Source of the DNA: Dyadobacter chenhuakuii
GTDB taxonomy: Bacteria; Bacteroidota; Bacteroidia; Cytophagales; Spirosomataceae
Reading direction: 5' to 3'
Length of the DNA stretch: 64,000 nucleotides
Assembly (NCBI RefSeq): GCF_023821985.2
Contig: NZ_CP098805.1
Span: 5,447,001 to 5,511,000 of the forward strand
The position numbers and the translations under genes are program-made. Below are positions 1 through 64,000 of this stretch, piece by piece. The notes under the pieces are model-generated. The model worked only from the letters and a program-made list of their open reading frames with translations. It did not search any database and had not been told where the DNA came from. How positions within the stretch are numbered: position 1 is the stretch's first letter; each line of letters opens with the position of its first letter.

Positions 1-266
1 TTGGCTTCCACGGCCTTGGCCCGGGCCAGCTTGATGACACAAGCAACAAAGCTGAATGGGTAACTGTTGCAAGCCTGTAATTGGGGTGAGGAAAAGACAC
101 TTACCAACACTTCCTGAGCTAAATGGACCTGCGGCAAAATCTGCAAAATGATGCCATAAGCCATTGCACCATATTTATCATACGCTTCCAGCGAAGTCAT
201 GTTCTCGCTTCGTCTTGCAACTGACTGGCGGTCCACTCCATTTTTGATTGGTTCTAACTCACTCAT
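1..266 (-). CDS. Partial sigma-factor-like protein (N-terminal part)
   Basis: An open frame starts at the ATG at 266 (minus) and runs off the left edge of the window, giving 88 visible residues. After a polar N-terminus, the stretch LEAYDKYGAMAYGIILQIL followed by an A-x-EVL-x-x-VF pattern resembles region 2 of ECF sigma-70 factors (aLYdrYap.lygialril...AeevLqevF). The usual charged promoter-melting residues are not obvious, so it may be a degenerate sigma-like regulator. The resemblance is read by eye and the C-terminal region 4 is outside the window. No other in-frame ATG lies just upstream. The neighbouring HAD gene is divergent. Confidence 0.5.
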   Translation of the reverse strand, partial: MSELEPIKNGVDRQSVARRSENMTSLEAYDKYGAMAYGIILQILPQVHLAQEVLVSVFSSPQLQACNSYPFSFVACVIKLARAKAVEA

Positions 267-570
267 ACATTGTCATATTATTATTGCAAGAAAAGCCAAC
301 TGTATAATGATCCGGCAAATCTAGCTTGCTATTCTTGCAAATAGCGGGAGGTTGGTATAGTAAATTTAACAGAATAACCTGATAAAATGCAATCGGTGAC
401 ATAAAAAGAAGCCGAACTGCTGTTAAATATGTCAAGTGTAATGTTCCATTGCGTTAAATATCGGTCTCGTTTCGCGGTTTACCAAGCTATATTATAAAGA
501 ATAAATACGACGTTGCCTGAAAAGTGATTCGATTCACATTCAGAAAATGTTGATTGTTTATCTTTGCGCG
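267..570. other. Intergenic region between divergent genes
   Basis: This 304-base AT-rich gap separates the leftward sigma-like gene from the rightward HAD gene. I see no convincing small gene or RNA. Two TAnnTTTG-type elements are present: TATCTTTG at 559-566 for the HAD gene, and its reverse complement CAAATCTA at 316-323 for the leftward gene. Neither has a well-spaced TTG partner. Confidence 0.5.
559..566 (+). promoter_or_regulatory. Candidate -7 element of the HAD gene
   Basis: TATCTTTG matches the Bacteroidota -7 consensus TAnnTTTG. It ends only four bases before the ATG at 571, so a transcript starting at the usual distance would be leaderless or nearly so. No clear TTG -33 element is seen at 19-21 bases upstream. 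Confidence 0.4.
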
Positions 571-1227
571 ATGAAAAAAGAAATAGCAGTCATTTTTGAT
601 ATGGATGGCGTGATTTGCCATACCAACCCTTACCACTCCATGGCGTTCCGCGAATTTTTTTCAAAGCGCGACCTGGCTCCGACAGACGAAGAATTTGCGG
701 CACATATGTTTGGGAAAAGCAACAGCTACATTCTCAGTCACTTTTTAAACAGGGTGGTAGAAGGAGATGAGCTTTTGAAAATGGAAGATGAAAAAGAAAG
801 CTTGTTCCGCCAGATCTACGAGCCTTACATTGATCCTATCGAAGGAATTGTCGCTTTTATCAACGACTTGAAAATTAATGGTGCGAAACTTGGCGTAGCA
901 ACGTCGGCGCCGCTGGCAAACCTGGACCTGATCCTGAGCAAAGTGCCTATCCGGGCGCATTTAGGCTCTATAATGGCCAGTGAAAATGTCAGGAAGCACA
1001 AACCGGATCCCGAAGTCTATCTTACCAGCGCTAAAAATCTGGGCGTGGAACCGGATCAATGTGTTGTTTTTGAAGATTCTTTTTCCGGTGTTTCGGCTGC
1101 TATCAATGCAGGAATGCGTGTGGTAGGCGTCCTGAGCTCGCATACGAAGGAAGAGTTACCTCCCTGCAACCTCTATATAGAAAATTACAGGGAGATGTCT
1201 TTTCAGCAAATTCAGGACTTGTTCTGA
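571..1227 (+). CDS. HAD-family hydrolase, beta-phosphoglucomutase-like
   Basis: A 218-residue cytoplasmic HAD phosphatase of subfamily IA. Motif I FDMDGVI is at residues 9-15 with the nucleophile and acid aspartates. A helical cap domain follows. Motif II is TSAP near residue 110, the lysine of motif III is in KHKPDPEVY, and the acidic motif IV is FEDSFSGV. This set is typical of beta-phosphoglucomutase and related small sugar phosphatases. The substrate cannot be told from sequence. I chose the second ATG (571) over the one at 547, because MKKEIAVIFDMDG is the standard beginning and a promoter-like TATCTTTG lies between the two. The gene is convergent with the membrane pair that follows. Confidence 0.85.
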   Translation: MKKEIAVIFDMDGVICHTNPYHSMAFREFFSKRDLAPTDEEFAAHMFGKSNSYILSHFLNRVVEGDELLKMEDEKESLFRQIYEPYIDPIEGIVAFINDLKINGAKLGVATSAPLANLDLILSKVPIRAHLGSIMASENVRKHKPDPEVYLTSAKNLGVEPDQCVVFEDSFSGVSAAINAGMRVVGVLSSHTKEELPPCNLYIENYREMSFQQIQDLF

Positions 1228-1245
1228 GAAGGCTGTTATAAGTGC

Positions 1246-2901
1246 TTATAATGTAACAGCGTCTTTCACTTTTACATCGTACACGCCTGTGAGCACTTTT
1301 GCATTTCGTTTTAATTGCAAAAATATCCGGTAACGACCCGCTTTGGGAAAGGAATAGGGAAATGAAATGCGGTTACCATGATCCATGCCGGACATTGCGC
1401 CGTCCTTGACATCATACATTCCCATTTCGGTCATCAGGAACACTTCTCTTTCTTCCATGGGCATAGCCTTTAATTTAGCCAAGTAACGGTCAATGCTATC
1501 CTGGAACATGGCGGGTGCGGGGGCTTTAACCGTAGTCGCCGTGTCGGCCATGCGGTCCTTGAATGACTTTTCAGCCGCCATCGCAAATGTGCCGGTCGGA
1601 TGCAGGTGAATGTATACGGAGCCATCCGTACGAACAACTGCCACGTGGCCGGTCATGCCAAGATATGGCTCGGGATAACAGGCGCTTCCATCAGGATTAA
1701 AAAATTCAAATGTCAGCTGATACGGCTTTCCTGCGTCCAGCGGCTTGTCAGGTTTGCCTTCCCAAACGGCATAGGAGCCATCTTTAAAGACAGTTTTTGT
1801 GCCCGGCTTGCCGCAAACCACTACATTCTCATCCAATGGCACTGCTCCCGGAGAGTCGATCGGATCGGTCACGACATAAGTGTCTTCCTCTGCGGTCACT
1901 TGAAGCGGGTTGCTTTTTGCTTGCTGCTCAGGAATGTCGATGGTGTCTACAATAGTTTCCGCGAAACCCGATCGTTGTACAATGTCACTGTAAACAAGAT
2001 ACTTCCCGCCTGGTAATTTGGGTAAATAGGCTTCAAATGTCGTGCTATCCTTGCGTTCCGGGTGAATGTGGGCGAAAGCGTCCATTCCAGGCGTACGTAC
2101 GAGAAATGTATGCATGAGCTTGCCATGATCCGGGATCAATGTGCTGAGCATACTGCCACGACGCTGCGAGTGAAAGCCTGTTGTGTCAATTTTTAGCTGA
2201 AAAACCCTTTGATCACCGTTCTCTAAAATGGCCGCGTTTCCCTGGATCGGCCGGTAAAGCCATTGCTTGTATTCTTCCGCCCAGCTATCCCACCAGCTGC
2301 TTCCGCCGTATAAAATGACCGAACATAGCACGGTTGCAATCCCCATATTCACCCAGCGCTTTCTTTTTTGCGCAAATGTCAATGTCTCGCCTGGCCTTAA
2401 AATGCCGTCGCTGACGCTTGCGCCAATGGTGGTGATCATTAACAAAAACAGCAGCACACCCAGAATGCTCAAACCAATCCCTAAATGTTTCGGCATTTCA
2501 CGTTCCGCCGTTGAAACGGCAACAATAGGAACGATCAGCTCACCTTTTCCTTGTTCGCCTTCAACCTGGATCTGGGCGGAGGACGATCCCCATTCCATCA
2601 GCCAAACGGCACCCTGAAATTGTCCGGTTTGCCCTGCAACCTGTGCCAGTTCGTCGGGTGACGGAGCGCCTTTGTCCCCGGAATAAAAGTAAATGGGCCT
2701 TGCAAGCACTTTTTTAGCAATGCCATTTTCGATGAAAACCGTGATTTTTGCAGTCCCTGGAATCACATCGGGCGGCTCCACGCTCACAAGCACTTTATAG
2801 GGGCCCGCCTGTCCCTGCATTTGCACACCAGCACTTCCGACGTGCGCTTTTGCTGTCATACCAACAGCCAAAAGCATGATGATTAAGATAAGATTTTTCA
2901 T
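1246..2901 (-). CDS. Membrane-anchored protein with His-rich motifs, function unknown
   Basis: A 551-residue protein with an N-terminal signal peptide (MKNLILIIMLLAVGMTAKA). A roughly 110-residue extracytoplasmic domain follows, then two membrane segments (about residues 138-160 and 186-206) and a long C-terminal extracytoplasmic part. That part carries HAHIHP, YIHLHP and MSGMDHG, clusters of His and Met that suggest metal (perhaps copper) binding; this is inference. I do not recognise a named family. It overlaps the upstream membrane gene by four bases (ATGA), so the two are almost certainly co-translated and probably work together. It converges with the HAD gene. Confidence 0.75.
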   Translation of the reverse strand: MKNLILIIMLLAVGMTAKAHVGSAGVQMQGQAGPYKVLVSVEPPDVIPGTAKITVFIENGIAKKVLARPIYFYSGDKGAPSPDELAQVAGQTGQFQGAVWLMEWGSSSAQIQVEGEQGKGELIVPIVAVSTAEREMPKHLGIGLSILGVLLFLLMITTIGASVSDGILRPGETLTFAQKRKRWVNMGIATVLCSVILYGGSSWWDSWAEEYKQWLYRPIQGNAAILENGDQRVFQLKIDTTGFHSQRRGSMLSTLIPDHGKLMHTFLVRTPGMDAFAHIHPERKDSTTFEAYLPKLPGGKYLVYSDIVQRSGFAETIVDTIDIPEQQAKSNPLQVTAEEDTYVVTDPIDSPGAVPLDENVVVCGKPGTKTVFKDGSYAVWEGKPDKPLDAGKPYQLTFEFFNPDGSACYPEPYLGMTGHVAVVRTDGSVYIHLHPTGTFAMAAEKSFKDRMADTATTVKAPAPAMFQDSIDRYLAKLKAMPMEEREVFLMTEMGMYDVKDGAMSGMDHGNRISFPYSFPKAGRYRIFLQLKRNAKVLTGVYDVKVKDAVTL

Positions 2902-4115
2902 CGTTGAATTTTATGCATCCAGTTACCCCAGGCCAAACCAATACGTGTTGAAATCAAACTGGCGATCAATGCAATGCCTAGTCCTTGCAGCAGTTCAGAT
3001 GTCGTTTCCAGCCACGGGCCAAATTTGTAGCGATACTCCCAGTCAGGGCTGTTGCCGAAATACCAGTAATGGCTGCCAAAAAACCAGTTTCGGGCATAAG
3101 GCGATTCCATCAGGAATGATCCGAAAAACCATTGGAATACAGAAAAAACAATGATAAAGGCGCTTCCCAGAAGCAATGTAAGCTTCCAATCATTCAAATA
3201 ACCGAAGCGATTACGCAAAAGATCAATGGTTATGGCTGGAATAATAAGCAGAAGTGGAAACTGGAATCCCTGATAATGATCAATGTGATTCAGGATCGGG
3301 CCTAGCTTGGGTTCCGCGGGAAAGAGGGGAATGATCCAAAGGGTCATCAACATTAATATTGTGTAAACGGTTGTCGCGGCGGTAATCGCCCATTTGTGCT
3401 TCACCGCTTTTCCGATAGCCATTAAAAAAAGCGGAAATCCTGCGCCAACACATTGGTAAAGGCTGGAATGGTGCATCCACATCCGACCAAGACTTTCAGA
3501 AAGCAATGTATACCAAATGGTTAACAGGAAGCCCGCAGACAATGCGAAAAGCCAGAACAGTCTTTTGTCCCAAAATTTTGTTTTGTCAAAAGAATGCGCA
3601 AGCCTTAGTTTCAATTGATTCTTGACCGCAATAACGCTGATCAGGGCACCAAACTGAATGCCTATCATGCCCAAAAGCAGCACGGTGTGCGGTGGGGACA
3701 AAATAGTAACATCCAGCCCGTAAGTGTTGTGCCACCAGTCGTCGAACGGGGCGGAAGTGAGCATGGCTAATGCACCCCAAACGCAGAATAAAGAGCCGAG
3801 TGAGCTATAAAAAAAGCCCCATATCTTGACACTGGCGGCTTTTTCCAAATCGCTGCCCCAGAATGTTTTACGTAAAATTTCATATCCCGAGAATAATCCT
3901 GCAACCACAGCGCCCAGATAAATAACCAGGTGAGGCGGAGATAGCAGTCCGTCGCGGCCGATGCTTATGTGCCAGCAAATGTCCCAGATGAGGCCGGTTA
4001 TGACGCAAAAAGAAGCAAAAACAGTGGCGTAAATGTAAACAGGAATGTCCGGAGCTGCATGAAGCGGGACGACGCGGCCTCCGATGGCTGGCGGAGGGCC
4101 CATAGTAGTTTCCAT
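2898..4115 (-). CDS. Polytopic membrane protein with duplicated W-H/G-x-D/SPPH motif, function unknown
   Basis: A 405-residue integral membrane protein with about ten hydrophobic segments. It contains an internal duplication: D45-x2-W48-H49-x3-G53-x-D55-x3-SPPH (59-62), and D125-x2-W128-H129-x3-G133-x-D135-x4-SPPH (140-143). Each copy sits at the start of a membrane helix and carries two histidines and two aspartates, which looks like a metal or cofactor site. A further HH pair lies near residue 190. No established family comes to mind. The stop codon overlaps the start of the 551-residue partner (ATGA). The ATG at 4115 is used; METTMG precedes the conserved part directly. Confidence 0.75.
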   Translation of the reverse strand: METTMGPPPAIGGRVVPLHAAPDIPVYIYATVFASFCVITGLIWDICWHISIGRDGLLSPPHLVIYLGAVVAGLFSGYEILRKTFWGSDLEKAASVKIWGFFYSSLGSLFCVWGALAMLTSAPFDDWWHNTYGLDVTILSPPHTVLLLGMIGIQFGALISVIAVKNQLKLRLAHSFDKTKFWDKRLFWLFALSAGFLLTIWYTLLSESLGRMWMHHSSLYQCVGAGFPLFLMAIGKAVKHKWAITAATTVYTILMLMTLWIIPLFPAEPKLGPILNHIDHYQGFQFPLLLIIPAITIDLLRNRFGYLNDWKLTLLLGSAFIIVFSVFQWFFGSFLMESPYARNWFFGSHYWYFGNSPDWEYRYKFGPWLETTSELLQGLGIALIASLISTRIGLAWGNWMHKIQR

Positions 4116-4221
4116 AGGTTGCGAAAAGGATTTTGGCTTTGATTATTGTTGCAAAAGAGACAGTCAGCCAGTACTTTACCCCTATGTGTATGGAAAAATA
4201 TCAAGCGGCCAGTAAATTGGA

Positions 4222-4857
4222 TTAAAACGGCCGCATCGCTTTTACAAACCTGCCTTTGAAATAATTGGAAAAAAGATTGTCCTCCCGCACGCCGCGCGAT
4301 GTGGAAGCGTGTATAAACATAATTTCTTCCTGGTTACGGACGTCGGTAACAATGCCGGCGTGAGAGACATAGCCTTCTTTTCCGGCTTCGGGTACAAAAA
4401 ACAGCCAGTCGCCCGGCTTAATGTCCTTGATGCTGCTCACTTCCCGGCCAAATTCAGATTGCTGCCAGGAAATGCGTGGCACTTTTACACCGATTTCGGA
4501 ATAAACGGAGCAGATCAGGCCGGAACAATCAATGCCGTTTTTATCATTTCCACCCGAGCGGTAGGGCGTTCCCGCGTAAGTCCGCGCCACCTCAACCACT
4601 TGCGGAACTGCTGTTGGAGGAAAATCGCCTGGCTTGCTATATGTTGGTTTTGAAGATGTTGCAGGTTTTCTGGCCGGCGTCCTTGCGGGGGGTCTGCGTG
4701 CGACGGTGCCACGCGATCGGGACGATTTTGACGGGGAATATCTTGAAGAATTCGATCTTTCCGGCGTTTTCCGAAGCGTGTCGCAGGCAGTTAGAAATAA
4801 GGTTAATGCGAGTGTGCAGATTAAGAAATAAGGTTGTCGGGAAATTTGGATCTTCAT
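4222..4857 (-). CDS. NlpC/P60-family cell-wall hydrolase, lipoprotein
   Basis: A 211-residue lipoprotein with a signal sequence ending in the lipobox LTAC (Cys25). A Ser/Pro/Arg-rich linker covers residues 30-85 and a C-terminal NlpC/P60 papain-like peptidase domain begins near residue 86. The catalytic triad is readable: C111 in DCSGL, H166 in SHAGIV and H183 in FIHAS. These enzymes cut D-Glu to diamino-acid bonds in peptidoglycan stem peptides; here the protein would be tethered to a membrane facing the periplasm. I start at 4857 (MKIQISRQ) rather than 4893, because this puts the signal peptide at the N-terminus. It is divergent from the FAH gene. Confidence 0.85.
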   Translation of the reverse strand: MKIQISRQPYFLICTLALTLFLTACDTLRKTPERSNSSRYSPSKSSRSRGTVARRPPARTPARKPATSSKPTYSKPGDFPPTAVPQVVEVARTYAGTPYRSGGNDKNGIDCSGLICSVYSEIGVKVPRISWQQSEFGREVSSIKDIKPGDWLFFVPEAGKEGYVSHAGIVTDVRNQEEIMFIHASTSRGVREDNLFSNYFKGRFVKAMRPF

Positions 4858-4978
4858 GCGCAAGCTTTCTGTTAATAACGATACTTTCCTCAAAAATATT
4901 AAACATTTCCGAAGCAGATTTGGCGAATAACGGTAGTTTTGTTGTGTTTTTACTCATTCCAAATTTTATTTGCTCCTA

Positions 4979-5590
4979 ATGAAAATTATTTGTGTAGGCA
5001 GGAATTATACCGAGCATATAGCTGAATTAAATAACGAAAAACCCGACGCTCCCGTAATTTTTTTGAAGCCCGAAACGGCGCAGGTGCGGGCCGGAGAACC
5101 CTTCTTTTATCCCGATTTTTCAAAGGATGTACATTACGAAGTCGAGCTCGTGGTGAAAATAAACCGCGTAGGAAAGAACATTGAAGAGCGGTTTGCACAT
5201 AAATATTACGACGAGATAGGCGTAGGCATCGACTTCACCGCCAGGGATTTGCAGTCAGAATTGAAGGCCAAAGGCTTGCCGTGGGAATTGGCAAAAGCAT
5301 TCAATGGTTCGGCACCGGTCTCTGAATTCGTTCCGATCTCGGATTATGAAGACATTCAAAACCTGAATTTTAGCCTCGATGTAAATGGTGAAGAGCGCCA
5401 GAACGGCAACTCGTCCATGATGCTTTACCGCATTAATTACCTGATCTCCTTTGTCTCCAAATATTTTATGCTTAAAAAAGGAGACCTGATTTTCACCGGA
5501 ACGCCAAAAGGAGTAGGGCCTGTGCAAATCGGCGACAAGCTTACTGCGTCCATTGAGGGCAAGAAGATGCTTGAATTATTCGTTAGGTAA
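4979..5590 (+). CDS. Fumarylacetoacetate hydrolase (FAH) family protein
   Basis: A 203-residue protein of the FAH superfamily, in the short acylpyruvase / 2-hydroxyhepta-2,4-diene-1,7-dioate isomerase-like group. It begins with the typical MKIICVGRNYxxH. The metal-binding acidic residues lie in HYEVELV and in GIDFTARDLQ, and the C-terminal TGTPKGVGP loop is characteristic. Members cleave or tautomerise 2,4-dioxo acids with a divalent metal; the natural substrate is uncertain (oxaloacetate tautomerase or acylpyruvate hydrolase are possible). The start at 4979 matches the family N-terminus. The M23 peptidase follows on the same strand. Confidence 0.85.
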   Translation: MKIICVGRNYTEHIAELNNEKPDAPVIFLKPETAQVRAGEPFFYPDFSKDVHYEVELVVKINRVGKNIEERFAHKYYDEIGVGIDFTARDLQSELKAKGLPWELAKAFNGSAPVSEFVPISDYEDIQNLNFSLDVNGEERQNGNSSMMLYRINYLISFVSKYFMLKKGDLIFTGTPKGVGPVQIGDKLTASIEGKKMLELFVR

Positions 5591-5642
5591 ACCTTGATCT
5601 TCTATTCGGTTGCAGGGTCGTTCATCCATACACTTCGTTTTC

Positions 5643-7601
5643 ATGCATTATCATTTTCGGGCAATGGTCCGTATTGGTTTGTTATTGTCGGGCTTCATGG
5701 GCTTATGCCTTACTTCTTTTGCCCAAACACAAACGTATCCAAAAGGTTATTACCAATTTCCGATCCGGCCGGGGCTTGCCAATTCGCTTGCCGGCGGGCT
5801 CGGTGACCTGCGCAGCAATCACTTTCACGCCGGGCTGGACATTCGTACCGAGCAGCGCGAAGGCCTGAATGTGTACGCGGCTGCGGAAGGCTATGTTTAC
5901 AAAGTGGCCGTTCAGCGGAGTGGTTACGGCAATGTGATCTATTTGCGGCATCCCAATGGTCAGACAACGGTTTACGGGCATTTATTGAAATTCAGTGATC
6001 CTTTGGCGACCTATGTGCGTGAAGAGCAGTACAAAAAACAGACATTCGAAATCGACCTCTTTCCGGAGGCGGGGAAATTCAGCTTCAAAAAAGGTGAAAT
6101 CATAGCGCTTTCCGGCAACACGGGTGGTTCTGCGGGACCGCATTTGCATTTTGAGATCCGCGATTCCAAGGACAATTTTCTGAATCCTTTGTATTTTGGA
6201 TTTAATGAAATCAAGGATGTTACGCCTCCGAAATTTGTCAATCTGGCGATCCGGCCGCTGGACATTAACGGACGGCTTAATGGTCAGTTTGGTCGGAAGG
6301 TTTACTCGCCGGTTAAGCTGAAAGATGGTTCTTACAGGCTTGCGGACACGGTTTCAGCAACGGGAATATTGGGCATTGATATGGTGGCGCACGACCAGAT
6401 GACGGGCACAGGGTTTCGCTATGGTTTGCAATGCATTGAGATTAAAATGGATGGAAATGAAGTTTTTTCCTACAACATTGAGATTTTTCCCAACACCGCT
6501 ACAAGGGATTATAACAACCTCATCGACTACGAAACGGAGCAAAAAACCGGGCAGCGTTATCTCAAATGCTACGTTCCGGACGGTAATAATTTCAATTTAT
6601 ATAAAACCAATGCGATTAACGGCAAGCTGAACATTACTGATACACTGCTTCATGAAGTGCGCATTAAAATCACCGATTCCTACGAGAATGCGTCCGAGCT
6701 CGTTTTCGTTATCAAAGGTGAACCGCAAAATCCGCCACTTCCGGTTTACGACGTAGAAATAAATCCGGAATACATTCAGACCGATGTGCAGGAAAATACA
6801 TTGGTCATTAAAGCAAAATATTACCGCAGCGCGATCCCTTTTGCAACCTTGTATTCCAATGGTAAGGAAGTGAAAAAAGAGCCTGATTTGTATGCGGATG
6901 AGTCGGCCGTCTTTTTGACAGATTTAAGGAAATACATGCCTGACTCAGTCAAAATAGGCAAGACGACGGTGAAAACTTTTCTGCGAAGCCAGATTTTTCC
7001 CGCAGTTGCATCCAGTTATAAGGCAGACAAATGGTCGGTGGATTTTCGGAACACGAGTATTTTTGACACCTTATTCCTTACCGGGCAGCAAAATTTCAAT
7101 GCGCTGACCATTAACAACCGGGGAACAGCGCTCAAAGATTATATATCCGTATCATTCAAACCGGAAACTGTCCCTGAAAACAAGGAAAGAACGCGCGTTT
7201 ACCGCTATATTGATGGTTACTATCGGTTTTTGGGAGGTGCATGGGCGGATGACGAAATCAAATTTGAAACCCGGGAGCTCGGAACATTTGTTATCCAGGC
7301 AGACACCGTTCCGCCCAAGATCCGGCTTGTGGAGCATAGTAAGGACAGGATCCGCGGATTTATCGGCGATGCCACTTCCGGAGTAGATCATTATAAAGCA
7401 TTGGTAAACGGGGAATGGGTGCTGATGAATTTTGATTCCAAAAAAGGCTATATCTGGTCTGAAAAGATGGATCCAACGGTGCCATTTGAAGGCGAACTAA
7501 CGCTTGAAGTGACCGATAGGGCAGGAAATAGTACTATCTTGCAAACCGAATTGAAAGATCTGCCGGTTGCGCGGAAAAAAACGAAAAAACGAAAAAAGTA
7601 A
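5643..7601 (+). CDS. M23-family (LytM-like) metallopeptidase, secreted
   Basis: About 652 residues with an N-terminal signal peptide (VRIGLLLSGFMGLCLTSFAQ). An M23 zinc endopeptidase domain follows close to the N-terminus. The zinc ligands are in NHFHAGLDI (HxxxD) and the C-terminal HLHFE motif is in GPHLHFEIRD. The rest, over 400 residues, is beta-rich with no recognised catalytic motif and ends in a Lys/Arg-rich tail (ARKKTKKRKK). It is likely to trim peptidoglycan or to activate such enzymes. In-frame starts exist at 5610, 5643 and 5664; 5643 or 5664 gives the best signal peptide. The bcp gene starts five bases after the stop. Confidence 0.85.
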   Translation: MHYHFRAMVRIGLLLSGFMGLCLTSFAQTQTYPKGYYQFPIRPGLANSLAGGLGDLRSNHFHAGLDIRTEQREGLNVYAAAEGYVYKVAVQRSGYGNVIYLRHPNGQTTVYGHLLKFSDPLATYVREEQYKKQTFEIDLFPEAGKFSFKKGEIIALSGNTGGSAGPHLHFEIRDSKDNFLNPLYFGFNEIKDVTPPKFVNLAIRPLDINGRLNGQFGRKVYSPVKLKDGSYRLADTVSATGILGIDMVAHDQMTGTGFRYGLQCIEIKMDGNEVFSYNIEIFPNTATRDYNNLIDYETEQKTGQRYLKCYVPDGNNFNLYKTNAINGKLNITDTLLHEVRIKITDSYENASELVFVIKGEPQNPPLPVYDVEINPEYIQTDVQENTLVIKAKYYRSAIPFATLYSNGKEVKKEPDLYADESAVFLTDLRKYMPDSVKIGKTTVKTFLRSQIFPAVASSYKADKWSVDFRNTSIFDTLFLTGQQNFNALTINNRGTALKDYISVSFKPETVPENKERTRVYRYIDGYYRFLGGAWADDEIKFETRELGTFVIQADTVPPKIRLVEHSKDRIRGFIGDATSGVDHYKALVNGEWVLMNFDSKKGYIWSEKMDPTVPFEGELTLEVTDRAGNSTILQTELKDLPVARKKTKKRKK

Positions 7602-7605
7602 AAGT

Positions 7606-8064
7606 ATGGGACTTCAAGTTGGCGATTCCGCCCCAGCGTTTTCTGCTAAGGATCAGGATGGTAATGAAGTGAAACTTTCTGATTTTAAAGGAGAAAAAGT
7701 CATTCTTTACTTTTATCCAAAAGACGATACGCCCAGTTGCACAGCTCAGGCCTGTAACCTCCGCGACAACTACGATGTGCTTTTGAAAAAGAACTACAAA
7801 GTTTTGGGTGTAAGTGCAGATGATGAGAAATCGCATCAGAAATTCATTAAGAAATTCAACCTGCCTTTTCCGCTACTCGCTGATACTGACCAGAAAATAG
7901 TGAATGATTATGGTGTCTGGGCTTTGAAAAAAACTTTTGGCCACGAATATATGGGCATTGTCCGCACAACATTCGTCATTGATGAAAATGGGATCATTGA
8001 AGAAGTTGTTCAAAAAGTGAATACAAAGAATCACACTGATCAAATTCTTAACAAAAGTGAATAA
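7606..8064 (+). CDS. bcp: Thioredoxin-dependent thiol peroxidase (Bcp/PrxQ)
   Basis: A 152-residue peroxiredoxin of the BCP/PrxQ class. It reduces hydrogen peroxide and organic hydroperoxides in the cytoplasm using thioredoxin. The peroxidatic Cys45 is in the motif TPSCTAQAC and the candidate resolving Cys50 lies five residues later, the classic BCP pattern followed by LRDN. GVSADDEKSHQKF and the C-terminal RTTFVID are also typical. The start at 7606 (MGLQVGDSAPAF) gives the family length, and it lies five bases after the M23 peptidase stop, so the two are probably co-transcribed. Confidence 0.93.
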   Translation: MGLQVGDSAPAFSAKDQDGNEVKLSDFKGEKVILYFYPKDDTPSCTAQACNLRDNYDVLLKKNYKVLGVSADDEKSHQKFIKKFNLPFPLLADTDQKIVNDYGVWALKKTFGHEYMGIVRTTFVIDENGIIEEVVQKVNTKNHTDQILNKSE

Positions 8065-8158
8065 TAAAGAGTCATTCTCAAAGCCGTAATAATAGGACAT
8101 TTACGTGCAGAAAATGGACGCTCAAAGAACGTATTTGATAAATAGAAAATCGATAAAC

Positions 8159-9016
8159 ATGGAAGTTGAACAATTAGAGAAAGTTGCCTCACAAGTTCGC
8201 AGGGACATTGTCCGTATGGTGCATGGCTGCCAGTCGGGACACCCGGGAGGTTCACTGGGCTGTACAGAATTACTTGTGGCGCTTTATTTTGAGCGTATGC
8301 AATTGAAAGAACAGGACGGTAAGCCAGTTTTTGACATGAATGGTAAGGATGAAGATTTGTTTTTCCTTTCCAATGGACATATTTCACCGGTTTGGTATAG
8401 CACACTTGCACGCAAGGGATATTTTCCGGTGGAAGAAATGGCAACATTCCGCAAGCTGGATTCGCGTCTGCAAGGTCACCCGACCACGCACGAGCACCTG
8501 GAAGGCATCCGCATTGCATCGGGATCACTGGGACAAGGAATGTCCGTGGCGATCGGCGCTGCAATGGCGAAGAAACTGAATGGTGATAAAGGACATGTTT
8601 ACGTGCTCATGGGCGATGGTGAGCAGCAGGAAGGCCAGGTTTGGGAAGCAGCCACATTCGCGCCGCACCACCAGATCGACAACCTCGTAGCATTCATTGA
8701 CCTCAACGGCCAGCAAATCGACGGCCCGACAGTGAAAGTAATGAACAACCGCGACCTGGGTGCTAAATACGAAGCATTCGGCTGGGAAGTGATTTCTATC
8801 GAAGAAGGCAACGATATGGCTTCTGTGCTGAAAGGTCTTTACGAAGCAAAAAGCAGGATGGGACACGGCAGACCAATTATGGTTTTGCTGCACACCGGAA
8901 TGGGTTATGGTGTTGATTTCATGATGGGCAGCCACAAATGGCACGGCGTAGCACCTAATGATGAGCAACTTGCAGCAGCGCTGGGCCAGTTGGAAGAAAC
9001 TATGGGAGACTATTAA
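8159..9016 (+). CDS. Transketolase, N-terminal (TPP-binding) subunit
   Basis: A 285-residue protein matching the N-terminal half of transketolase, which moves two-carbon units between sugar phosphates in the pentose phosphate pathway. GHPGGSLG lies near the N-terminus, and the thiamine diphosphate motif GDGEQQEGQVWEA is followed by a downstream LNGQQIDG. The other half is encoded by the next gene nine bases later, so the enzyme is a split two-subunit form, as in many Bacteroidota, Firmicutes and archaea. I start at 8159 (MEVEQLEKVAS), since the 18 residues before it are not family-like. Confidence 0.92.
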   Translation: MEVEQLEKVASQVRRDIVRMVHGCQSGHPGGSLGCTELLVALYFERMQLKEQDGKPVFDMNGKDEDLFFLSNGHISPVWYSTLARKGYFPVEEMATFRKLDSRLQGHPTTHEHLEGIRIASGSLGQGMSVAIGAAMAKKLNGDKGHVYVLMGDGEQQEGQVWEAATFAPHHQIDNLVAFIDLNGQQIDGPTVKVMNNRDLGAKYEAFGWEVISIEEGNDMASVLKGLYEAKSRMGHGRPIMVLLHTGMGYGVDFMMGSHKWHGVAPNDEQLAAALGQLEETMGDY

Positions 9017-9025
9017 TTATATACA

Positions 9026-9982
9026 ATGAAAAAATACACCTTCACTGAGAAGAAAGATACACGTTCGGGCTTTGGGGCCGGAATGCATGTGTTGGGACAG
9101 CAGAATCCAAACGTTGTGGCACTTTGTGCTGACCTGGTTGGTTCGCTGAAACTCGAACCATTTATAAAAGAAAATCCAGACCGTTTTATCCAATGCGGTA
9201 TTTCGGAAGCGAATATGATCGGTGTTTCTGCCGGTTTGACCATTGGCGGTAAAATTCCATTTGCTACTACATTCGCGAACTTTGCTACGGGCCGTGTTTA
9301 TGACCAGATCCGGCAGAGCGTTGCTTATTCCAATAAAAATGTAAAAATCTGTGCTTCGCACGCGGGCCTTACATTAGGTGAGGACGGCGCTACGCACCAG
9401 ATCCTGGAAGACCTTGGCATGATGAAAATGTTGCCGGGCATGACCGTTATCAATCCTTGCGACTATAACCAGACGAAAGCAGCAACGATCGCGATCGCTG
9501 ATTACGAAGGTCCGGTTTACCTGCGTTTCGGACGTCCGGTAATCCCTGTTTTCACGGATGCGGATCAGAAATTCGAGATTGGTAAGGCTTGGATGGTGAA
9601 TGAAGGAACGGACGTGAGCATTTTCGCAACGGGCCATATGGTTTGGGAGGCAATCCAGGCTGGTGAACTTCTGGAAGCAGAAGGCATCAATGCTGAGATC
9701 ATTAACATTCATACCATTAAGCCGCTGGACGAAGAAGCGATCCTGAAATCTATTGAGAAAACAGGTTGCGTAGTGACTGCTGAGGAACACAACCGCATTG
9801 GTGGTTTGGGCGACAGCGTGGCGCAGGTTTTGGTTAAAAACAAACTGGTTCCTCAGGAATATGTGGCGGTGAACGACAGCTTCGGAGAAAGCGGAACGCC
9901 TACACAATTAATGGAGAAATACGGCCTGACAGCGAAGCACATTGTGGAAGCTGCTAAACGTGCTATCGAGAGAAAAAAATAG
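9026..9982 (+). CDS. Transketolase, C-terminal subunit
   Basis: A 318-residue protein with the transketolase pyrimidine-binding domain (GISEANMIGVSAGLTIGGKIPFA split around the conserved glutamate) and a C-terminal transketolase domain (near residues 190-310, with AEEHNRIGGLGDSVAQ). It pairs with the upstream subunit to form the active enzyme; cofactor sites lie at the interface. It starts with MKKYTFTEKKDTRSGFG right after the first subunit, showing an operon. The 162 bases after its stop hold only a weak GC-rich hairpin before the next gene. Confidence 0.92.
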   Translation: MKKYTFTEKKDTRSGFGAGMHVLGQQNPNVVALCADLVGSLKLEPFIKENPDRFIQCGISEANMIGVSAGLTIGGKIPFATTFANFATGRVYDQIRQSVAYSNKNVKICASHAGLTLGEDGATHQILEDLGMMKMLPGMTVINPCDYNQTKAATIAIADYEGPVYLRFGRPVIPVFTDADQKFEIGKAWMVNEGTDVSIFATGHMVWEAIQAGELLEAEGINAEIINIHTIKPLDEEAILKSIEKTGCVVTAEEHNRIGGLGDSVAQVLVKNKLVPQEYVAVNDSFGESGTPTQLMEKYGLTAKHIVEAAKRAIERKK

Positions 9983-10144
9983 ATTATTGAAGTCCCGGGC
10001 CAGCTTTTTGCGGCCGGAAATCATTGAGTCTTGCGAAAGGTTGAAACACTGTTTTACTTTTTGCAGGACTCAAATTTTATTTGCCCTGAACCAAAAAATG
10101 AACTATTATTGACTTGTGTTGATTCGGGAATTAGTATTGATTAA

Positions 10145-10687
10145 ATGTCTGACGAAGAATTATTATCCCTTTTTGAAAATCCCGAAACGCGCCGGAACGC
10201 TTTCAGTCAGCTGGTGCGGAAGTATCAGCAAAAAGTATATTGGCTGGTAAGGAAAATGGTTGTAGACCATGATGATGCGAATGACATTACACAGGATGTG
10301 TTCATCAAAGCCTGGACGGCGCTGGAAAATTTCCGTGGCGATTCCAAATTCTACACCTGGCTTTACCGCATTGCGAGCAATGAAGCCATTAACTTTCTCA
10401 ACAAAAAAAGAAAGCGGTTTTTCATTTCAATCAATGACGTGGAAAGCGAGCTGAGCGAAAAGCTGGAAGCGGATCCGCTGGTGAGCGGCGATGCCATTCA
10501 GCTAAAACTGCAAAAGGCATTATTAAAATTACCAGAAAAGCAAAGGCTGGTTTTTAACCTTAAATATTTTGAAGAGCTGCCCTATGAGGAGATTTCGGAG
10601 ATCACCGGGACGTCGGTGGGTGCGCTAAAAGCTTCATATCATTGGGCTTCAAAAAAAATTGAGGATTATTTAAATGAGACAGATTAA
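10145..10687 (+). CDS. RNA polymerase sigma factor, ECF subfamily
   Basis: A 180-residue ECF sigma factor. Region 2 spans about residues 20-90, with DDANDITQDVFIKAW and FYTWLYRIASNEAINFLNKK. A linker leads to region 4 at about 120-175 (LPEKQRLVFNLKYFEELPYEEIS followed by the recognition helix GTSVGALKASYHWASKKIE). The target promoter cannot be read from sequence. The next two genes on the same strand encode a single-pass membrane protein and a Spy-like periplasmic protein, so this may be an envelope-stress sigma with its own regulator and output; that is inference from gene order. Confidence 0.93.
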   Translation: MSDEELLSLFENPETRRNAFSQLVRKYQQKVYWLVRKMVVDHDDANDITQDVFIKAWTALENFRGDSKFYTWLYRIASNEAINFLNKKRKRFFISINDVESELSEKLEADPLVSGDAIQLKLQKALLKLPEKQRLVFNLKYFEELPYEEISEITGTSVGALKASYHWASKKIEDYLNETD

Positions 10688-10741
10688 ACCATTGCAAACT
10701 AGTTTGGTCAAACATTTACAAGAGTGGAAATATAAATAATC

Positions 10742-11182
10742 ATGGATAATAAGCGCATACGACTGGATGATCTGAAAAAGGAAGTTCCTTTCCAGGTTCC
10801 GGAGGACTATTTTGACAAATTGCCTCAGATGATCCAATCAAGAATCCCGTCGGAACCTGTTCGTAAGCCGGTTATAGGCTGGTCGTGGCAGCGTTCATTG
10901 GCGCTTGTGTCGGCTATGGCGTTGATTTTAGTGCTGGTGTGGGTAACTGTTCCCGAACGCCAGGGATCACTTGGGCAGGAGCCATTGAGTGGCATCAGTA
11001 ATGCATCCATAGTGAGTTACCTTGAAGATCAGGATATCAGTTACTACGATTTGAGCGAGCATAAAGTTGTTCAGAAGGCGTTTGACACAGATTCCACTGT
11101 ACTTTTTTACCTGGATGGATTAGAAGATGACATTCTTCGCCAGCAATTACAGGAATCAGTTTCAGGCACTGAGACGATTTGA
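10742..11182 (+). CDS. Single-pass membrane protein, putative anti-sigma factor
   Basis: A 146-residue protein with a soluble N-terminal part (residues 1-55, VPFQVPEDYFDKLPQMIQSRI), one membrane segment at about 58-75 (SLALVSAMALILVLVWVTV) and an acidic C-terminal extracytoplasmic part. This layout and its position 54 bases after an ECF sigma gene suggest an anti-sigma factor, but no ZAS zinc motif or RskA/FecR signature is visible. VPEDYFxxLP is common in small Bacteroidota membrane proteins encoded next to sigma factors. The gene that follows starts 19 bases after the stop. Confidence 0.75.
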   Translation: MDNKRIRLDDLKKEVPFQVPEDYFDKLPQMIQSRIPSEPVRKPVIGWSWQRSLALVSAMALILVLVWVTVPERQGSLGQEPLSGISNASIVSYLEDQDISYYDLSEHKVVQKAFDTDSTVLFYLDGLEDDILRQQLQESVSGTETI

Positions 11183-11201
11183 CCCTAACAATAATTATAA
11201 A

Positions 11202-11657
11202 ATGAACTTACAACTTATTACCAGACACCGAAACCTGTTAACCCTCCTCTTCATAGCAATGCTTTCCATCACTACGGCAAGCGCGCAACGGAAATCGGAG
11301 GAAGAAATAAAACGGATTCAGGATGCGAAAGTGGCTATTATTACCAACCGGCTGAATTTAACGCCGGAGCAGTCAACAGGATTCTGGCCGGTTTACAATG
11401 AATATTCCCAAAAACGCCGAGAAATTCACCGTGCGCAAAGGAAGATCATCAATGATAAAAAAGCAGAAGGGCAGAATGACGAGCAAGTGCTCGGTAACCT
11501 GAAAGAAGTGCAGGACTTGCGTCAGAAAGAGCTAGACCTTGAAAAAGAATATCAGAATCGCTTTTTAAAGGTAATTACGGCAAGCCAAGTGATCGAATTA
11601 TATAAGGCGGAACGTACATTCAATGATATGCTTATCCAACGCCTTAAGAACAAATAA
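11202..11657 (+). CDS. Secreted Spy/CpxP-like helical protein
   Basis: A 151-residue protein with a signal peptide (NLLTLLFIAMLSITTASAQ). A highly charged, helical mature part contains NRLNLTPEQSTGFWPVYNEY, which resembles the LTxxQ motif of the Spy/CpxP periplasmic chaperone family. The remainder is a likely coiled coil rich in Lys, Glu and Gln. I start at 11202 (MNLQLITRH), after the upstream stop; a longer in-frame reading would overlap the previous gene. As the third gene after a sigma factor and a membrane protein, it may be the output of an envelope-stress response. A strong terminator follows. Confidence 0.8.
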   Translation: MNLQLITRHRNLLTLLFIAMLSITTASAQRKSEEEIKRIQDAKVAIITNRLNLTPEQSTGFWPVYNEYSQKRREIHRAQRKIINDKKAEGQNDEQVLGNLKEVQDLRQKELDLEKEYQNRFLKVITASQVIELYKAERTFNDMLIQRLKNK

Positions 11658-11704
11658 GGACTGAAAGGATTTTTGACCGGCTTATCGGCTTATTACAAAT
11701 CGTT

Positions 11705-11741
11705 ATCCCACACTGACACTCGTCGGTTGTGGGATTTTTTG
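11705..11741 (+). terminator. Rho-independent terminator of the sigma-spy operon
   Basis: Perfect 8-bp stem ATCCCACA / TGTGGGAT with a 15-base loop, followed by a run of six T. It lies 48 bases after the Spy-like gene. Confidence 0.85.
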
Positions 11742-11743
11742 TG

Positions 11744-11774
11744 CAAAAAAATAGCCGGCGTGGTGCCGGCTATT
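11744..11774 (-). terminator. Rho-independent terminator of the SulP gene
   Basis: Perfect 10-bp stem AATAGCCGGC / GCCGGCTATT with a five-base loop, followed on the minus strand by seven T. It lies about 30 bases after the SulP stop and back to back with the terminator of the convergent operon. Confidence 0.85.
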
Positions 11775-11803
11775 TCGTATATAATTACAGAATCTCAGCA
11801 ATG

Positions 11804-13402
11804 TCAGTGGCCACCGACCACTTCTACGCCTTCAATTCCTTTGGTTTCAACCGTAATGTTACGCAGCGGTGCCGCATGTTTTTTGAAATCCTGGATAATT
11901 TCCAGCACATCGTAATCTATGTTCATGGAGCGGCTGCCGTCGATGACAACTGTTGAGCTGTCGGGCAGGTCGTCCAATGTTGCGCTGATGCTGCCTTTGT
12001 TCAGGAATGTAACTTCCTCAGACAAGATAAGCGTGATCACATCCCCATCGCGGTGTTTCTCTTTCACATAATGATAAGAGTGCTTGTAGTTTTTGCGAAG
12101 GATAAAATAAATCGCCACAACCATTCCGATAGCAATTCCTTTCAACAAATCCGTGCTCAGAATGGCGATAATGGTCACAATGAACGGGATAAACTGCTCT
12201 TTGCCGAGCTTATACATGCCCTGGTAAAGCGAAAACTTGGAAAGCTTATAACCCACCATCAGCAACACCGCCGCCAGCGAAGCCAAAGGAATGTAGTTCA
12301 GCAATGTAGGAATAAACAAAGCCGAAAGCAGCATAATAGACCCATGCGTAATGGTGCTCATCTTGGTCCGGCCACCTGAATCAATATTGGCAGAGCTGCG
12401 CACGATCACCTGCGTGATAGGCAACCCGCCGATTAACCCGGATGTAATGTTACCGATACCCTGCGCAACCAGCTCCCGGTTTGTGGGCGTGTTGCGTTTG
12501 TAGGGATCCAGCTTATCCGTTGCTTCCACGCATAAAAGCGTTTCAAGGCTCGCTACGATCGCTAATGTTACAGCGATGGTGTAAGTTTCAACGCGCGTAA
12601 TTGCGGAAAAATCAGGTGTTTTGAAAAAACTGAAAAATTCCTGCGCATTGCTCGCCACTGGCAGCTGCACCAAATGATCACCGCCCAATGTCCAGGCAGG
12701 CATTACCTTTGAAAAAAGAAGGTTCAGCAGGATTCCGCTCACCACTACAAACAATGCACCCGGGATAAACCGGAAAAGCGAAACGCGCTTCATGAACGGA
12801 CGGTCGAACAACATCAGCAAGCCGAGCGAAATCACAGAAATAATGATGGCTCCGGTGCTGCTGTATTTTACGGCGTTAAAAAGCTCCGTAAAGGTGTTTT
12901 GTCCGTCTTTCTGATTGAATGCTTCGTCGCCCATAAAGTCGGCGTCATAGCCGAATGCGTGTGGTATTTCCTTTAAAATGAGGGTTATACCAATGGCAGC
13001 AAGCATTCCTTTGATCACAGACGACGGGAAATAATAGCCAATGATCCCGGCCTTCAAGAAACCAGCAATCACCTGGATTACCCCCGCCAAAACCACTGCA
13101 AGCAGGAATGCTTCGAAACTCCCGAGCGTATCCAGCGCATTGAGCACGATCACAACCAGACCAGCGGCCGGGCCAGCCACACCTAAGGGCGAGCCGCTAA
13201 TGGAACCAACCACGATTCCACCAATGATCCCGGCAATGATTCCCGAAAACAGGAGATCGGAGCGTCCTGTCGAGGCCAGCGCCACACCAAGACATAATGG
13301 TAAAGCAACCAGATAAACGACGAGTCCGGCCGGGACATCGTACTTCAGGTTGGAAAACAAACTTTTTTTATCTGCTGACATACGATTATCGCTAAGAGTC
13401 AA
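11804..13402 (-). CDS. SulP-family anion transporter with STAS domain
   Basis: A 532-residue inner-membrane transporter. The SulP core (about residues 15-400) has AGLVVYLVALPLCLGVALAS and GSPLGVAGPAAGLVV, which match the conserved first helices. A C-terminal STAS domain (about 430-530) contains VVIDGSRSMNIDYDVLEII. The family carries sulfate, bicarbonate and other anions. A beta-carbonic anhydrase gene lies 24 bases upstream on the same strand, which favours bicarbonate as the substrate; this is inference. Met8 at 13381 is an alternative start. Confidence 0.9.
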   Translation of the reverse strand: MTLSDNRMSADKKSLFSNLKYDVPAGLVVYLVALPLCLGVALASTGRSDLLFSGIIAGIIGGIVVGSISGSPLGVAGPAAGLVVIVLNALDTLGSFEAFLLAVVLAGVIQVIAGFLKAGIIGYYFPSSVIKGMLAAIGITLILKEIPHAFGYDADFMGDEAFNQKDGQNTFTELFNAVKYSSTGAIIISVISLGLLMLFDRPFMKRVSLFRFIPGALFVVVSGILLNLLFSKVMPAWTLGGDHLVQLPVASNAQEFFSFFKTPDFSAITRVETYTIAVTLAIVASLETLLCVEATDKLDPYKRNTPTNRELVAQGIGNITSGLIGGLPITQVIVRSSANIDSGGRTKMSTITHGSIMLLSALFIPTLLNYIPLASLAAVLLMVGYKLSKFSLYQGMYKLGKEQFIPFIVTIIAILSTDLLKGIAIGMVVAIYFILRKNYKHSYHYVKEKHRDGDVITLILSEEVTFLNKGSISATLDDLPDSSTVVIDGSRSMNIDYDVLEIIQDFKKHAAPLRNITVETKGIEGVEVVGGH

Positions 13403-13426
13403 ATATTAAATGAGGGCTGCTTAATG

Positions 13427-14074
13427 TCAGGCGATAACCGGAACGTCCATCCGATATACATTCTCCATATCGTCTGCACTGTCCATTGTAATGCCGAGAT
13501 CCTGAAGAACGCCGGTGCCGACTGCGTATACCACACCGTGCACTTGCAAAGGCTTTTTGTTAGCCCAGGCATTCTGCACGATCGAAGTTTTAGCAAGGTC
13601 CATCACCTGCTCGATCACATTGAGCTCAACAAACCGGTCGGTTCTTTTTTGAGTGTCCTCAATGGCGTTCAGTTCTTCCTGGTGCAGTCTGTACACATCT
13701 TTAATATGTCTCAGCCAGTTGTCGATAAGGCCTACTTGTTTGTTGCCCATTGCTGCTGCAACACCGCCGCAACCGTAGTGTCCGCAAACGATGATATGCT
13801 GCACATTAAGCACATTAACTGAGTAATCGAGCACACTCAGCATGCTCATATCCGTGTGAATGACCATGTTGGCAATGTTGCGGTGCACGAAAATATCACC
13901 AGGCATTGTTCCTGTTAATGCATTGGCGGGAACGCGGCTGTCAGAACATCCGATCCATAGAAACTTTGGGCTTTGTCCGTTTGCTAGTCTGTTGAAAAAT
14001 TCAGGGTCTTCCTCGTTAGTTGCATCGACCCATTTTTTATTATTTTCAAACAGTTGGTTATATGACTTGATCAT
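13427..14074 (-). CDS. Beta-class carbonic anhydrase
   Basis: A 215-residue zinc enzyme that interconverts CO2 and bicarbonate. The zinc ligands and catalytic dyad are readable: C43, D45 and R47 in CSDSR, and H99 and C102 in VCGHYGCGG. FVHRNIAN is also typical. There is no signal peptide, so it is cytoplasmic. It lies immediately upstream of the SulP transporter, an arrangement consistent with bicarbonate uptake or pH control. Upstream, 116 bases without an evident promoter separate it from the small secreted-protein gene. Confidence 0.93.
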   Translation of the reverse strand: MIKSYNQLFENNKKWVDATNEEDPEFFNRLANGQSPKFLWIGCSDSRVPANALTGTMPGDIFVHRNIANMVIHTDMSMLSVLDYSVNVLNVQHIIVCGHYGCGGVAAAMGNKQVGLIDNWLRHIKDVYRLHQEELNAIEDTQKRTDRFVELNVIEQVMDLAKTSIVQNAWANKKPLQVHGVVYAVGTGVLQDLGITMDSADDMENVYRMDVPVIA

Positions 14075-14190
14075 GATTTTTTTGAATATAAATTATAGAA
14101 TAGGAGAATCTGGACAATGCGCCTGGCCGAATGTAAAATGTACACATCCGCAGGAGCACCATGCTCACAGAATAAATAAATGCAGGAAAA

Positions 14191-14487
14191 TCAGATCAGT
14201 TCGGGGGGCGGCGAGAGCAGCTTCAGCGAGATTTCATTTGGAAATCCGGCAGAGAAGGAGAAAGACTTCGAAAGGGGGAATGATAAAGGGGATTTATCAA
14301 AATGTAGGGAATGAGAAATCAACAACTGGTCGTCGCTGATTTTCTCAACTTCTGTTTTTTCATTATCACAAGTGCCGGTATCGCAAACCACAGATGACTT
14401 TTCCTTGGCCAGCAAGAGACTGGCGACATCTGTGGCTTTACAGATGAGGAAGGCCGTAAGTAATATGAGACAGAGCGATTTGAGCAA
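14191..14487 (-). CDS. Small secreted protein, function unknown
   Basis: A 98-residue protein with a hydrophobic N-terminus (MLKSLCLILLTAFLICKATD) that could be a signal peptide or anchor. The mature part is Ser-rich with a VCDTGTCDN segment (two cysteines six residues apart) and a proline-rich C-terminus. I recognise no family. It follows the 35-residue membrane-protein gene by 26 bases on the same strand and probably shares its promoter. Coding status is moderately supported by length, signal-like N-terminus and gene order. Confidence 0.5.
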   Translation of the reverse strand: MLKSLCLILLTAFLICKATDVASLLLAKEKSSVVCDTGTCDNEKTEVEKISDDQLLISHSLHFDKSPLSFPLSKSFSFSAGFPNEISLKLLSPPPELI

Positions 14488-14513
14488 CTTGTGATACGAT
14501 TAATTAATAACGC

Positions 14514-14621
14514 TTACTTGGCTTTCCATTGTTTTTCGTTGTTTTCCAGCCAGCGTCCTACAAGGAACGCAGAACCAAGAAGAACCACATAAAAAACGAT
14601 CATTATGATTGTCATTTCCAT
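14514..14621 (-). CDS. 35-residue single-pass membrane protein
   Basis: A short open frame from ATG (14621) to TAA (14514) encodes MEMTIIMIVFYVVLLGSAFL followed by a polar tail, VGRWLENNEKQWKAK. It has one clean membrane helix and a charged C-terminus, the usual form of a small membrane peptide that regulates or stabilises a larger complex. A candidate promoter (TTG and TAATTTTG) lies 30-65 bases upstream. There is no recognised family. The next gene on the strand is a small secreted protein, then carbonic anhydrase and SulP. Confidence 0.5.
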   Translation of the reverse strand: MEMTIIMIVFYVVLLGSAFLVGRWLENNEKQWKAK

Positions 14622-14653
14622 AAAAAAGCAATTTATACACTACTTAACGTTAG

Positions 14654-14686
14654 CAAAATTAACTAAAAATGTCTTTAACCGTTCAA
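14654..14686 (-). promoter_or_regulatory. Candidate promoter of the small membrane-protein gene
   Basis: On the minus strand, TTG (14686-14684), a 22-base spacer and TAATTTTG (14661-14654, matching TAnnTTTG) lie about 33 bases before the ATG at 14621. The spacer is a little long for the Bacteroidota consensus. Confidence 0.35.
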
Positions 14687-14698
14687 TAAATTAAAAAT

Positions 14699-15823
14699 TT
14701 AAAGGACCCCTTTTGTTGAAGGCATAAAGTCGAGTGCTTTTAAATCACGTCTGACGGCCATTTTTATTGCCTTCGCGAACGCTTTAAAAATCGATTCGAT
14801 CTTATGATGCTCATTGTCACCGCTTACCTGAATATTTAAATTAGAGAGCGACGTGTCTGAAAATGATTTGAAAAAGTGAAAAAACATTTCCGTCGGCATC
14901 TCACCAATTTTCTCTCTTTTAAATTCTGCATCCCAAACAATCCACGGACGGCCTGAAAAATCAATAGCAACCTGGGCAAGCGCTTCATCCATAGGAAGCA
15001 AAAACCCATATCTGCTAATCCCGCGCTTATCGCCAATGGCTTGTCGGTAAGCTTCACCCAGCGCCAGCGCGGTGTCTTCAATGGTGTGGTGTTCGTCAAT
15101 ATGCAGGTCACCTTCGACATGGATAGAGAGGTCTGCGCCTGAATGTCTGGCCAGTTGATCCAGCATATGGTCGAAAAAGCCCAGTCCTGTATGAATGTCA
15201 GATCTGCCGCTTCCATCCAGGTTCAGCTCGACTTTAATCTGTGTTTCTTTTGTATTGCGTTCAACAGACGCAGTTCTGGAAGGCAGCTTCAAATGTTCAT
15301 AGATTGCATCCCAATCCCTTGAAACATAGCTGGTAGCTTTCTGCATTTCTTCGGACATTCCCGTTTCAGGGGTTTGATCCAGAAATAAAATGGCCTTAGC
15401 GCCCAGGTTTACAGCCAGTTGCACATCGGTAAGGCGGTCGCCGATCACGTAACTGTTAGCCAAATCGTATTCTTCTGAAAAGTAGGAGGTTAACATTCCG
15501 GTGCCGGGTTTTCTGGTAGGAAGGTTATCTTCGGGGAAACTGCGGTCCACGTGAATGTTTGCGAAATGTATATTTTCTCCCGCTAAGGTTTGCAGCATCT
15601 TATTTTGCGCCGGCCAGAAGGTGGGTTCAGGAAAAGAATCCGTTCCCAAGCCATCCTGATTGGTTACCATTACCAGCTCATAATCAGTTTCTTCGGCAAT
15701 TTTGCGGAGTGCGGATATTGCTTTGGGTAAAAATTCGAGTTTTTCTAATGAGTCTACCTGAAAATCAGTGGGCGGTTCAACGATGATCGTTCCGTCGCGA
15801 TCAATAAATAAGACTTTTTTCAT
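14699..15823 (-). CDS. hisB: Bifunctional histidinol-phosphatase / imidazoleglycerol-phosphate dehydratase
   Basis: A 374-residue fusion that performs two steps of histidine synthesis. The N-terminal half (about 1-160) is a HAD phosphatase with FIDRDGTI for histidinol phosphate. The C-terminal half (about 175-374) is imidazoleglycerol-phosphate dehydratase, with [17 protein letters not shown] and the metal-binding DEHHTIED plus a late NEHHKIES repeat. I start at 15823 ([11 protein letters not shown]); the 22 residues upstream are not family-like. No other his gene lies within the window, so it is separated from at least the adjacent steps of the pathway. Confidence 0.95.
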
Positions 15824-15960
15824 TAATGTTATAAAGGATATGTTAGGCAAAAGGAATGCTGGTTTCCCGCGTTCGTGCAAAGTTCGCAAACTATGTGGAT
15901 TTGAAAAGATTTACCCACATCAATAGCGCCTTTCGTACTGCAAAGAGACGTTATAAATCG

Positions 15961-15968
15961 TAACTTTG
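15961..15968 (+). promoter_or_regulatory. Candidate -7 element of the riboflavin synthase gene
   Basis: TAACTTTG matches TAnnTTTG and ends 23 bases before the ATG at 15992. No clear TTG -33 element stands at the usual distance. Confidence 0.4.
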
Positions 15969-15991
15969 TGTTTAAAATTTCGTCTAAGATA

Positions 15992-16585
15992 ATGTTTACA
16001 GGAATAGTAGAATCCGTTGCAACGCTTTTAAAAGTGGATTCAGAAGGCACTAACAAAACTTTTTCGTTTCAATCACCCATTGCTTCGGAGTTTAAAATCG
16101 ATCAGAGTATCAGCCATAATGGTGTTTGCCTGACCGTTGTTGCCGTGGAGGGAGACACCTATAAAGTCACCGCCATTGAGGAAACATTGCTGAAAACCAA
16201 TCTGGGTGACCTGACTATTCAGGATAAGGTCAATCTGGAACGTTGTATGCCGGCCAATGGCAGGTTCGACGGACACATCGTGCAGGGGCATGTGGACCAG
16301 ACGGCTGTGTGCACATCCGTGGAAGCGCGCGACGGCAGCTGGCTTTTTGATTTTGAATATGATGCATCCACCGGAAATCTGACGGTAGAAAAGGGCTCCA
16401 TATGTATCAATGGCGTGAGTCTTACCGTTTTTAATTCTGAAACCAGTTCGTTCCGGGTTGCAATCATCCCTTACACCTATGAATTTACTAATTTCCATAG
16501 CCTGAAAGCAGGTCACCGTGTCAATCTTGAATTTGATATTCTAGGAAAGTACATTAAAAGAATTCTTGGGTCATATACCGCATAG
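15992..16585 (+). CDS. ribE: Riboflavin synthase, alpha chain
   Basis: A 197-residue enzyme that dismutates two 6,7-dimethyl-8-ribityllumazine molecules to riboflavin. It starts with the hallmark MFTGIVE and contains two tandem lumazine-binding barrels: the first has ISHNGVCLTVVAVEGD and the second ICINGVSLTVFNSET. MPANGRFDGHIVQGHVD joins them. The ATG at 15992 gives the canonical N-terminus; the eight residues before it come from an upstream ATG inside the promoter region. It is solitary here, with no other rib genes nearby. Confidence 0.95.
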   Translation: MFTGIVESVATLLKVDSEGTNKTFSFQSPIASEFKIDQSISHNGVCLTVVAVEGDTYKVTAIEETLLKTNLGDLTIQDKVNLERCMPANGRFDGHIVQGHVDQTAVCTSVEARDGSWLFDFEYDASTGNLTVEKGSICINGVSLTVFNSETSSFRVAIIPYTYEFTNFHSLKAGHRVNLEFDILGKYIKRILGSYTA

Positions 16586-16651
16586 TATATTGGCATCCTG
16601 AAATATTACGTTTATTTTTACCGGTCTATACATTTCGAGCTTTAACAATAC

Positions 16652-17449
16652 ATGGCCAAAATAAGTACTCAGTCCAGAACGGATCTTTTCATTCATATCG
16701 GAATTATAGTTTCATTGCTTTTGGTCCTGTTTCTGGGTTTTTTCTTCGTTTATCTGCCTTTTACGACCAATCATGGCGAGGCTGTAACCATCCCGGATTT
16801 GAAGAAAAAGAATGTTGCCGAGCTTGAAGAATTTCTTGAGAGCCGCGACCTGCGTTACGAAGTAGATTGCACTTTCGTTGCTAATGTGCCGCCGCTGACC
16901 ATCATTTCACAATATCCATTGCCGGGAGCCAAAGTAAAAGAAGGCCGGAAAATATATGTGACCGTTTCATCACGCACCGCGCCGTTGATCAAGATGCCGA
17001 AGCTGACGGATATGACGCACCGCAGCGCGCAAATGTTGCTGAAAAGTGTTGGTCTTGAAGAAGGAAATATATCCTATGTGCCGGATATGGCGCAGAATGC
17101 GGTTTTGAGGCAAATGTATAACGGGAAAGAGATTTTACCCGGACAAGCAATTCCGAAGGGCTCGAAAGTAGATCTGGAATTGGGCGAAGGACTTGGAACA
17201 GCACAATTTGAAGCGCCGTCCGTTTTAGGCTTGCCGTTGGACGAAGCGAAAATTGCGCTGATAGGAGCGGGGCTTAAAGTTGGGCAACAGATGGAAATAC
17301 CGGCGGAGGAAGGACAAGCAGCGGGCACGGTGGTAAGACAGAATCCGGACGCTGGAAATAATGTAAGAATAGGAGATGTAATCGATCTCTGGATCACACC
17401 ACAAGCAGTTGAATCAACTGGGAATGAGAATATATTACCGGAACAGTAA
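16652..17449 (+). CDS. PASTA-domain membrane protein
   Basis: A 265-residue protein with a short cytoplasmic start, one membrane helix (about 13-37) and three PASTA domains (about 44-110, 112-185 and 186-255). Each has the pattern of a P-x-L start and a G-x-V-x-x-Q-x-P-x-xG-x-x-V end. PASTA domains bind peptidoglycan or muropeptides, usually on kinases or penicillin-binding proteins. Here there is no kinase or transpeptidase domain, as is common in Bacteroidota. Its end overlaps the start of the T9SS substrate gene by 26 bases, which suggests translational coupling. Confidence 0.9.
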   Translation: MAKISTQSRTDLFIHIGIIVSLLLVLFLGFFFVYLPFTTNHGEAVTIPDLKKKNVAELEEFLESRDLRYEVDCTFVANVPPLTIISQYPLPGAKVKEGRKIYVTVSSRTAPLIKMPKLTDMTHRSAQMLLKSVGLEEGNISYVPDMAQNAVLRQMYNGKEILPGQAIPKGSKVDLELGEGLGTAQFEAPSVLGLPLDEAKIALIGAGLKVGQQMEIPAEEGQAAGTVVRQNPDAGNNVRIGDVIDLWITPQAVESTGNENILPEQ

Positions 17450-19283
17450 AATTTATTTTGATAATAAAAAACGTATAATCCTGACATTGCTGCTCGCGCT
17501 TTTTCAGTGTCAGTTGCTATACGCCCAATTAAAGCTCGTTCCTATCAACGGCTCCTATGCCGATGAGGAGGCCGAATCACAAAGCACATTGCGGACCGGG
17601 GCAACATTGAACCTGCCTTTTTTTGATGATTTTTCAACCACCAAAACGGCCAGTCCAAACACGGCAAACTGGCTTCCTGGAAGTGGGGTTTACATTAACA
17701 ATACACTTTCCAGCTCGCAGCCCTCGCTCAACATTGCGACTTTTGATGGCTTGAATGCAACGGGAACCCCGTATAATCTCGTCAATCCGCTTACTCAGAA
17801 TTTTACTGATACGTTAACTTCTCAGCCCATTGACCTGGCCGGAAAGAAGGCTTCGGATTCACTATACATTAGTTTTCAGTGGCTGGCAAAGGGTTTGGGT
17901 GAACTGCCGGATTCCAGTGACTATTTTCAGCTTGAATTTTTGAGTAAAACCAACGGCTGGGTTACGGCCTGGCGGCAGGTTGGTTACAAGCTAGATACGG
18001 TTTATAAGAATCAATTTGTTAAGATTACCGATCCGGCATACTTCCATAATGCATTTCAGTTCCGGTTTCGGGCCTATGGGCGTAATTCGGGTTATTACGA
18101 CACCTGGCATTTGGATTATGTTTATTTAAATACAAAACGTTCAGTAAGACAACCTTACATTTTCGATGTTGCGGTGAGAAAAGCGATCTCTCCGTTTTTG
18201 AAAAAATATACCGCTATGCCGCTCCGGCAATATCGCGTCAACCCCCAGGCTGCCATTTCCGATTCGGTGAAGACCGATGTTGCGAATAACTTCAACAATT
18301 TCAACATTCTGACCAGCACATTTACCGTCCGGGATGCGACTAAGGGCACTGAATTGTTCCGGAATGTCCAGAGGTCGATTTACGTCGAGTCGCTCAAATC
18401 TAAATCTTTGGCAGTCAAAACGGCTCCGCTGGCTATCAATAGCAACCTGGATAGTTTGAAATTGATCACTAAATTTTGGGTTACCACCACGGATACCATT
18501 CCGGGAGTTAATTTGAAGACCAATGATTCCATCACTTCCCGGGTAGATTTGACGGATTACTATGCATATGACGATGGAAGTGCAGAATATGGCGTGCAGG
18601 TAAATCAGAAACTGGGACGCGTGGCTGTGCAGTATACATTGGCGAAACCTGATACAATTGGCGGCGTAAGGCTTGCTATGGTCCAGTTTAACAAAGATGT
18701 TTCGGGACAAGGATTTACGATTCAGATCTTTGATAACAAAAACAGCAAACCGGACAAGCTGATCGCGCAAAGATCTGTTGGAGCAAGATATCCCGCTTTA
18801 CGAAACGGGTTTATTGATTATGCATTCAGCACACCAGTTGCTGTCCCGGATACATTTTATGTGGGCTGGCTCCAACTGAACGAGCAGCCGGTTACAGTAG
18901 GATTTGACCGGAACTCCATGTTGGGTAGGAACGCGGTTTTCTATAATTTAGGAACCGAGTGGGCCAAGGAAACTGCGTTGAAGGGCAGTATCATGATCCG
19001 GCCTTATCTCGGAAAAAAAGCAGCGGGCGTGGTGACAGGAAATGAAACGGTCACGACTACGGACATGTGCTTTTTCCCGAATCCGAACAAAGGCGTTATT
19101 AACTGGGAGAATGCCTCTATAAAAAGAATCGAAATTTACGCAATGCAGGGACATTTGGTTCAAACCATTGTTCCAGAAAAGGACCAGCGTTCCGCCGTGG
19201 TTCAGTTGAGTGAAGGAATTTATATTGTTAAATCATCGGATGGGAAACGATCATTTACACAAAAGATGTTATTTGTCCAATAA
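17424..19283 (+). CDS. Secreted protein with type A T9SS sorting domain
   Basis: A 619-residue protein with a signal peptide (IILTLLLALFQCQLLYAQ) and a large beta-rich extracellular region with no recognised catalytic motif. A C-terminal type IX secretion sorting domain of about 75 residues contains FFPNPNKGVINW, IEIYAMQGHLV and ends SFTQKMLFVQ. It would be exported by the GldKLMN system encoded in this window and attached to the cell surface or released. The start at 17424 (MRIYYRNSK) or 17409 both fit. It overlaps the PASTA gene. Confidence 0.88.
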   Translation: MRIYYRNSKIYFDNKKRIILTLLLALFQCQLLYAQLKLVPINGSYADEEAESQSTLRTGATLNLPFFDDFSTTKTASPNTANWLPGSGVYINNTLSSSQPSLNIATFDGLNATGTPYNLVNPLTQNFTDTLTSQPIDLAGKKASDSLYISFQWLAKGLGELPDSSDYFQLEFLSKTNGWVTAWRQVGYKLDTVYKNQFVKITDPAYFHNAFQFRFRAYGRNSGYYDTWHLDYVYLNTKRSVRQPYIFDVAVRKAISPFLKKYTAMPLRQYRVNPQAAISDSVKTDVANNFNNFNILTSTFTVRDATKGTELFRNVQRSIYVESLKSKSLAVKTAPLAINSNLDSLKLITKFWVTTTDTIPGVNLKTNDSITSRVDLTDYYAYDDGSAEYGVQVNQKLGRVAVQYTLAKPDTIGGVRLAMVQFNKDVSGQGFTIQIFDNKNSKPDKLIAQRSVGARYPALRNGFIDYAFSTPVAVPDTFYVGWLQLNEQPVTVGFDRNSMLGRNAVFYNLGTEWAKETALKGSIMIRPYLGKKAAGVVTGNETVTTTDMCFFPNPNKGVINWENASIKRIEIYAMQGHLVQTIVPEKDQRSAVVQLSEGIYIVKSSDGKRSFTQKMLFVQ

Positions 19284-19310
19284 TCTTATTAATAACAAAA
19301 AGAAGACATT

Positions 19311-19607
19311 ATGGATATTACAGTGCAAGAACTGAAGGAACGTCTAGATAAAGGGGAAGACCTGCATTTTTATGACGTTCGGGAAGAACATGAATTCGAA
19401 GAAGACAATCTTGGCGCGAAACTGATCCCGTTGGGTGAGTTGCCCGATCATCTGGACGAGCTTGAACCTTTGAAAGATGAGGAAATCATTATTCATTGCC
19501 GTTCGGGAGCAAGAAGCGGAAAAGCGGCCCGTTTCCTGGAATCGCAGGGTTTTTCAAATGTTAGGAACGTGTTGGGCGGGATTCTTGCCTATCGTGAGTT
19601 GGAGTAA
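19311..19607 (+). CDS. Rhodanese-like domain protein
   Basis: A 98-residue single-domain rhodanese. It begins MDITVQELKERLDKGE, has the CH2A-like FYDVREEHEFEE, and the active-site loop CRSGARSGKAA with the sulfur-accepting cysteine. Such proteins carry persulfide sulfur for various pathways in the cytoplasm. It starts 28 bases after the T9SS substrate and converges with miaA, whose 3' end holds a terminator for this gene. Confidence 0.92.
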   Translation: MDITVQELKERLDKGEDLHFYDVREEHEFEEDNLGAKLIPLGELPDHLDELEPLKDEEIIIHCRSGARSGKAARFLESQGFSNVRNVLGGILAYRELE

Positions 19608-19614
19608 CATCTTC

Positions 19615-20544
19615 CTACAAAGTATTATTATCCTGAATCCTGGCCTGAATGTAGGCCAGGATTTTTTCATATTCGTCGGCCTGGAACCATTCAAATTTCC
19701 CTTGATGACGGAACCAGGTCAGTTGCCGCTTGGCATACCGCCTTGAATTCTGTTTCAGCAGCCGGATCATTTCCTTTTCGTCATACGCATTGTCGAGATA
19801 ACCATAAACTTCCTTGTATCCGACCGTTTGAAGTGCGTGATGGGATTTGTATGGAAGCAATGCTGTCGCCTCGTCAACAAGCCCTTCTGCGAGCATTATA
19901 TCCATCCGATCATCAATGCGTTGATATAATTCGGAACGATCCCTGTCCAGCGCGATCAAGATTTGCTGAAAGGGCCGCTTAGTGATGTTTTTTAAATGAT
20001 ATTGACTGATTGGCGTGCCGGTGGTGTGAAATACCTCCAATGCCCGCACTACGCGTTGCGGATTGTTAATTTCTGCCGTAGTGGCGAACGCCGGATCTAT
20101 TTCACGAATTTCATGCTGCAACACATCAAGTCCTTTTTCATTCAGCTTTTGAGTCAAAGATTCTCGCAGGCCCGGCAAGGGTGCGGGCAGGTCGTCTAAG
20201 CCTTCTGAAACAGCCTTCACATAAAAACCCGAACCTCCGGTCATCACGACGTAATCGTGCTTCTCGAAAAGCGTTTCCAGTAATGTCAATACATCGCGTT
20301 CGAAATCCCCGGCGCTGTAAATTTCTGAAATAGAATGCGAGTTGATAAAATGGTGCTTGACTTGCGAAAGCTCTTCGTTTGTTGGCTTCGCTGTGCCAAT
20401 GTTAAGTTCTCTAAAAAATTGCCGCGAGTCGGCGGATATGATCTCCGTATTGAGCGCTTTGGCTATTTGAATGGACAATGCGGTTTTTCCAACTGCGGTA
20501 GGGCCGGCAATGATGATCAGGTATTTCTGTTGGCTTTCAGACAT
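19615..20544 (-). CDS. miaA: tRNA dimethylallyltransferase
   Basis: A 309-residue enzyme that adds a dimethylallyl group to A37 of tRNAs reading UNN codons. The Walker A motif GPTAVGKTALS is at residues 14-24, then SADSRQFFRELNIGTAKP, TGGSGFYVKA and the C-terminal NSRRYAKRQLTWFRH are all diagnostic. It is convergent with the rhodanese gene, with seven bases between the stops. The start at 20544 (MSESQQKYLIIIAGPTAVGK) is supported by the motif position. Confidence 0.95.
   Translation of the reverse strand: MSESQQKYLIIIAGPTAVGKTALSIQIAKALNTEIISADSRQFFRELNIGTAKPTNEELSQVKHHFINSHSISEIYSAGDFERDVLTLLETLFEKHDYVVMTGGSGFYVKAVSEGLDDLPAPLPGLRESLTQKLNEKGLDVLQHEIREIDPAFATTAEINNPQRVVRALEVFHTTGTPISQYHLKNITKRPFQQILIALDRDRSELYQRIDDRMDIMLAEGLVDEATALLPYKSHHALQTVGYKEVYGYLDNAYDEKEMIRLLKQNSRRYAKRQLTWFRHQGKFEWFQADEYEKILAYIQARIQDNNTL
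19637..19667 (+). terminator. Rho-independent terminator inside the 3' end of miaA
   Basis: Perfect 10-bp stem ATCCTGGCCT / AGGCCAGGAT with a six-base loop, then six T. It sits within the last codons of the convergent miaA gene and would stop transcripts from the rhodanese gene. Confidence 0.75.
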
Positions 20545-20798
20545 TCAAGCGCTTTTGATTCAATGTTATTTCGTCGCGAATTTACATATCAGCAGTTTGT
20601 ACACACCACTTTTTCTCATATTTAGGCAATAGTATCATGCCGGTTTTGCAATCTTTTGACAGCGAGAAGGATTAATAATTTTTTTTGTATAATTTATGGA
20701 AAAAACGCCCTTGTTCTCGTCAATTTGAATCGGCCAGCGTAATAAGCTCTAACATTTTTCTTTCTTATTTTCAATTCACATTCTAAACATTGCAAGTT

Positions 20799-21413
20799 AT
20801 GTTCAAAAAATTATTACTATTTGCCTGGATCGGGTCAATGGCATTTATGGTTGGCTGCAAAGGCGAGCAAGGTGATGTAGGGCCAAAGGGCGATGCAGGC
20901 GTAGCCGGCCCGGCAGGACCAGCTGGACCAGCGGGACCGGCTGGGCAGAACGGAACGGGCTCAGGTGGGGGGGCAGCTATTCTGTCACTCGGAGAGATAA
21001 AGACAACAGAAGATGGTGGGGTTTTGGGGCGAATTGGTGTTGACAGCTTATCGGCTAATGAGCAGGAAGTCTACGAAAGTGCTGTTGTACTGGTTTACGT
21101 TAAGGTGCAAGGAGTTTGGTGGCCATTACCGGGCACCGTTATTTTTGATGATACAAAAGCAAACGATTTTACGTTTGTTCACGGAGTGGAGGATGCAACG
21201 TTCTTCGTTGATATTATTAACGTGAGATGGTATGAAGAAGTTGATAAAGCGCCTATGAGGACTTTTGAAGATGTCCGTGTTATCCTGGTTCCTGGGGAGC
21301 TCCTAAGGACTTCTGCCCAAGTGGATTGGAAAGATTACAATAAAGCTGTTACTGCATTAGGACTATCTGAGGCAAATGTAAAACTGACGAAGCAGATCAG
21401 GTTCAGAAAGTAG
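20799..21413 (+). CDS. Collagen-like repeat lipoprotein
   Basis: A 204-residue lipoprotein. The signal peptide ends in a lipobox-like VGC (cysteine near residue 20). It is followed by about ten Gly-X-Y triplets (GEQGDVGPKGDAG, then repeated GPA) that could form a short triple helix, a Gly-rich hinge, and a globular C-terminal domain of about 150 residues with no recognised family. The start at 20799 (MFKKLLLFAW) puts the signal peptide at the N-terminus. It converges with gldN, from which it is separated by a large palindrome. The 254 bases upstream, back to miaA, hold no clear gene or promoter. Confidence 0.85.
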   Translation: MFKKLLLFAWIGSMAFMVGCKGEQGDVGPKGDAGVAGPAGPAGPAGPAGQNGTGSGGGAAILSLGEIKTTEDGGVLGRIGVDSLSANEQEVYESAVVLVYVKVQGVWWPLPGTVIFDDTKANDFTFVHGVEDATFFVDIINVRWYEEVDKAPMRTFEDVRVILVPGELLRTSAQVDWKDYNKAVTALGLSEANVKLTKQIRFRK

Positions 21414-21421
21414 TGAGTAAC

Positions 21422-21469
21422 GTTAAAAAGCGAAAAGCACCTCGATCGAGGTGCTTTTCGCTTTTTAAC
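21422..21469. terminator. Perfect 48-base palindrome, bidirectional terminator
   Basis: Two exactly complementary 24-base arms meet without a spacer at 21445/21446 (CTCGA|TCGAG in the centre), with runs of A and T towards the outer ends. It lies between the convergent collagen-like gene and gldN and can terminate both. Confidence 0.85.
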
Positions 21470-21485
21470 ATAAAGACTTTTAAGA

Positions 21486-22541
21486 TTAATATTCCCAAAG
21501 TCCGTGTTCCAGTTCCATTAATTCTTGCTCGTAGTTCAGAGACTTAATAAGTGCTTCTTTTTCTCCATTGTAGATGTCAAGAAACGCTCTGTCGTTCGCA
21601 TTAGAATACTTGGTGATACGGCCGTAGAAAAGGCGCAAATCGAAAGCATCCGCAAGGTTCTTGTTCTGAGCAGTATTATGGGTGTTGTACCAGATATATT
21701 TCTTAGGATCGCTTCTGAACAGTCTTTCCACATCTTTGTAACGGAAAGACGCAACTGGCAATTCAAGACCCGTAGCAGTTTGCTCCGAAGGAAGAATGAT
21801 TGTCAATGTTTGAATGTCATTGTACAAGCGTGATCTTTTTTTGTCAAATGTCCAATCTTCCTTGATTTCCAAAATGCTCAACTGCTCAGGGAAATACTCT
21901 TCCTCAGTAGAGGCAATCTGGGTTTGGAAGCTGCTATCAACCTTAGGCTGCTCAACAACGGGTTCCTCTGCTTTTGCAACCTCTGTTTTAGCACCTTTTT
22001 TGCTTGATTTTTTCTTTGGAGGACCCCAGCCATCATCTTCCGCTGCTGCTTCAGTTTTTGTTTCCTTTTTGGTGTTACCCCATCCGTCATCAGCGGCTGC
22101 CGCAGTCTTAGTTGGATCTGCCTTTGGTTTAGCACCCCAGCCATCGTCTGTTTTTGCAGGCTCACCAAAGCCAGCTGCTATTTCCTCAGCAGATAACCCG
22201 GCAGTTTGATTTGGGATTAATATACGTTTGTGTAACTCTTCACCATCAATTTTAGTAGCACATGAGTCATTTGTGTAAGCGTCAATTAAACCTGCTTTTG
22301 CAGCCTCCAACAGGTAACGTGTGATCTCATTATTTTTAGAGAACATTGAAACATTCTGTTTCTCTTTAAGATCGACTCTTCTCCAAAGCGTCCTTTTCAT
22401 CAGGACATCGCCGTCAGCGATCGGGCGTGATGAAAACTGATTCGCTGTGGAATCTTCTTTTTCCTGAGCAAAAGCAGCGCCTGTGCCCAAAGACAAAGAA
22501 AGTAATGACCATGCAATCGTTTTTCCGTTCATTCTTCTCAT
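21486..22541 (-). CDS. gldN: Gliding motility / type IX secretion protein GldN
   Basis: About 351 residues with a signal peptide (MRRMNGKTIAWSLLSLSLG...AFA). GldN (PorN) is a periplasmic component that forms a ring with GldK below the outer membrane. The N-terminal GldN domain (MKRTLWRRVDLKEKQN) and the C-terminal LSILEIKEDWTFDKKRSRLY segment are typical. Between them lies an unusual insert of about 60 residues with three DDGWG repeats separated by Lys/Ala-rich linkers. Starts at 22571, 22550 and 22541 are possible. It is the last gene of porP-gldKLMN and is followed by the palindrome terminator. Confidence 0.92.
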   Translation of the reverse strand: MRRMNGKTIAWSLLSLSLGTGAAFAQEKEDSTANQFSSRPIADGDVLMKRTLWRRVDLKEKQNVSMFSKNNEITRYLLEAAKAGLIDAYTNDSCATKIDGEELHKRILIPNQTAGLSAEEIAAGFGEPAKTDDGWGAKPKADPTKTAAAADDGWGNTKKETKTEAAAEDDGWGPPKKKSSKKGAKTEVAKAEEPVVEQPKVDSSFQTQIASTEEEYFPEQLSILEIKEDWTFDKKRSRLYNDIQTLTIILPSEQTATGLELPVASFRYKDVERLFRSDPKKYIWYNTHNTAQNKNLADAFDLRLFYGRITKYSNANDRAFLDIYNGEKEALIKSLNYEQELMELEHGLWEY

Positions 22542-22588
22542 AACATACATAAGGTTGTATTGCCCAATCAACGATTAAAATTGACGTA

Positions 22589-24181
22589 TTAGTATAAGGT
22601 TACCTGTCTGTATTGGTTACCCATTTCAACTTCATTCACAGCGCCTTTGAAATTCTGACGCTCTACTTTAAGGATTGAGATCACATAACGATCGCCAGGT
22701 TGCGCTTGTTGTGCCAATGACGATATTGATCCGCCACCGCCGTTCAATGTAACTCCACCAATTCTTCTGTTTCCTCTGGCCAGAGAAACCTCAACCTGAG
22801 ACACTCTGAATTTCGCATCTTCCGGCGAGAAGTTTTTAAAGCTTTCATCCGGAACAGCAATCACTTGAATGCTGCGTGCTCCCGAAGCAGGTGCTCCTTT
22901 ACGTTCGTCAAATACTGCACCATTAACTCTCACTTCAAGCGAAGGCTTAGGCACTTTATTAACTCTGAATGGCTCGGAACCCAGAACATTGCCAGCATTG
23001 CTGACAGTAATATTCAACTGTGCTTTGTTAGGAACGATCGTGAACTTTCCTTTTTGTCCGCTCTGGATAATTTCTCCACCGTCGGTCGAGAAGCTTGGTG
23101 CCCAAAGTGGTCCCAATGCCGGGCTCTGGATGCTTAGTTTATTAGCGCAACCCAGGTACAAAGGAGGAAGTGTTCCTGTTTCAATCTGGTAGGAAGGCTT
23201 CACAACGAAGTATTCCTGGTTCATTGTATAAGTTGTATCCCGTCCTGATGGAGTAGGGATCGTAATGCGAGCTTGCAGTTCTTTCCGCACAACACCTTCT
23301 GCATTATAGCCGCCACCTTGCGCAGTAAATTCGATCATACCAACGCCGTTTTCAACCTTTACAGGTGAGCCGTTCAGGCTCATACGTGGTGTTATTCCAG
23401 AAGCAGAAGCTGCGATGAACATTTGTCCTTTGAATTTCGTACCTGCAACAACGGTTTTTGCATCAGCGCTAACCATCGCCAGAACGCGGTCAAATTTAAC
23501 GTCTGCTGCACCAACCTTGCTTGCAAGGTAATTCAAGACTTCACCTTCCATGCGGCGAATGTCTGTTTGTTTCTGACTTAAAACTGCTAATGCAGCTGCA
23601 ACAGGAGTCGATTCAAAATTCAGTTCAGCGAAATCCTTATTGCGTTGGTCTTTATTTCCTTTCACACTAGGATCTTCTCTGCCGTCCATAGCAAGCATCT
23701 GAAACTTGTTTGGCGACAACTGGTTAAGCTGAGCAGTGTAAGCATTAAGCGTTTGTTTCAAGCCATATGCTTTACCTCTTTTACCTTGTGCAATCATCAA
23801 TTCGGCAACCTTAGCTTCTTCCTGAGGATTTTTAATTCCACCTTCCTCATTGAATCCGCCACCTGCTTTGTTAATGATCTCTTGCTTTAAGGCATTGATT
23901 TGGTTGGTAATGTCTGCTGTAAACTTACGAACCTCCTCGGCTTGTTTAATTACTGCAACGTCAGCTGAACGGTTACCCGCTTTTTCAACTGCCGCTTTTA
24001 TTTTAAGTACAGTTTCCTGGTTTATTTTATTAGCTGCTCCGGAGGATAGTTCCAAAGAATTGTTCAGAAGAATGAATTTTTCTATGATAGCTGAGCTTAC
24101 CTGCAACGCGAGCATTGCAGTAAGTACCAGGTACATCATGCCAATCATCTTTTGACGGGGTGTTTCTTTTCCACCTGCCAT
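22589..24181 (-). CDS. gldM: Gliding motility / type IX secretion motor protein GldM
   Basis: A 530-residue inner-membrane protein with the standard start MAGGKETPRQKMIGMMYLVL, one N-terminal membrane helix (about 12-34) and a long periplasmic part made of a helical domain then several Ig-like beta domains. With GldL it forms the proton-driven rotary motor of the T9SS and gliding machinery; its periplasmic shaft contacts the GldK/GldN ring. The length agrees with the family (about 510-530). It begins 37 bases after gldL. Confidence 0.95.
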   Translation of the reverse strand: MAGGKETPRQKMIGMMYLVLTAMLALQVSSAIIEKFILLNNSLELSSGAANKINQETVLKIKAAVEKAGNRSADVAVIKQAEEVRKFTADITNQINALKQEIINKAGGGFNEEGGIKNPQEEAKVAELMIAQGKRGKAYGLKQTLNAYTAQLNQLSPNKFQMLAMDGREDPSVKGNKDQRNKDFAELNFESTPVAAALAVLSQKQTDIRRMEGEVLNYLASKVGAADVKFDRVLAMVSADAKTVVAGTKFKGQMFIAASASGITPRMSLNGSPVKVENGVGMIEFTAQGGGYNAEGVVRKELQARITIPTPSGRDTTYTMNQEYFVVKPSYQIETGTLPPLYLGCANKLSIQSPALGPLWAPSFSTDGGEIIQSGQKGKFTIVPNKAQLNITVSNAGNVLGSEPFRVNKVPKPSLEVRVNGAVFDERKGAPASGARSIQVIAVPDESFKNFSPEDAKFRVSQVEVSLARGNRRIGGVTLNGGGGSISSLAQQAQPGDRYVISILKVERQNFKGAVNEVEMGNQYRQVTLY

Positions 24182-24218
24182 ATATTCAGAAATCAGTTAT
24201 CAGTGATTGAATAATTTA

Positions 24219-25034
24219 TTATGCATTGCCACCACGCATGGCAGTCAGCATATTACCATAAATGCCATTCAGAGACGAGATGTTGTTCGTTAGTCTGGAC
24301 ATTTCATTTTTAAACACTTGTGATTCTTTGGTAGCGTCAGCCATGTTTTCCATCGCAGTAGTAAGGTTGCCATAGAACGCATTCATTGCTTTCAAATGCT
24401 TGGTTGTGTCTTGCAATTCCAGCTCATAAACTGCATTCAGCGCGCCCATGTTCTTAGTGATCTGCTGAAACTGCTCACGATATGATTGTGCATCCTTGGT
24501 AGCATCAGCCATAGAACTCATCGCGCTGATAGCAACTCCATAAGATTTATTCATGTCATTGATCGCCGTTGACGCACTTTTCACATTTCTTGCGTAATCA
24601 TTAGTAGCAACGGTTGCATCGGTCAGATCGCTTATTTTACCAACTGTTTCAGACAGGTTTCTGAAACCTTTTCCAAGGCTGTCGAAAACCTCAGGACCGA
24701 GCTTAGCATTGTCAAGCATGTTATCCAGCTTAGCAGTAACACCGCTTGAAGATGTAGAACCACGCGTGATTGCCGGACCATTGTAATCGTCAGCAAGCTC
24801 AGGGTAAACGCGGGTCCAATCCGGATCGCGGTCAGAAGATTGTGTTAGTGTTTGAAGTGCATAAAGTAAAAATATAAGAACCTCAGTTCCCAAACCGGCA
24901 GTAAGTAAAGGGCCGCCGAAGTCCCAGTGTTGAATTTTCGCTAACGCTCCCAAAATAACAACGGCAGCACCTGCGCTATATATTGTTGGTACCAGTTTAT
25001 CCCAAAAAAAATTAGGTCCGCTATTCTTAGCCAT
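24219..25034 (-). CDS. gldL: Gliding motility / type IX secretion motor protein GldL
   Basis: A 271-residue inner-membrane protein. Two membrane helices lie near the N-terminus (about 15-35 and 40-62; WDKLVPTIYSAGAAVVILGA and GGPLLTAGLGTEVLIFLLYA), with KIQHW between them and the conserved membrane glutamate in LGTEVLIF. A long cytoplasmic helical tail follows. It is the stator partner of GldM. It starts about 115 bases after gldK, with a terminator-like hairpin in between. Confidence 0.95.
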   Translation of the reverse strand: MAKNSGPNFFWDKLVPTIYSAGAAVVILGALAKIQHWDFGGPLLTAGLGTEVLIFLLYALQTLTQSSDRDPDWTRVYPELADDYNGPAITRGSTSSSGVTAKLDNMLDNAKLGPEVFDSLGKGFRNLSETVGKISDLTDATVATNDYARNVKSASTAINDMNKSYGVAISAMSSMADATKDAQSYREQFQQITKNMGALNAVYELELQDTTKHLKAMNAFYGNLTTAMENMADATKESQVFKNEMSRLTNNISSLNGIYGNMLTAMRGGNA

Positions 25035-25103
25035 ACTTATTGAAATCAGTTACAGTGAAAAAATTAGATATTGATAAAGAAAAGTGTTTTGAAAAGGTCG
25101 TAA

Positions 25104-25138
25104 AAAAGAAGCAGTGTTTGAAACGCTGCTTCTTTTTC
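25104..25138 (-). terminator. Terminator-like hairpin between gldK and gldL
   Basis: A 17-bp stem (one G-U pair), including GAAGCAG / CTGCTTC, with a one-base loop and a six-T tail on the minus strand. It lies 14 bases after the gldK stop and 70 before gldL, inside the operon, and may reduce read-through. Confidence 0.65.
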
Positions 25139-25151
25139 GAAGAGATTCTAT

Positions 25152-26225
25152 CTAGCGACGGCGTGCACGGGCACCTCCGCGGTCATTAACATTATCCATT
25201 ACGCAGCGGAAGCCGATAAATGCACGACGCTCAGTTTCGTATTCGAACGTTCTCGTGCCGGTCTGTAAGTAGTAAGCGATGTCTTTCCATGAACCACCTT
25301 TAACCACTTTGCGGGGTTCGTCTGGATTGTCATATCTTGGGTTCATATCCCAGACAATCGCTGTTGCATTGTCTGTGTAAGCGTCCGAAGTCCATTCTGC
25401 AACGTTTCCTGCCATGTTATAAAGGCCGAAGTCATTTGGATTGTATGCATTTGCAGGGCCTGTGTAAGGATAGCCATCCGCATCATAGTTTCCGCGTTGT
25501 GGTTTGAAGTTCGCCAGGAAGCATCCTTTTGCATTCATAGTGTAAGGATTACCCCATGGATATTTCGCAACTGCACGTCCGCCTCTTGCTGCCCATTCCC
25601 ATTCTGCCTCAGTTGGAAGACGGAAACCTGTCGAGTTGAACTGACCTTCTTTGTTCTGGAAGTCATGCAGAAGATTAGTACGCCATTTAGAGAAGTACTG
25701 AGCACCTTGCCAGCTAACACCTACAACAGGGTAAGTATCGAATCCTGGATGTTGATAGTAATATTCAACAAATGGGTCACCGTTAGAATATGCAAAGTCT
25801 TTTTTCCATGCTGTTGTATCAGGATAGTATTTGGACATAATTTCTTCTTCTCCCAAAACTGAAACCGAGTCAACCAGCAAGGCATTCACAAACTGGCGGT
25901 ATTCGTTGTTTGTGATCTCCGTATCATCCATAAAGAATGAGCTGATCGTCACGCGCCGGTTCATGTTGTTCATGGAAGAAGCTATATCTTCATCGGCTTG
26001 TCCCATTACAAAGGAACCTGATGGGATTACCACCATTCCAGCCGGAGTTGTCTGCTTGTAACCTTTACGGGCTGTCGCTGTAATTTCCCCGTTTTGAATC
26101 CCGCTTTCTTCTTGTCCTCCCTTGCCAAACTTACTCTTAATAAACCCGCAACTTTGCATCAGCATAAGAGCGGCTACCAAAAGCAGGCTTTTGACTCCAT
26201 CCCGATAGAACACTTTCACATTCAT
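25152..26225 (-). CDS. gldK: Gliding motility / type IX secretion lipoprotein GldK
   Basis: A 357-residue lipoprotein with lipobox MQSC (cysteine near residue 26) and an FGE-sulfatase-like fold over most of its length. VVIPSGSFVMGQADED, GFRLPTEAEWEWAARGG, NMAGNVAEWTSD, VVKGGSW and RAFIGFRCV are the family landmarks. GldK forms a periplasmic ring with GldN at the outer membrane; it does not act as a sulfatase activator. It is preceded by a 357-base gap after porP. Confidence 0.95.
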   Translation of the reverse strand: MNVKVFYRDGVKSLLLVAALMLMQSCGFIKSKFGKGGQEESGIQNGEITATARKGYKQTTPAGMVVIPSGSFVMGQADEDIASSMNNMNRRVTISSFFMDDTEITNNEYRQFVNALLVDSVSVLGEEEIMSKYYPDTTAWKKDFAYSNGDPFVEYYYQHPGFDTYPVVGVSWQGAQYFSKWRTNLLHDFQNKEGQFNSTGFRLPTEAEWEWAARGGRAVAKYPWGNPYTMNAKGCFLANFKPQRGNYDADGYPYTGPANAYNPNDFGLYNMAGNVAEWTSDAYTDNATAIVWDMNPRYDNPDEPRKVVKGGSWKDIAYYLQTGTRTFEYETERRAFIGFRCVMDNVNDRGGARARRR

Positions 26226-26582
26226 AGTGTTTTTGTAAAATTTGAATAATAAAATGTTAGCCTAAAAACGTCGACTGGTGATATATAGTATACTTGAAAT
26301 AAAAACAAAAATAACAATCTCACGCTCAGCAAAATCTGGGAGAAATTATATTGTGAAGCTCCCCAATCGATCACCAAGCCTGCATTTATCGAGTTAACGT
26401 AAGAATAAGATAAATGGTATAAGGCAAGATTATTTTACAAATATAAATTAAAGTTTCGCAAACTGATCACTTTCAATTACCTGCTGGTTTACAAAAACCG
26501 TTTAATAATTGCCGAAATCCAAGGTATTTTAAATAATTTCCGGATTCCATAGTACTATATACGGAGCCTGTCAATAGTGATG
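26226..26582 (-). other. Intergenic region upstream of gldK
   Basis: This 357-base AT-rich stretch separates porP from gldK. I see no gene. Two minus-strand matches to TAnnTTTG occur, TATTTTTG at 26313-26306 (with TTTG 16 bases further upstream) and TATATTTG at 26445-26438. Either could serve a gldK promoter. Such matches are expected by chance in AT-rich DNA. Confidence 0.35.
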
Positions 26583-27560
26583 TCAAAACCTGAAACGCGG
26601 CGTCCGGATGATTGTCTTCTTGCCAAACTTCGGAGATGGCAGCGCGTACGACAACATCACTTCGAAAGACGACGGTGCTTTGGAATCATTTCCTCCTAAT
26701 ACAAGATCATACGCTCCTGATAACCTAAGCGATTGATCCGGTAGCAAATAAATCCCCCCCATCACAATAAAATAGGTGTCCTGCTGTCTGTAAGTTCCAC
26801 CGATCCAGTAACGTTTGTTATAGGTAACTGTTGCGCCGCCCTCGGCAGAGAACGTGCTGATGTCGGATTTTAATAGTACAATTGGCTGTATATCAAGAAG
26901 GTAGCCCAATTCGATGTTTAGACCTGCGTTGAAGTATAATGTCTTCGGTAATGGGTTAGTCGCTGTTGTTGATCCGAGCTGGTATTTTGGTTCCAGTAAG
27001 TGATTTAAAGAAACGCCTGCATAGAATGTTTCATTCTCAAAACGGGCCCCTACAGAAAAATCAGGATTGATTTCTGAAATGTTTCCGGTTGGAATCAACG
27101 GATCATCCAAATCCTGATATCTTAATTTGCTGTAATCGATTGATTGTCTGAATAATCCTGCGCTCGCCCCAACCTGGAAATTACCACCAAAAGCCGGAAT
27201 CTTATATGCTGCTGACAATTTGAAATCCTGATCCGTACGCGGGCCGCTGCGGTCATTCAGTGCGTAAAAGCCTATCCCGAAATTCTTGATAGGCATACTG
27301 AATGAGAAAAGTTGCGTTGACAATGCACCACCTTCATCCGAAATATTTGTTCCCTGATAGCCAGCATATTGCGTTCTGTGCGTGAGCTGAAACTTCGTAA
27401 GCCCGTCTGCGCCGGCAGCTGCTGGATTAAGGTAAAGCTGGTTAAGAGAAAATAAGCTGAATTGTGCGTCTTTCTGTGCCATCGCACCGCTGGTGGTCAG
27501 GAGTATTATTGCAAGCAGCCGGATATATTTAATACTTCGAATAATAAAAGTCAAAGTCAT
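26583..27560 (-). CDS. PorP/SprF-family type IX secretion outer-membrane protein
   Basis: A 325-residue protein with a signal peptide (LLAIILLTTSGAMAQ) and the family start KDAQFSLFSLNQLYLNPAAAG. The remainder is a predicted beta barrel with many aromatic strand ends, and it finishes with phenylalanine (RTPRFRF). PorP/SprF proteins sit in the outer membrane and help T9SS assembly or adhesin secretion. Its position directly upstream of gldKLMN mirrors the porP-porK-porL-porM-porN order of Porphyromonas gingivalis, which favours the PorP role over the many SprF paralogues. Confidence 0.92.
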   Translation of the reverse strand: MTLTFIIRSIKYIRLLAIILLTTSGAMAQKDAQFSLFSLNQLYLNPAAAGADGLTKFQLTHRTQYAGYQGTNISDEGGALSTQLFSFSMPIKNFGIGFYALNDRSGPRTDQDFKLSAAYKIPAFGGNFQVGASAGLFRQSIDYSKLRYQDLDDPLIPTGNISEINPDFSVGARFENETFYAGVSLNHLLEPKYQLGSTTATNPLPKTLYFNAGLNIELGYLLDIQPIVLLKSDISTFSAEGGATVTYNKRYWIGGTYRQQDTYFIVMGGIYLLPDQSLRLSGAYDLVLGGNDSKAPSSFEVMLSYALPSPKFGKKTIIRTPRFRF

Positions 27561-27645
27561 GCCTGTGGGTTTGGTTAAGGAACACGCTGGGAGTTTTCGG
27601 ATTTTATTTATAACGCATATTGCTTAAAAAAATTGATAAAATAAC

Positions 27646-27678
27646 AAAAAAGCCCCGGAAATTTTCCGGGGCTTTTTT
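27646..27678 (-). terminator. Terminator between hemD and porP
   Basis: A perfect 16-bp stem made of six A-T pairs and GCCCCGGAAA / TTTCCGGGGC with a one-base loop. It follows hemD by 15 bases and separates it from porP-gldKLMN. Confidence 0.85.
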
Positions 27679-27692
27679 GGACGAAATTCGGT

Positions 27693-28475
27693 CTAAACAT
27701 TGTTCGCTTGCCTGATATAAAGGTCAAGCGCGCCGGTCATGGATGGTGCATTTGGCAAAGGTGCCTGAATGTCCAGAAAAAGTCCTGCATCTGTAACCGC
27801 TTTCGCCGTTGTAGGGCCGAAAGCCGCAATTCTGGTGTAATTTTGCTTGAAGTCAGGGAAGTTGTCGTATAATGATTTGATCCCGGACGGACTAAAAAAC
27901 GCTATAATGTCGTAGTAAACATCTTCCAGGTCAGAAAGATCGGCTGAGCCTGTTTGATACATGGTAGCCTCAGTGAAGTGGAACTCCTCCGTATCTGCAA
28001 ACTCCGGAATATCGTTTTTGCGTACGTCCGAACATGGATATAGGAATTTCTCTTTCTTGTGTTTCCGCATCAGCTCGATCAGTTCGGCAGCCGTCTTGGT
28101 GCCTGTAAAGATCTTTCTTTTGCGAATGACGATGTATTTCTGAAGATAATTGGCAGTCTGTTCTGAGATGCAGAAATATTTCATTGTTGCCGGCACCTCA
28201 ACTCTTCCCTCGTTACAAATCCGGAAAAAATGATCAATGGCGTTACGGCTTGTAAAAATGACCGCAGTATGATCCAGAATGTTGATTTTTTGTTTACGGA
28301 AGTCTTTGTAAGAAACTCCGTCGATTTGTATAAACGGCCTGAAATCTACTTTGATGTTATACTTTTTGGCCAATTCATAATAAGGTGAATTCTCGTCGGC
28401 TGGTCTGGATTGACTAACTAAAAGACTGGTTACTTTTTTAAGCCGCTCCTGATCAAAATTGATGGTATCACTCAT
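27693..28475 (-). CDS. hemD: Uroporphyrinogen-III synthase
   Basis: A 260-residue HemD-family enzyme that closes and inverts hydroxymethylbilane to uroporphyrinogen III in haem synthesis. The two-lobed fold is suggested by VIFTSRNAIDHFF (first lobe), FLYPCSDVRKNDIPE, then IIAFFSPSGIKSLYDNFP and AAFGPTTAKAVTDAGL (second lobe). Sequence is poorly conserved in this family, but the order of these segments is characteristic. The neighbouring DUF4271 gene upstream is commonly linked with hemD in Bacteroidota. Its promoter may lie inside the end of that gene (TACCTTTG at 28574-28567 on the minus strand). Confidence 0.88.
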   Translation of the reverse strand: MSDTINFDQERLKKVTSLLVSQSRPADENSPYYELAKKYNIKVDFRPFIQIDGVSYKDFRKQKINILDHTAVIFTSRNAIDHFFRICNEGRVEVPATMKYFCISEQTANYLQKYIVIRKRKIFTGTKTAAELIELMRKHKKEKFLYPCSDVRKNDIPEFADTEEFHFTEATMYQTGSADLSDLEDVYYDIIAFFSPSGIKSLYDNFPDFKQNYTRIAAFGPTTAKAVTDAGLFLDIQAPLPNAPSMTGALDLYIRQANNV

Positions 28476-28517
28476 GTATAATCCTCATTAGTTTAAGTTC
28501 CGTTTCACTCTCTGCAA

Positions 28518-29699
28518 TTACAAAGCAAACTTTATGCCGACAATGAGCGGGATTATTTCAATGACGCAAAGGTACGAAAATAAATACAGATTAATCAACG
28601 AGCCCGGCGGCTTGGTGACAATGTACAAGGCCAGGAATCTCGCGGAATAGAATAGCAAAAATGGGGCCAGAACATACATTCGCATCTCGGTCAGCCAGTT
28701 TATGTGGTTGAAACTGAGCGTGAAAACGAACAGAAACAATGCTGCATAAAAGAGGTAAGAGGATTGTATTATTTTAAGAAAGATAATGTCGACCTGCTTA
28801 TCCAGATTCAGCATATTTCCTGCCATCACCATGCAGATGTATTTGACATAAGTTAGCAGAAAGAAGATCGCGGAAAGGATAAAGAAGTCACCCAGAATTT
28901 CGAGTGTATTAGACTTTTCAGACAATATCGTGCTGACAGAAAATACATTAAGCTTATTGGCCGAAAAGAAAACGACTATGAAGCTCATCAGCATGGATGT
29001 GATGATGACGAAGAAAACTACCGTGTTGCTATAAGGCTTGTTAATCTTTGAAAGCTGGTCCCTCGGATCGTTGTTGAAAAACTCAATAGGATTAATCAAA
29101 CGTATAAAGGACAGGGGATTAGCATTGTAAATCCACACGCTGAGTATCAGGATTAGAATCAGAGAAATTGCAGCAAAGTTACCGAACGGTGTAAATGTGA
29201 TGGGTTTGATATTGATAAAATTCCGCCCGGCCTGTTCAATCGTCGTAGGGTCATTTAATTTCTTTTTGTTACAAAGCAACACAGATTTATCTCCGATCCC
29301 GGCACTGCCGTAAATAGTGAGCAGCAATTCGTCCTTTTTGTAGATTTTATAGAGGCTGTCAATGTTCAGCTCCTGCCACTCATTTCTGTTAATTTTGTTT
29401 TGAAGTGATCCTTCCAGGAATAAGTAACTCTCCGTTTCCGCTTTTAAAAGCAGGACATAACGGCGGTTCTTCAGCAGATCAACATACAGGCTCACATAGC
29501 GCGCGCCTTCATTTACGCCCTGGGAGAAATGGACGTAGTTCTTGTATTGGGGATTGTAAACCAGCCAGTCGTTCTGGTAATCGTAAACCGGGAAATATTG
29601 TTCGGGAGGATTGACCTTGGCCGCGCCGGAAGCGAATGTCCCGGAAATGGAAAAAGCTATTAGAAAAGCCCAAAAAAGCGTAAAAGATATGGACTTCAT
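28518..29699 (-). CDS. DUF4271 membrane protein
   Basis: A 393-residue membrane protein. It has a signal peptide, an extracytoplasmic domain of about 150 residues (YQNDWLVYNPQYKNYVHF) and a C-terminal region with about seven membrane segments from residue 175 on, which corresponds to DUF4271. The function is unknown. The gene regularly neighbours hemD in Bacteroidota; there is no biochemical reason visible in the sequence. It lies 42 bases upstream of hemD and is separated from sucD by a terminator. Confidence 0.85.
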   Translation of the reverse strand: MKSISFTLFWAFLIAFSISGTFASGAAKVNPPEQYFPVYDYQNDWLVYNPQYKNYVHFSQGVNEGARYVSLYVDLLKNRRYVLLLKAETESYLFLEGSLQNKINRNEWQELNIDSLYKIYKKDELLLTIYGSAGIGDKSVLLCNKKKLNDPTTIEQAGRNFINIKPITFTPFGNFAAISLILILILSVWIYNANPLSFIRLINPIEFFNNDPRDQLSKINKPYSNTVVFFVIITSMLMSFIVVFFSANKLNVFSVSTILSEKSNTLEILGDFFILSAIFFLLTYVKYICMVMAGNMLNLDKQVDIIFLKIIQSSYLFYAALFLFVFTLSFNHINWLTEMRMYVLAPFLLFYSARFLALYIVTKPPGSLINLYLFSYLCVIEIIPLIVGIKFAL

Positions 29700-29705
29700 T
29701 GTTAT

Positions 29706-29732
29706 AAAAAAGGGCGGGGTTTCCCCAGCCCT
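29706..29732 (-). terminator. Rho-independent terminator of sucD
   Basis: GC-rich hairpin with arms GGGCGGGG and CCCC-A-GCCC (one bulged A) around a TTT loop, followed on the minus strand by six T. It lies 27 bases after the sucD stop. Confidence 0.8.
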
Positions 29733-29759
29733 CTTATCAAGTGATATGTAAGCAGATTA

Positions 29760-30638
29760 CTATTTTCTTCCAAGTGCGATCAGCATGGTTTCGCCGATCA
29801 ATGCAGGTGACTCGGCTACAAAAATACCCGACTCTTTCATAATCCTGATTTTAGCCTCAGCCGTATCGTCAGCACCGCCGATGATCGCACCAGCGTGGCC
29901 CATTCTGCGTCCTTTCGGAGCAGTTTGTCCGGCGATGAAACCGACAACAGGTTTTTTGTTTCCAGTAGATTTGATGTAGTTGGCTGCATCCGCTTCCATA
30001 CTTCCACCAATTTCACCGATCATTACAATCGCTTCTGTTTCAGGATCGTTCATTAGTAACTCAACTGCCTCTTTGGTTGTAGTTCCAATGATTGGGTCAC
30101 CACCGATCCCGATTGCAGTTGTTTGTCCAAGTCCGGCGCGCGTTAGCTGGTCAACAGCCTCATAAGTAAGCGTTCCAGATTTTGACACGATGCCGATGGT
30201 TCCTTTCTTGAAAATAAAGCCTGGCATGATGCCCACTTTACATTCTTCTGCGGTAATAACACCCGGGCAGTTAGGTCCGATCAGGCGGCAATTTTTGTTT
30301 TTGATATATTCTTTTGCCTGCATCATGTCTTTGGTAGGAATACCTTCGGTGATACAAACGATAACGCCAATTCCAGCATCAGCAGCTTCCATTATAGCAT
30401 CAGCAGCAAAAGCCGGCGGAACGAAAATGATAGATACATCAGCGCCGGTAGCACGCACAGCCTGGTCAACGGTGTTGAAAACAGGTCTTTCCAAGTGAGA
30501 AAGGCCGCCTTTGCCCGGAGTTACGCCACCTACGACATTAGTACCGTACTCGATCATTTGCTGGGCATGAAAAGAGCCCTCCGATCCGGTAAATCCCTGA
30601 ACTATAATCTTAGAATTTTTATTAACTAAAACGCTCAT
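29760..30638 (-). CDS. sucD: Succinyl-CoA synthetase, alpha subunit
   Basis: A 292-residue subunit of the citric acid cycle enzyme that makes ATP or GTP from succinyl-CoA. [20 protein letters not shown] forms the N-terminal CoA-binding Rossmann fold, GPNCPGVI is conserved, and the phosphorylated histidine lies in [13 protein letters not shown]. The length is normal. The beta subunit gene (sucC) is not adjacent, which is usual in many Bacteroidota. Confidence 0.96.
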
Positions 30639-30741
30639 GTTGGTAAATCAGTTTTTTTGGTAAAAGTAGAACGAAAAGCACGAAGTAGCAAAATGTAGCC
30701 AGAATTTGTAAATTGCTTTTCTGACAATATTAAGCAGGTTT

Positions 30742-31344
30742 ATGCAGATACTCAGCAGTCCACATATATTTTCTAACTTGGTTTTAAGTTTTACCAGCAT
30801 ATTTATTTTCTCCCGGTATTTCCGGACGCAGCCGTTTATCAGCAGGTGGCTTTGGGGCATATTTCTGTTTTTCACTGCGCTCGTTGCCCTCACAGACTTG
30901 CTTGTCTACGTGGGCGTAGAAAGTTTCGAAAAACTGTACGGGGTCATCACGGCAGGTGAAATGACATTAGGCGCATTCTGCCTCGTCTCTGCATCCTGGT
31001 GCCTCATTATGCGATATCGGGCCGGGACATACTTTTTTGCGTCCACCATTGGGTTGGGATTACTCCTTATGTATTGCATTACCTGGTTTCGTGTAGAATA
31101 TGTGGGCCTCATTATTAAATCGCTGGCTATCCTGATCACATTGCTGATATCCTGTGTAGGGCTGGCAAGCCGTCAGAAGAGTGCGTTGTGGGTGATATTT
31201 TCAATGATGCTGCTCGCTTTATCTACGAAATCCGGGAAGCTTCCCATTCCCATGGATCCCGTCGATATTAACCATTATATGATGGTGCTGTCCGTGATTT
31301 GCGTAGGAAGAGCGGCGCGCGATCAATATAAAATCCTGTTTTAA
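30742..31344 (+). CDS. Polytopic membrane protein, function unknown
   Basis: A 200-residue protein with about seven hydrophobic helices and almost no soluble part. The first helices (LVLSFTSIFIFSRYF, WLWGIFLFFTALVALTDLL) and RYRAGTYFFASTIG look like a small seven-helix family often found in Bacteroidota. I see no catalytic motif. It is divergent from sucD with a gap of 103 bases that may hold both promoters. The gene after it is azurin on the same strand, about 100 bases on. Confidence 0.75.
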   Translation: MQILSSPHIFSNLVLSFTSIFIFSRYFRTQPFISRWLWGIFLFFTALVALTDLLVYVGVESFEKLYGVITAGEMTLGAFCLVSASWCLIMRYRAGTYFFASTIGLGLLLMYCITWFRVEYVGLIIKSLAILITLLISCVGLASRQKSALWVIFSMMLLALSTKSGKLPIPMDPVDINHYMMVLSVICVGRAARDQYKILF

Positions 31345-31448
31345 GATCTATTTATCAAACAAATGTTAATGGATTGTTTTTTTTAAATACCGCGTCGTAA
31401 ATTGCACCAGTTAATTATCAAACAATCAAGTTTACTAATACTCTTAAT

Positions 31449-31943
31449 ATGAAAACGACGAAGTATGGCGTAATGCTTCTTGCCTCAGTTTTGGCTTTCG
31501 GAGCGGTTACAATGAACACTGCTGAGGCTAAATTGCCTGCCAAAGCAGTTGTTAGCGATGTGAAACAAGCTAAAACCATCGTAATAAAAGGAAGTGACGC
31601 AATGCAGTTTGACCTGAAAGAGATCAAAGTGAAAGCCGGACAAAAAGTGAAGCTTACTTTGACACACTCCGGAAAACTTGCTAAGGCTGCAATGGGCCAC
31701 AACTGGGTTTTGTTGAAGCCAGGAACTGACGTTGCTGCATTCGGTTCAAAAGCGGCTGCTGCAAGAGAAACGGAATACATTCCTGCATCAGAAAAAGCAA
31801 GTATCCTTGCGCATACCAAACTTGTTGGTGGCGGCGAAAGCGACACAGTTGAATTTACTGCACCTGCAAAAGGAACATATACTTACATATGCAGTTTCCC
31901 AGGTCACTATGCATTGATGAAAGGAACATTCATCGTTGAATAA
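31449..31943 (+). CDS. Azurin-like blue copper protein
   Basis: A 164-residue periplasmic cupredoxin with a signal peptide ending near AEA. The four type 1 copper ligands are readable: His in MGHNWVL, then Cys, His and Met in CSFPGHYALMKG. Azurins shuttle single electrons, for example to cytochrome oxidases or nitrite reductase. The C-terminal GTYTYICSFPGH is diagnostic. No oxidase gene is nearby. A strong terminator follows; the next gene (TlpA-like) is convergent. Confidence 0.93.
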   Translation: MKTTKYGVMLLASVLAFGAVTMNTAEAKLPAKAVVSDVKQAKTIVIKGSDAMQFDLKEIKVKAGQKVKLTLTHSGKLAKAAMGHNWVLLKPGTDVAAFGSKAAAARETEYIPASEKASILAHTKLVGGGESDTVEFTAPAKGTYTYICSFPGHYALMKGTFIVE

Positions 31944-31958
31944 GGAATAGATTAACAC

Positions 31959-31995
31959 AAAAAAAGCGCTGGTCATGATGATCAGCGCTTTTTTT
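31959..31995. terminator. Bidirectional terminator between azurin and TlpA-like genes
   Basis: A perfect 13-bp stem of seven A-T pairs plus GCGCTG / CAGCGC, with an inner partly paired loop. A and T runs on both sides allow it to act on both strands. Confidence 0.85.
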
Positions 31996-32009
31996 GCGTC
32001 CAGTAAGAT

Positions 32010-32555
32010 CTATATTTCAGCCAGTTGCTTATCGATCAGATCCGTGATTTCGGGGCGGTCCCATTGTGAAGCGCCAACTTCTTCGACCAATATTTTGCCT
32101 TTATAAATAATGTAAGTCCGGGGGATCGCATTGCCGTCCAGGGCAGGTGGGTATGCTCCTGCAAACTGATAAAACGGCAGCTTATAACCTTTACGCGCAA
32201 TGAACGGATTCACTGTTTCAGCATCTTCGTCTGAGATAATGTAGAATGCGACTTTTTCGTGGGCTTTGTATTTATCATACAATTTCTGAATGCCCGGCAT
32301 CTCCATGTTACAAGGGCCGCACCAGGTTGCCCACACATTCACAAACACCAGCTTATCTTCATCCATAGCCACCGGTTTACCTTCCAGATCTCGCAGTTCC
32401 GACAAGTATACGGAGGCTGTTTCTGCTTGTCCGGGTGCAGCGCTTTCTACGTTAGCTTCCTTGTTATCAATGGGTTTAACAAATGAATAATAAACGGCGG
32501 CAGCTGCGACGATGAGCAGAACGATGAGAAAAAATTTCCTTGAATTAGCTGTCAT
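32010..32555 (-). CDS. TlpA-family thiol:disulfide oxidoreductase
   Basis: A 181-residue protein with an N-terminal membrane anchor (FFLIVLLIVAAAAVYYSFV) and an extracytoplasmic thioredoxin fold. The active site is WATWCGPCNMEM, and the cis-proline segment is AIPRTYII. Proteins of this kind reduce disulfides in the periplasm, often for cytochrome c maturation. I start at 32555 (MTANSRKF), because the 24 upstream residues would bury the anchor. It converges with azurin; a role in keeping the copper-site cysteine reduced is possible but unproven. Confidence 0.9.
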   Translation of the reverse strand: MTANSRKFFLIVLLIVAAAAVYYSFVKPIDNKEANVESAAPGQAETASVYLSELRDLEGKPVAMDEDKLVFVNVWATWCGPCNMEMPGIQKLYDKYKAHEKVAFYIISDEDAETVNPFIARKGYKLPFYQFAGAYPPALDGNAIPRTYIIYKGKILVEEVGASQWDRPEITDLIDKQLAEI

Positions 32556-32750
32556 AATGGTGTGGAATAAATGAAAAATGAGTTTCCAAAACTGCAATTG
32601 GTCCGTTAAAAGTAGCCATATTCTCAATAACCTTCCTCAAAAACCGCGTTCGAAAAATAGGGCATTTGTTTTTTTGATGCGTAGTAGGAATTTGAATACT
32701 TTTATAGGATAATAAAAAACATATCTGATTTGAGGAAACGCTTTACATTC

Positions 32751-34094
32751 ATGAAAGTTTTATTTTTTGGTCTGATTACCTTCATTGCAATCCTTTTACC
32801 TGGCTCCACTTTTGCTCAACGATCGGCTGCGGAATTTTTTGAAGAAGGGAATACAAGAGCCGGAACAGGGGATTTTAACGGCGCAATGCAAGCCTATTCC
32901 ACAGTAATTTCCATGAGTCCCGAACATGCGCCGAGCTATTTTAACCGCGGGCTGGCGAAGGCAAATCTTAAAGATTACCGCGGGGCTGTTCAGGACTATA
33001 ACCGCGCCATTGAGCTCAATCCCAAAGAAGCACTTTATTACCAGAGCCGCGGCGTAAGCAAAAGCTTGCAGGATGATTTTTCTTCGGCCATTGAAGATTA
33101 TTCGAAAGCATTGGAACTGAATGCCGAAGATCCGAAGATCTACTACAACCGCGGCGTGAGCTATGCCAAATTGAAAAAGCACAGAAGCGCGCTTACCGAT
33201 CTCGATCGTGCTCTATCACTCAATCCCGATGAACTTGCAGCTTTATATGCACGGGGAAATTGCAAGCAGGATTTGCAGGAGTATGCGGGCAGCCTGGCCG
33301 ATTTTACACGAGTGATAGAATTGAGCCCTAAAAGAACAGGCGCTTATGCAGGCCGGGGTTTGGCAAAAATTGAGCTAGGCGATTTTCAAGGCGCAGCAGC
33401 AGATTTTACGCGTGCCATTGAATTGAGTCCTAATGAAAGCGAATTCTATGAAAAGCGTGGCTTTGCCAAAAATAAAATTGAGGATTATCAGGGCGCCATT
33501 ATCGATTTTGACAAAACCATTCAATTAAATCCTGAAAACTATCAGGCATTTTACGGAAGAGGTTATGCCAAGGGCAAACTCAATGATACACGTGGCGCAA
33601 TATCAGATCTTTCAACATCTATTGATTTGAAAAACAGCTATATAGGCGATCCGAAAAAGATTACCTACGCTGGTAAAATTAACCGCGAAGCGCTGGACGG
33701 ATTAAGAGATCAGGTTCAGCAGAATATTAAGATAGAACATTTAAGCGATGACAGGGCACAGGCATACTTTGTCCGGGGCATAAACAAGGCGAAGGTGGGC
33801 GAGACGAAGGGCGCTATTCAGGATCTGACGACTGCTGTTGAGCTTAATCCTACTTATAGCACAGCATTCTTCTCACGTGCAATGATCCGTTCCGCAACGG
33901 GTGACCAGATGGGCGCCGTCATGGATTTTTCCAGCTCAATCAAATTGCGTTCAGATTATCCGGAAGCGTATTATTTGAGAGGAATCCTGAAAAACAGCCT
34001 TGGTGAAATCAATGACGGCTGCCTGGACCTGAGCAGGGCAGGGGAGTTGGGTTACCAGCAGGCATACAAAGTGATCAGCAGTTACTGCAATTAG
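32751..34094 (+). CDS. Secreted tetratricopeptide-repeat protein
   Basis: A 447-residue protein with a signal peptide (VLFFGLITFIAILLPGSTFAQ) and about ten TPR units filling the rest, with consensus-like segments such as YYNRGVSYAKLKKHRSALTD and GAIIDFDKTIQLNPENYQAF. It probably scaffolds protein contacts in the periplasm. An in-frame TTG at 32730 would add seven residues; the ATG at 32751 gives the better signal peptide. It is convergent with the superoxide dismutase gene. Confidence 0.9.
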   Translation: MKVLFFGLITFIAILLPGSTFAQRSAAEFFEEGNTRAGTGDFNGAMQAYSTVISMSPEHAPSYFNRGLAKANLKDYRGAVQDYNRAIELNPKEALYYQSRGVSKSLQDDFSSAIEDYSKALELNAEDPKIYYNRGVSYAKLKKHRSALTDLDRALSLNPDELAALYARGNCKQDLQEYAGSLADFTRVIELSPKRTGAYAGRGLAKIELGDFQGAAADFTRAIELSPNESEFYEKRGFAKNKIEDYQGAIIDFDKTIQLNPENYQAFYGRGYAKGKLNDTRGAISDLSTSIDLKNSYIGDPKKITYAGKINREALDGLRDQVQQNIKIEHLSDDRAQAYFVRGINKAKVGETKGAIQDLTTAVELNPTYSTAFFSRAMIRSATGDQMGAVMDFSSSIKLRSDYPEAYYLRGILKNSLGEINDGCLDLSRAGELGYQQAYKVISSYCN

Positions 34095-34110
34095 TATTTT
34101 TTAAGCAAAT

Positions 34111-34149
34111 AAGAAGGGGTTACCGATCATTGATCGGTAACCCCTTCTT
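34111..34149. terminator. Hairpin terminator between TPR and superoxide dismutase genes
   Basis: A perfect 19-bp stem (arms 34111-34129 and 34131-34149) with a single-base loop; T runs after it are weak on both strands. It lies between convergent genes. Confidence 0.75.
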
Positions 34150-34172
34150 TCTAATAACATAACGTACCGATA

Positions 34173-34883
34173 TTAAGCCTTCTTCATTTTTTCAGCCACT
34201 TTATCCCAGTTTACCACATCCCAGAATGCTTTAATGTAATCCGGGCGTTTGTTTTGATAATGCAGATAATAAGCATGTTCCCAAACGTCCAATCCCAGGA
34301 TAGGCGTTCCTTTAAAATCAGAGACATCCATCAATGGGTTATCCTGGTTTGGAGTCGAGCCGATCGCAAGTTTGCCATCTTTCACCACCAACCAAGCCCA
34401 TCCCGAACCAAAACGCGTTGTTGCTGCTTTGGCAAATTCTTCTTTAAATTTATCCATAGACCCAAACTGACCGTTGATTGCATCAGCAACCGGGCCGGCT
34501 GGTGCAGCAGCCTTTTTAGGTCCCATTACTTCCCAGAAAAAAGTATGGTTCCAGTGACCTCCGCCATTATTGCGAATCGCTGCTGGTGCTTTGCCGATTG
34601 ATTTAATGATATCATCGAGCGATTTTTTCTCGTATTCCGTTCCTTTTACAGCGTCGTTCAGGTTTTTCACATAGGCCGCATGGTGTTTGCCATAATGGAT
34701 CTCCATGGTTTGCTTGTCAATGCTCGGTTCCAACGCACCAAAATCGTACGGCAGCGGAGCTTGTTTGAATGGTGCCATTTCAGCTGGCAGGCCTTCTCCT
34801 GATTTTGCAAATGCCTGGCTGGACAATGCGCTCATCGCCAATGAACTGCCTGCTAATGTTTTTAGGAAGTCGGTTCTATTCAT
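34173..34883 (-). CDS. Superoxide dismutase (Fe/Mn family), exported
   Basis: A 236-residue SOD. The metal ligands are in [13 protein letters not shown] (His), [10 protein letters not shown] (His) and [11 protein letters not shown] (Asp and His). Unlike the cytoplasmic enzyme it carries an N-terminal export signal, [20 protein letters not shown], with an AFA cleavage site. The N-R-x-D-FLK stretch resembles a twin-arginine signal with only one arginine. It would remove superoxide in the periplasm or outside the cell. The iron or manganese preference cannot be settled by eye. Confidence 0.93.
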
Positions 34884-34911
34884 AACAGTCTTTTAGTAAA
34901 GTGTTTAGTTC

Positions 34912-35526
34912 TTAATCGTAGGCCACCCGGCTCACGATGCTGCGCCCAAGGGTGATTTCATCCGCATATTCGAGGTCGCCACCGATAGGGATGCCCCGGG
35001 CAATCGTACTCATCTTTACACCCGTCGATTTCAGTTTTTTCTGTAAATAAAAAGCTGTCGTATCGCCTTCCATCGTAGGACTTAGAGCCAGAATGATCTC
35101 CTTTACAGGTTCTGAATCTTCCGGATGTTCTATTCTTTTTATTAAAGAATCAATTTGCAGGTCCGAAGGGCCAATTCCTTCCAACGGAGAAATAATTCCC
35201 CCTAAAACATGATAAAGCCCCTTATATTGGTTGGTTGACTCGATTGCCAGCACATCTCGCGTATCTACAACCACGCAAATGATCGAATGGTCACGCCTGG
35301 GGCTGCTGCAAATGTTGCATAGCCGGTCATCGGCAATATTGTGGCACTTTTCGCAATACGAAGTTTTGGTACGCATGTTGATCAGGGCCTCGGAAAGGGA
35401 TCTGGTTTGTTCCTCCTCTCTTTTAAGCAAATGTAATGCCAGACGCAGCGCTGTTTTTTTTCCTATACCCGGCAAACGGGAGATTTCACTTACGGCTTCC
35501 TCAATAAGACGTGAGGGGTAATTCAT
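34912..35526 (-). CDS. recR: Recombination protein RecR
   Basis: A 204-residue DNA-repair protein that acts with RecO and RecF to load RecA at gaps. The helix-hairpin-helix start (SRLPGIGKKTALRLALHLL), the four-cysteine zinc finger CEKCHN...CNIC, and the Toprim domain with LALSPTMEGDTTAFYL and the C-terminal ARGIPIGGDLEYADEITL are all present. It lies 18 bases after the clpS gene (on the same strand), forming a small operon. Confidence 0.96.
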   Translation of the reverse strand: MNYPSRLIEEAVSEISRLPGIGKKTALRLALHLLKREEEQTRSLSEALINMRTKTSYCEKCHNIADDRLCNICSSPRRDHSIICVVVDTRDVLAIESTNQYKGLYHVLGGIISPLEGIGPSDLQIDSLIKRIEHPEDSEPVKEIILALSPTMEGDTTAFYLQKKLKSTGVKMSTIARGIPIGGDLEYADEITLGRSIVSRVAYD

Positions 35527-35544
35527 GTGAAAAGTTGAGTGAGA

Positions 35545-35820
35545 CTAGTGGATTTCTGCGGAGATTCCGCGGCGGCAGATTTCATTGCGCATGCCGGTCA
35601 ATTCTTCAAAAGCGCCCTCTTTTACGGAGCATTTGCCTTTATAATGAATGATCAGCGTGCATTGTTCGGCTTGTTCATTGGTATGGCCACAAACTTCCAT
35701 CAAAGTATCTATGACCCAATCAAATGTATTTACATCGTCGTTGTAGATAACTAATTTCTGAACATCCGTTTCAACAGTTTTATCCAGAATTTCTACCTCA
35801 GTGTCTGTAAGCGCTTGCAT
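35545..35820 (-). CDS. clpS: ATP-dependent Clp protease adaptor ClpS
   Basis: A 91-residue adaptor that delivers N-degron substrates to ClpAP. VIYNDDVNTFDWVID is the conserved N-degron pocket segment, followed by HTNEQAEQCTLIIHYKGKCSV. The start at 35820 (MQALTDTE) is an ATG; a TTG nine bases upstream would extend it by three residues. A candidate -7 element (TAGATTTG on the minus strand, 35853-35846) lies 26 bases upstream. It probably shares a transcript with recR. Confidence 0.93.
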   Translation of the reverse strand: MQALTDTEVEILDKTVETDVQKLVIYNDDVNTFDWVIDTLMEVCGHTNEQAEQCTLIIHYKGKCSVKEGAFEELTGMRNEICRRGISAEIH

Positions 35821-35845
35821 AACAACCAAATTTCTGTTTGATTAG

Positions 35846-35853
35846 CAAATCTA
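35846..35853 (-). promoter_or_regulatory. Candidate -7 element of clpS-recR
   Basis: Minus-strand TAGATTTG matches TAnnTTTG and lies 26 bases before the clpS ATG. No TTG is seen at the expected spacing. Confidence 0.3.
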
Positions 35854-35936
35854 AACAAAAACGCAGATTATCGGAAGTTTTAAGGACCTTTTAATCAGCT
35901 GCTAAATTCACGAATAACCCACTATAAGCCGCTTTA

Positions 35937-37412
35937 ATGAATCCATATATATCTCTGGCCATCCTGGTTGCTTATTTCGGGATGCTTATAACAGTTTCCA
36001 TTTACACATCCAGAGGGGCGGATACAAATACATTTTTTACCGCAAACAGGCAGTCGCCGTGGTATCTGGTGGCTTTCGGAATGATCGGGACCTCTTTATC
36101 CGGCGTGACGTTTGTTTCGGTTCCGGGGGCGGTTGTGAACATTCAGTTTTCTTATTTCCAAGTCGTTATAGGCTACATTCTGGGTTATCTGGTAATCGGG
36201 ACGGTGCTGATGCCGCTTTATTACCGGTTGAACCTTATATCCATTTATTCCTATCTCGAACAGCGCTTCGGTTTCTGGTCTTATAAAACAGGCTCGGGAT
36301 TCTTTTTACTTTCTCGTACAGTTGGCTCAGCAGTAAGGCTTTATGTTGCAGCACAAGTTTTGCAGCTCGCATTGTTCAAGCCATTGGGGATTCCGTTTGA
36401 AGTGGCTGTGGCGATAACCATCTTCCTGATCTGGATCTACACATTCAAAGGCGGTGTCAAAACCATTATTGTGACAGATACATTACAAACCTTTTTCCTC
36501 ATAACAGCCGTTATTCTAACCATTATGCTCGTTTCCAGTGAGCTTAATCTGGATGGTTTCGGCGACATCTGGAACCGCGTTCAGACGAGTGGCTATTCCA
36601 AGATCTTCTATTGGGACACGAATGATCCAAAGAACTTTTTCAAACAGTTCTTTGCCGGAGTCTTCATTGCCATTGTTATGACAGGTCTGGATCAGGATCT
36701 GATGCAGAAAAACCTGACTTGTAAAAACATTGGTGAAGCGCAGAAGAACATGTTCTGGTTCACGATTGTGCTCGTGATCGTCAACTTTTTGTTCCTGTCA
36801 CTCGGTGCGCTGCTTTACGTATATGCGGAAGCGCAAGGAATTCCGGCACCTGCCAAATCGGATGATTTCTATCCGATGCTGGCCCTGAACCACTTAGGTC
36901 TGGTTGTTGGCATCACATTCTTGCTTGGCATTACAGCAGCCACCTATGCCAGCTCCGATTCTGCATTGACTGCGTTGACCACAGCATTCTGCATCGATTT
37001 CATGAACATTGAAAAAAGGCCGGAAGAACAGCGCTCGACCATTAAGTTCTGGGTCCATGTCGGATTTTCGGTAGTGTTTTATCTGGTTATCCTGATTTTC
37101 AATAAGCTCAACAGCAAGGAAGTGATCACCGCGGTGTTTGATCTGGCAGGTTACACTTATGGACCTTTGCTGGGATTGTTCTCTTTCGGCGCATTTCTAA
37201 AAAGACCTGTCAAAGACAAATGGGTTCCGCTGGTTTGCATTTTAGCACCCATTATTACCTACATTATCAATGATCACTCTGCTGAGTGGTTTAATGGCTA
37301 TAAGTTCGGTTTTGAACGGCTTATCATCAATGGCTTGATTACATTCATCGGCCTGTGGTTGCTGCATGATCCCAAAGCGAAACGCTACACCCCTAATCCT
37401 CTTGTGAGATAA
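35937..37412 (+). CDS. Sodium:solute symporter (SSS family)
   Basis: A 491-residue inner-membrane transporter with about thirteen membrane helices. FFTANRQSPWYLVAFGMIGTSLSGVTF, split by the usual first discontinuous helix, resembles the SSSF core, and GAFLKRPVKDKWVPL is near the C-terminus. It uses the sodium gradient to take up a solute; SSS substrates (sugars, sialic acid, acids, amino acids) cannot be told apart here. It is a single-gene unit, divergent from clpS and followed by a terminator about 180 bases downstream. Confidence 0.92.
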   Translation: MNPYISLAILVAYFGMLITVSIYTSRGADTNTFFTANRQSPWYLVAFGMIGTSLSGVTFVSVPGAVVNIQFSYFQVVIGYILGYLVIGTVLMPLYYRLNLISIYSYLEQRFGFWSYKTGSGFFLLSRTVGSAVRLYVAAQVLQLALFKPLGIPFEVAVAITIFLIWIYTFKGGVKTIIVTDTLQTFFLITAVILTIMLVSSELNLDGFGDIWNRVQTSGYSKIFYWDTNDPKNFFKQFFAGVFIAIVMTGLDQDLMQKNLTCKNIGEAQKNMFWFTIVLVIVNFLFLSLGALLYVYAEAQGIPAPAKSDDFYPMLALNHLGLVVGITFLLGITAATYASSDSALTALTTAFCIDFMNIEKRPEEQRSTIKFWVHVGFSVVFYLVILIFNKLNSKEVITAVFDLAGYTYGPLLGLFSFGAFLKRPVKDKWVPLVCILAPIITYIINDHSAEWFNGYKFGFERLIINGLITFIGLWLLHDPKAKRYTPNPLVR

Positions 37413-37589
37413 GGGATTTAAACGTTGTTCTAAATTAGGGCAAACCATAGAATCTTGGTTTTGTATAACTTCTAAACCGTTCGGTTTTGCCTGGTAATGT
37501 TCGGTTATGAACAGCTTTAAAAGTTGGGCATAGGTTCGTAAAGTTTTCGGATGTCACGTTAATTATCTGAAATATAAGTGGTTATAGTA

Positions 37590-37641
37590 AGGATGTGCCA
37601 GTGAAAGTTTCGTAGGAAATGGACCTGGCACATCCTTTTTT
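37590..37641 (+). terminator. Rho-independent terminator of the symporter gene
   Basis: A perfect 12-bp stem AGGATGTGCCAG / CTGGCACATCCT with a 23-base loop, followed by six T. It also insulates the next gene. Confidence 0.8.
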
Positions 37642-37695
37642 ATATATAGTTCAACTGTGCAGATGTACGGTCATAACAAGAAAACTATATTAGCC

Positions 37696-38094
37696 ATGAA
37701 AATTTCAAACATTTCAAATCTGTTCTGCGCATTGGCGCTCACTTTGTCTCTTGCATCATTCACAACAGACAAAAAGAAAAATAATGAAGAAAAGACTGCT
37801 GCAAATGCAGTGGCTTTTGACGCTGCTCTTTACAAAGTAAGAGAGACAAACAAGGTTAAACTTTCGGTAAACAAAGCAGCTGACGAAACACTGAGAATCA
37901 TCTTGAAGGACAAAGGCGGAAACGTGTTCTACTCCGAAGTTTTTGATAACAATGATGCAAAATACCGCCGCGTCTTTGATCTCGACAAAATGAATGATGG
38001 CGTCTACTACTTTGAATTGTTTTACAATAAAGAGAAATTGGTAAAAGAAGTTCAGATCCAGAGCACCAGCGAGAAACTGATCTCCCTGCAATAA
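37696..38094 (+). CDS. Small secreted protein, function unknown
   Basis: A 132-residue protein with a signal peptide (ISNLFCALALTLSLASFT). A beta-rich domain has the pattern RIILKDKGGNVFYSEVFD...DGVYYFELFYNKEKLVKEV, which resembles short Ig-like or T9SS-associated DUF3244-like domains common in Bacteroidota. The match is by pattern only. The ATG at 37696 is preferred over 37657, because it begins the signal peptide. It is followed by a bidirectional terminator. Confidence 0.8.
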   Translation: MKISNISNLFCALALTLSLASFTTDKKKNNEEKTAANAVAFDAALYKVRETNKVKLSVNKAADETLRIILKDKGGNVFYSEVFDNNDAKYRRVFDLDKMNDGVYYFELFYNKEKLVKEVQIQSTSEKLISLQ

Positions 38095-38113
38095 CATAAG
38101 GTTCAAAAATAGT

Positions 38114-38148
38114 AAAGGCTCTTTGTCCGAAATGGATGAAGAGCCTTT
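38114..38148. terminator. Bidirectional terminator between convergent genes
   Basis: A perfect 10-bp stem AAAGGCTCTT / AAGAGCCTTT with a 15-base loop and short T runs, between the small secreted-protein gene and the alkyltransferase-like gene. Confidence 0.75.
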
Positions 38149-38154
38149 CTTTTG

Positions 38155-38487
38155 TTAACTAAGTTCCTTTTCAGGATCCCAAAAGTATTTTTCCCAATGC
38201 TGAATGCGGCCATCCTTCACTTCCACGCCCTCACTTTCCAGCCGTTCCTGCATAGTGGTAGGCGTCTCAAACAGATGCCGGGCACTTAGTTCACCTTGCT
38301 TGTTCACAACCCGGTGCGCAGGAAGACCGTGTTCTGTATATCCGCTGCTCATAGCCCAGCCCACCATTCTGGCGCCACGTTTGGAGCCGAGGTAAGCGGC
38401 AATTGCACCATAGGAAGTAGCGCGGCCAGCCGGAATTTGCCTTACTACATCGTAAACATCAGTGAAAAAATCATATCCCTGCTTCAT
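38155..38487 (-). CDS. Alkyltransferase-like (ATL) DNA-damage protein
   Basis: A 110-residue protein of the MGMT/Ogt C-terminal domain family. [13 protein letters not shown] (DNA-recognition helix) and [13 protein letters not shown] are clear. In true methyltransferases the second motif is PCHR; here Ala57 (codon GCG) replaces the alkyl-accepting cysteine. It therefore cannot take an alkyl group and fits the ATL class, which binds O6-alkylguanine and recruits nucleotide excision repair. Its start overlaps the DUF3109 gene by 17 bases. Confidence 0.93.
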
Positions 38488-39070
38488 GTTCTCTTAGTCG
38501 GCTTTCTTTGCGCTCCTCAATTTCCTGCGTAAGCTGATTGTACCATTTCGGCCCATAAGCGCGGATGAGCGGATCTTTAAGAAACTTATAAACCGGAACA
38601 CCCAATTCCTCACCTAAGCTGCATGCAGGACTGCATATTTCCCAGCGATCGTAATTCAGCGCGTGATATTGTTCGTATTTAGTAACCCTTATCGGGTACA
38701 AATGGCAGGAAATTGGCTTTTTGTAAGCAATTTTCCCATCGTTATAAGCCTGTTCGATGCCGCATTTTAAAATGCCTCTTTCGTCATAAAGGGCATAAGC
38801 ACATTCCTTTCCATTAATGATAGGCGTTACATAGTCGCCGTCCCAATCCTTGGTATATGTTCCTTCTTTCGCAATGACATCTTTGCCTGCCTGTGTCAGA
38901 TATGGCTCAACGTGCGGGTAGATCTCATCGAGGATAGCAAGCTCATCTTCGTCCAGTGGCGCACCCGAATCTCCCTCCACACAGCAAGCACCTTTGCATT
39001 TGTCCAGATTGCAGACAAACAGCTGGTCTTCAATGTCATCACTAATACATGTATTGTCAATGAGTATCAT
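38471..39070 (-). CDS. DUF3109 cysteine-cluster protein
   Basis: A 199-residue cytoplasmic protein. [15 protein letters not shown] near the N-terminus, [15 protein letters not shown] and ICSPACSLG supply at least eight conserved cysteines, in the manner of YkgJ-like or DUF3109 proteins thought to bind zinc or an Fe-S cluster. The role is unknown. It lies five bases after the LysM/transglycosylase gene and overlaps the ATL gene, so it is in the middle of a tight operon. Confidence 0.9.
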
Positions 39071-39075
39071 ATCAA

Positions 39076-41610
39076 TTATTGTTGCGGGATTTTTAGCTTT
39101 TGTCCCACCATAACACTATTTCCCGACATATTGTTTAATCGCTTGATGTCTTCCACGTTTGTGTGGTAAGTTTGGGAAATGCGGAAGAGTGTTTCACCGG
39201 CAGCCACTGTGTGCGTTTGTGTTGCCGAGGAACGCGAGCCTGTCGACGGGGCGGCAGCAGCAGGCGCTTCCGAAGCCGTTCTTCTTACTCTCAAACGCTG
39301 TCCTGACTTCAACGGAGAAGCGCCATTCAGATCATTAAGGTCATATAATTCTTTCACAGACAAGCCGTAAGCCTTCGAAATGCTGTAATAGGTTTGTCCG
39401 CCCTGCACCACATGGTATTCACTTCCTGAACTTGTCGCTGTGCGGGTTTCGTGCTTGATCTCTTCGGGTGTTTTGAATGTTTCAGCAGGCTCGGTGCGCA
39501 CAACTGTGATTTTCTCAGGCTCCTGGGTGGCTTTGGCGGGCGTTTCTCTTGCTGGCGCAGCGCTAGCTGGTGCAGCGCTAGCTGTTTCCGCAGGCGCCCC
39601 CTTGCTTACATTGAGCCGCTGGCCAACGACCAATCTGCCCGGTGTATTTTTATTCAAAGCGATCAGCTCTCTTAATGTCAGGCTGTATTTGCTGGCAATG
39701 CTAAAATACGTATCACCTGATTGCACAGTATGGAACGAAGCTTTTTCTGTCGCAGCCGGCTTTTCCGGTGCAGCCGTCTTAGGCTCCGCAGCGGCTTCTC
39801 TCGCAGCTCTTTCCTCTGCCGCAGCCCTTTGTTTCATATATACCGAAGTTTCGGAAGCAGCACGCGTATCGTTGGGCGTAACCACTTTGGAAGGAGACGA
39901 GGAAGTAGCCACAGGCCTTTCCTCGGCCGATTTGAAAGATGTATCCGCATTGTCCTGGGTGATAATCACAACGCGATCACCCGCTTGCTGGCTCACCGGC
40001 TCGGTAGGAACTGACGCAGGCACGTTCGTAGCGGTTTTTACGGTTGGATTCGTTTGAATGTTGGCAGCAGCAGGCGTGGCAGCTGCAACCGGCGCATTCG
40101 TTACCGGAGGATTCGCGATGGCTGGTGCGCTGGCCGTTTCTTCTTTCTTTTCAACCAACACAGGCGTATATTTTTTCCTTCCCGAGGGTTTGTCAGGAAT
40201 TACATTGGTATTAGCTGCTGGCGCGGCGGCGATAACATCCTCTTTTTTAGCAATAACCGAATCCTTTTTGCCAGGTGATGGTTGTGGCGGTGCAATGATC
40301 TCTATCGGCTGTTTTTTAGGTCTCTTTTTGGTCAGAAACAAAACCTGTCCTGTCTGGATAGGGTAATTGCGGCTTGTTGTGCGGTTGTATTTTAAAAGGC
40401 TTACCAGACGGATACCGTATTGCTGCGATACGCTGTGCCAGGTGTCACCAGGTCTGGCTGTGTGAAATGGTGTGGATGCTTTTTTGTGTTTTTTGGCCAA
40501 ATAATAAACCTGACCAGGAATCAGCTGCATTTCGGCAACCATATCATTGAATCGCATAAACTTAGGTGCGCTCATTCTGCCAGCTTTTGCCAATGTTTTG
40601 GGCTTGTCACCGGCGCGTGCCTGTGCTCCGGCTAAACCATTGATTTCATATAGATCCGGACCATTAGGGTCAGATGAATTTGCAGGCATTTTTTTCAAAA
40701 CAGGATAACCGGTATCCTCGTAAACAGACGCAACAGCGGTTTGCTGAGGTGGCAATGATAATTTTTCACGAACCGAAGCAAGCTGATCGGCCGGAACCGG
40801 GATGGTTACCAGATATTGGCGGTCATTTGGGATTTTATCATCCGTCAGCCACCTGTTGAAACTTTTTAGATCGGCAGAAGAGACGCCCAATGATGCAGAA
40901 ATATCATCAAGTGTTTTACCCTTGCCATAATCCGCTTCGAGAAGCACCAGTTTGTTAGCTGTTTTATATTTCTCGATACCAGCTTCCAACGCAATTTTAT
41001 GTGCAAAAAACCGGAGCATATAGCGGTCCGTTTTCCCTGTCAATGTCACTTCCCGAGCATACGCCCAGTCGGCCGGAACCACCTTTTTTACACCGCCTGC
41101 TCCCTGATAATAGGAGTAAAGTGTTGTAACCCAGTTATTAAATTGCTGATTATTCTTTTTCAGATACCAGGCTGCCGCGTGTGTGGAAGCGCTGATGTTT
41201 TTCCTTTCATCTACATCATTATCAACCCGCAGGTTCAACTCCCTGGCTGTCTCCGGCTTGAATTGCCAGTAACCCACCGCATTGGAAGAAGACACAACGT
41301 CCGGGCGGAAAGAACTTTCCTGAACGGCCAGATATTTAAAGTCAATAGGAACTTCTTCATCCATTAATATGCCCTCGACAATAGGAAAATGAAGCACGGC
41401 GCGGTCCATTTTTTCTTCCCAAAACTTCTTATTGGACATCAGGTTTTTTACATCTTCTTCAATAATGTCCTGGGCACTCCTGTCCAGCTTAACATTAATT
41501 CCACCAAACGAAATGCTGGAAGGAATCTCCGGATAAGCTTGGGCAATGACGTTGCTGTTGGCAATAAGCAGCAGCATCCAGGCAACTGTAATGTACTTGA
41601 TGTTATTCAT
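39076..41610 (-). CDS. Lytic transglycosylase with four LysM domains (MltD-like)
   Basis: About 844 residues. A signal peptide ([14 protein letters not shown]) is followed by an SLT lytic transglycosylase domain (about 80-230) with the catalytic Glu in [13 protein letters not shown] and [13 protein letters not shown]. Four LysM peptidoglycan-binding repeats follow; the first is near 390-445 ([16 protein letters not shown]) and three are in the C-terminal third. Long Ala/Pro/Thr-rich linkers separate them and include a tandem SAAPA repeat. It cleaves glycan strands to 1,6-anhydro products. A start at 41625 is equally possible. It lies about 50 bases after the O-methyltransferase gene. Confidence 0.92.
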
Positions 41611-41660
41611 GAAAGTCCTGGCCATAAATTGTAAATGCTTGGCTGAATGTGTTTTGTGAA

Positions 41661-42302
41661 TTATAATTTCTGGAGAATCATCAACCCATCCCGAATAGGA
41701 AGCAGAATGTTGGAAACGCGGCCGTCGTCGTGAACCATTTTGTTGAAGTCTAGTAACGCCTGGGTATCCTTGTCAATTTTGATATCGTCCTGAATTACCT
41801 TGCCGCTCCAAAGTACGTTATCGGCAATTAAAAAACCTCCAGTCCGCACTTTTTCTATGCAAAGATTGAAGTAATTCGTGTAGTTGATCTTGTCGGCGTC
41901 GATAAAGACCAGGTCAAAAGTCGTGTTCAGTGTTGGTATAATGTCGGTTGCTTTACCAATCTGGTAATCAATAGAATCGGCGAAAGGAGAATGGGCGAAA
42001 AAGCGGCGCGTGAAAGTTTCCAGCTCTTCATTAATGTCGATGGTGATCAGCTTACCGCCTGCATTCAGTCCTTCGCAAAGACATAACGCAGAATATCCCG
42101 TATAAGTACCGATCTCGAGAATGTTGTCCGGACGGATCATCCGGGATATCATCGACAAAAACCTGCCTTGAAGGTGCCCGGACAGCATACGCGGGTTGAG
42201 AATGTTCGCATGTGTCTCCCGATTCAAAGACTTCAGCAATGCACTCTCATCCTCCGTATGTGCTACGGAATACGCCTCAATTTCCTCTGCCAGAAACTTC
42301 AT
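41661..42302 (-). CDS. Class I SAM-dependent O-methyltransferase
   Basis: A 213-residue enzyme of the catechol/caffeoyl-CoA O-methyltransferase family. The SAM-binding motif is ILEIGTYTGYSALCLCEGL and the metal-binding segment is VFIDADKINYTNYFN, with the later LIADNVLWSGKV typical of the family. It would methylate a hydroxyl group with a divalent metal. The substrate is unknown. It follows rfbA by 40 bases and precedes the transglycosylase gene. Confidence 0.92.
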   Translation of the reverse strand: MKFLAEEIEAYSVAHTEDESALLKSLNRETHANILNPRMLSGHLQGRFLSMISRMIRPDNILEIGTYTGYSALCLCEGLNAGGKLITIDINEELETFTRRFFAHSPFADSIDYQIGKATDIIPTLNTTFDLVFIDADKINYTNYFNLCIEKVRTGGFLIADNVLWSGKVIQDDIKIDKDTQALLDFNKMVHDDGRVSNILLPIRDGLMILQKL

Positions 42303-42342
42303 TTTATTTTAATGCTTGACTAAACGCAATGTGACCGTGAAA

Positions 42343-43209
42343 TCAGACATTGGCAACAATGCGCTCCAGATAGGTTCCATAACCACTTTTAACCAATGGT
42401 TTGGCAATTTCACGCAATTGTTCCGCATTGATAAAGCCCATCCGGTAAGCGATCTCCTCAATGCAGCCCACTTTCAAGCCCTGGCGCTCTTCGATTACCT
42501 GAACGAACTGTCCGGCTTGCATCAGCGACTGGAATGTTCCCGTATCAAGCCAGGCAGTCCCGCGGTTCAAAACGCCCACTTTTAATTTGCCTCGTTCCAG
42601 GTAAACCCGGTTTACGTCTGTAATTTCCAGCTCGCCGCGTGGGGAAGGAGGGATCGTTTTTGCGATTTCCACCACATCATTATCATAGAAATAAAGGCCC
42701 GGAACCGCGTAATTGGATTTAGGAGCCTCCGGTTTTTCCTCAATAGAAAGCACATTATTGGCCTTATCAAATTCCACAACGCCGTAACGCTCAGGATCAT
42801 GCACCTGATAAGCGAAGATCACGCCGCCATCCGGGTCATTGTTGGATTGCAGCAACTGGGAAAGACCTGAACCATAAAAAATGTTGTCACCCAGGATCAG
42901 GGCAACTTTATCATTTCCAATAAAATCTTCACCGATAATGAATGCCTGCGCAAGTCCGTCGGGGCTTGGCTGAACGGCATAGGTGAATTCGCAACCCAGG
43001 CGGCTGCCATCTCCTAATAATTTCTCAAAATGCGGCAGATCGTGGGGTGTTGAAATAATCAGTATTTCACGGATCCCCGCCAGCATTAAAATTGATAACG
43101 GATAGTATATCATTGGTTTATCATAAACAGGCATAAGCTGTTTACTAACTGCCAATGTCAATGGGTGCAAACGGGTCCCGGATCCACCGGCCAGAATAAT
43201 TCCTTTCAT
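42343..43209 (-). CDS. rfbA: Glucose-1-phosphate thymidylyltransferase
   Basis: A 288-residue nucleotidyltransferase that makes dTDP-glucose, the first step to dTDP-rhamnose and other deoxysugars. The N-terminal [18 protein letters not shown] signature, [20 protein letters not shown], and [15 protein letters not shown] are diagnostic. The next enzyme of the pathway, RfbB, is encoded just upstream; rfbC and rfbD are not in the window. Confidence 0.96.
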
Positions 43210-43271
43210 TATGAGATCGTTGGTAAGCGTAAATTAATGAGTTGTCCCTGCTGACTACGCGTCTGGGTGAA

Positions 43272-44327
43272 CTATCTGTCCGAATACATTTCGGTGTAAT
43301 ATTTCTGGTAATTGCCCGAAGTGACGTTATTGAGCCATTCCTGGTTGTTCAGATACCAGTCTACCGTTCTTTCAAGCCCTTCTTCAAATTGCAGCGAAGG
43401 TTTCCAGCCAAGTTCGTTAGAGAGTTTGGTGGCATCGATTGCGTAGCGCAAGTCATGGCCGGCGCGGTCTGTCACGTAAGTGATCAGTTTTTCGGTTTCC
43501 CCTTTCTCGCGGCCCAGTTTCTGGTCCATAATGCTGCAAAGCAACAAGACAAGGTCCAGGTTTTTCCATTCGTTATGGCCGCCGATGTTGTAGGTTTCGC
43601 CGTTTTTGCCATCGTGGAAAATCACGTCAATAGCAATGGCGTGGTCTTCTACAAAAAGCCAGTCGCGGATGTTTTCGCCTTTCCCATAAACAGGAAGTGG
43701 TTTTTGCTGGATAATGTTGTGGATCATCAGCGGGATCAGCTTCTCTGGGAAATGGTTTGGTCCGTAGTTGTTGGAGCAATTGGAAATAACAACCGGCAAT
43801 TTATAAGTATTGTGGTAAGCCCTTACAAAATGGTCCGAAGAAGCCTTCGAGGCCGAATAAGGCGAACGTGGATCGTAACTTGTTGTTTCAGTAAAGAATG
43901 TGCCCGGATCGTGCAGTTCACCATAAACTTCGTCCGTAGAGACATGGTAAAAGCGGCGGTCTGTGAAATCATCTTTCCATGCTTTTTTGGCCGCATTCAA
44001 AAGATTTACGGTTCCAACCACATTGGTCATAACAAATGACATCGGATCGGAAATAGACCGGTCTACGTGCGATTCAGCCGCTAAGTGAACAATGCCATGA
44101 AAATCATTTTCACTAATGAGCTTGTCAATGAATTCGGCATCAACAATGTCGCCTTTTACAAATGTGTAGTTAGGCGCGTTCTCAATGTCTTTTATATTTT
44201 CAAGGTTACCCGCGTAGGTCAGGGCGTCGAGGTTGTATATATGATAATCCGGATGAAAGTTTACAAAACGGCGCACGACGTGTGAACCAATAAAACCTGC
44301 ACCACCTGTGATTAAGATCTTTTTCAT
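43272..44327 (-). CDS. rfbB: dTDP-glucose 4,6-dehydratase
   Basis: A 351-residue short-chain dehydrogenase that converts dTDP-glucose to the 4-keto-6-deoxy sugar. The NAD-binding motif TGGAGFIGSHVV is at the N-terminus, the catalytic residues lie in STDEVYGEL and the YSASKASSDH YxxxK motif, and NNYGPNHFPEKLIP is typical. The start at 44327 (MKKILITGGAGF) overlaps the galE stop as ATGA, so translation is coupled. A 25-residue longer reading is not family-like. Confidence 0.96.
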   Translation of the reverse strand: MKKILITGGAGFIGSHVVRRFVNFHPDYHIYNLDALTYAGNLENIKDIENAPNYTFVKGDIVDAEFIDKLISENDFHGIVHLAAESHVDRSISDPMSFVMTNVVGTVNLLNAAKKAWKDDFTDRRFYHVSTDEVYGELHDPGTFFTETTSYDPRSPYSASKASSDHFVRAYHNTYKLPVVISNCSNNYGPNHFPEKLIPLMIHNIIQQKPLPVYGKGENIRDWLFVEDHAIAIDVIFHDGKNGETYNIGGHNEWKNLDLVLLLCSIMDQKLGREKGETEKLITYVTDRAGHDLRYAIDATKLSNELGWKPSLQFEEGLERTVDWYLNNQEWLNNVTSGNYQKYYTEMYSDR

Positions 44328-45343
44328 TGTTGAGCTGTTATTTTTAGTTGCCAATTCCATGCGTCTTTCAAAGCATCCGCCATGGTTTTTTCGGCATGCC
44401 ATTTCATTACATTATTCACTTTATCAGACTGCGCGTAGATTTTTTCAACATCTCCTTCGCGGCGTGGCCCGATGGTATAATTTAGTTTCACACCATTCAC
44501 TTCTTCAAATGTGTTGATCAGATCAAGAACCGTGTAACCTTCTCCTGTTCCAACATTGAAGACATCATAGTAGTCTGTTTCTTGTTGTTCATCCAAAAGT
44601 TCAAGTGCTTTCACGTGCGCTTTTGCAAGATCTACAACATGTATAAAATCACGGATGCAAGTTCCGTCCGCCGTGTCGTAATCATTTCCAAAAACGGTAA
44701 GTGACTTGCGAAGTCCGGCTGCAGTTTGCGTAATAAACGGCACCAGATTGCTAGGAACACCATTCGGAAGCTCGCCGATCAGGGATGATTCATGCGCGCC
44801 GATGGGATTGAAATAACGAAGTGAGATTGCTTTTACACCGGATTTGGCATACACATAATCGCGGATAATGTCTTCTCCGATCGCTTTGGTGTTACCGTAA
44901 GGTGAATTGGCAGGTTTGCGGGGCGTGTTTTCGGTTACCGGGATCGCATCTGGCTGACCGTAAACTGTACACGATGAGGAAAATACGAAATTGGGCACTT
45001 TAAATTCCTGAGCCGCACGCAATAGAACAAGCAGGGAAATCAGGTTATTTTCGTAATAATTAAGCGGCTTTTCAACAGACTCACCCACGGCCTTATAAGC
45101 AGCAAAGTGAATGATGCCGTCAAATTTCTCTTTTTCAAACAGCGCCTTGATCTTTTCAGAATCATTGCAATCGATTTCGTAAAATGGAAAATCCTTGCCG
45201 GTAATTTTTTTTATCCCTTCCAGAACGCCGAGATTTGAATTGTAGAGATTGTCGACGATGACTGGCTCAAATCCTGCTTTATCTAGTTCAACAACAGTGT
45301 GAGAACCAATAAAGCCGGCTCCTCCCGTAACAAGAATTTTCAT
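44324..45343 (-). CDS. galE: UDP-glucose 4-epimerase
   Basis: A 339-residue epimerase that interconverts UDP-glucose and UDP-galactose. The NAD motif TGGAGFIGSHTVVEL, SSSCTVYG, the YGNTKAIGE YxxxK motif and the C-terminal PRREGDVEKIYA are all typical of GalE. It is the first gene of a seven-gene run (galE-rfbB-rfbA and four more). A candidate promoter element is at 45444-45451. Confidence 0.95.
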   Translation of the reverse strand: MKILVTGGAGFIGSHTVVELDKAGFEPVIVDNLYNSNLGVLEGIKKITGKDFPFYEIDCNDSEKIKALFEKEKFDGIIHFAAYKAVGESVEKPLNYYENNLISLLVLLRAAQEFKVPNFVFSSSCTVYGQPDAIPVTENTPRKPANSPYGNTKAIGEDIIRDYVYAKSGVKAISLRYFNPIGAHESSLIGELPNGVPSNLVPFITQTAAGLRKSLTVFGNDYDTADGTCIRDFIHVVDLAKAHVKALELLDEQQETDYYDVFNVGTGEGYTVLDLINTFEEVNGVKLNYTIGPRREGDVEKIYAQSDKVNNVMKWHAEKTMADALKDAWNWQLKITAQQ

Positions 45344-45443
45344 GTGCTCTTTGCTTAATTAAAAAAAATATTGTGGTATAGATGGTGGAAAAATAGAAGC
45401 TGAACATTCAAAATCTGCTCCGTTAGCCAGCTTTTTTTCCGGG

Positions 45444-45451
45444 CAAAAGTA
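45444..45451 (-). promoter_or_regulatory. Candidate -7 element of the galE operon
   Basis: Minus-strand TACTTTTG matches TAnnTTTG and lies about 100 bases before the galE ATG. No good TTG partner is seen. Confidence 0.35.
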
Positions 45452-45522
45452 GAAAATTTGATGTCCATAAAAAAAAAATGTTTTTATTTATCCGTTGGTT
45501 GTTAAATGCAGATTTGAGGAAA

Positions 45523-46371
45523 ATGAACCAGAGAGAAATTAAAGCACTGATATCCTTGCTTGATGACGAAGATCATGAAGTGAGCCAGCATGTGGAGGGG
45601 AAAATCTTGTCGTTGGGTGGCAATGTCATACCATTTCTCGAAACCGAGTGGGAGGAAAGCTTCAACCCGATTGTGCAGCGTAAAATAGAAGAGTTGATAC
45701 ACGAATTGCAGCTGAGCATCATGATTGAGCGCTTGCAATCGTGGAAAAATGGCGGTGCGCTGGATTTGCTCGAAGGAATGTGGATCATTTCGACTTACCA
45801 TTATCCGGATCTTTCCATGGAAAAACTCCGGACCACGATTGAACAGCTTTATTACGACATATGGATCCAGTTTCAGGAAGAAATGAATGCTGTAGACCAG
45901 ATCAAGCGTATTAACAGCATCTTTTTTGGAGTGATGAACTTCGCGGCGAACACCAAAAACTTTCATTCGCCTTCTAATTCCATGGTTAATGTTGTGCTGG
46001 AAAGCCGGAGGGGAAACCCGATCACATTGTGCGTGATCTATCTTTTGATAGCCAGAAAGCTGGGAATGCCTGTTTATGGCGTGAACCTGCCGAATCTTTT
46101 CGTGCTGACTTACAAAAACGACAAGACGCAGTTTTATATCAATGTCTTTAACAGGGGAATTATTTTTTCCAAAACAGACATTGACCATTATATCGCGCAG
46201 CTCAATATTAAGTCGAAGGAGATATTTTACCAGCCTTGTACAAACCTCGAAATTGTACAGCGCGTGTTGCGTAACCTGATTTTATCTTACGAAAAGACGA
46301 GTGAGCAGGATAAAATAAAGGAAATTGAGAAGATCCTGAAATCCACATTGGACGATATGCCTGACTTATAG
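45523..46371 (+). CDS. SirB1-like transglutaminase-fold protein
   Basis: A 282-residue protein of the SirB1 / transglutaminase-like family 2. After a helical N-terminal part comes the conserved block VLESRRGNPITLCVIYLLIA, then GVNLPNLFVL, where family members usually have a histidine instead of the asparagine-proline region (PGHF). Then come the NVFNRG segment and a C-terminal TPR-like tail. The function is unclear, and it may be non-enzymatic. The start at 45523 (MNQREIKALI) is chosen; an ATG at 45478 adds 15 residues. Confidence 0.85.
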   Translation: MNQREIKALISLLDDEDHEVSQHVEGKILSLGGNVIPFLETEWEESFNPIVQRKIEELIHELQLSIMIERLQSWKNGGALDLLEGMWIISTYHYPDLSMEKLRTTIEQLYYDIWIQFQEEMNAVDQIKRINSIFFGVMNFAANTKNFHSPSNSMVNVVLESRRGNPITLCVIYLLIARKLGMPVYGVNLPNLFVLTYKNDKTQFYINVFNRGIIFSKTDIDHYIAQLNIKSKEIFYQPCTNLEIVQRVLRNLILSYEKTSEQDKIKEIEKILKSTLDDMPDL

Positions 46372-46372
46372 G

Positions 46373-47002
46373 CTATAATGCAATGGCCAGGCAATGTTGA
46401 TCAAACCACCTGACGGTTATATTGGCCTCGATATCCCTGCCCAGATCTGTCAGCCTGCCCTTTAACAGTAGTGCGTCTTTGTCAAAAGGTTCTATATATA
46501 TGGAATCTTTGAAACTGACCTTTTTCTTGCCATATAACTTATAAAGCGCCTCTTTTGCACACCAATACATGCATAGGAGTGCAATTTCATCGCCGGCATG
46601 CTCAAATTCCGGTTGAGATAGATATTTTTTGGAAGTGCGCTGTAGTTTCGCGTCCATTTTCTCCATATCAATGCCCACAGCCGCAGGCGGATTAATGGCA
46701 ACGGCAACAAAATCGTTGGTATGGGTGATGGAAATGTGCGAATCGTTATCAATCAGGAACGCCTTGCCGTGCTCATCCTTGTAAGTCCCGATGTAATTAA
46801 TGTCAAATTGTTCAGCAATAATCTTGATCAGCAGCCTGCTGGCCAGCCACTCACGCAATTTTTGCGGATGCGTGATTGCTGAGAGTTCATCCGCATTATA
46901 GGCATAACCCAGCGTTTCTTTGAGCTCCGTTTCAGTTTCGGTAAGCTTCCAAAGCAGCAGCGTACTGGACTCTTCGATCATTTCGGAATGAACGAGCGGC
47001 AT
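46373..47002 (-). CDS. 4'-phosphopantetheinyl transferase superfamily protein
   Basis: A 209-residue protein with the two magnesium-binding signatures of the Sfp-type family: VGIDMEKMD (about residue 110) and WCAKEALYKLYG (about 150). Such enzymes attach the phosphopantetheine arm of CoA to carrier proteins in fatty acid, polyketide or peptide synthesis. An ITHTNDFVAVA segment before the first signature also fits. It is convergent with the SirB1-like gene (one base between stops) and divergent from the WD40 gene. Confidence 0.92.
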   Translation of the reverse strand: MPLVHSEMIEESSTLLLWKLTETETELKETLGYAYNADELSAITHPQKLREWLASRLLIKIIAEQFDINYIGTYKDEHGKAFLIDNDSHISITHTNDFVAVAINPPAAVGIDMEKMDAKLQRTSKKYLSQPEFEHAGDEIALLCMYWCAKEALYKLYGKKKVSFKDSIYIEPFDKDALLLKGRLTDLGRDIEANITVRWFDQHCLAIAL

Positions 47003-47058
47003 AATTATTCTGTTTACAATTTCTATTTTTGACGCTCAATCCCTATCGCAAGTAAAGC

Positions 47059-47961
47059 ATGAACATTCGCAAAGTAGATACTTTTTCCGGTCATAGAGAC
47101 AGTGTTTATACAATTATTTCTGACAACACTTCTCATGGCTTTTACTCTGCTGGCGGCGATGGTTTTGTAATTCAATGGGATCTTAATAAACCCGATCTGG
47201 GAAATCTCGTCGCCCGTGTGGGTGTTTCGGTATATGCATTAGGTCTTGAAAAAGAAAATAATGCACTTTGGATCGGGCAAAATTACGAAGGCATCCAGGT
47301 GCTCGACATTGCTCAAAACAAGATTGAAAGAACCTCAAAGATCACCACAGCGCCTATTTTTGACATTCAGTTTTTTGACAACAAGGCATTGATTGCATTG
47401 GGCGACGGTGTAATTGTGGTCATGGACATTGCTTCTTTTGCGGTTCAGAAGCACATTAAAGTCTCCGGCAAGAACATCCGAACCATTGCAATCAACCATG
47501 AAACACGTGAATTTGCGGTCGGTGACAGCGATTTTAATGTCAATATCTTCGATTTGGACGGTTTTGTGTTAAAAAAGACGATCCAATCGCATAGTAACTC
47601 AGTATTTTCCGTTAAGTATTCACCGGACGGCAAATATCTCTTTACAACGGGCCGGGACGCACACATCAAAATATGGGACGTAAATGACGCCTATGGGATG
47701 GTTTTAGACATTCCGGCACATTTATATGCGGTCAACGACATTAGTTTCAGCCCCGACCGCACATTATTCGCCTCCTGCAGCATGGACAAATCGGTAAAGG
47801 TTTGGGATGCTGTTACTTTTAAACTCAAAAAGATCATTGACCGTGCCAGGCATGCGGGGCATGGAACTTCGGTTAACAAACTGCTCTGGACGAGCTATGA
47901 AAACCAGTTGATTTCATGCAGCGACGACCGGATGATTTCGGTTTGGGAAGTGGCTGAATAG
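47059..47961 (+). CDS. WD40-repeat protein
   Basis: A 300-residue cytoplasmic beta propeller, apparently of seven WD40 blades. FSGHRDSVYTII, SHSNSVFSVKYSPDGKYLF followed by HIKIWDVND, and FSPDRTLFASCSMDKSVKVW are clear repeat units. It has no signal peptide and no catalytic domain and probably acts as a protein scaffold. A TATTTTTG element lies at 47024-47031, upstream of the ATG. Confidence 0.9.
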   Translation: MNIRKVDTFSGHRDSVYTIISDNTSHGFYSAGGDGFVIQWDLNKPDLGNLVARVGVSVYALGLEKENNALWIGQNYEGIQVLDIAQNKIERTSKITTAPIFDIQFFDNKALIALGDGVIVVMDIASFAVQKHIKVSGKNIRTIAINHETREFAVGDSDFNVNIFDLDGFVLKKTIQSHSNSVFSVKYSPDGKYLFTTGRDAHIKIWDVNDAYGMVLDIPAHLYAVNDISFSPDRTLFASCSMDKSVKVWDAVTFKLKKIIDRARHAGHGTSVNKLLWTSYENQLISCSDDRMISVWEVAE

Positions 47962-48065
47962 TATACTTATAATATGGGATTATTGGTAAATACTTTGAAA
48001 AATGATCCATATATCTTTAACTTACACGACCGTTTTTAACTAAGTAACAAAGCATAGATTGCATC

Positions 48066-49133
48066 ATGAAAATATCCGCTATAGACATACGCAAGCACAC
48101 TTTTGAAAAGATTTTCAGAGGTTATGACCCGGACGAAGTAGATGCTTTTCTTAATTCGTTGTCCCAGGAATGGGAGCGTTTTTCAAGCGAAAATAGTCTT
48201 TTGAAAATGCAGCTTGAATATGCTGAGAAAGAGCTTAGCAAGCTAAAAGACATTGAATCTACGCTGTTCAGAACATTAAAAGCGGCAGAAGACACCAGCA
48301 AGCTAATTGAAAAAGAAGCCAATGAAAATGCTGAAAAACGAATTGAAGAATCCCGGACAACTGCCAATGATCTGGTAAGTGAAGCCGAAAACAGGACGAA
48401 CCTGATCATCCGTGAAACGGAGGACAGGCTGAAACGTTTCAAAGAAGATTTCGCTGCCGAGGTGAAGTTGCAGGAACGTGATTTCCGTGCAATTGAGAAT
48501 TTCAGGGATAACCTGATTGTGCAGCTTTCTTCACTGGCCAACAACACCATTGAAACGGTGGAAAGGTTTGAGCAGAAATATGATAAGCAGTCCGTTTTGA
48601 ATAAAATGGAAGAGATCAAGCAGCACATTTCTGAGATTGAAATTCCTAAGAAAGCTTCGTTCCTGACTGAACCAAGAGTTGTTCCACAATTGGAAGAAGT
48701 GTCAAAAACGGAGGCGGAAGTGGTTTTGCAGGATGACGAACCTGAGGTGTTATTTGAAGTTGTTGATGCGGAGGATGAAGTAGTGGTGGATGAGGAAGAA
48801 GAATTTGTTCCGCAAATAGCCTATGAAGACGAGGAACCGGAAATGTTGAATGAAGTCGTTGAAGTAGAGCCGGAAGCTTTCTCGGAACCGGAGCCGGTTG
48901 AAGAAGAAATTGCATACAGCTTAAAAGAAGAGCCAAGAACCGCAGCTGAGGATTCGGCAGCAGCATTAGCTGAGCTGCAACGCACAGCCCGCGAGCGCGA
49001 AGCGGAGCTAAACAGAGAAACGGAAAGAGTAAGGGAAAACGAGCGGGTTAGAGAAAACACGCCGGTTAATCGTCCACGCGTTCCTGAAAACCAGCCGAAG
49101 AAAACCGGAGGTTCATTTTTTGATCAAATCTAG
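48066..49133 (+). CDS. DivIVA-domain coiled-coil protein
   Basis: A 355-residue protein. The N-terminal DivIVA domain is MKISAIDIRKHTFEKIFRG followed by YDPDEVDAFLNSL, then a long coiled coil to about residue 200 rich in Glu, Lys and Leu. A very acidic region (about 215-290, many EE and DE pairs) and an Arg/Glu tail follow. In Gram-positive bacteria DivIVA marks cell poles; in Bacteroidota its role is not established. It ends six bases before folB, which suggests co-transcription. Confidence 0.9.
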   Translation: MKISAIDIRKHTFEKIFRGYDPDEVDAFLNSLSQEWERFSSENSLLKMQLEYAEKELSKLKDIESTLFRTLKAAEDTSKLIEKEANENAEKRIEESRTTANDLVSEAENRTNLIIRETEDRLKRFKEDFAAEVKLQERDFRAIENFRDNLIVQLSSLANNTIETVERFEQKYDKQSVLNKMEEIKQHISEIEIPKKASFLTEPRVVPQLEEVSKTEAEVVLQDDEPEVLFEVVDAEDEVVVDEEEEFVPQIAYEDEEPEMLNEVVEVEPEAFSEPEPVEEEIAYSLKEEPRTAAEDSAAALAELQRTAREREAELNRETERVRENERVRENTPVNRPRVPENQPKKTGGSFFDQI

Positions 49134-49139
49134 AATACA

Positions 49140-49490
49140 TTGGGAACAATAAGCCTTGAAGGTCTGGAGTTCTTTGCATACCACGGCTATTATCCTGAGG
49201 AGCAACGAATTGGAAATAAATATGCATTAGACATCATCATCACAGCCGACTTCATCAAGGCTGCACAAGAGGATAAGCTAAGCGAAACAGTCAACTACGA
49301 AACGATCTACCAAATCGCTTCCAAAGTAATGAAAGAACCAGCCAAGCTGCTGGAACACATCGGTTTTACAGTTATTGAAAAAATAAGGGAACATTACCCG
49401 GTTGTAGCCAACATAACAGTCCGGGTCTCCAAGTTCAATCCACCAGTAGGAGGCGTTTGTACCAGAGCGATGATTACTATGGAAGGGTAG
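49140..49490 (+). CDS. folB: Dihydroneopterin aldolase
   Basis: A 116-residue enzyme of folate synthesis that cleaves dihydroneopterin to 6-hydroxymethyldihydropterin. LEGLEFFAYHGYYPEEQRIGN is the family start (split here by the conserved YHG), and YETIYQIASKVM and RVSKFNPPVGG are conserved. The start is the TTG at 49140; no ATG stands in a suitable place, and the codon gives the correct family N-terminus. It lies six bases after the DivIVA gene. Confidence 0.92.
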   Translation: MGTISLEGLEFFAYHGYYPEEQRIGNKYALDIIITADFIKAAQEDKLSETVNYETIYQIASKVMKEPAKLLEHIGFTVIEKIREHYPVVANITVRVSKFNPPVGGVCTRAMITMEG

Positions 49491-49500
49491 GGTATTGTGA

Positions 49501-49574
49501 CCCTGTCATGCTAAGCGGAGCCGAAGCACGCTACTCCTTGGTACCGTGCTTCGACTCCGCTCAGCATGACAGGG
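49501..49574. repeat. REP-like imperfect inverted repeat
   Basis: Two 30-base arms (49501-49530 and 49545-49574) are complementary at 28 positions and enclose a 14-base loop. The core CGGAGTCGAAGCACG-type sequence and the CATGACAGGG end resemble short interspersed elements repeated in intergenic regions of many bacterial genomes. It lies between the convergent folB and carboxynorspermidine synthase-like genes. Whether it is repeated elsewhere in this genome cannot be seen here. Confidence 0.75.
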
Positions 49575-49582
49575 GTTATTAA

Positions 49583-50794
49583 TTAATACTCATGCGGCAG
49601 CGGCACATTGATCCGCTCATTCCAAGTCAACCCATGCTGGTTTAGCAAGTCCATAAATGGATCCGGGTTAAGCTCTTCTACATTGTAAACGCCTGGCTTC
49701 ATCCATTCTTCATTAGTGAGCATCAGCATTGCGCCGATCATGGCTGGGACGCCGGTGGTGTAACTTACTGCTTGTGCGCGGACTTCGCGATAGCATTCGG
49801 CGTGGTCGCAGTTGTTCCAGACGTAATAGGTTTTTTCTTCACCACCTTCGATGCCTTTGATCTGGCAACCGATGGATGTTTGGCCTGAATAATTTTCTCC
49901 CAACGAATCCGGTGCCGGAAGCACGGCTTTCAGGAATTCAAGCGGGACAATGTCCATGCCATTGAATTTGATGGGCTTAATGCTTGTCATACCCACATTT
50001 TCAAGCACATTTAAATGCGTGATATAAGCCTGGCCGAATGTCATCCAGAAACGCGCGCGCTTCAATGTCGGGAAGTTTTTTACAAGGGATTCCAGTTCTT
50101 CGTGGTAAAGCACATAGCTCTCTTTCGGTCCGATTCCGGGATATTCGATAGGCTTGTGAATGGACATCGCAGGAATTTCAATCCACTCGCCATTTTCCCA
50201 GTAACGACCTGGCTGGGTAATCTCACGGATGTTGATCTCCGGATTGAAGTTCGTTGCAAATGCTTTCCCGTGATCGCCTGCATTACAGTCGATGATGTCC
50301 AGGTAATGCATTTCATCAAAATGATGTTTATTGGCATATGCAGTGAAAACCTGCGTTACGCCCGGATCGAAGCCGCAGCCCAAAACGGCCATTAAACCTG
50401 CCTCTTTAAATCTTTCCTGATAAGCCCATTGCCAGCTGTATTCAAACTTGGCAACATCTTTTGGCTCATAATTGGCTGTGTCCAGATAATGTACACCCGT
50501 TGCCAGACATGCCTCCATAATCGTCAGATCCTGATAAGGCAAGGCAACATTGATCAGTAACTTTGGTTGAAAACGTTTGATCAGAAGCACTGTTTCTGCA
50601 ACGATATCTGCATCAACTTGTGCCGTTTGAATGGTGACACCGTGCATTTCCTGAATTTCAGCAGCGATTTTATCGCACTTCGATTTGGTACGGCTGGCCA
50701 GCATAATTTCCGTAAAAACATTGCTGTTCAGCGCACATTTATGGGCTACAACACTTCCAACCCCACCTGCACCAATGATCAGAACCTTAGACAT
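49583..50794 (-). CDS. Carboxynorspermidine synthase-like (saccharopine dehydrogenase family)
   Basis: A 403-residue NAD(P)-binding enzyme. It starts KVLIIGAGGVGSVVAHKCAL, and has NVALPYQDLTIMEACLATGVHYLDTANYEP, GCGFDPGVTQVFTAYA and CNAGDHGKAFATNFNPEINI, which match carboxynorspermidine dehydrogenase rather than lysine-pathway saccharopine reductases. It would reduce the Schiff base of aspartate semialdehyde and a diamine in the alternative polyamine route. No decarboxylase partner (nspC) is in the window. Its promoter (50861-50890) and a hairpin (50814-50847) are separately listed. Confidence 0.88.
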   Translation of the reverse strand: MSKVLIIGAGGVGSVVAHKCALNSNVFTEIMLASRTKSKCDKIAAEIQEMHGVTIQTAQVDADIVAETVLLIKRFQPKLLINVALPYQDLTIMEACLATGVHYLDTANYEPKDVAKFEYSWQWAYQERFKEAGLMAVLGCGFDPGVTQVFTAYANKHHFDEMHYLDIIDCNAGDHGKAFATNFNPEINIREITQPGRYWENGEWIEIPAMSIHKPIEYPGIGPKESYVLYHEELESLVKNFPTLKRARFWMTFGQAYITHLNVLENVGMTSIKPIKFNGMDIVPLEFLKAVLPAPDSLGENYSGQTSIGCQIKGIEGGEEKTYYVWNNCDHAECYREVRAQAVSYTTGVPAMIGAMLMLTNEEWMKPGVYNVEELNPDPFMDLLNQHGLTWNERINVPLPHEY

Positions 50795-50813
50795 TTTGTT
50801 TCGTTTAAGTTAA

Positions 50814-50847
50814 AAGACTTCCCAGGTTTTGAAATCTGGAAAGTCTT
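50814..50847 (-). terminator. Hairpin in the leader of the carboxynorspermidine synthase-like gene
   Basis: An 11-of-12-pair stem (AAGACTTCCCAG / CTGGAAAGTCTT) with a 10-base loop, followed on the minus strand by four T. It lies after the PQQ-dehydrogenase gene but also after the next gene's promoter and 20 bases before its ATG, so it may act as a terminator or an attenuator. Confidence 0.5.
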
Positions 50848-50860
50848 GTCGAATATCCCG

Positions 50861-50890
50861 CAAAGATAGAATGACCGCTTAAACTTTCAA
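50861..50890 (-). promoter_or_regulatory. Bacteroidota-type promoter of the carboxynorspermidine synthase-like gene
   Basis: On the minus strand TTG (50890-50888), a 19-base spacer and TATCTTTG (50868-50861) match the Bacteroidota consensus -33 / -7 arrangement. The TTG overlaps the end of the preceding gene. The expected start of transcription is near 50854. Confidence 0.65.
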
Positions 50891-52092
50891 TTTAAATTTC
50901 CGTTAACCAGCTTCATTATCTTGCCTTCGCCGTAATTCAGATAGTAAACCTCACCGCTCAGATCCTGGGCGAAGGAAGAAATAGCACCTTTGCTTTCAAA
51001 CAGCATGGCATTGCTCTTCTTTTTGTCACCATCCAGTTCCAGCGCCCAGATTCTTCCGCTGGCAAAATCGCCATATATGTATTTGCCTGCCAAACTTTTA
51101 ATGGATGTTCCCCTGTAAACGTAGCCGCCAGTTATAGATCTGTCGCCATTGCTTTGGACATAATCATGGATCGGTTCGATAAGGCCCTGTCCATTGCAAT
51201 TGGATGAAGGCTCGTAGCAATCCACTCCTTCTTTGAGCTTCCAGCCGTAATTTCCACCTTTGGTAATGATGTCAATTTCTTCGCGCTTGTTCTGCCCTAC
51301 ATCCCCGGCAAAAAGGCGGCCATTATCCATATCAAAGCTGATCCGCCAGGGATTCCGCAGACCATAAGCATATATTTCAGGCAGGAAACCATCATTATTT
51401 CCAACCGGATATGGATTATCTGCGGGAATGCCATAATTGCCTTTTCCAGTCCCGTTGACATCCACACGAAGGATTTTTCCCAGCATTGATTTACGGTTTT
51501 GCGCATTGTTTTGCGGGTCACCGCCGCTGCCGCCATCGCCTGTGGCAATGTACAAAAAGCCATCCTTGCCGAATTGCATCGAGCCGCCATTGTGGTTATC
51601 GTAAGGCTGGTTAAATGTAAACAGGACCGTTTCGCTGGAAGGATCGGCGCGTTCAGCTGTGGCTGTGGAGGCTTTGTAGCGTGCTATGACGGTTTTTAAA
51701 GGATTTCCGGCCGTGTAATTAAGATAAAAGAAGCCGTTGGTCTTGAAATCCGGATGGAAAGCCAGCCCGAGCAGGCCGCGTTCACCGCCATCCTGGACTT
51801 TGTTTTTAATATCTAAAAAAACAGCGCTGCTTGAAACAGTCGCATTGTTTTGAAAAACCCTGATAACTCCCGACTGCTCAACAACGAAAAAACGGGTGCT
51901 ATCTCCGGGAATCTGCTTCATATCCACCGGATCTACAAATTTCAAGGCAGGGAACGTATCTTTGGTTTTAAGGGTCGTATCGGCGTTTCCGATTGTGCCG
52001 GGGTCCTCTGTAATATCCTTGTCCTTGGAACAGGAAGTGGTTGCGACGCCTAATAACAGAAGGAAGAATATTGGAAAAGAATAAAGGCTCAT
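50887..52092 (-). CDS. PQQ-dependent sugar dehydrogenase (lipoprotein)
   Basis: A 401-residue lipoprotein with lipobox TTSC (Cys21). The rest is a six-bladed beta propeller of the soluble glucose/sorbosone dehydrogenase family: GLLGLAFHPDFKTNGFFYL, PYDNHNGGSMQFGKDGFLYI, YAYGLRNPWRISFD, and GGNYGWKLKEG are typical. It would oxidise sugars or alcohols in the periplasm with PQQ. The start codon is buried in an inverted repeat (52080-52132). There is no other possible start nearby. It follows eboF on the same strand. Confidence 0.9.
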   Translation of the reverse strand: MSLYSFPIFFLLLLGVATTSCSKDKDITEDPGTIGNADTTLKTKDTFPALKFVDPVDMKQIPGDSTRFFVVEQSGVIRVFQNNATVSSSAVFLDIKNKVQDGGERGLLGLAFHPDFKTNGFFYLNYTAGNPLKTVIARYKASTATAERADPSSETVLFTFNQPYDNHNGGSMQFGKDGFLYIATGDGGSGGDPQNNAQNRKSMLGKILRVDVNGTGKGNYGIPADNPYPVGNNDGFLPEIYAYGLRNPWRISFDMDNGRLFAGDVGQNKREEIDIITKGGNYGWKLKEGVDCYEPSSNCNGQGLIEPIHDYVQSNGDRSITGGYVYRGTSIKSLAGKYIYGDFASGRIWALELDGDKKKSNAMLFESKGAISSFAQDLSGEVYYLNYGEGKIMKLVNGNLN

Positions 52093-52132
52093 GACGTTGA
52101 AGTTTTATTTAACAACGTGATGAGCCTTTATT
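52080..52132 (-). promoter_or_regulatory. Long hairpin covering the start codon of the sugar dehydrogenase gene
   Basis: Arms 52080-52099 and 52113-52132 pair at 19 of 20 positions around a 13-base loop. On the minus strand the ATG of the dehydrogenase (52092-52090) lies inside the 3' arm. The structure begins 17 bases after the eboF stop and may serve as its terminator or as a block on translation. Confidence 0.6.
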
Positions 52133-52149
52133 TGTTTCAGCAAAGTGTT

Positions 52150-53514
52150 TTAAGTCAGATGCTTCCAGATCACATCATAAACGTCTACTGCTTCGATCTC
52201 GGGTTTTCCGGGAGCAGAATCTGTAACCAGGATCGGATAAAATTCTTTGGGAACATGAATGCTTCCGTGCGAGCCCTTTACCAATGTTGCGTCAAGTGGG
52301 ATAACGTCCATTAAATATCTGAAACCCATCAATTTACGTGCTAACTTATATCCGGCACGTAGCTTAATCAGCGGATTTTTTGGGTCCATAAACATTTCTA
52401 CAGGATCGTAGCCAGGCTTCCGGTGAATATCTACCAAATGCGCGTAATCCGGCGCCTTGGCGTCGTCGAGCCAGTAATAATAGGTAAACCAACTGTCGGG
52501 CTTAGCCATAATAACCAGGTCGCCGGCGCGTTCGTGGTCAATGTGATATGCTTTTTGTGCTTCTCTATCTAAAATCAGGTCAATGCCCGGGACTTTCTTC
52601 AATGCATTGATAACCTGATCTTTCACAGATTCATCATTCAAATATACATGTGCAATCTGGTGATCCGCAGTGGCAAATGCTTTCGAAATTCCCGCGTCCA
52701 GCAGTTCATACCAACGTTCTGTCCGAACTGAAATCAAGCCTTCATTTCTTAAAATCCGGTTGATATGGATCGGGTTGCTCACCGGATTGATGCCATATTC
52801 TGAAAGTAAAATGATCTTGGCATTGCGCGCCTCGTAAAACTGGATCAGCTCCGCAACCACGTCGTCGATCTCTTTCAGCTCATTGCTGATTTTGGAAAAG
52901 TCAGGCCCGAATTTCTGTAAACAATAATCCAGGTGCGGCAGGTAAATCAGCGTTAATGTTGGATTATGCTTCTTTTCAACCCACATCGACGAGTCTGCGA
53001 TCCATTTTGTAGACTTAATGTTGGCATTAGGCCCCCAGAAATTAAAGAGCGGAAATTGCCCCAGATCTTTTTGCAGCTCATCCCGCAGTTCGGGCGGATA
53101 GGCGTAACAATCGGGCGCTTTCACGCCATCTGCGTGATACTGCGGGCGCGGTGTTACCGAAAAATCGGCGGTTGAGTACATATTATACCACCAAAACATC
53201 TTCGCGCAAGTGAAATTCGGATCCAGCTTTTTGGCCGCATCCCAGATCTTTTCCCCTTTTACAAGCTTGTTGGACTGTTTCCAGAACTTAATTTCTGAAT
53301 CCTCACGGTCATACCAGCCATTCCCGACAATCCCGTTTTCAGCGGGCCATTTGCCGGTAATGTAAGTGCTTTGAGATGTGGTCGTGACGGCAGGAAGAAC
53401 TGGTTTAATCGGAGTTAAATGCCTGTTCTTTAAATATTTGGCAAGGAACGGAGTATGTTCACCGATCAGGTTTGCACTTAAACCTACGATGTCAATAACG
53501 ACTGTTTTATTCAT
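52150..53514 (-). CDS. eboF: EboF: alkaline-phosphatase-superfamily protein of the ebo cluster
   Basis: A 454-residue phosphodiesterase/nucleotide pyrophosphatase-like protein. It begins MNKTVVIDIVGLSANLIG with the first metal aspartate. The nucleophile is probably a threonine in PAVTTTSQSTYITGKWP. ENGIVGNGWYD, LLSEYGIN and an HGSIHVP region contribute other metal ligands. There is no signal peptide. It overlaps eboE by eight bases, and it is the last gene of the ebo cluster. A processing role on a phosphorylated or pyrophosphate intermediate is inferred from the family. Confidence 0.88.
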   Translation of the reverse strand: MNKTVVIDIVGLSANLIGEHTPFLAKYLKNRHLTPIKPVLPAVTTTSQSTYITGKWPAENGIVGNGWYDREDSEIKFWKQSNKLVKGEKIWDAAKKLDPNFTCAKMFWWYNMYSTADFSVTPRPQYHADGVKAPDCYAYPPELRDELQKDLGQFPLFNFWGPNANIKSTKWIADSSMWVEKKHNPTLTLIYLPHLDYCLQKFGPDFSKISNELKEIDDVVAELIQFYEARNAKIILLSEYGINPVSNPIHINRILRNEGLISVRTERWYELLDAGISKAFATADHQIAHVYLNDESVKDQVINALKKVPGIDLILDREAQKAYHIDHERAGDLVIMAKPDSWFTYYYWLDDAKAPDYAHLVDIHRKPGYDPVEMFMDPKNPLIKLRAGYKLARKLMGFRYLMDVIPLDATLVKGSHGSIHVPKEFYPILVTDSAPGKPEIEAVDVYDVIWKHLT

Positions 53515-54709
53515 AACTAAGTATTTTCTTCACCCATTCAATTTCACGAACGATTGAATCGCCAATGGGTTTCTGCATATCTTCGGGCAAAACGCCCCAG
53601 GTGTAAGTCTCGACTTCCAAAAATGCCGAAAAAGGCTTTTTCCGGTGAATAGCAAGTGTTTTAATGATATCGCCCTGTGTCGATTCCAGCACGCCATAGG
53701 AATGGATAAAAAGAGGAACGTGGAAATGGACGCGCCATTCTTTCTGCTTATCATTCCAGTCCGTTAGTGCTTCTTTCAGGTCCGGATAATGGGTTTTCGT
53801 TTCGTCCTCATTCAAAGCCACAACCTGATGCAGGTAAACGGGCTCGTCGAATGTTTCAATCGCTTTGAGCTTGATCTCTTTTTCATTTGAAAAATTAACC
53901 TTCAACGCTGAACTCACCTGGATCCTGCCCACCTGAATTCCGACCTCATCCAGCGAAGCCAGGATTTCTTCGGGATTTTCATAACCCACCGCTGCATGAC
54001 AAATGTCGTAGCAAAGCTGAATGTGCTTTAAAATAATGTCCCTGCCTTCCTCGGAAGTTGCATTGTATTTATTTGATAGATAAGCAGTTCCTCTTGGCAA
54101 AAGCACATCTCGATACCATTTTACAAAATCAACGGCATTGTCAAGAATGCCATCGGGTTCGGGTTCAATGTCAAGATGCAGCAGCTTGCCGGTTGTTTTC
54201 TCAATTTTGATCAGCTCGTCCAGCAATTGCAGAATGTGATCGGTTGCCTGCTCGGTAGCATTGATATTTTCCTCCATCGTTGTCCACCACAAGCGATAAG
54301 ACAGCGGCGGCGTAGAAACGCCTCCATGCATTCCTTCCGGAAGCAGTTCAGATAGAATATTAAAAAGGCGGATTGTATAGTTTAACCGATCGGTCGTTGT
54401 CCAGTCGGGTGTATGCACATTGTCCTTGACCACCGTGTTGTGGAAGCCACCATATGGAAAGCCGTTGATCACAAAAACATACACATCCTGTTCATTAAGC
54501 CAGTTTTTGAATTCCTGTAAAACCTCCGGCTTGCTCAGTTCCACAGACGCTTCATTCGCAACGCGAAGGCCAAGGCCAAACGGCTGTCCGGGTGCCAGTT
54601 GCTCCCTGATGTATGGAATGTTGTCTTGCAGCGATTTGAAATGGTCAGCCCATTTTTCACCGGGATGAATGTTGCTGCAATAAGTTAAATGTCCGTAAGG
54701 CGTGATCAT
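53507..54709 (-). CDS. eboE: EboE: xylose-isomerase-like TIM-barrel protein of the ebo cluster
   Basis: A 400-residue protein starting MITPYGHLTYCSNIHPGE, the typical EboE N-terminus. Further conserved segments include GLRVANEASVELS, INGFPYGGFHNTVVKDNVHTPDW, LLHLDIEPEPDGIL, CYDICHAAVGYE and HFHVPLFIHSYG, which supply His, Glu and Asp ligands for a metal-dependent isomerase or lyase barrel. The substrate is unknown. It overlaps eboD by four bases (ATGA) and eboF by eight. Confidence 0.9.
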   Translation of the reverse strand: MITPYGHLTYCSNIHPGEKWADHFKSLQDNIPYIREQLAPGQPFGLGLRVANEASVELSKPEVLQEFKNWLNEQDVYVFVINGFPYGGFHNTVVKDNVHTPDWTTTDRLNYTIRLFNILSELLPEGMHGGVSTPPLSYRLWWTTMEENINATEQATDHILQLLDELIKIEKTTGKLLHLDIEPEPDGILDNAVDFVKWYRDVLLPRGTAYLSNKYNATSEEGRDIILKHIQLCYDICHAAVGYENPEEILASLDEVGIQVGRIQVSSALKVNFSNEKEIKLKAIETFDEPVYLHQVVALNEDETKTHYPDLKEALTDWNDKQKEWRVHFHVPLFIHSYGVLESTQGDIIKTLAIHRKKPFSAFLEVETYTWGVLPEDMQKPIGDSIVREIEWVKKILSYE

Positions 54710-55881
54710 AATGCATGAATGATTTTTGTTCCTTCCAGATAATCAACCGATTGTGCGATAATGTTGGCGTCCAGCTCATGAACTTCGACGCCCTTTCCTA
54801 TTTTTTCCAAAAGCATAATGGTGAGTCTTCCGCCCAAATGCTCACGGAACTCGTTCAGGCCATTACGCAGGTTTATTTTATCGTTTTCAGAGAGTTTTGG
54901 ATGAAAAAGGTCAAAACCTAATTTCCCCAGAACATCCAGGATACGGTTCAGTTCTGTTTCTGACAGCTTCCCGATTTTGGCAGCATAAACACAATCCAGC
55001 GCAATGCCAATCGCCACCGCTTCTCCGTGGCGCACCTGAAAACCAGTCAGAAATTCAAGCTTATGCGCTGCCCAGTGACCGAAATCCAGTGGCCGGGAAG
55101 AACCGAATTCGAAAGGATCACCGCCTGCTATATGGTCCGTGTGCATTTCTGCGCAGCGATGGATCAGGTAAGCCATAGCTGCCTCGTCGCGGTTTGCCAA
55201 TGCGGAAGTGTGTTCTTCTATCCACTCAAAAAATGAAGCGTCCTTAATCAATGCAACCTTGATCGCTTCCGAAACGCCGCCCCGCCAGTCGCGGTCATCC
55301 AGCGTTCTCAATAAAGTCAGATCATTGAATACGGCAACCGGAGGCGCAAATGTGCCCAGGAAGTTCTTTTTGCCGCGGAAATTGATGCTGTTTTTAACGC
55401 CGACACCAGAATCGTTTTGAGATAAAACCGTTGTCGGGATGCGGATCAGTTTAATGCCCCTGTGTGAAACAGCGGCTGCGTAACCGACCAGATCCAGCAC
55501 CGCGCCGCCTCCTATGCCAATGATAAACGAGTGTCTGTCAATGCCATAAGTGTCAACCGCCTCAACAAGGCTTTCGAAAAGGGCCGGATCATTTTTACAA
55601 GCTTCACCGCCGGGCACGATAATGATTTCCGGAGCAAGCTGGATATGGGAAACCGATGCAGCAAAATAGGACTGGATCTGGTTGGATAAATCGGGATGAT
55701 ATTGAGCAAACCCCTCGTCCACAATCACTAACGCTTTGCGCTGGAAGCCCTGCTCGGTGTATTCGTTGAAAAAGTCTTGAAGCAAAGGGTTTTTTGTATC
55801 AAATAAATTTTCGGTAAAGAATACTGAATAATTGTATTCTACCTGGAAACGCTGTTGTATGGTTTGCATTGAAATCGACAT
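54706..55881 (-). CDS. eboD: EboD: sugar-phosphate cyclase (3-dehydroquinate synthase-like) of the ebo cluster
   Basis: A 391-residue member of the dehydroquinate synthase / 2-epi-5-epi-valiolone synthase superfamily. IIGIGGGAVLDLVGYAAAV is the NAD-binding segment; HRGIKLIRIPTTVLSQNDSG and GVKNSINFRGKKNFLG carry substrate and metal residues; LDFGHWAAHKLE holds a zinc-binding histidine and RHGEAVAIGI is conserved. It would cyclise a sugar phosphate to a cyclitol. I start at 55881 (MSISMQTIQQRF); a longer reading would run into eboC. Overlaps eboE by four bases. Confidence 0.92.
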   Translation of the reverse strand: MSISMQTIQQRFQVEYNYSVFFTENLFDTKNPLLQDFFNEYTEQGFQRKALVIVDEGFAQYHPDLSNQIQSYFAASVSHIQLAPEIIIVPGGEACKNDPALFESLVEAVDTYGIDRHSFIIGIGGGAVLDLVGYAAAVSHRGIKLIRIPTTVLSQNDSGVGVKNSINFRGKKNFLGTFAPPVAVFNDLTLLRTLDDRDWRGGVSEAIKVALIKDASFFEWIEEHTSALANRDEAAMAYLIHRCAEMHTDHIAGGDPFEFGSSRPLDFGHWAAHKLEFLTGFQVRHGEAVAIGIALDCVYAAKIGKLSETELNRILDVLGKLGFDLFHPKLSENDKINLRNGLNEFREHLGGRLTIMLLEKIGKGVEVHELDANIIAQSVDYLEGTKIIHAL

Positions 55882-55910
55882 TGGAACACGCAAAAAAGTA
55901 ATTTTTAACA

Positions 55911-56780
55911 CTAAGTTACCGCAAAAACCTTTGCTAAAAGCATTGATAAGGGCAATAACGCCAAAACCAGCAATGCCAGCGGCCACAGCCCAAAGGCAAC
56001 GCACCACGAAGCATTCATCACTATAAGAGAAATAACGCCCGCCTTCACTGCCTTACCAATTAACGGCCCGACGGGATTTTGCATTGCATTCCATAAGGGC
56101 CTGAATATGAGCCAGGCATGTAACAATATAAATGGTAATGTGTACAGCAGGTTACCATGCTCATTAGCGAATTTTAACTGGGCAAACAGCACGATCATAT
56201 ATAAGAGCGCCGCAATGTAAAGCGTCGTTTTCTTGCCGCCGTGCACCTCATCCTGGCTGATCAGCGTGATAGCACCAATGTATAAGATGGGAAAAATGGC
56301 AATCCAGGACCATTGCTGCAACGATTCGGGTAGCACACTCATACCTAAAATCAGGTTGCCACCGCGGCACATACCCATTGTTAATGGTCCTAAAATCCGG
56401 CTATGCTTCGCAAAACGGTTGTAAATCACGGTTAGCAATGCCACCACAATGGCGATCATCCCGCTTAATGCACTGAACATTGTAGCAGCGAGCACGCCAA
56501 GGAAAAGCAATGTTAAACCCATCATCGTCGCTGACCTCAGCGGCACTTTCCCGCTCGGGATAGGACGCTCGGGACGCTCGACGGCATCGAGCTTTGCGTC
56601 GAAAACATCGTTCATCACTACGCCGCCGCCATACAAACCCATGGTTGAAATGAGCAGCAGGGCAGGGTTGTAATCTGAAAAAGTAAATTGTACAATGGCC
56701 ATTCCCGCAAAAATGTCGGTGAATGCGGTTACAACATTAGCAGGACGGGTTAGCTGCAGATAGGGTTTTATGCTGCTCAC
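55911..56780 (-). CDS. eboC: EboC: UbiA-family prenyltransferase of the ebo cluster
   Basis: A 289-residue integral membrane enzyme with about eight or nine helices. The first prenyl-diphosphate binding motif is VMNDVFDAKLDAVERPERPIP (NDxxDxxxD), and the second, weaker one is ISQDEVHGGKKT. It would attach a prenyl chain to a polar acceptor, perhaps the cyclitol made by EboD. It begins one base after the eboB stop. Confidence 0.92.
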   Translation of the reverse strand: MSSIKPYLQLTRPANVVTAFTDIFAGMAIVQFTFSDYNPALLLISTMGLYGGGVVMNDVFDAKLDAVERPERPIPSGKVPLRSATMMGLTLLFLGVLAATMFSALSGMIAIVVALLTVIYNRFAKHSRILGPLTMGMCRGGNLILGMSVLPESLQQWSWIAIFPILYIGAITLISQDEVHGGKKTTLYIAALLYMIVLFAQLKFANEHGNLLYTLPFILLHAWLIFRPLWNAMQNPVGPLIGKAVKAGVISLIVMNASWCVAFGLWPLALLVLALLPLSMLLAKVFAVT

Positions 56781-56781
56781 T

Positions 56782-57807
56782 TTAATTAATAACTAATGAA
56801 TCTTTGGCCGGCACAGGTTGCTGTCCGCCTCTCAAAATGCTGTTTCCATGAAACTTTTCAGTATGGTCAATGGCATAACCCGACTCGAAATCAGTCACAT
56901 CGATCTGTCCGCTTTTGCCAAATGCATCAATCGCATTTTGGTAAGTAACAAGGCGAATCGTTTCATCTGAAATGCCACGCATTTTCATCAATGCAGCCGT
57001 CTTAGGAATGGCCAGCGGATCTGAAATGCCCCAGTCAGCCGCCGAATTGACCATAATGCGTTCAGGACCATATTGTTCCACCACTTTTACCATGCGCTCA
57101 TTGCCCATTTTGGTAAAAGGATAAATGGTAAATGCTGCCCAAAAACCTTTGTCCAGCACACTTTTGACCGTTTCCTCATTATTATGGTCCACGATCACCC
57201 ACGAAGGGTCGATGCCGTGTTCCAATGCAATGGCCATGCTGCGTTCCGTTCCTTTTTTCTTGTCGCGGTGCGGCGTGTGGATCTGCACGGGAAGTTTGGC
57301 TTTTTTTGCAAGTTCCAGCTGCAAACGGTAATATTTTTCTTCGGCGGGCGTCTGGTCGTCAAAACCAATTTCGCCCACGCCTACGACGCCTTCTTTGTAA
57401 ATGTATAACGGCAGAATTTCCATCACCTGCTCAGCCAGCGGCTCATTGTTCGCTTCCCGGGAGTTAAGCCCCATCGTGCAGTAATGTTTAATGCCAAACT
57501 GCGAAGAGCGGAATCTTTCCCAGCCCACCAGGCTGCTGTAATAATCTTTAAAGCTGGAAAGCCCCGTACGCGGCTGCCCAACCCAGAATGCAGGCTCGAT
57601 CAATGCCACAATGCCGGCTTGATGCATGGCCTGGTAATCATCAGTTGTTCGCGAAACCATGTGGATATGCGGGTCAAAAAAGCGCATTCCTTTGATCAGG
57701 TCTTTGTAGTCGTTCCAGGCAATGTCGCGGTGCGCAGGAGTTGCCGTTTCTTCGCTGTCTTCAAAATGCGAAGGATTGGGTGCTATATCGTTAGTGTTAA
57801 GGCACAT
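56782..57807 (-). CDS. eboB: EboB: TatD-like metal-dependent hydrolase of the ebo cluster
   Basis: A 341-residue amidohydrolase-fold protein. Metal ligands are readable in FFDPHIHMVSR (HxH), GVGEIGFDD (Glu), VQIHTPHRDK, WVIVDHNNEETV and the late Asp in NSAADWGISDPLAI. The set is typical of TatD-type hydrolases. It begins 11 bases after eboA and ends one base before eboC. Its substrate in the pathway is unknown. Confidence 0.92.
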   Translation of the reverse strand: MCLNTNDIAPNPSHFEDSEETATPAHRDIAWNDYKDLIKGMRFFDPHIHMVSRTTDDYQAMHQAGIVALIEPAFWVGQPRTGLSSFKDYYSSLVGWERFRSSQFGIKHYCTMGLNSREANNEPLAEQVMEILPLYIYKEGVVGVGEIGFDDQTPAEEKYYRLQLELAKKAKLPVQIHTPHRDKKKGTERSMAIALEHGIDPSWVIVDHNNEETVKSVLDKGFWAAFTIYPFTKMGNERMVKVVEQYGPERIMVNSAADWGISDPLAIPKTAALMKMRGISDETIRLVTYQNAIDAFGKSGQIDVTDFESGYAIDHTEKFHGNSILRGGQQPVPAKDSLVIN

Positions 57808-57818
57808 AGGTTTAGGTG

Positions 57819-58667
57819 TCAGTGTTCGAGATCGGCCCAGGCCAGAGCGCCGGACTTAACTGATTTTTCAAGGTCAATATATTTTGCCAAAAGATAATGG
57901 GCCGGGGCAAGTGAGGAATCATTGCAAGCCAATGCAGCAGCTTTTCGGTCATCAACTTGTTCAGAATCAAATAAATGCTGCATATCAGCCAGTAATGTTG
58001 TATTCATAAACCTGCCCGCCAGCCGCCAAACCTGCGCCGGAACGCTCCTTCCTGCGGCCCACCGTTCGTGCGCGAAGTCGGAAAGTGTCATCGCAAGTTT
58101 CTCGTTTGCACGATTGTCGAGGCCTTCTATGAAATGAATAGGTTTATCATTGAATATGGTTTTCAAAACCAGCTGGTTCCAGGCCAGTTCGCTGAAATGT
58201 TTCTCCGGGTAAGGGTTATGCAATGCTATGGCGTCAAAAACGAAGCCCATATTGGAGCGGACCGCATCGGTGGCCCTGAAAAGCCATTGGTCGGGGTAGG
58301 AAAGCACGGGTAATGCAGCATAAAGCGCCACCAGTTCATTCATTTCGGCCGTGTCGAAGAGCGTTTCAATGTCTTTGACATAATCCTCCTTGTCGGAAGG
58401 ATCAAGCTGGGTCAGTAACCAAACCCTTGCAAGCCGGACCAGCGACCAGCCTTCCACCGAAAATCCGGGGATTTCAGCATTCAGCGCAAATTGCTGATCT
58501 TGATTTATGAAAATGATCTTTTTGGAAAGAAACCTTGGTGCCGCAACGAAAGCCGTCATCAAATCCATCCGGCTCGACGCAGCTCTGTTTTGTAACCATT
58601 CAGCCTCAGATTCAGAGGTGTTGAGGACGATGATATCCCAAAGATTCTGTTTTATGATATCGGACAT
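57819..58667 (-). CDS. eboA: EboA family protein, first gene of the ebo cluster
   Basis: A 282-residue soluble, mainly helical protein of the EboA family. WSLVRLARVWLLTQL, LPVLSYPDQWLFRATDAVRS, FDAIALHNPYPEKHFSELAWNQLVLK (conserved core, split) and DNRANEKLAMTLSDFAHERWAAGR are the typical segments. It has no recognised enzyme motif. The five genes after it (eboB to eboF) are in the same orientation with minimal spacing, so all six are likely one transcript. The 209 bases upstream show no clear promoter. Confidence 0.88.
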   Translation of the reverse strand: MSDIIKQNLWDIIVLNTSESEAEWLQNRAASSRMDLMTAFVAAPRFLSKKIIFINQDQQFALNAEIPGFSVEGWSLVRLARVWLLTQLDPSDKEDYVKDIETLFDTAEMNELVALYAALPVLSYPDQWLFRATDAVRSNMGFVFDAIALHNPYPEKHFSELAWNQLVLKTIFNDKPIHFIEGLDNRANEKLAMTLSDFAHERWAAGRSVPAQVWRLAGRFMNTTLLADMQHLFDSEQVDDRKAAALACNDSSLAPAHYLLAKYIDLEKSVKSGALAWADLEH

Positions 58668-58876
58668 AACGAAGCAATAAAATTCCGAATTACGCGGGTT
58701 GTGGCTTTGTAAATCACTCTTGAATGTGGGTTATATTAATGATAAAGTTTTTTTTAACTATAAAGTTTCCCTCCACCGGGTTATAACGCTTTCCCGCTTT
58801 TAAAAAGACGCATGAGAAGGGTTTTTATACGCGTTTTTAATTAAAATCTAATGTTCCCGCTCTTGCTGGAAACGGA

Positions 58877-59506
58877 TCAGAAATCAAATTCAATGATCCC
58901 CTGGTCATTCAGCAAATGATGCGTCAGCTTATCGTGTTTTTTCTCTGAGCCTTGTAATGTCCAGTTTCCCGTGATCTGTCCGCCGGAACGGCTCTGCGCG
59001 CCTTGAAGGATTGTCAGGTCGTGCTCTTTAAACAATTCCTCGTACAGTTTCAGCGTCTTTTTCTGGTAAGGGCATACGACTCTGTAACTGCGGATCTGGC
59101 TTTTTTTGCGAATGAATTTCTGGATAGGCGCGAGGATTACCAGCGATAGTCCTGAAATAACGAATGTAGCAATGGTAACCCCGTAAAAACCAGCACCGAT
59201 GCCCATTCCTATCGCCGCCGTTACCCAGACAATAGCAGCCGTTGTAATGCCTACGACCCGGTTATTTTCCCGGAAGATGATCCCGGCACCGATAAAGCCA
59301 ATCCCTGTTAGAATGTTCGCCGCAATTCTTCCCGCATCTGCACTGATCTTGATGGAGAGGATTGTAAACAATGTCGATCCCACCGCAATCAGGATCATGG
59401 TCCGCAGCCCCGCCGACTTACTCCGGTATTCCCGTTCCATACCGATCACAGCTCCGAGCAAAAAGGAAGCTAGCAGCTTATAAATGTCTTCGGGCAAAAA
59501 CTCCAT
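58877..59506 (-). CDS. MgtC/SapB-family membrane protein
   Basis: A 209-residue protein. The N-terminal MgtC domain has about four to five membrane helices with FLLGAVIGMEREYRSKSAGLRTM and a GIGFIGAGIIFRENNRVVGITTAA segment. A C-terminal cytoplasmic domain of about 75 residues follows. MgtC proteins modulate magnesium homeostasis, ATP synthase or membrane potential in other bacteria. It follows the DUF5618 gene after a terminator and precedes the ebo cluster by about 200 bases; no functional link is evident. Confidence 0.92.
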   Translation of the reverse strand: MEFLPEDIYKLLASFLLGAVIGMEREYRSKSAGLRTMILIAVGSTLFTILSIKISADAGRIAANILTGIGFIGAGIIFRENNRVVGITTAAIVWVTAAIGMGIGAGFYGVTIATFVISGLSLVILAPIQKFIRKKSQIRSYRVVCPYQKKTLKLYEELFKEHDLTILQGAQSRSGGQITGNWTLQGSEKKHDKLTHHLLNDQGIIEFDF

Positions 59507-59534
59507 TTTCTAAAACCAAAGGTTGTTAAATAAC

Positions 59535-59570
59535 CAAAAGCCGGAAAGACGCTAAATCTCCCGGCTTTTG
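59535..59570 (-). terminator. Terminator of the DUF5618 gene
   Basis: A 10-bp stem CAAAAGCCGG / CCGGCTTTTG with a 16-base loop, 24 bases after the DUF5618 stop. The T-rich part lies in the 3' arm; the free T tail is short. Confidence 0.6.
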
Positions 59571-59594
59571 ATTTACTAATGCCTAATTACAATG

Positions 59595-59972
59595 CTAGGC
59601 TGCCTCACTTCTTGTTTCAACCCAGGAGATGATTTTCTCAGCTTCGTTTAGCCCAATCGCGGCGAGTCTGGCGCTTTTGGCCCCGTCATAAGCCATGTCC
59701 AAATGGAGCACCTGGTAAGTTGTCAAAAATGCATTGAGCACCTTTTTGTCGAGTTGGGAAAGATGTTGTTGGTACCAATCCACATCTTTTCGCCCTTTCC
59801 CTTTCTTGCCAAGCAAATCATCCAGCGCGACCAGAATTCCGGTGTAAGCGGTGTGACCGGCCATTTTTACGTATTTGGAATCCTGATAGTAACCGTCTTC
59901 CTTCCCTGCTTTGTCGCGAAGAATTTCCTTTGCATTGTCAATGTAACGCTTCGCCTCCTGAATTGAGCTCAT
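59595..59972 (-). CDS. DUF5618-family protein
   Basis: A 125-residue, all-helical cytoplasmic protein. SSIQEAKRYIDNAKEILRDK, YQDSKYVKMAGHTAYTGILVALDDLL and the C-terminal EAEKIISW resemble HEPN-like or DUF5618 small helical proteins common in Bacteroidota. It has no catalytic motif that I can identify. I start at 59972 (MSSIQEAKRY) rather than 60023, because the upstream part is not helix-like. It lies 63 bases after the aminopeptidase gene. Confidence 0.85.
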   Translation of the reverse strand: MSSIQEAKRYIDNAKEILRDKAGKEDGYYQDSKYVKMAGHTAYTGILVALDDLLGKKGKGRKDVDWYQQHLSQLDKKVLNAFLTTYQVLHLDMAYDGAKSARLAAIGLNEAEKIISWVETRSEAA

Positions 59973-60035
59973 GCTGTATAATGCTTTTAGTGTGTAAATA
60001 AATTGTTTCAAATCTACAAACAAAAAGCATGCAAC

Positions 60036-61325
60036 TCAACGATTCATCATCTCCTCGATCTCCTCCGCTTCAATCGGAATATGTGCCATTAAATCGCGGT
60101 TGCCATCTTCTGTGATGAGGATGTCATTTTCCAGGCGAATGCCTAGTCCTTCCTCGCGAATGTAAATACCAGGCTCACATGTAAACACCATTCCAGGCTC
60201 AAACCGACGGTATTTATCGCCTACGTCGTGAATGTCCAGACCCAGAAAATGGGAAGTTCCGTGCGGGAAATATTTCTTGTAGGCAGGCGTTTCGGGATCT
60301 TGTTTGGCGATGTCATCTTTGGTAATCAAGCCCAGTCCGATGAGTTCGCTTTCCATAATTTTGCCCACTTCCAAATGATACTCATCCCAGATATTGCCCG
60401 CAACCAACATTCCCTTTGCCGCTTTGAAAACACGCAAAACCGCATCATAAACATCGCGCTGCCTTTTTGTAAAGCGGCCATTCACCGGAATGCTGCGCGT
60501 CAGATCTGCTCCGTAGTTGGCATATTCTGCAGCAACATCTAGCAAGAGCACGTCACCACCTTTGCAGGGCTGGTCATTTTGAATGTAGTGCAACACACAC
60601 GCATTAGCGCCCGATGCAATGATCGGCTGGTAAGCAAAGCCTTTGGAACGATTGCGGACAAATTCATGGAGCAGCTCAGCCTCTATCTCAAATTCCTGAA
60701 CATCAGGTTTTACGAATGTCAATAACCGTTCGAAACCGAGTTTGGTAATGTCACATGCTTTTTGAAGCAACTCAATTTCTCTGGGCTGCTTAATAGCCCT
60801 CAGCTGGTGCATTAAAGGAGCCAGCCTTGCCAATGTATGGATAGGATATTTTTCCCTGAACTCGTTTATAAACCGTGTCTCACGCGTTTGCACCAAAGAA
60901 TCGTTTCTGGTGTGTTCATTGGTATTTAAATAAACCTGATCCGCTTCAAAAACAATGTTGCGGAAAACGGTTTCGTATTGATGCGTCCAGTAAATGGTTT
61001 TGATGCCCGTTACTTCTCTGGCCTGTTCTTTGGTCAGCTTTTCTCCTTCCCAAACGGCAATAGTTTCATTGGTTTCCCTCAAAAAAAGGACTTCCCGAAG
61101 CTTTTCATCGGGATGTTCGGGAGACAGGACGAGGATTGTTTCCTCCTGGTCTACGCCGGTTAAGTAAAACAGATCCGTACTTTGCTTGAAACCCATTGTG
61201 CCGTCTGCATTCGTAGGCATCAGGTCATTGGAATTCAATATAACCAGGGATTTTGGCCTCAATAATTGGGTAAGTCGGCGGCGGTTTTCTATAAAAAGCT
61301 CCTTGCCGATGGGGGCGTAGCGCAT
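60036..61325 (-). CDS. Xaa-Pro aminopeptidase (M24B)
   Basis: A 429-residue cytoplasmic peptidase that removes an N-terminal residue before proline. The dimetal ligands are in LLLDVAAEYANYGADLTRS (two Asp), HGTSHFLGLDIHDVGD (His), FTCEPGIYI (Glu) and GIRLENDILIT (Glu). The N-terminal creatinase-like domain (about 1-170) has the ANDLMPTNAD-like segment LNSNDLMPTNADG. Length and layout match the M24B family. It is divergent from the subtilase gene. Confidence 0.95.
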   Translation of the reverse strand: MRYAPIGKELFIENRRRLTQLLRPKSLVILNSNDLMPTNADGTMGFKQSTDLFYLTGVDQEETILVLSPEHPDEKLREVLFLRETNETIAVWEGEKLTKEQAREVTGIKTIYWTHQYETVFRNIVFEADQVYLNTNEHTRNDSLVQTRETRFINEFREKYPIHTLARLAPLMHQLRAIKQPREIELLQKACDITKLGFERLLTFVKPDVQEFEIEAELLHEFVRNRSKGFAYQPIIASGANACVLHYIQNDQPCKGGDVLLLDVAAEYANYGADLTRSIPVNGRFTKRQRDVYDAVLRVFKAAKGMLVAGNIWDEYHLEVGKIMESELIGLGLITKDDIAKQDPETPAYKKYFPHGTSHFLGLDIHDVGDKYRRFEPGMVFTCEPGIYIREEGLGIRLENDILITEDGNRDLMAHIPIEAEEIEEMMNR

Positions 61326-61457
61326 AGGGGTTAAATTTTGTAACTGGTAATTTAATTTGTAAAATTACGTTTATCTTGTTCAATAGTAGAGCGGCAAATT
61401 TGCAAAAATCCGTCGCTTTTTTTGATTGACTGATATAACCTAACTATGATCATATTC

Positions 61458-62984
61458 ATGAAAAGATTGTTTCTGCTTGCGTTTGTTTTTGCACCTTTTA
61501 TTTTGTCGGCGAGTCCGAAATACTGGATTTACCTCAAAAACAAGGACCTGAACGCCGCACCGGCTGTTTCTGCATTAACACTTGAAAACCGCCTCAAACT
61601 TGGTCTAGTCGCTTCGGACGAAATGGACCTGCCTGTAAAGGGCGAGTACGAGCGGGCACTACGCGAACAATCTGTCAGCATTATCAATCGTTCCAAATGG
61701 CTGAATGCAGTTTCTGCCATTATGACCAGCGAGCAGGCCATGAAAGTGCGCGAGCTGGAATTTGTTCAGGAAGTGGTTCCTATTGATCCCGGATTTTACA
61801 TTGCGCGCACCAAAGCCATTGAAAAAGCACAAATGGCACCAGTAATGTCGCAAGTTCAGGCCAATGCATTTACAAAAGAGAACATTTCAGCCAAAGACGT
61901 GACCATAGGCGTGATCGACGCTGGTTTTTATGGCGCAGATTCTTCGCTTTCCCTCACACAGATTTTTAAGAACAAAAGGATTCTGGGCATCCGCGACTAT
62001 GTAAAGCCGGGCCGCGCCGGAGAATTGCTTTTCAGCACTGCGGAATCGTTTTCGGACATGCACGGAACCGAGGTTTTAGCTGCGATCGCCGGCGTTGATT
62101 TTCAGGATGAGATTCAGTATGGCATGGCTACCAATGCCAAGTTTTATTTGGCCAGAACAGATTATTCATTGCGCGAATACAGGGGCGAGGAAGATAACTG
62201 GATCGCTGCCATGGAATGGATGGACAGCCTTGGCGTGCGTCTGATCAACACTTCATTGGGCTATGCCAAAGGATTTTCAGATCCAAAAGAAAATTATGTC
62301 CCTTCCCAAATGGACGGTAAAACTTCGGCTATTTCGAAGGCAGCACAGATTGCATCGGATAGGAAAGGTATTATGCTGATTGTTTCCGCCGGAAATGAAG
62401 GTGATGATAAGAGCTGGGAAATTGTTTCGGCCCCGGCTGATGCAAAAGGCGTTCTGGCAGTGGGTGCTACCAATGGAAAACTTTGGAACCGAATCGGTTA
62501 TAGCAGTGTAGGGCCTGAGTTTTTATCTTATGTAAAGCCTAATGTTTCCTGCTTTTCGCTATATGGAACCTCATTATCAGCGCCTGTCATTACAGGTTTT
62601 GCAGCTTGTTTGTTACAGGCAAATCCCAAACTGACCAACAAAGAACTGATTTCTCTGATTGAAAAATCGGCGCATTTGTATCCATACGGAAATAATTTTG
62701 TAGGGTACGGCGTGCCGCAGGCTTCACGTGCGCTGGCATTGGCAAAAGCGCCCTATTTGCCTGATAATGCAAAACTTATCAATGCAAAAGGACGCAGTTG
62801 TGATGTAGATGTGAATACGGACGAGCAAATGGTAGCGATTTACCGCAAGAAGTCCGAGAAGGATGTTCTGGCGCAACAAGTAGCCAAAGTTCAGAATGGT
62901 AAAATCGCATTGAAACGTCAGAATGGCGAGCGCTTCACGACCATTGACCTGAAAAATTATGTGATAGAAGTGTCCTGGGATTGA
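61458..62984 (+). CDS. Subtilisin-like serine protease (S8), secreted
   Basis: A 508-residue secreted protease with a signal peptide (LFLLAFVFAPFILSAS). A prodomain-like region of about 120 residues is followed by the S8 domain. The catalytic triad is D in TIGVIDAGFYGAD, H in SDMHGTEVLAAIAG and S in SLYGTSLSAPVITGF, with the oxyanion Asn in SAGNEGDD. No T9SS sorting domain is visible at the C-terminus (it ends VIEVSWD), so it is probably periplasmic. A start at 61446 adds four residues. Confidence 0.93.
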   Translation: MKRLFLLAFVFAPFILSASPKYWIYLKNKDLNAAPAVSALTLENRLKLGLVASDEMDLPVKGEYERALREQSVSIINRSKWLNAVSAIMTSEQAMKVRELEFVQEVVPIDPGFYIARTKAIEKAQMAPVMSQVQANAFTKENISAKDVTIGVIDAGFYGADSSLSLTQIFKNKRILGIRDYVKPGRAGELLFSTAESFSDMHGTEVLAAIAGVDFQDEIQYGMATNAKFYLARTDYSLREYRGEEDNWIAAMEWMDSLGVRLINTSLGYAKGFSDPKENYVPSQMDGKTSAISKAAQIASDRKGIMLIVSAGNEGDDKSWEIVSAPADAKGVLAVGATNGKLWNRIGYSSVGPEFLSYVKPNVSCFSLYGTSLSAPVITGFAACLLQANPKLTNKELISLIEKSAHLYPYGNNFVGYGVPQASRALALAKAPYLPDNAKLINAKGRSCDVDVNTDEQMVAIYRKKSEKDVLAQQVAKVQNGKIALKRQNGERFTTIDLKNYVIEVSWD

Positions 62985-64000
62985 TCAGCCCGAGTTTCTC
63001 AGCCTGGCTTCTTCCAGGTCTAATTCTCTTTCTTTCGTCCTTATCAATTCGTCGGAACAAACCTTGTCCCGGCGAATTTTTCTTATCTCCTCGCGCTTAA
63101 TGCCCACAATTTCCACGAGCATTTTCCGGTAAGCTCTTGCAAAACCAATGGTCGCATTGTTGTCGATATCCAGATAACGCGTGTCGGCCAGCTCGATGAT
63201 CTTTTCATAACGGTCTTTCAAAAGTCTGAAAGGCTCGAATTGTGAGATTTCACCTTCATAGTTGGACTGCATATATTCCAGACTCACCGTGGCCAGGCGC
63301 GCATTAATGATCGCTTTTTGTTCGGTCATGTTCTCACCCGGATCTTCAATTTTGAGCAGGCGAATTAGCCAGGGAAGGCTGAGTCCCTGCAAAACCAGCG
63401 TGAATAGGATCACTACAAACGTGATAAACAGGATCAGGTCGCGGTGCGGATAAGCTTTTCCATCAAGCGTGAGCGGGATCGCCAGGGCGGATGCGAGAGA
63501 AACAACGCCGCGCATACCACTCCAAGCCACAATGAATGTCGTCCGCCAGCTCGGCCTTGCTTCTTTTTCCCTTACTTTTTTTGATAATAAATGCGGTAAA
63601 TATGTTCCCGGATAAACCCATATTATGCGGATAATAATGGTAACAATGCTGATAATGACCGCATAAGAGATCACTTCACCCAATGTGTATGCTTGAAGCC
63701 CTATCATGACTTCCGGCAGTTGCAGACCGATGAGAATGAAAACAATGCCATTGAGCAGGAAAATAACCGTTTCCCACACATAAGTGCTCTGCATACGCGA
63801 CTGGTAAGCAAAAACTTCGTGGGCACGGAAGCTCAAAAACAATCCGCCGCTTACAACGGCCAGCACGCCTGAGTATTCAAAATGCTCTGCCGCGATATAC
63901 ATCATATAAGGTGTAATGAATGTAAGCGCAGTATCGATGCTCGGCGTAGTTGGAAAATATTTGTGTACAAAATAAAGAATGTGCCCGATCACAAGCCCTA
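62985..64000 (-). CDS. Na+/H+ antiporter, CPA1 family (partial)
   Basis: The C-terminal 338 residues of a monovalent cation:proton antiporter; the start lies beyond the right edge of the window. It has several membrane helices with FITPYMMYIAAEHFEYSGVLAVVSGG and VAWSGMRGVVSLASALAIPL, the latter being a conserved CPA1 (NhaP/YjcE-like) helix. A cytoplasmic helical tail rich in Arg, Lys and Glu follows. It exports sodium in exchange for protons and helps with pH and salt balance. Its stop is immediately after the convergent protease stop (no gap). Confidence 0.92.
   Translation of the reverse strand, partial: GLVIGHILYFVHKYFPTTPSIDTALTFITPYMMYIAAEHFEYSGVLAVVSGGLFLSFRAHEVFAYQSRMQSTYVWETVIFLLNGIVFILIGLQLPEVMIGLQAYTLGEVISYAVIISIVTIIIRIIWVYPGTYLPHLLSKKVREKEARPSWRTTFIVAWSGMRGVVSLASALAIPLTLDGKAYPHRDLILFITFVVILFTLVLQGLSLPWLIRLLKIEDPGENMTEQKAIINARLATVSLEYMQSNYEGEISQFEPFRLLKDRYEKIIELADTRYLDIDNNATIGFARAYRKMLVEIVGIKREEIRKIRRDKVCSDELIRTKERELDLEEARLRNSG

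Follow-up and report, generated by a model that had tools for sequence, protein, structure and literature searches.

A two-gene membrane pair of Dyadobacter chenhuakuii as a probable divergent relative of the copper membrane monooxygenases

Genes C (405 residues) and B (551 residues) on the minus strand in the soil bacterium Dyadobacter chenhuakuii probably encode a divergent two-gene relative of the copper membrane monooxygenases (CuMMO: pMMO, AMO, HMO) in Bacteroidota; a more distant relative occurs in Actinomycetota. The genes overlap by ATGA at 2898–2901 (ORF call), as a sequence-only reading of this DNA had already stated. Methane and ammonia are oxidised by CuMMOs, and it is a long-standing debate which of their copper sites carries out the chemistry. 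Homology to CuMMOs is supported; catalysis, a substrate, and bound copper are what we infer. The 405-residue C looks like a PmoC core fused to PmoA, since two independent methods, one for each half of C, lead to different subunits of the same enzyme. A CuC-type site and a PmoA fold are found in the pair, and three separate genes, a CuB site, and a Pfam match are lacking; we therefore rank it as a variant at the superfamily level, akin to the CuMMOs and of similar build but with some of their defining features missing, and not as a pMMO or AMO.

The features of the locus are listed below, with coordinates in the window, that is, the whole stretch of 64,000 nucleotides that was analysed.

2898..4115, minus strand: C, 405-residue membrane protein, apparent fusion of PmoC core and PmoA-like part (ORF, AF2 model, VIA matches, hhalign to PmoC)
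3603..4115, minus strand: PmoC-like half of C, residues 1–171, four membrane helices as two hairpins (hhalign score 32.4, 0/500 shuffles)
3930..3983, minus strand: C motif 1, D45-x3-H49-x12-H62 with R54/D55, CuC-site equivalent (gap-free alignment to PmoC D156/H160/R165/H173; residues from PMC12576850)
3687..3743, minus strand: C motif 2, D125-x3-H129-x13-H143, CuD-site equivalent with Asn replaced by Asp (in register with PmoC N227/H231/H245; weak alone)
2901..3602, minus strand: PmoA-like half of C, residues 172–405 (VIA-align Z 13.4–15.0 to PmoA/AmoA, 11 PDB entries)
1246..2901, minus strand: B, 551-residue exported, membrane-anchored partner (ORF; AF2 model, pLDDT 82)
2845..2901, minus strand: predicted signal peptide of B, residues 1–19, ending AKA (sequence; AXA-type site judged by eye)
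2842..2844, minus strand: His20 of B, predicted first residue of the mature protein (His in 42/42 homologues covering the region)
2512..2844, minus strand: N-terminal beta domain of B, CrdA/CopC-like fold (VIA Z 9.9 to CrdA, 8.4 to CopC)
2263..2490, minus strand: two membrane helices of B, residues 138–164 and 176–213 (AF2 model)
1258..2253, minus strand: two-repeat ectodomain of B of the copper-operon type (tblastn to proteins beside copper P-type ATPases; alignment)
2059..2076, minus strand: FAHIHP motif of B (H278, H280, P281 invariant, 43/43)
1597..1614, minus strand: YIHLHP motif of B (H432, H434, P435 invariant, 43/43)

The duplicated motif that the sequence-only reading had pointed out in C is real. 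Its copies, at residues 45–62 and 125–143, form a genuine internal repeat and are homologous to each other (profile E 2.6e-7), and D45, H49, R54, D55, H62, D125, H129, D135, and H143 are unchanged in 61/61 C homologues, including an actinobacterial relative at 23% identity. Each copy had been placed at the start of a membrane helix; the helix start is indeed included, but in the AF2 model each motif also spans the end of the preceding helix and the loop between them. In a background of 1.09 million residues (open frames of the gathered loci), the strict motif occurs only in C-family and PmoC frames, and both ligand spacings in order were found, among 4,952 open frames, only in the C family, PmoC, and a single Rubrobacter frame, also related to C. 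The C relative on a Rubrobacter marinus plasmid (L026:7904–9022) has an unannotated first part and is probably frameshifted. At another locus (L205:4788–6034), C is split over two frames and D135 of motif 2 is replaced by Gly, which indicates a decaying copy or an assembly error; a natural separation of C and A genes was considered for this split and rejected in favor of a frameshifted or decaying C.

In pMMO, the CuC ligands are D156, H160, and H173 of PmoC and the CuD ligands are N227, H231, and H245, with R165 nearby (PMC12576850, whose C/D naming is used here). The PmoC sequence taken for comparison is identical to PDB 7ev9 chain C, and the profile for hhalign was built from 28 PmoC sequences. 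In the profile comparison, motif 1, DICWHISIGRDGLLSPPH, falls over DGTWHQTIVRDTDFTPSH without gaps, and motif 2, DDWWHNTYGLDVTILSPPH, falls over NEWGHTFWFMEELFVAPLH, also without gaps and in order after motif 1. No column shuffle out of 500 attained the score of 32.4 (maximum 23.2), and control comparisons with real membrane families gave at most 18.5. It should be noted that this score is mostly due to motif 1, which matches the CuC-type Asp-His-His site of PmoC gap-free, invariantly (61/61), and specifically against the background. Motif 2 has the CuD position in register and with the spacing of PmoC, Asn being replaced by Asp, and is not significant against CuD on its own; the CuD site is reported to be missing from some archaeal CuMMOs (PMC9038741). 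The helix order in the AF2 model is also that of PmoC: D-x3-H closes one helix and H opens the next, two times. PmoC sequences from viral contigs served for profile building only; the viral matches (L135, L143, L155, L160, L161, L193) span about 250 bases beyond the coding need, as if interrupted by an insert.

The initial proposal for the pair was a metal or haem transfer or redox unit. Paired His residues in membrane helices would suit a haem unit with paired axial His, but they stand in D-x3-H...H sets as at copper sites, at interfacial hairpins, and the partner domain is copper-associated, so that this reading is very improbable. The joint metal or redox part of the proposal holds, given the conserved motifs, the paired genes, and the copper-linked partner domain; the haem part finds no support.

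The second half of C is connected with PmoA through its predicted structure (AF2 model of C, pLDDT 86.5, pTM 0.87). VIA-align, which re-aligned only the Foldseek top 1000, gave PmoA/AmoA chains in all of the first 11 rows, over residues 172–405 (rmsd 3.4–4.1, ~200 residues), at Z 13.4–15.0, a range to be read against the ~13–14 that helical bundles can get by arrangement; the row after these 11 had Z 10.1. Foldseek itself found nothing in the PDB at E <= 0.001 for the C model and no significant match among viral models. The sequence link between PmoA and C is only suggestive, with 6/500 shuffles reaching its score. Residues 172–405 thus have the fold of a PmoA subunit by VIA-align on the predicted model, with weak sequence support. 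Searches with single sequences and profiles assigned neither C nor B to a family in Pfam or NCBIfam or to a PDB chain by sequence, giving chance-level matches only; the pair has no Pfam AmoC/AMO match above the cut-off, and the CuMMO layout of three separate genes C, A, and B is not seen in it.

B begins with a signal peptide (by eye) and His20, followed in its AF2 model by a beta domain, two helices, and a long beta ectodomain, and B and PmoB are alike in having a mature N-terminal His, a beta domain, two membrane helices, and a beta ectodomain. The CuB site of PmoB we take to be the N-terminal His together with the His-x-His pair H137/H139; a His-x-His of this type is absent from residues 20–130 of B, though the N-terminal His20 is present. 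No similarity of B to PmoB was detectable by profile, and PmoB is not among the VIA rows shown for B. The N-terminal beta domain is comparable to CopC (VIA Z 8.4) without a CopC Pfam match. Foldseek matches of B to complement and fibronectin domains were rejected as generic beta-sandwich likeness.

Homologues of the B ectodomain found by tblastn are exported proteins adjoining copper P-type ATPases, HMA domains, and CsoR in Gloeocapsa, Mycolicibacterium, and Arthrobacter, and the alignment shows a His set common to both (H259, H264, H278, H280, H419, H432, H434). Of the three partner motifs named at the outset, HAHIHP, YIHLHP, and MSGMDHG, the two HxHP motifs are conserved, the first in fact reading FAHIHP, and MSGMDHG is not. 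Priestia megaterium plasmids (L114:3779–4612) carry a lone homologue of the B ectodomain with no copper genes directly adjoining.

The main rival to an oxygenase is copper uptake or transfer of the CopC–CopD kind, in which B would bind copper outside and C would hand it on to cuproenzymes, either across the membrane or along it, a CuMMO-like fold serving without catalysis. The CopC/CrdA-type fold of the B beta domains with their mature N-terminal His, the ectodomain relatives beside genes for copper P-type ATPases, HMA, and CsoR, the position of the actinobacterial C relative after a copC gene, and the lack of metabolic genes near the pair all agree with transfer. However, the comparison of C with two CopD sequences gave noise (hhalign score 12–19), a Pfam search gave no CopD match, and by positive-inside reasoning the conserved ligands cluster at two hairpins on what is predicted to be the periplasmic face, the opposite side of the membrane having no second set. 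C moreover retains its two PmoC-type sites and the PmoA-like half, and we regard transfer alone as unlikely, if a serious competitor. A lone CopD-like match in the same genome reads, judged from its sequence, as HemJ-type and was rejected.

C is present in 32/59 near relatives, in 49/291 genomes of the order, and in 19/116 genera sampled, and the GTDB species collection holds 540 stretches coding a C relative, of which the best 80 were retrieved. B adjoins C at 82/85 loci with flanks; among the other three, L089 and L094 stop near C at the contig edge, and L090 has no B alongside. Conservation of the motifs and co-occurrence of the genes had been set beforehand as tests of a joint metal system, and both were passed (61/61 and 82/85 loci). 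The gene orders seen are C-B, B-C, C-B-C, and C-C-B, with two genes in nearly all loci; in one genome C and B are unlinked and both there. Neighbourhood clustering found no gene but B kept beside the pair outside Dyadobacter synteny, so that the pair is a self-contained unit, and no genes for methane, ammonia, or alcohol use were seen near it in the loci examined. The tandem C copies (L211:4934–9046, L028:7103–11521, L089) possibly mean two paralogous membrane subunits per complex, and one genome has B before C in reversed order (L216:3345–6190).

Six Dyadobacter genomes are without C; four of these also lack B, and two have only the B ectodomain. In the latter (L220:1483–2649 in G021, and L221 in G006), the ectodomain lies in a 388-residue protein behind a helix resembling C residues 181–202, likely a deletion-fusion product. 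H259, H278, and H434 are replaced in both remnants, a loss, in these two genomes, of metal-ligand-type residues of B in the absence of C.

A relative of C on a Mycolicibacterium plasmid has 616 residues and lies next to copC; it carries both motifs, the first of them longer by two residues, and, at its C-terminus, a beta domain read here as YtkA-like. Near this relative lie a cytochrome c oxidase assembly gene and one for oxidase subunit III, and 4/43 B proteins have YtkA-like Pfam matches (PF13115; best E 9e-4; B of Dyadobacter chenhuakuii itself without a match); both would fit a YtkA/CtaG/SCO-like role as assembly factor in the copper supply of a respiratory oxidase. In the Bacteroidota loci examined, however, no oxidase genes are kept next to the pair, and the likeness of C is to PmoC and PmoA, not to an assembly factor, which leaves such a role improbable.

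On the CuMMO-like reading, C would consist of a four-helix PmoC core, carrying CuC-like and CuD-like sites on two periplasmic-face hairpins, joined to a PmoA-like bundle, and B, taking the position of PmoB, would cap C on its periplasmic side. The His-rich ectodomain of B may collect or deliver copper, with B loading the sites of C; reduction by quinol would give Cu(I) sites that could then activate O2 for oxidation of a small or membrane-/lipid-soluble substrate. The sidedness of the C helices comes from positive-inside reasoning on the AF2 model; we infer the topology of C, the C–B complex, copper, oxygen chemistry, and substrate alike.

More tentatively, with the chances slightly against it, the pair may be a deeply branching Bacteroidota lineage of the CuMMO superfamily, made of only two proteins and with the duplication of the copper hairpin still visible. 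If true, a single D-x3-H...H hairpin would have been duplicated to give CuC and CuD of pMMO/AMO, and ordinary heterotrophs would commonly have membrane copper oxygenase chemistry.

On the main reading, a compact relative of this kind, with CuC/CuD-type sites and no CuB His pair in the easily grown genera Dyadobacter, Runella, and Spirosoma, would test which copper sites matter, and the CuMMO fold would extend to a phylum and lifestyle with no earlier report in the literature searched. The passages found in papers on CuMMO diversity (PMC6215863, PMC9038741, PMC12533140, PMC10030591) make no mention of Bacteroidota or fused subunits; the literature searched was mostly without subscription papers and preprints, and a gap in it is no proof of novelty. 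The suggestion that no such system had been described therefore needs qualification: the pair as such is undescribed in that literature, but its motif is the copper site of PmoC and half of C has the PmoA fold.

Among known systems, CopC/CopD (PcoCD, YcnJ) shares with the pair an exported copper-type beta domain with an N-terminal His and a multi-helix membrane partner, whereas C is not detectably related to CopD, and B is anchored in the membrane and carries additional domains. H. pylori CrdA and YtkA-like domains are alike in the fold of the B beta domains (Z ~10); CrdA, which binds copper in solution, consists of one soluble domain that lacks His (PMC9182242), in contrast to the His motifs used by B. 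The uncharacterised exported protein of HMA-X-CopA copper operons is homologous to the B ectodomain, with the same conserved His set, but stands alone, without the N-domain, anchors, or C partner. From the CuMMOs (pMMO/AMO/HMO, xmoCAB), the pair differs in having only two genes, C and A being joined in one protein, Asp for Asn at CuD, no CuB His pair, a B not detectably homologous to PmoB, an extra His-rich ectodomain, and a sequence far below Pfam thresholds. To our knowledge, Bacteroidota are not known for methane or ammonia oxidation. With the CuMMOs the pair has in common the CuC pattern D-x3-H-x12-H with Arg at +9, the CuD-type spacing, a PmoA-like fold, and a short operon.

Follow-up and report, generated by a model that had tools for sequence, protein, structure and literature searches.

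The ebo cluster is widespread, and Nostoc needs it to carry a sunscreen-pigment precursor across a membrane (available text of PMC6282210). What, then, does the ebo operon of Dyadobacter chenhuakuii encode, and what might it make? The operon lies on the minus strand, running from 58667 to 52150 of the window (the whole 64,000-nucleotide stretch of contig NZ_CP098805.1 analysed here), with six genes in the order eboA-B-C-D-E-F:

eboA, 57819 to 58667, minus strand: 282 aa, predicted helical solenoid, EboA domain NF035938
eboB, 56782 to 57807, minus strand: 341 aa, TatD-like metal-dependent hydrolase, PF01026
eboC, 55911 to 56780, minus strand: GTG start, 289 aa, UbiA-superfamily prenyltransferase, NF035940
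eboD, 54706 to 55881, minus strand: 391 aa, sugar phosphate cyclase, NF004852, below the aroB cut-off
eboE, 53507 to 54709, minus strand: 400 aa, xylose-isomerase-like TIM barrel, NF035939
eboF, 52150 to 53514, minus strand: 454 aa, alkaline phosphatase superfamily, metal site changed, PF01663

The first three gaps are +11, +1, and +29 bases, and eboD/eboE and eboE/eboF overlap by 4 and 8 bases; the +29 value assumes that eboD begins at the ATG at 55881, its longest open reading frame beginning at a GTG at 56007, inside eboC. An earlier note on this DNA had described a complete eboA-F cluster in this order, with these spacings and enzyme classes, giving no strand. We found the six open reading frames with matching families, reproduced the spacings from their coordinates, and saw the enzyme classes hold in NCBIfam and Pfam profile matches.

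EboC and EboE exceed the cut-offs of their equivalog models (NF035940, 408.7 bits vs. 250; NF035939, 498.3 bits vs. 250), and the second match places the TIM barrel with EboE, a point set beforehand as a test. EboA matches the domain model NF035938 (185.8 bits, cut-off 50) and scores 210.8 bits with the narrower EboA_family model NF035937, below its cut-off of 320; since this cut-off is missed, we assign EboA by domain and position, not by subfamily. EboB and EboF match Pfam TatD_DNase (PF01026; 55.5 bits, cut-off 27) and PF01663 (219.5 bits, cut-off 23), respectively; because neither had an ebo-specific model among the NCBIfam matches, their identity is that of Pfam class, position, and likeness to proteins in the same place elsewhere. 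The operon is a complete ABCDEF-type ebo operon, a further member of a published kind.

Around the operon (50500 to 59700), sigma-70-like sites (19 vs. 13.9 in shuffled sequence) and terminator-like sites (11 vs. 10.6) were near expectation, and a Bacteroidetes-type promoter pattern had no match close to eboA. We recognised no client pathway among the adjoining genes and no scytonemin gene next to the operon; two ScyE-family proteins pass the cut-off far away in the genome (2675944 and 1728821). A gene for a PQQ-type sugar dehydrogenase lipoprotein follows the operon, and such a gene lies at most 360 bases downstream of ebo in 10 of 13 Dyadobacter loci. Because other genera carry related genes in varied places and on varied strands, we claim no ebo role for it.

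We found EboE in all 37 Dyadobacter genomes searched. The cluster is core in this genus, and the earlier note's placing of it in scattered other bacteria does not stand for Dyadobacter. EboC and EboE co-occur in the genus and in the same 5 of 22 other genomes of the order; EboC fell under the cut-off in just one genome of the genus, which is 81% complete and has EboD and EboE at a contig start. Among the loci of the best 80 of at least 575 EboC relatives, which are Bacteroidota by their titles, so that the layout counts are those of that phylum, 69 have the full set in the Dyadobacter order, all on one strand, and in 57 every gap is below 250 bases. The other 11 are without one or more ebo genes in the available stretch, some through contig ends. 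ABCDEF is the usual Bacteroidota layout, a conservation beyond chance. A search for EboE on phages found no phage-borne copy.

EboD scores 593.2 bits (cut-off 333) with NF004852 (PRK06203), a model named 3-dehydroquinate synthase, and by that name EboD would be a plain second dehydroquinate synthase supplying the shikimate pathway. We consider this very improbable, since EboD misses the cut-off of aroB TIGR01357 (231.3 bits vs. 305), the genome already has its own AroB elsewhere (342 bits), and all 83 EboD have H, S or A, D, and E where AroB has K, R, N, and K (5 of 5 AroB of related genomes). These four positions we take to be K250, R264, N268, and K356 in Aspergillus numbering, K356 being less sure. 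The metal and shared catalytic residues of the superfamily are retained in 83 of 83 EboD. Corroborating these results, a published tree puts EboD outside the dehydroquinate synthase clade (available text of PMC5133447). Since an alpha-proteobacterial EboD also scores 544 bits with NF004852, it appears to be a model of EboD itself that carries an older name. Hence, the missed cut-off, the separate AroB, and the changed residues rule out EboD as the housekeeping dehydroquinate synthase, and the earlier separation of this cyclase from dehydroquinate synthase proper is borne out.

A different enzyme, inositol-3-phosphate synthase, occupies the cyclase slot in ebo or ebo-like clusters of actinomycetes, Gemmatirosa, and haloarchaea. 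Among 26 distinct plasmid loci, we found EboD in 9, inositol-3-phosphate synthase in 14, both in 0, and neither in 3, these last being actinomycete and judged on the stretch seen. An extra xylose-isomerase-like gene accompanies inositol-3-phosphate synthase in all 14. Of 31 actinomycete plasmid records whose EboE is near full-length, 28 have the synthase, and in three haloarchaeal clusters it sits beside EboB-, EboC-, and EboF-like genes. It had no match (PF07994) in the Dyadobacter genome; at E 1e-4, the open reading frames of the best 80 Bacteroidota loci gave no match either. On a tree with an uncertain root, built from 35 of the 99 EboF and one very-long-branch outgroup, the cyclase label (EboD vs. 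inositol-3-phosphate synthase) requires at least two changes. The two enzymes belong to different Pfam families and have unrelated folds. Finding both of these cyclitol-forming enzymes in one slot points to a cyclitol product. In the open-access literature searched, we found no published link between inositol-3-phosphate synthase and ebo genes; two Streptomyces transcriptome papers name SCO3242 or SCO3243. The word 'inositol' is absent from the main text of PMC5133447, PMC6282210, and PMC9235831.

We lean towards an operon that makes a prenylated cyclitol lipid aiding metabolite transport, which we consider moderately probable; its reaction steps, product, and client are ones that we infer. 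EboD would convert a sugar phosphate, other than the dehydroquinate synthase substrate, to a keto-cyclitol, whose ring EboE and EboB would reshape. EboC, in the membrane, would add a prenyl chain to give the prenylated cyclitol, with EboA serving as a putative helical scaffold. EboF, its active site changed, might handle or bind an intermediate. The lipid would then assist the passage of a small and often aromatic metabolite through the inner membrane. The earlier note had also proposed a prenylated cyclitol, a reading published before it (available text of PMC5133447); the inositol-3-phosphate synthase swap backs this reading, which we still only infer.

All 16 EboC sequences compared share N57, D58, D61, and D65. 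Most UbiA enzymes C-prenylate aromatic rings, and an alternative is that the EboD ring is dehydrated by EboE or EboB to a phenol- or quinoline-like aromatic that EboC C-prenylates, the product being a prenylated aromatic metabolite. EboC of Maribacter, Zobellia, and Algoriphagus do farnesylate 8-hydroxyquinoline-2-carboxylic acid, the Maribacter enzyme in vitro (available text of PMC9235831). For EboE, the structure model (pLDDT 92.8) has a xylose-isomerase-like TIM-barrel fold by model comparison, with 5h1w as its top structural hit (Z 23.4, rmsd 2.5, 258 aligned, 10% identity), and its Foldseek neighbours include the 3-dehydroshikimate dehydratase AsbF, as such a route would suggest; a sequence search of solved structures gave no match up to E 1. 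However, 6 of 14 aromatic acceptors worked with EboC and phenols and catechols failed (available text of PMC9235831), none of the six genes obviously encodes an enzyme that forms a quinoline, and the inositol-3-phosphate synthase clusters would require another route to an aromatic ring. We regard this alternative as unlikely.

In EboF, one of five alignable metal-ligand positions is retained (Asp196), and the four others are occupied in all 18 EboF compared by Val10, Gln or Leu200, Glu239, and Tyr240, whereas D, H, D, and H stand there in all four further members of the superfamily compared from this genome; the ligand roles are presumably those of canonical two-metal phosphodiesterases. His416 may be the counterpart of the sixth, late His ligand, which is unalignable, and the Thr nucleophile position is kept in 95 of 96, with one gap. 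Because four of the five alignable positions are changed, EboF is, by its residues, probably not an ordinary phosphodiesterase.

The EboA model (mean pLDDT 96.1) consists of helices only. Foldseek returned no match at E 0.001 or better, and the structural best, to helical repeat proteins, had Z 9.5 and rmsd 4.3 over 220 residues. Since this counts as background level for helical proteins, we claim only a predicted helical solenoid, for which a scaffold role is possible. Such features would also suit a membrane-bound export machine without a small molecule of its own, its enzyme folds being relics for binding; every ebo mutant tested in Nostoc builds up the same intermediate, kept in the cytoplasm (available text of PMC6282210), most of the canonical ligand positions are changed in EboF, and EboA resembles a solenoid in its model. 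We hold this to be quite unlikely, since catalytic residues are kept in a way unexpected of relics and another cyclitol synthase takes the place of EboD. EboB, whose top match among solved structures is 3guw (uncharacterised AF_1765, E 5.9e-23), has H47, H49, E146, H177, H208, and D258 identical in 93% or more of the 80 sequences compared, and those of EboD are kept in 83 of 83.

The prenylated cyclitol lipid is the reading that we prefer, and several observations weigh against it. Inositol-3-phosphate synthase gives a product that keeps the ring phosphate, which sugar phosphate cyclases lose, so the products of EboD and this synthase should differ; this difference and the isomerase always found with the synthase speak against this reading. 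So do the three actinomycete plasmid loci with neither cyclase in the stretch seen, the curated NCBI model that names EboD 3-dehydroquinate synthase, and, for transport as well, the result that no client pathway was recognised beside the operon. The substrates of Maribacter EboC are aromatic, not cyclitols (available text of PMC9235831), and the Nostoc mutants cover ebo genes other than eboD (available text of PMC6282210), which also count against it.

A wider proposal, which we judge evenly balanced, is that ebo is a prenyl-cyclitol lipid pathway common to Bacteria and haloarchaea, in which EboF is a rebuilt alkaline phosphatase superfamily member and the ring-making step is exchangeable, having been swapped at least twice between EboD (Bacteroidota, Proteobacteria, Deinococcus) and inositol-3-phosphate synthase with its partner isomerase (actinomycetes, Gemmatirosa, haloarchaea). 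If so, EboD would be expected to yield a C6 or C7 keto-cyclitol resembling inositol, and the ebo product could come to light in genera that are easy to work with, for example Streptomyces or Haloferax; available portions of PMC5133447, PMC6282210, and PMC9235831 report none. With inositol-3-phosphate synthase standing in for EboD, the chemistry narrows to ring-shaped polyols, and cross-complementation becomes a direct genetic test. The lipid reading, if true, would mean that bacteria and archaea share a membrane carrier system.

Compared with known systems, the cluster layout and the prenylated-cyclitol idea were already published in 2016, when ABCDEF-type operons were described from Bacteroidota, Cyanobacteria, Leptospira, and eustigmatophyte plastids and Dyadobacter was named as a possible donor of the Leptospira operon (Yurchenko 2016, available text of PMC5133447). 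From that type as described there, we found no essential difference in the six genes and their order; the Dyadobacter operon has the PQQ-type sugar dehydrogenase lipoprotein gene 57 bases behind it. New here are the inositol-3-phosphate synthase swap, the EboF metal-site changes, and the EboA solenoid prediction. In Nostoc punctiforme, ebo genes other than eboD are needed to move the scytonemin monomer to the periplasm (Klicki 2018, available text of PMC6282210); the same named proteins occur, a likeness by name and not by sequence. There, the ebo genes sit with scytonemin genes, whereas none was recognised beside the Dyadobacter operon, and eboD is a nearby gene of opposite orientation that is not part of the cluster, whereas the Dyadobacter eboD is inside it. 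The SCO3242-type plasmid clusters of Streptomyces, Embleya, and Nonomuraea have EboB, EboE, and EboF relatives, an EboA relative in most, and an EboC-like prenyltransferase, which in the one tested belongs to its own NCBI family (354 bits vs. 120 for EboC); in place of EboD they have inositol-3-phosphate synthase and an extra xylose-isomerase-like protein. Haloarchaeal plasmid clusters (Halocatena, Natronococcus, Halobaculum) have no EboA, EboE, or EboD annotated and carry inositol-3-phosphate synthase with at least two xylose-isomerase-like proteins; their EboB-, EboC-, and EboF-like proteins are as in ebo, and the EboF-like proteins have the same changed motifs as EboF.

The ebo cluster here is real, correctly named and of a kind described before. 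The open reading frames reproduced the cluster claimed in the earlier note, with its six genes in the order A-B-C-D-E-F and the same spacings:

58667 to 52150, minus strand: eboA to eboF, six genes in order (open reading frames)

Successive gaps from eboA to eboF are +11, +1, +29, -4 and -8 bases. The enzyme classes that the note gave to EboA, EboB, EboC, EboE and EboF were matched by NCBIfam and Pfam families: EboC and EboE belong to their own equivalog families, so the TIM barrel does not fall outside EboE, and EboA belongs to the EboA domain family (NCBIfam profile search); EboB is TatD-like and EboF type I phosphodiesterase-like (Pfam search). The window EboA, at 210.8 bits, missed the cut-off of 320 for a narrower EboA subfamily.

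We found EboE above cut-off in 42 of 59 genomes (37/37 of the genus and 5/22 others of the order) and EboC in 41 (36/37 and the same 5/22). In a single genus genome, 81% complete, EboC does not exceed its cut-off; an EboD-like match stands there at a contig start (from base 36), with EboE directly after it. Phylum-wide, in a thinner sample, EboC occurs in 24 of 296 genomes. Matches in one of the control genomes, Haloferax volcanii, lay below cut-off (EboC-like, E 1e-40 or better; EboE-like, E 0.001 or better). Among the best 80 of 575 EboC relatives, 69 of 80 loci from named genomes carry ABCDEF in order on one strand and 57 have all gaps below 250 bases; the D. alkalitolerans EboC in this set is 99% identical to that of the window. 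PMC5133447 already gives ABCDEF as the Bacteroidota ancestral form. The operon is broken in four of the five order genomes, since EboC, EboD and EboE each lie on separate contigs in three (G039, G055, G058) and ~290 kb separate EboE from EboC in the fourth (G040).

The cyclase is not dehydroquinate synthase proper, an identity that the earlier note had set against its own. The window genome has a separate AroB at 342 bits (cut-off 305) alongside EboD at 231 bits, and both kinds of match are present in 37/37 genus genomes. When 83 EboD were aligned with five AroB from related genomes, the metal ligands, common lysines and asparagine were kept throughout, and the K, R, N and K of AroB at four positions were H, S or A, D and E in 83/83 EboD. 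Hence, judged from these residues, EboD is an intact-looking cyclase whose substrate most likely differs from that of AroB. Given the separate AroB and the four changed residues, we think that the NCBI name of NF004852, 3-dehydroquinate synthase, is misleading for EboD, which scores 593 bits there. At a Ketogulonicigenium locus (L131, 5771-7817), two Gfo/Idh/MocA-type oxidoreductase genes lead directly into eboD, which hints at a redox step on the ring.

Searching plasmid proteins with EboE gave 48 records, 47 of them with most of the protein. We examined 27 plasmid stretches, 26 of them distinct, and left out 22 records (15 Streptomyces, 4 Ketogulonicigenium, 2 Mycetohabitans and 1 Streptomyces with a fragment). 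EboD is present in 9/26 loci (two each of Deinococcus and Salipiger, and Ketogulonicigenium, Mycetohabitans, Azospirillum, Roseivivax and Aureibacter), and inositol-3-phosphate synthase with an extra xylose-isomerase-like gene in 14/26 (13 actinomycete, 1 Gemmatirosa). Three loci, all Streptomyces, have neither cyclase within the stretches examined, and none of the 26 has both. Among 31 actinomycete plasmid records in which EboE is near full length, a search also found the synthase in 28. Across 7.3 billion plasmid bases there are 81 places with this synthase, from which we calculate that a random plasmid point has one at most 10 kb away ~2 times in 10,000. One copy of the synthase was tested, and its identity is secure: it has Pfam scores of 164 and 102 bits, and its top solved structure is 1u1i, myo-inositol-1-phosphate synthase (E 8.3e-68). 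In a tree of 35 EboF whose root is not known, support of 100/98 joins the Gemmatirosa EboF to those of five EboD-type Proteobacteria; the cyclase label requires at least two changes. Two cyclitol-making enzymes of different Pfam families thus fill the same slot, more than once, a pattern that we take to favour a cyclitol product.

On three haloarchaeal plasmids, an inositol-3-phosphate synthase gene is closely grouped with genes for TatD, UbiA, an EboF-like protein and at least two xylose-isomerase-like proteins (EboB matches 218 to 262 bits, EboF 249 to 282 bits). We call these clusters ebo-like rather than ebo because the one UbiA tested (178 bits) is under the EboC cut-off of 250 and the annotation of the three lists neither EboA nor EboE. 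PQQ-dependent sugar dehydrogenases are annotated some kilobases from two of them.

Two features follow eboF in the window:

50887-52092, minus strand: protein of glucose/sorbosone dehydrogenase type whose start looks like that of a lipoprotein (PF07995, 176 bits)
52084-52140, minus strand: strong stem-loop between the eboF stop and the start of this PQQ-type sugar dehydrogenase (-19.9 kcal/mol, z -6.3)

The dehydrogenase gene lies 57 bases past eboF on the same strand, and at most 360 bases from eboF in 10/13 Dyadobacter loci. Similar stems with changed letters occur in 7 of 12 Dyadobacter loci examined, in most of which the dehydrogenase ATG is within the 3' arm; the core pattern occurs at three places in the window genome versus five for a control pattern. 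The stem-loop is not plainly a terminator, because no clear T run follows it in two loci (L049 and L050). Directly upstream of eboA, a gene for a small membrane protein (~125 aa) is found in 19/80 loci, on the eboA strand and no more than 115 bases away (L069, L075, L077, L079, L087, L089 and 13 more, mostly Pedobacter and relatives), overlapping eboA in two; none clustered from Dyadobacter loci. We take it to resemble the TMEM220 family.

EboF residues were compared at positions that we take to match the canonical Thr nucleophile and metal ligands. The Thr position is kept in 95/96 EboF (one gap) and Asp196 in 96/96; Gln200 stands in place of the canonical His and Glu239-Tyr240 in place of the canonical Asp-His pair, each in 96/96. 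At the position of the first canonical Asp, at least 93% of 72 EboF (71 from Bacteroidota loci plus the window) have Val10. In a joint alignment with the best four of ten other PF01663 matches from the same genome, five ligand positions read D, D, H, D, H in 4/4 references and V, D, Q or L (16 and 2), E, Y in 18/18 EboF, three of them haloarchaeal; the last canonical His is not alignable. Glu is a mild substitute for Asp, and metal binding by Glu239 may persist. His285, His289 and Asp356, each conserved in 96/96, could possibly form a new site. Hence, with four of the five aligned ligand positions changed, the label in print, phosphate-substrate hydrolase, is doubtful, though not disproved.

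EboA is modelled with confidence (pLDDT 96.1) as helices throughout, and structure searches gave just weak matches, to helical repeat proteins. The TatD-type metal residues of EboB are kept in at least 93% of 80 sequences. EboE is a xylose-isomerase-like barrel (predicted model and structural match), which Foldseek places near keto-sugar hydratases and epimerases, xylose isomerase and 3-dehydroshikimate dehydratase, among others. EboC keeps its first Asp-rich motif in 16/16 sequences; at what we presume to be the site of the usual second motif it has S-x-x-E-V in 16/16, yet just some of the plasmid rows carry this sequence. Most likely, EboD would produce a keto-cyclitol, EboE and EboB would modify it and EboC would add a prenyl chain, while EboA would keep the enzymes at the membrane and EboF would handle an intermediate. 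The chief competing reading gives EboC an aromatic acceptor, for which the EboC acceptor work in PMC9235831 speaks; the cyclase swap favours the cyclitol.

The resulting prenylated cyclitol would then help to move a small metabolite. Such a role has been proposed for Nostoc, in which the ebo mutants tested (eboD not included) retain the scytonemin monomer in the cytoplasm (PMC6282210). Aromatic-product genes at some actinomycete loci fit this role without proving it: an aromatic prenyltransferase (L129), FAD-dependent monooxygenase and methyltransferase genes (L151), and polyketide aromatases at L152, which has EboE alone of the ebo set. The new comparisons lend weight to the cyclitol idea already in print and raise doubts about how EboF is annotated. 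On four Streptomyces plasmids (L127, L129, L136, L149), ScyD/ScyE-family and multicopper oxidase genes flank ebo clusters of the inositol-synthase type, and these flanks resemble the scytonemin neighbourhood of cyanobacteria.
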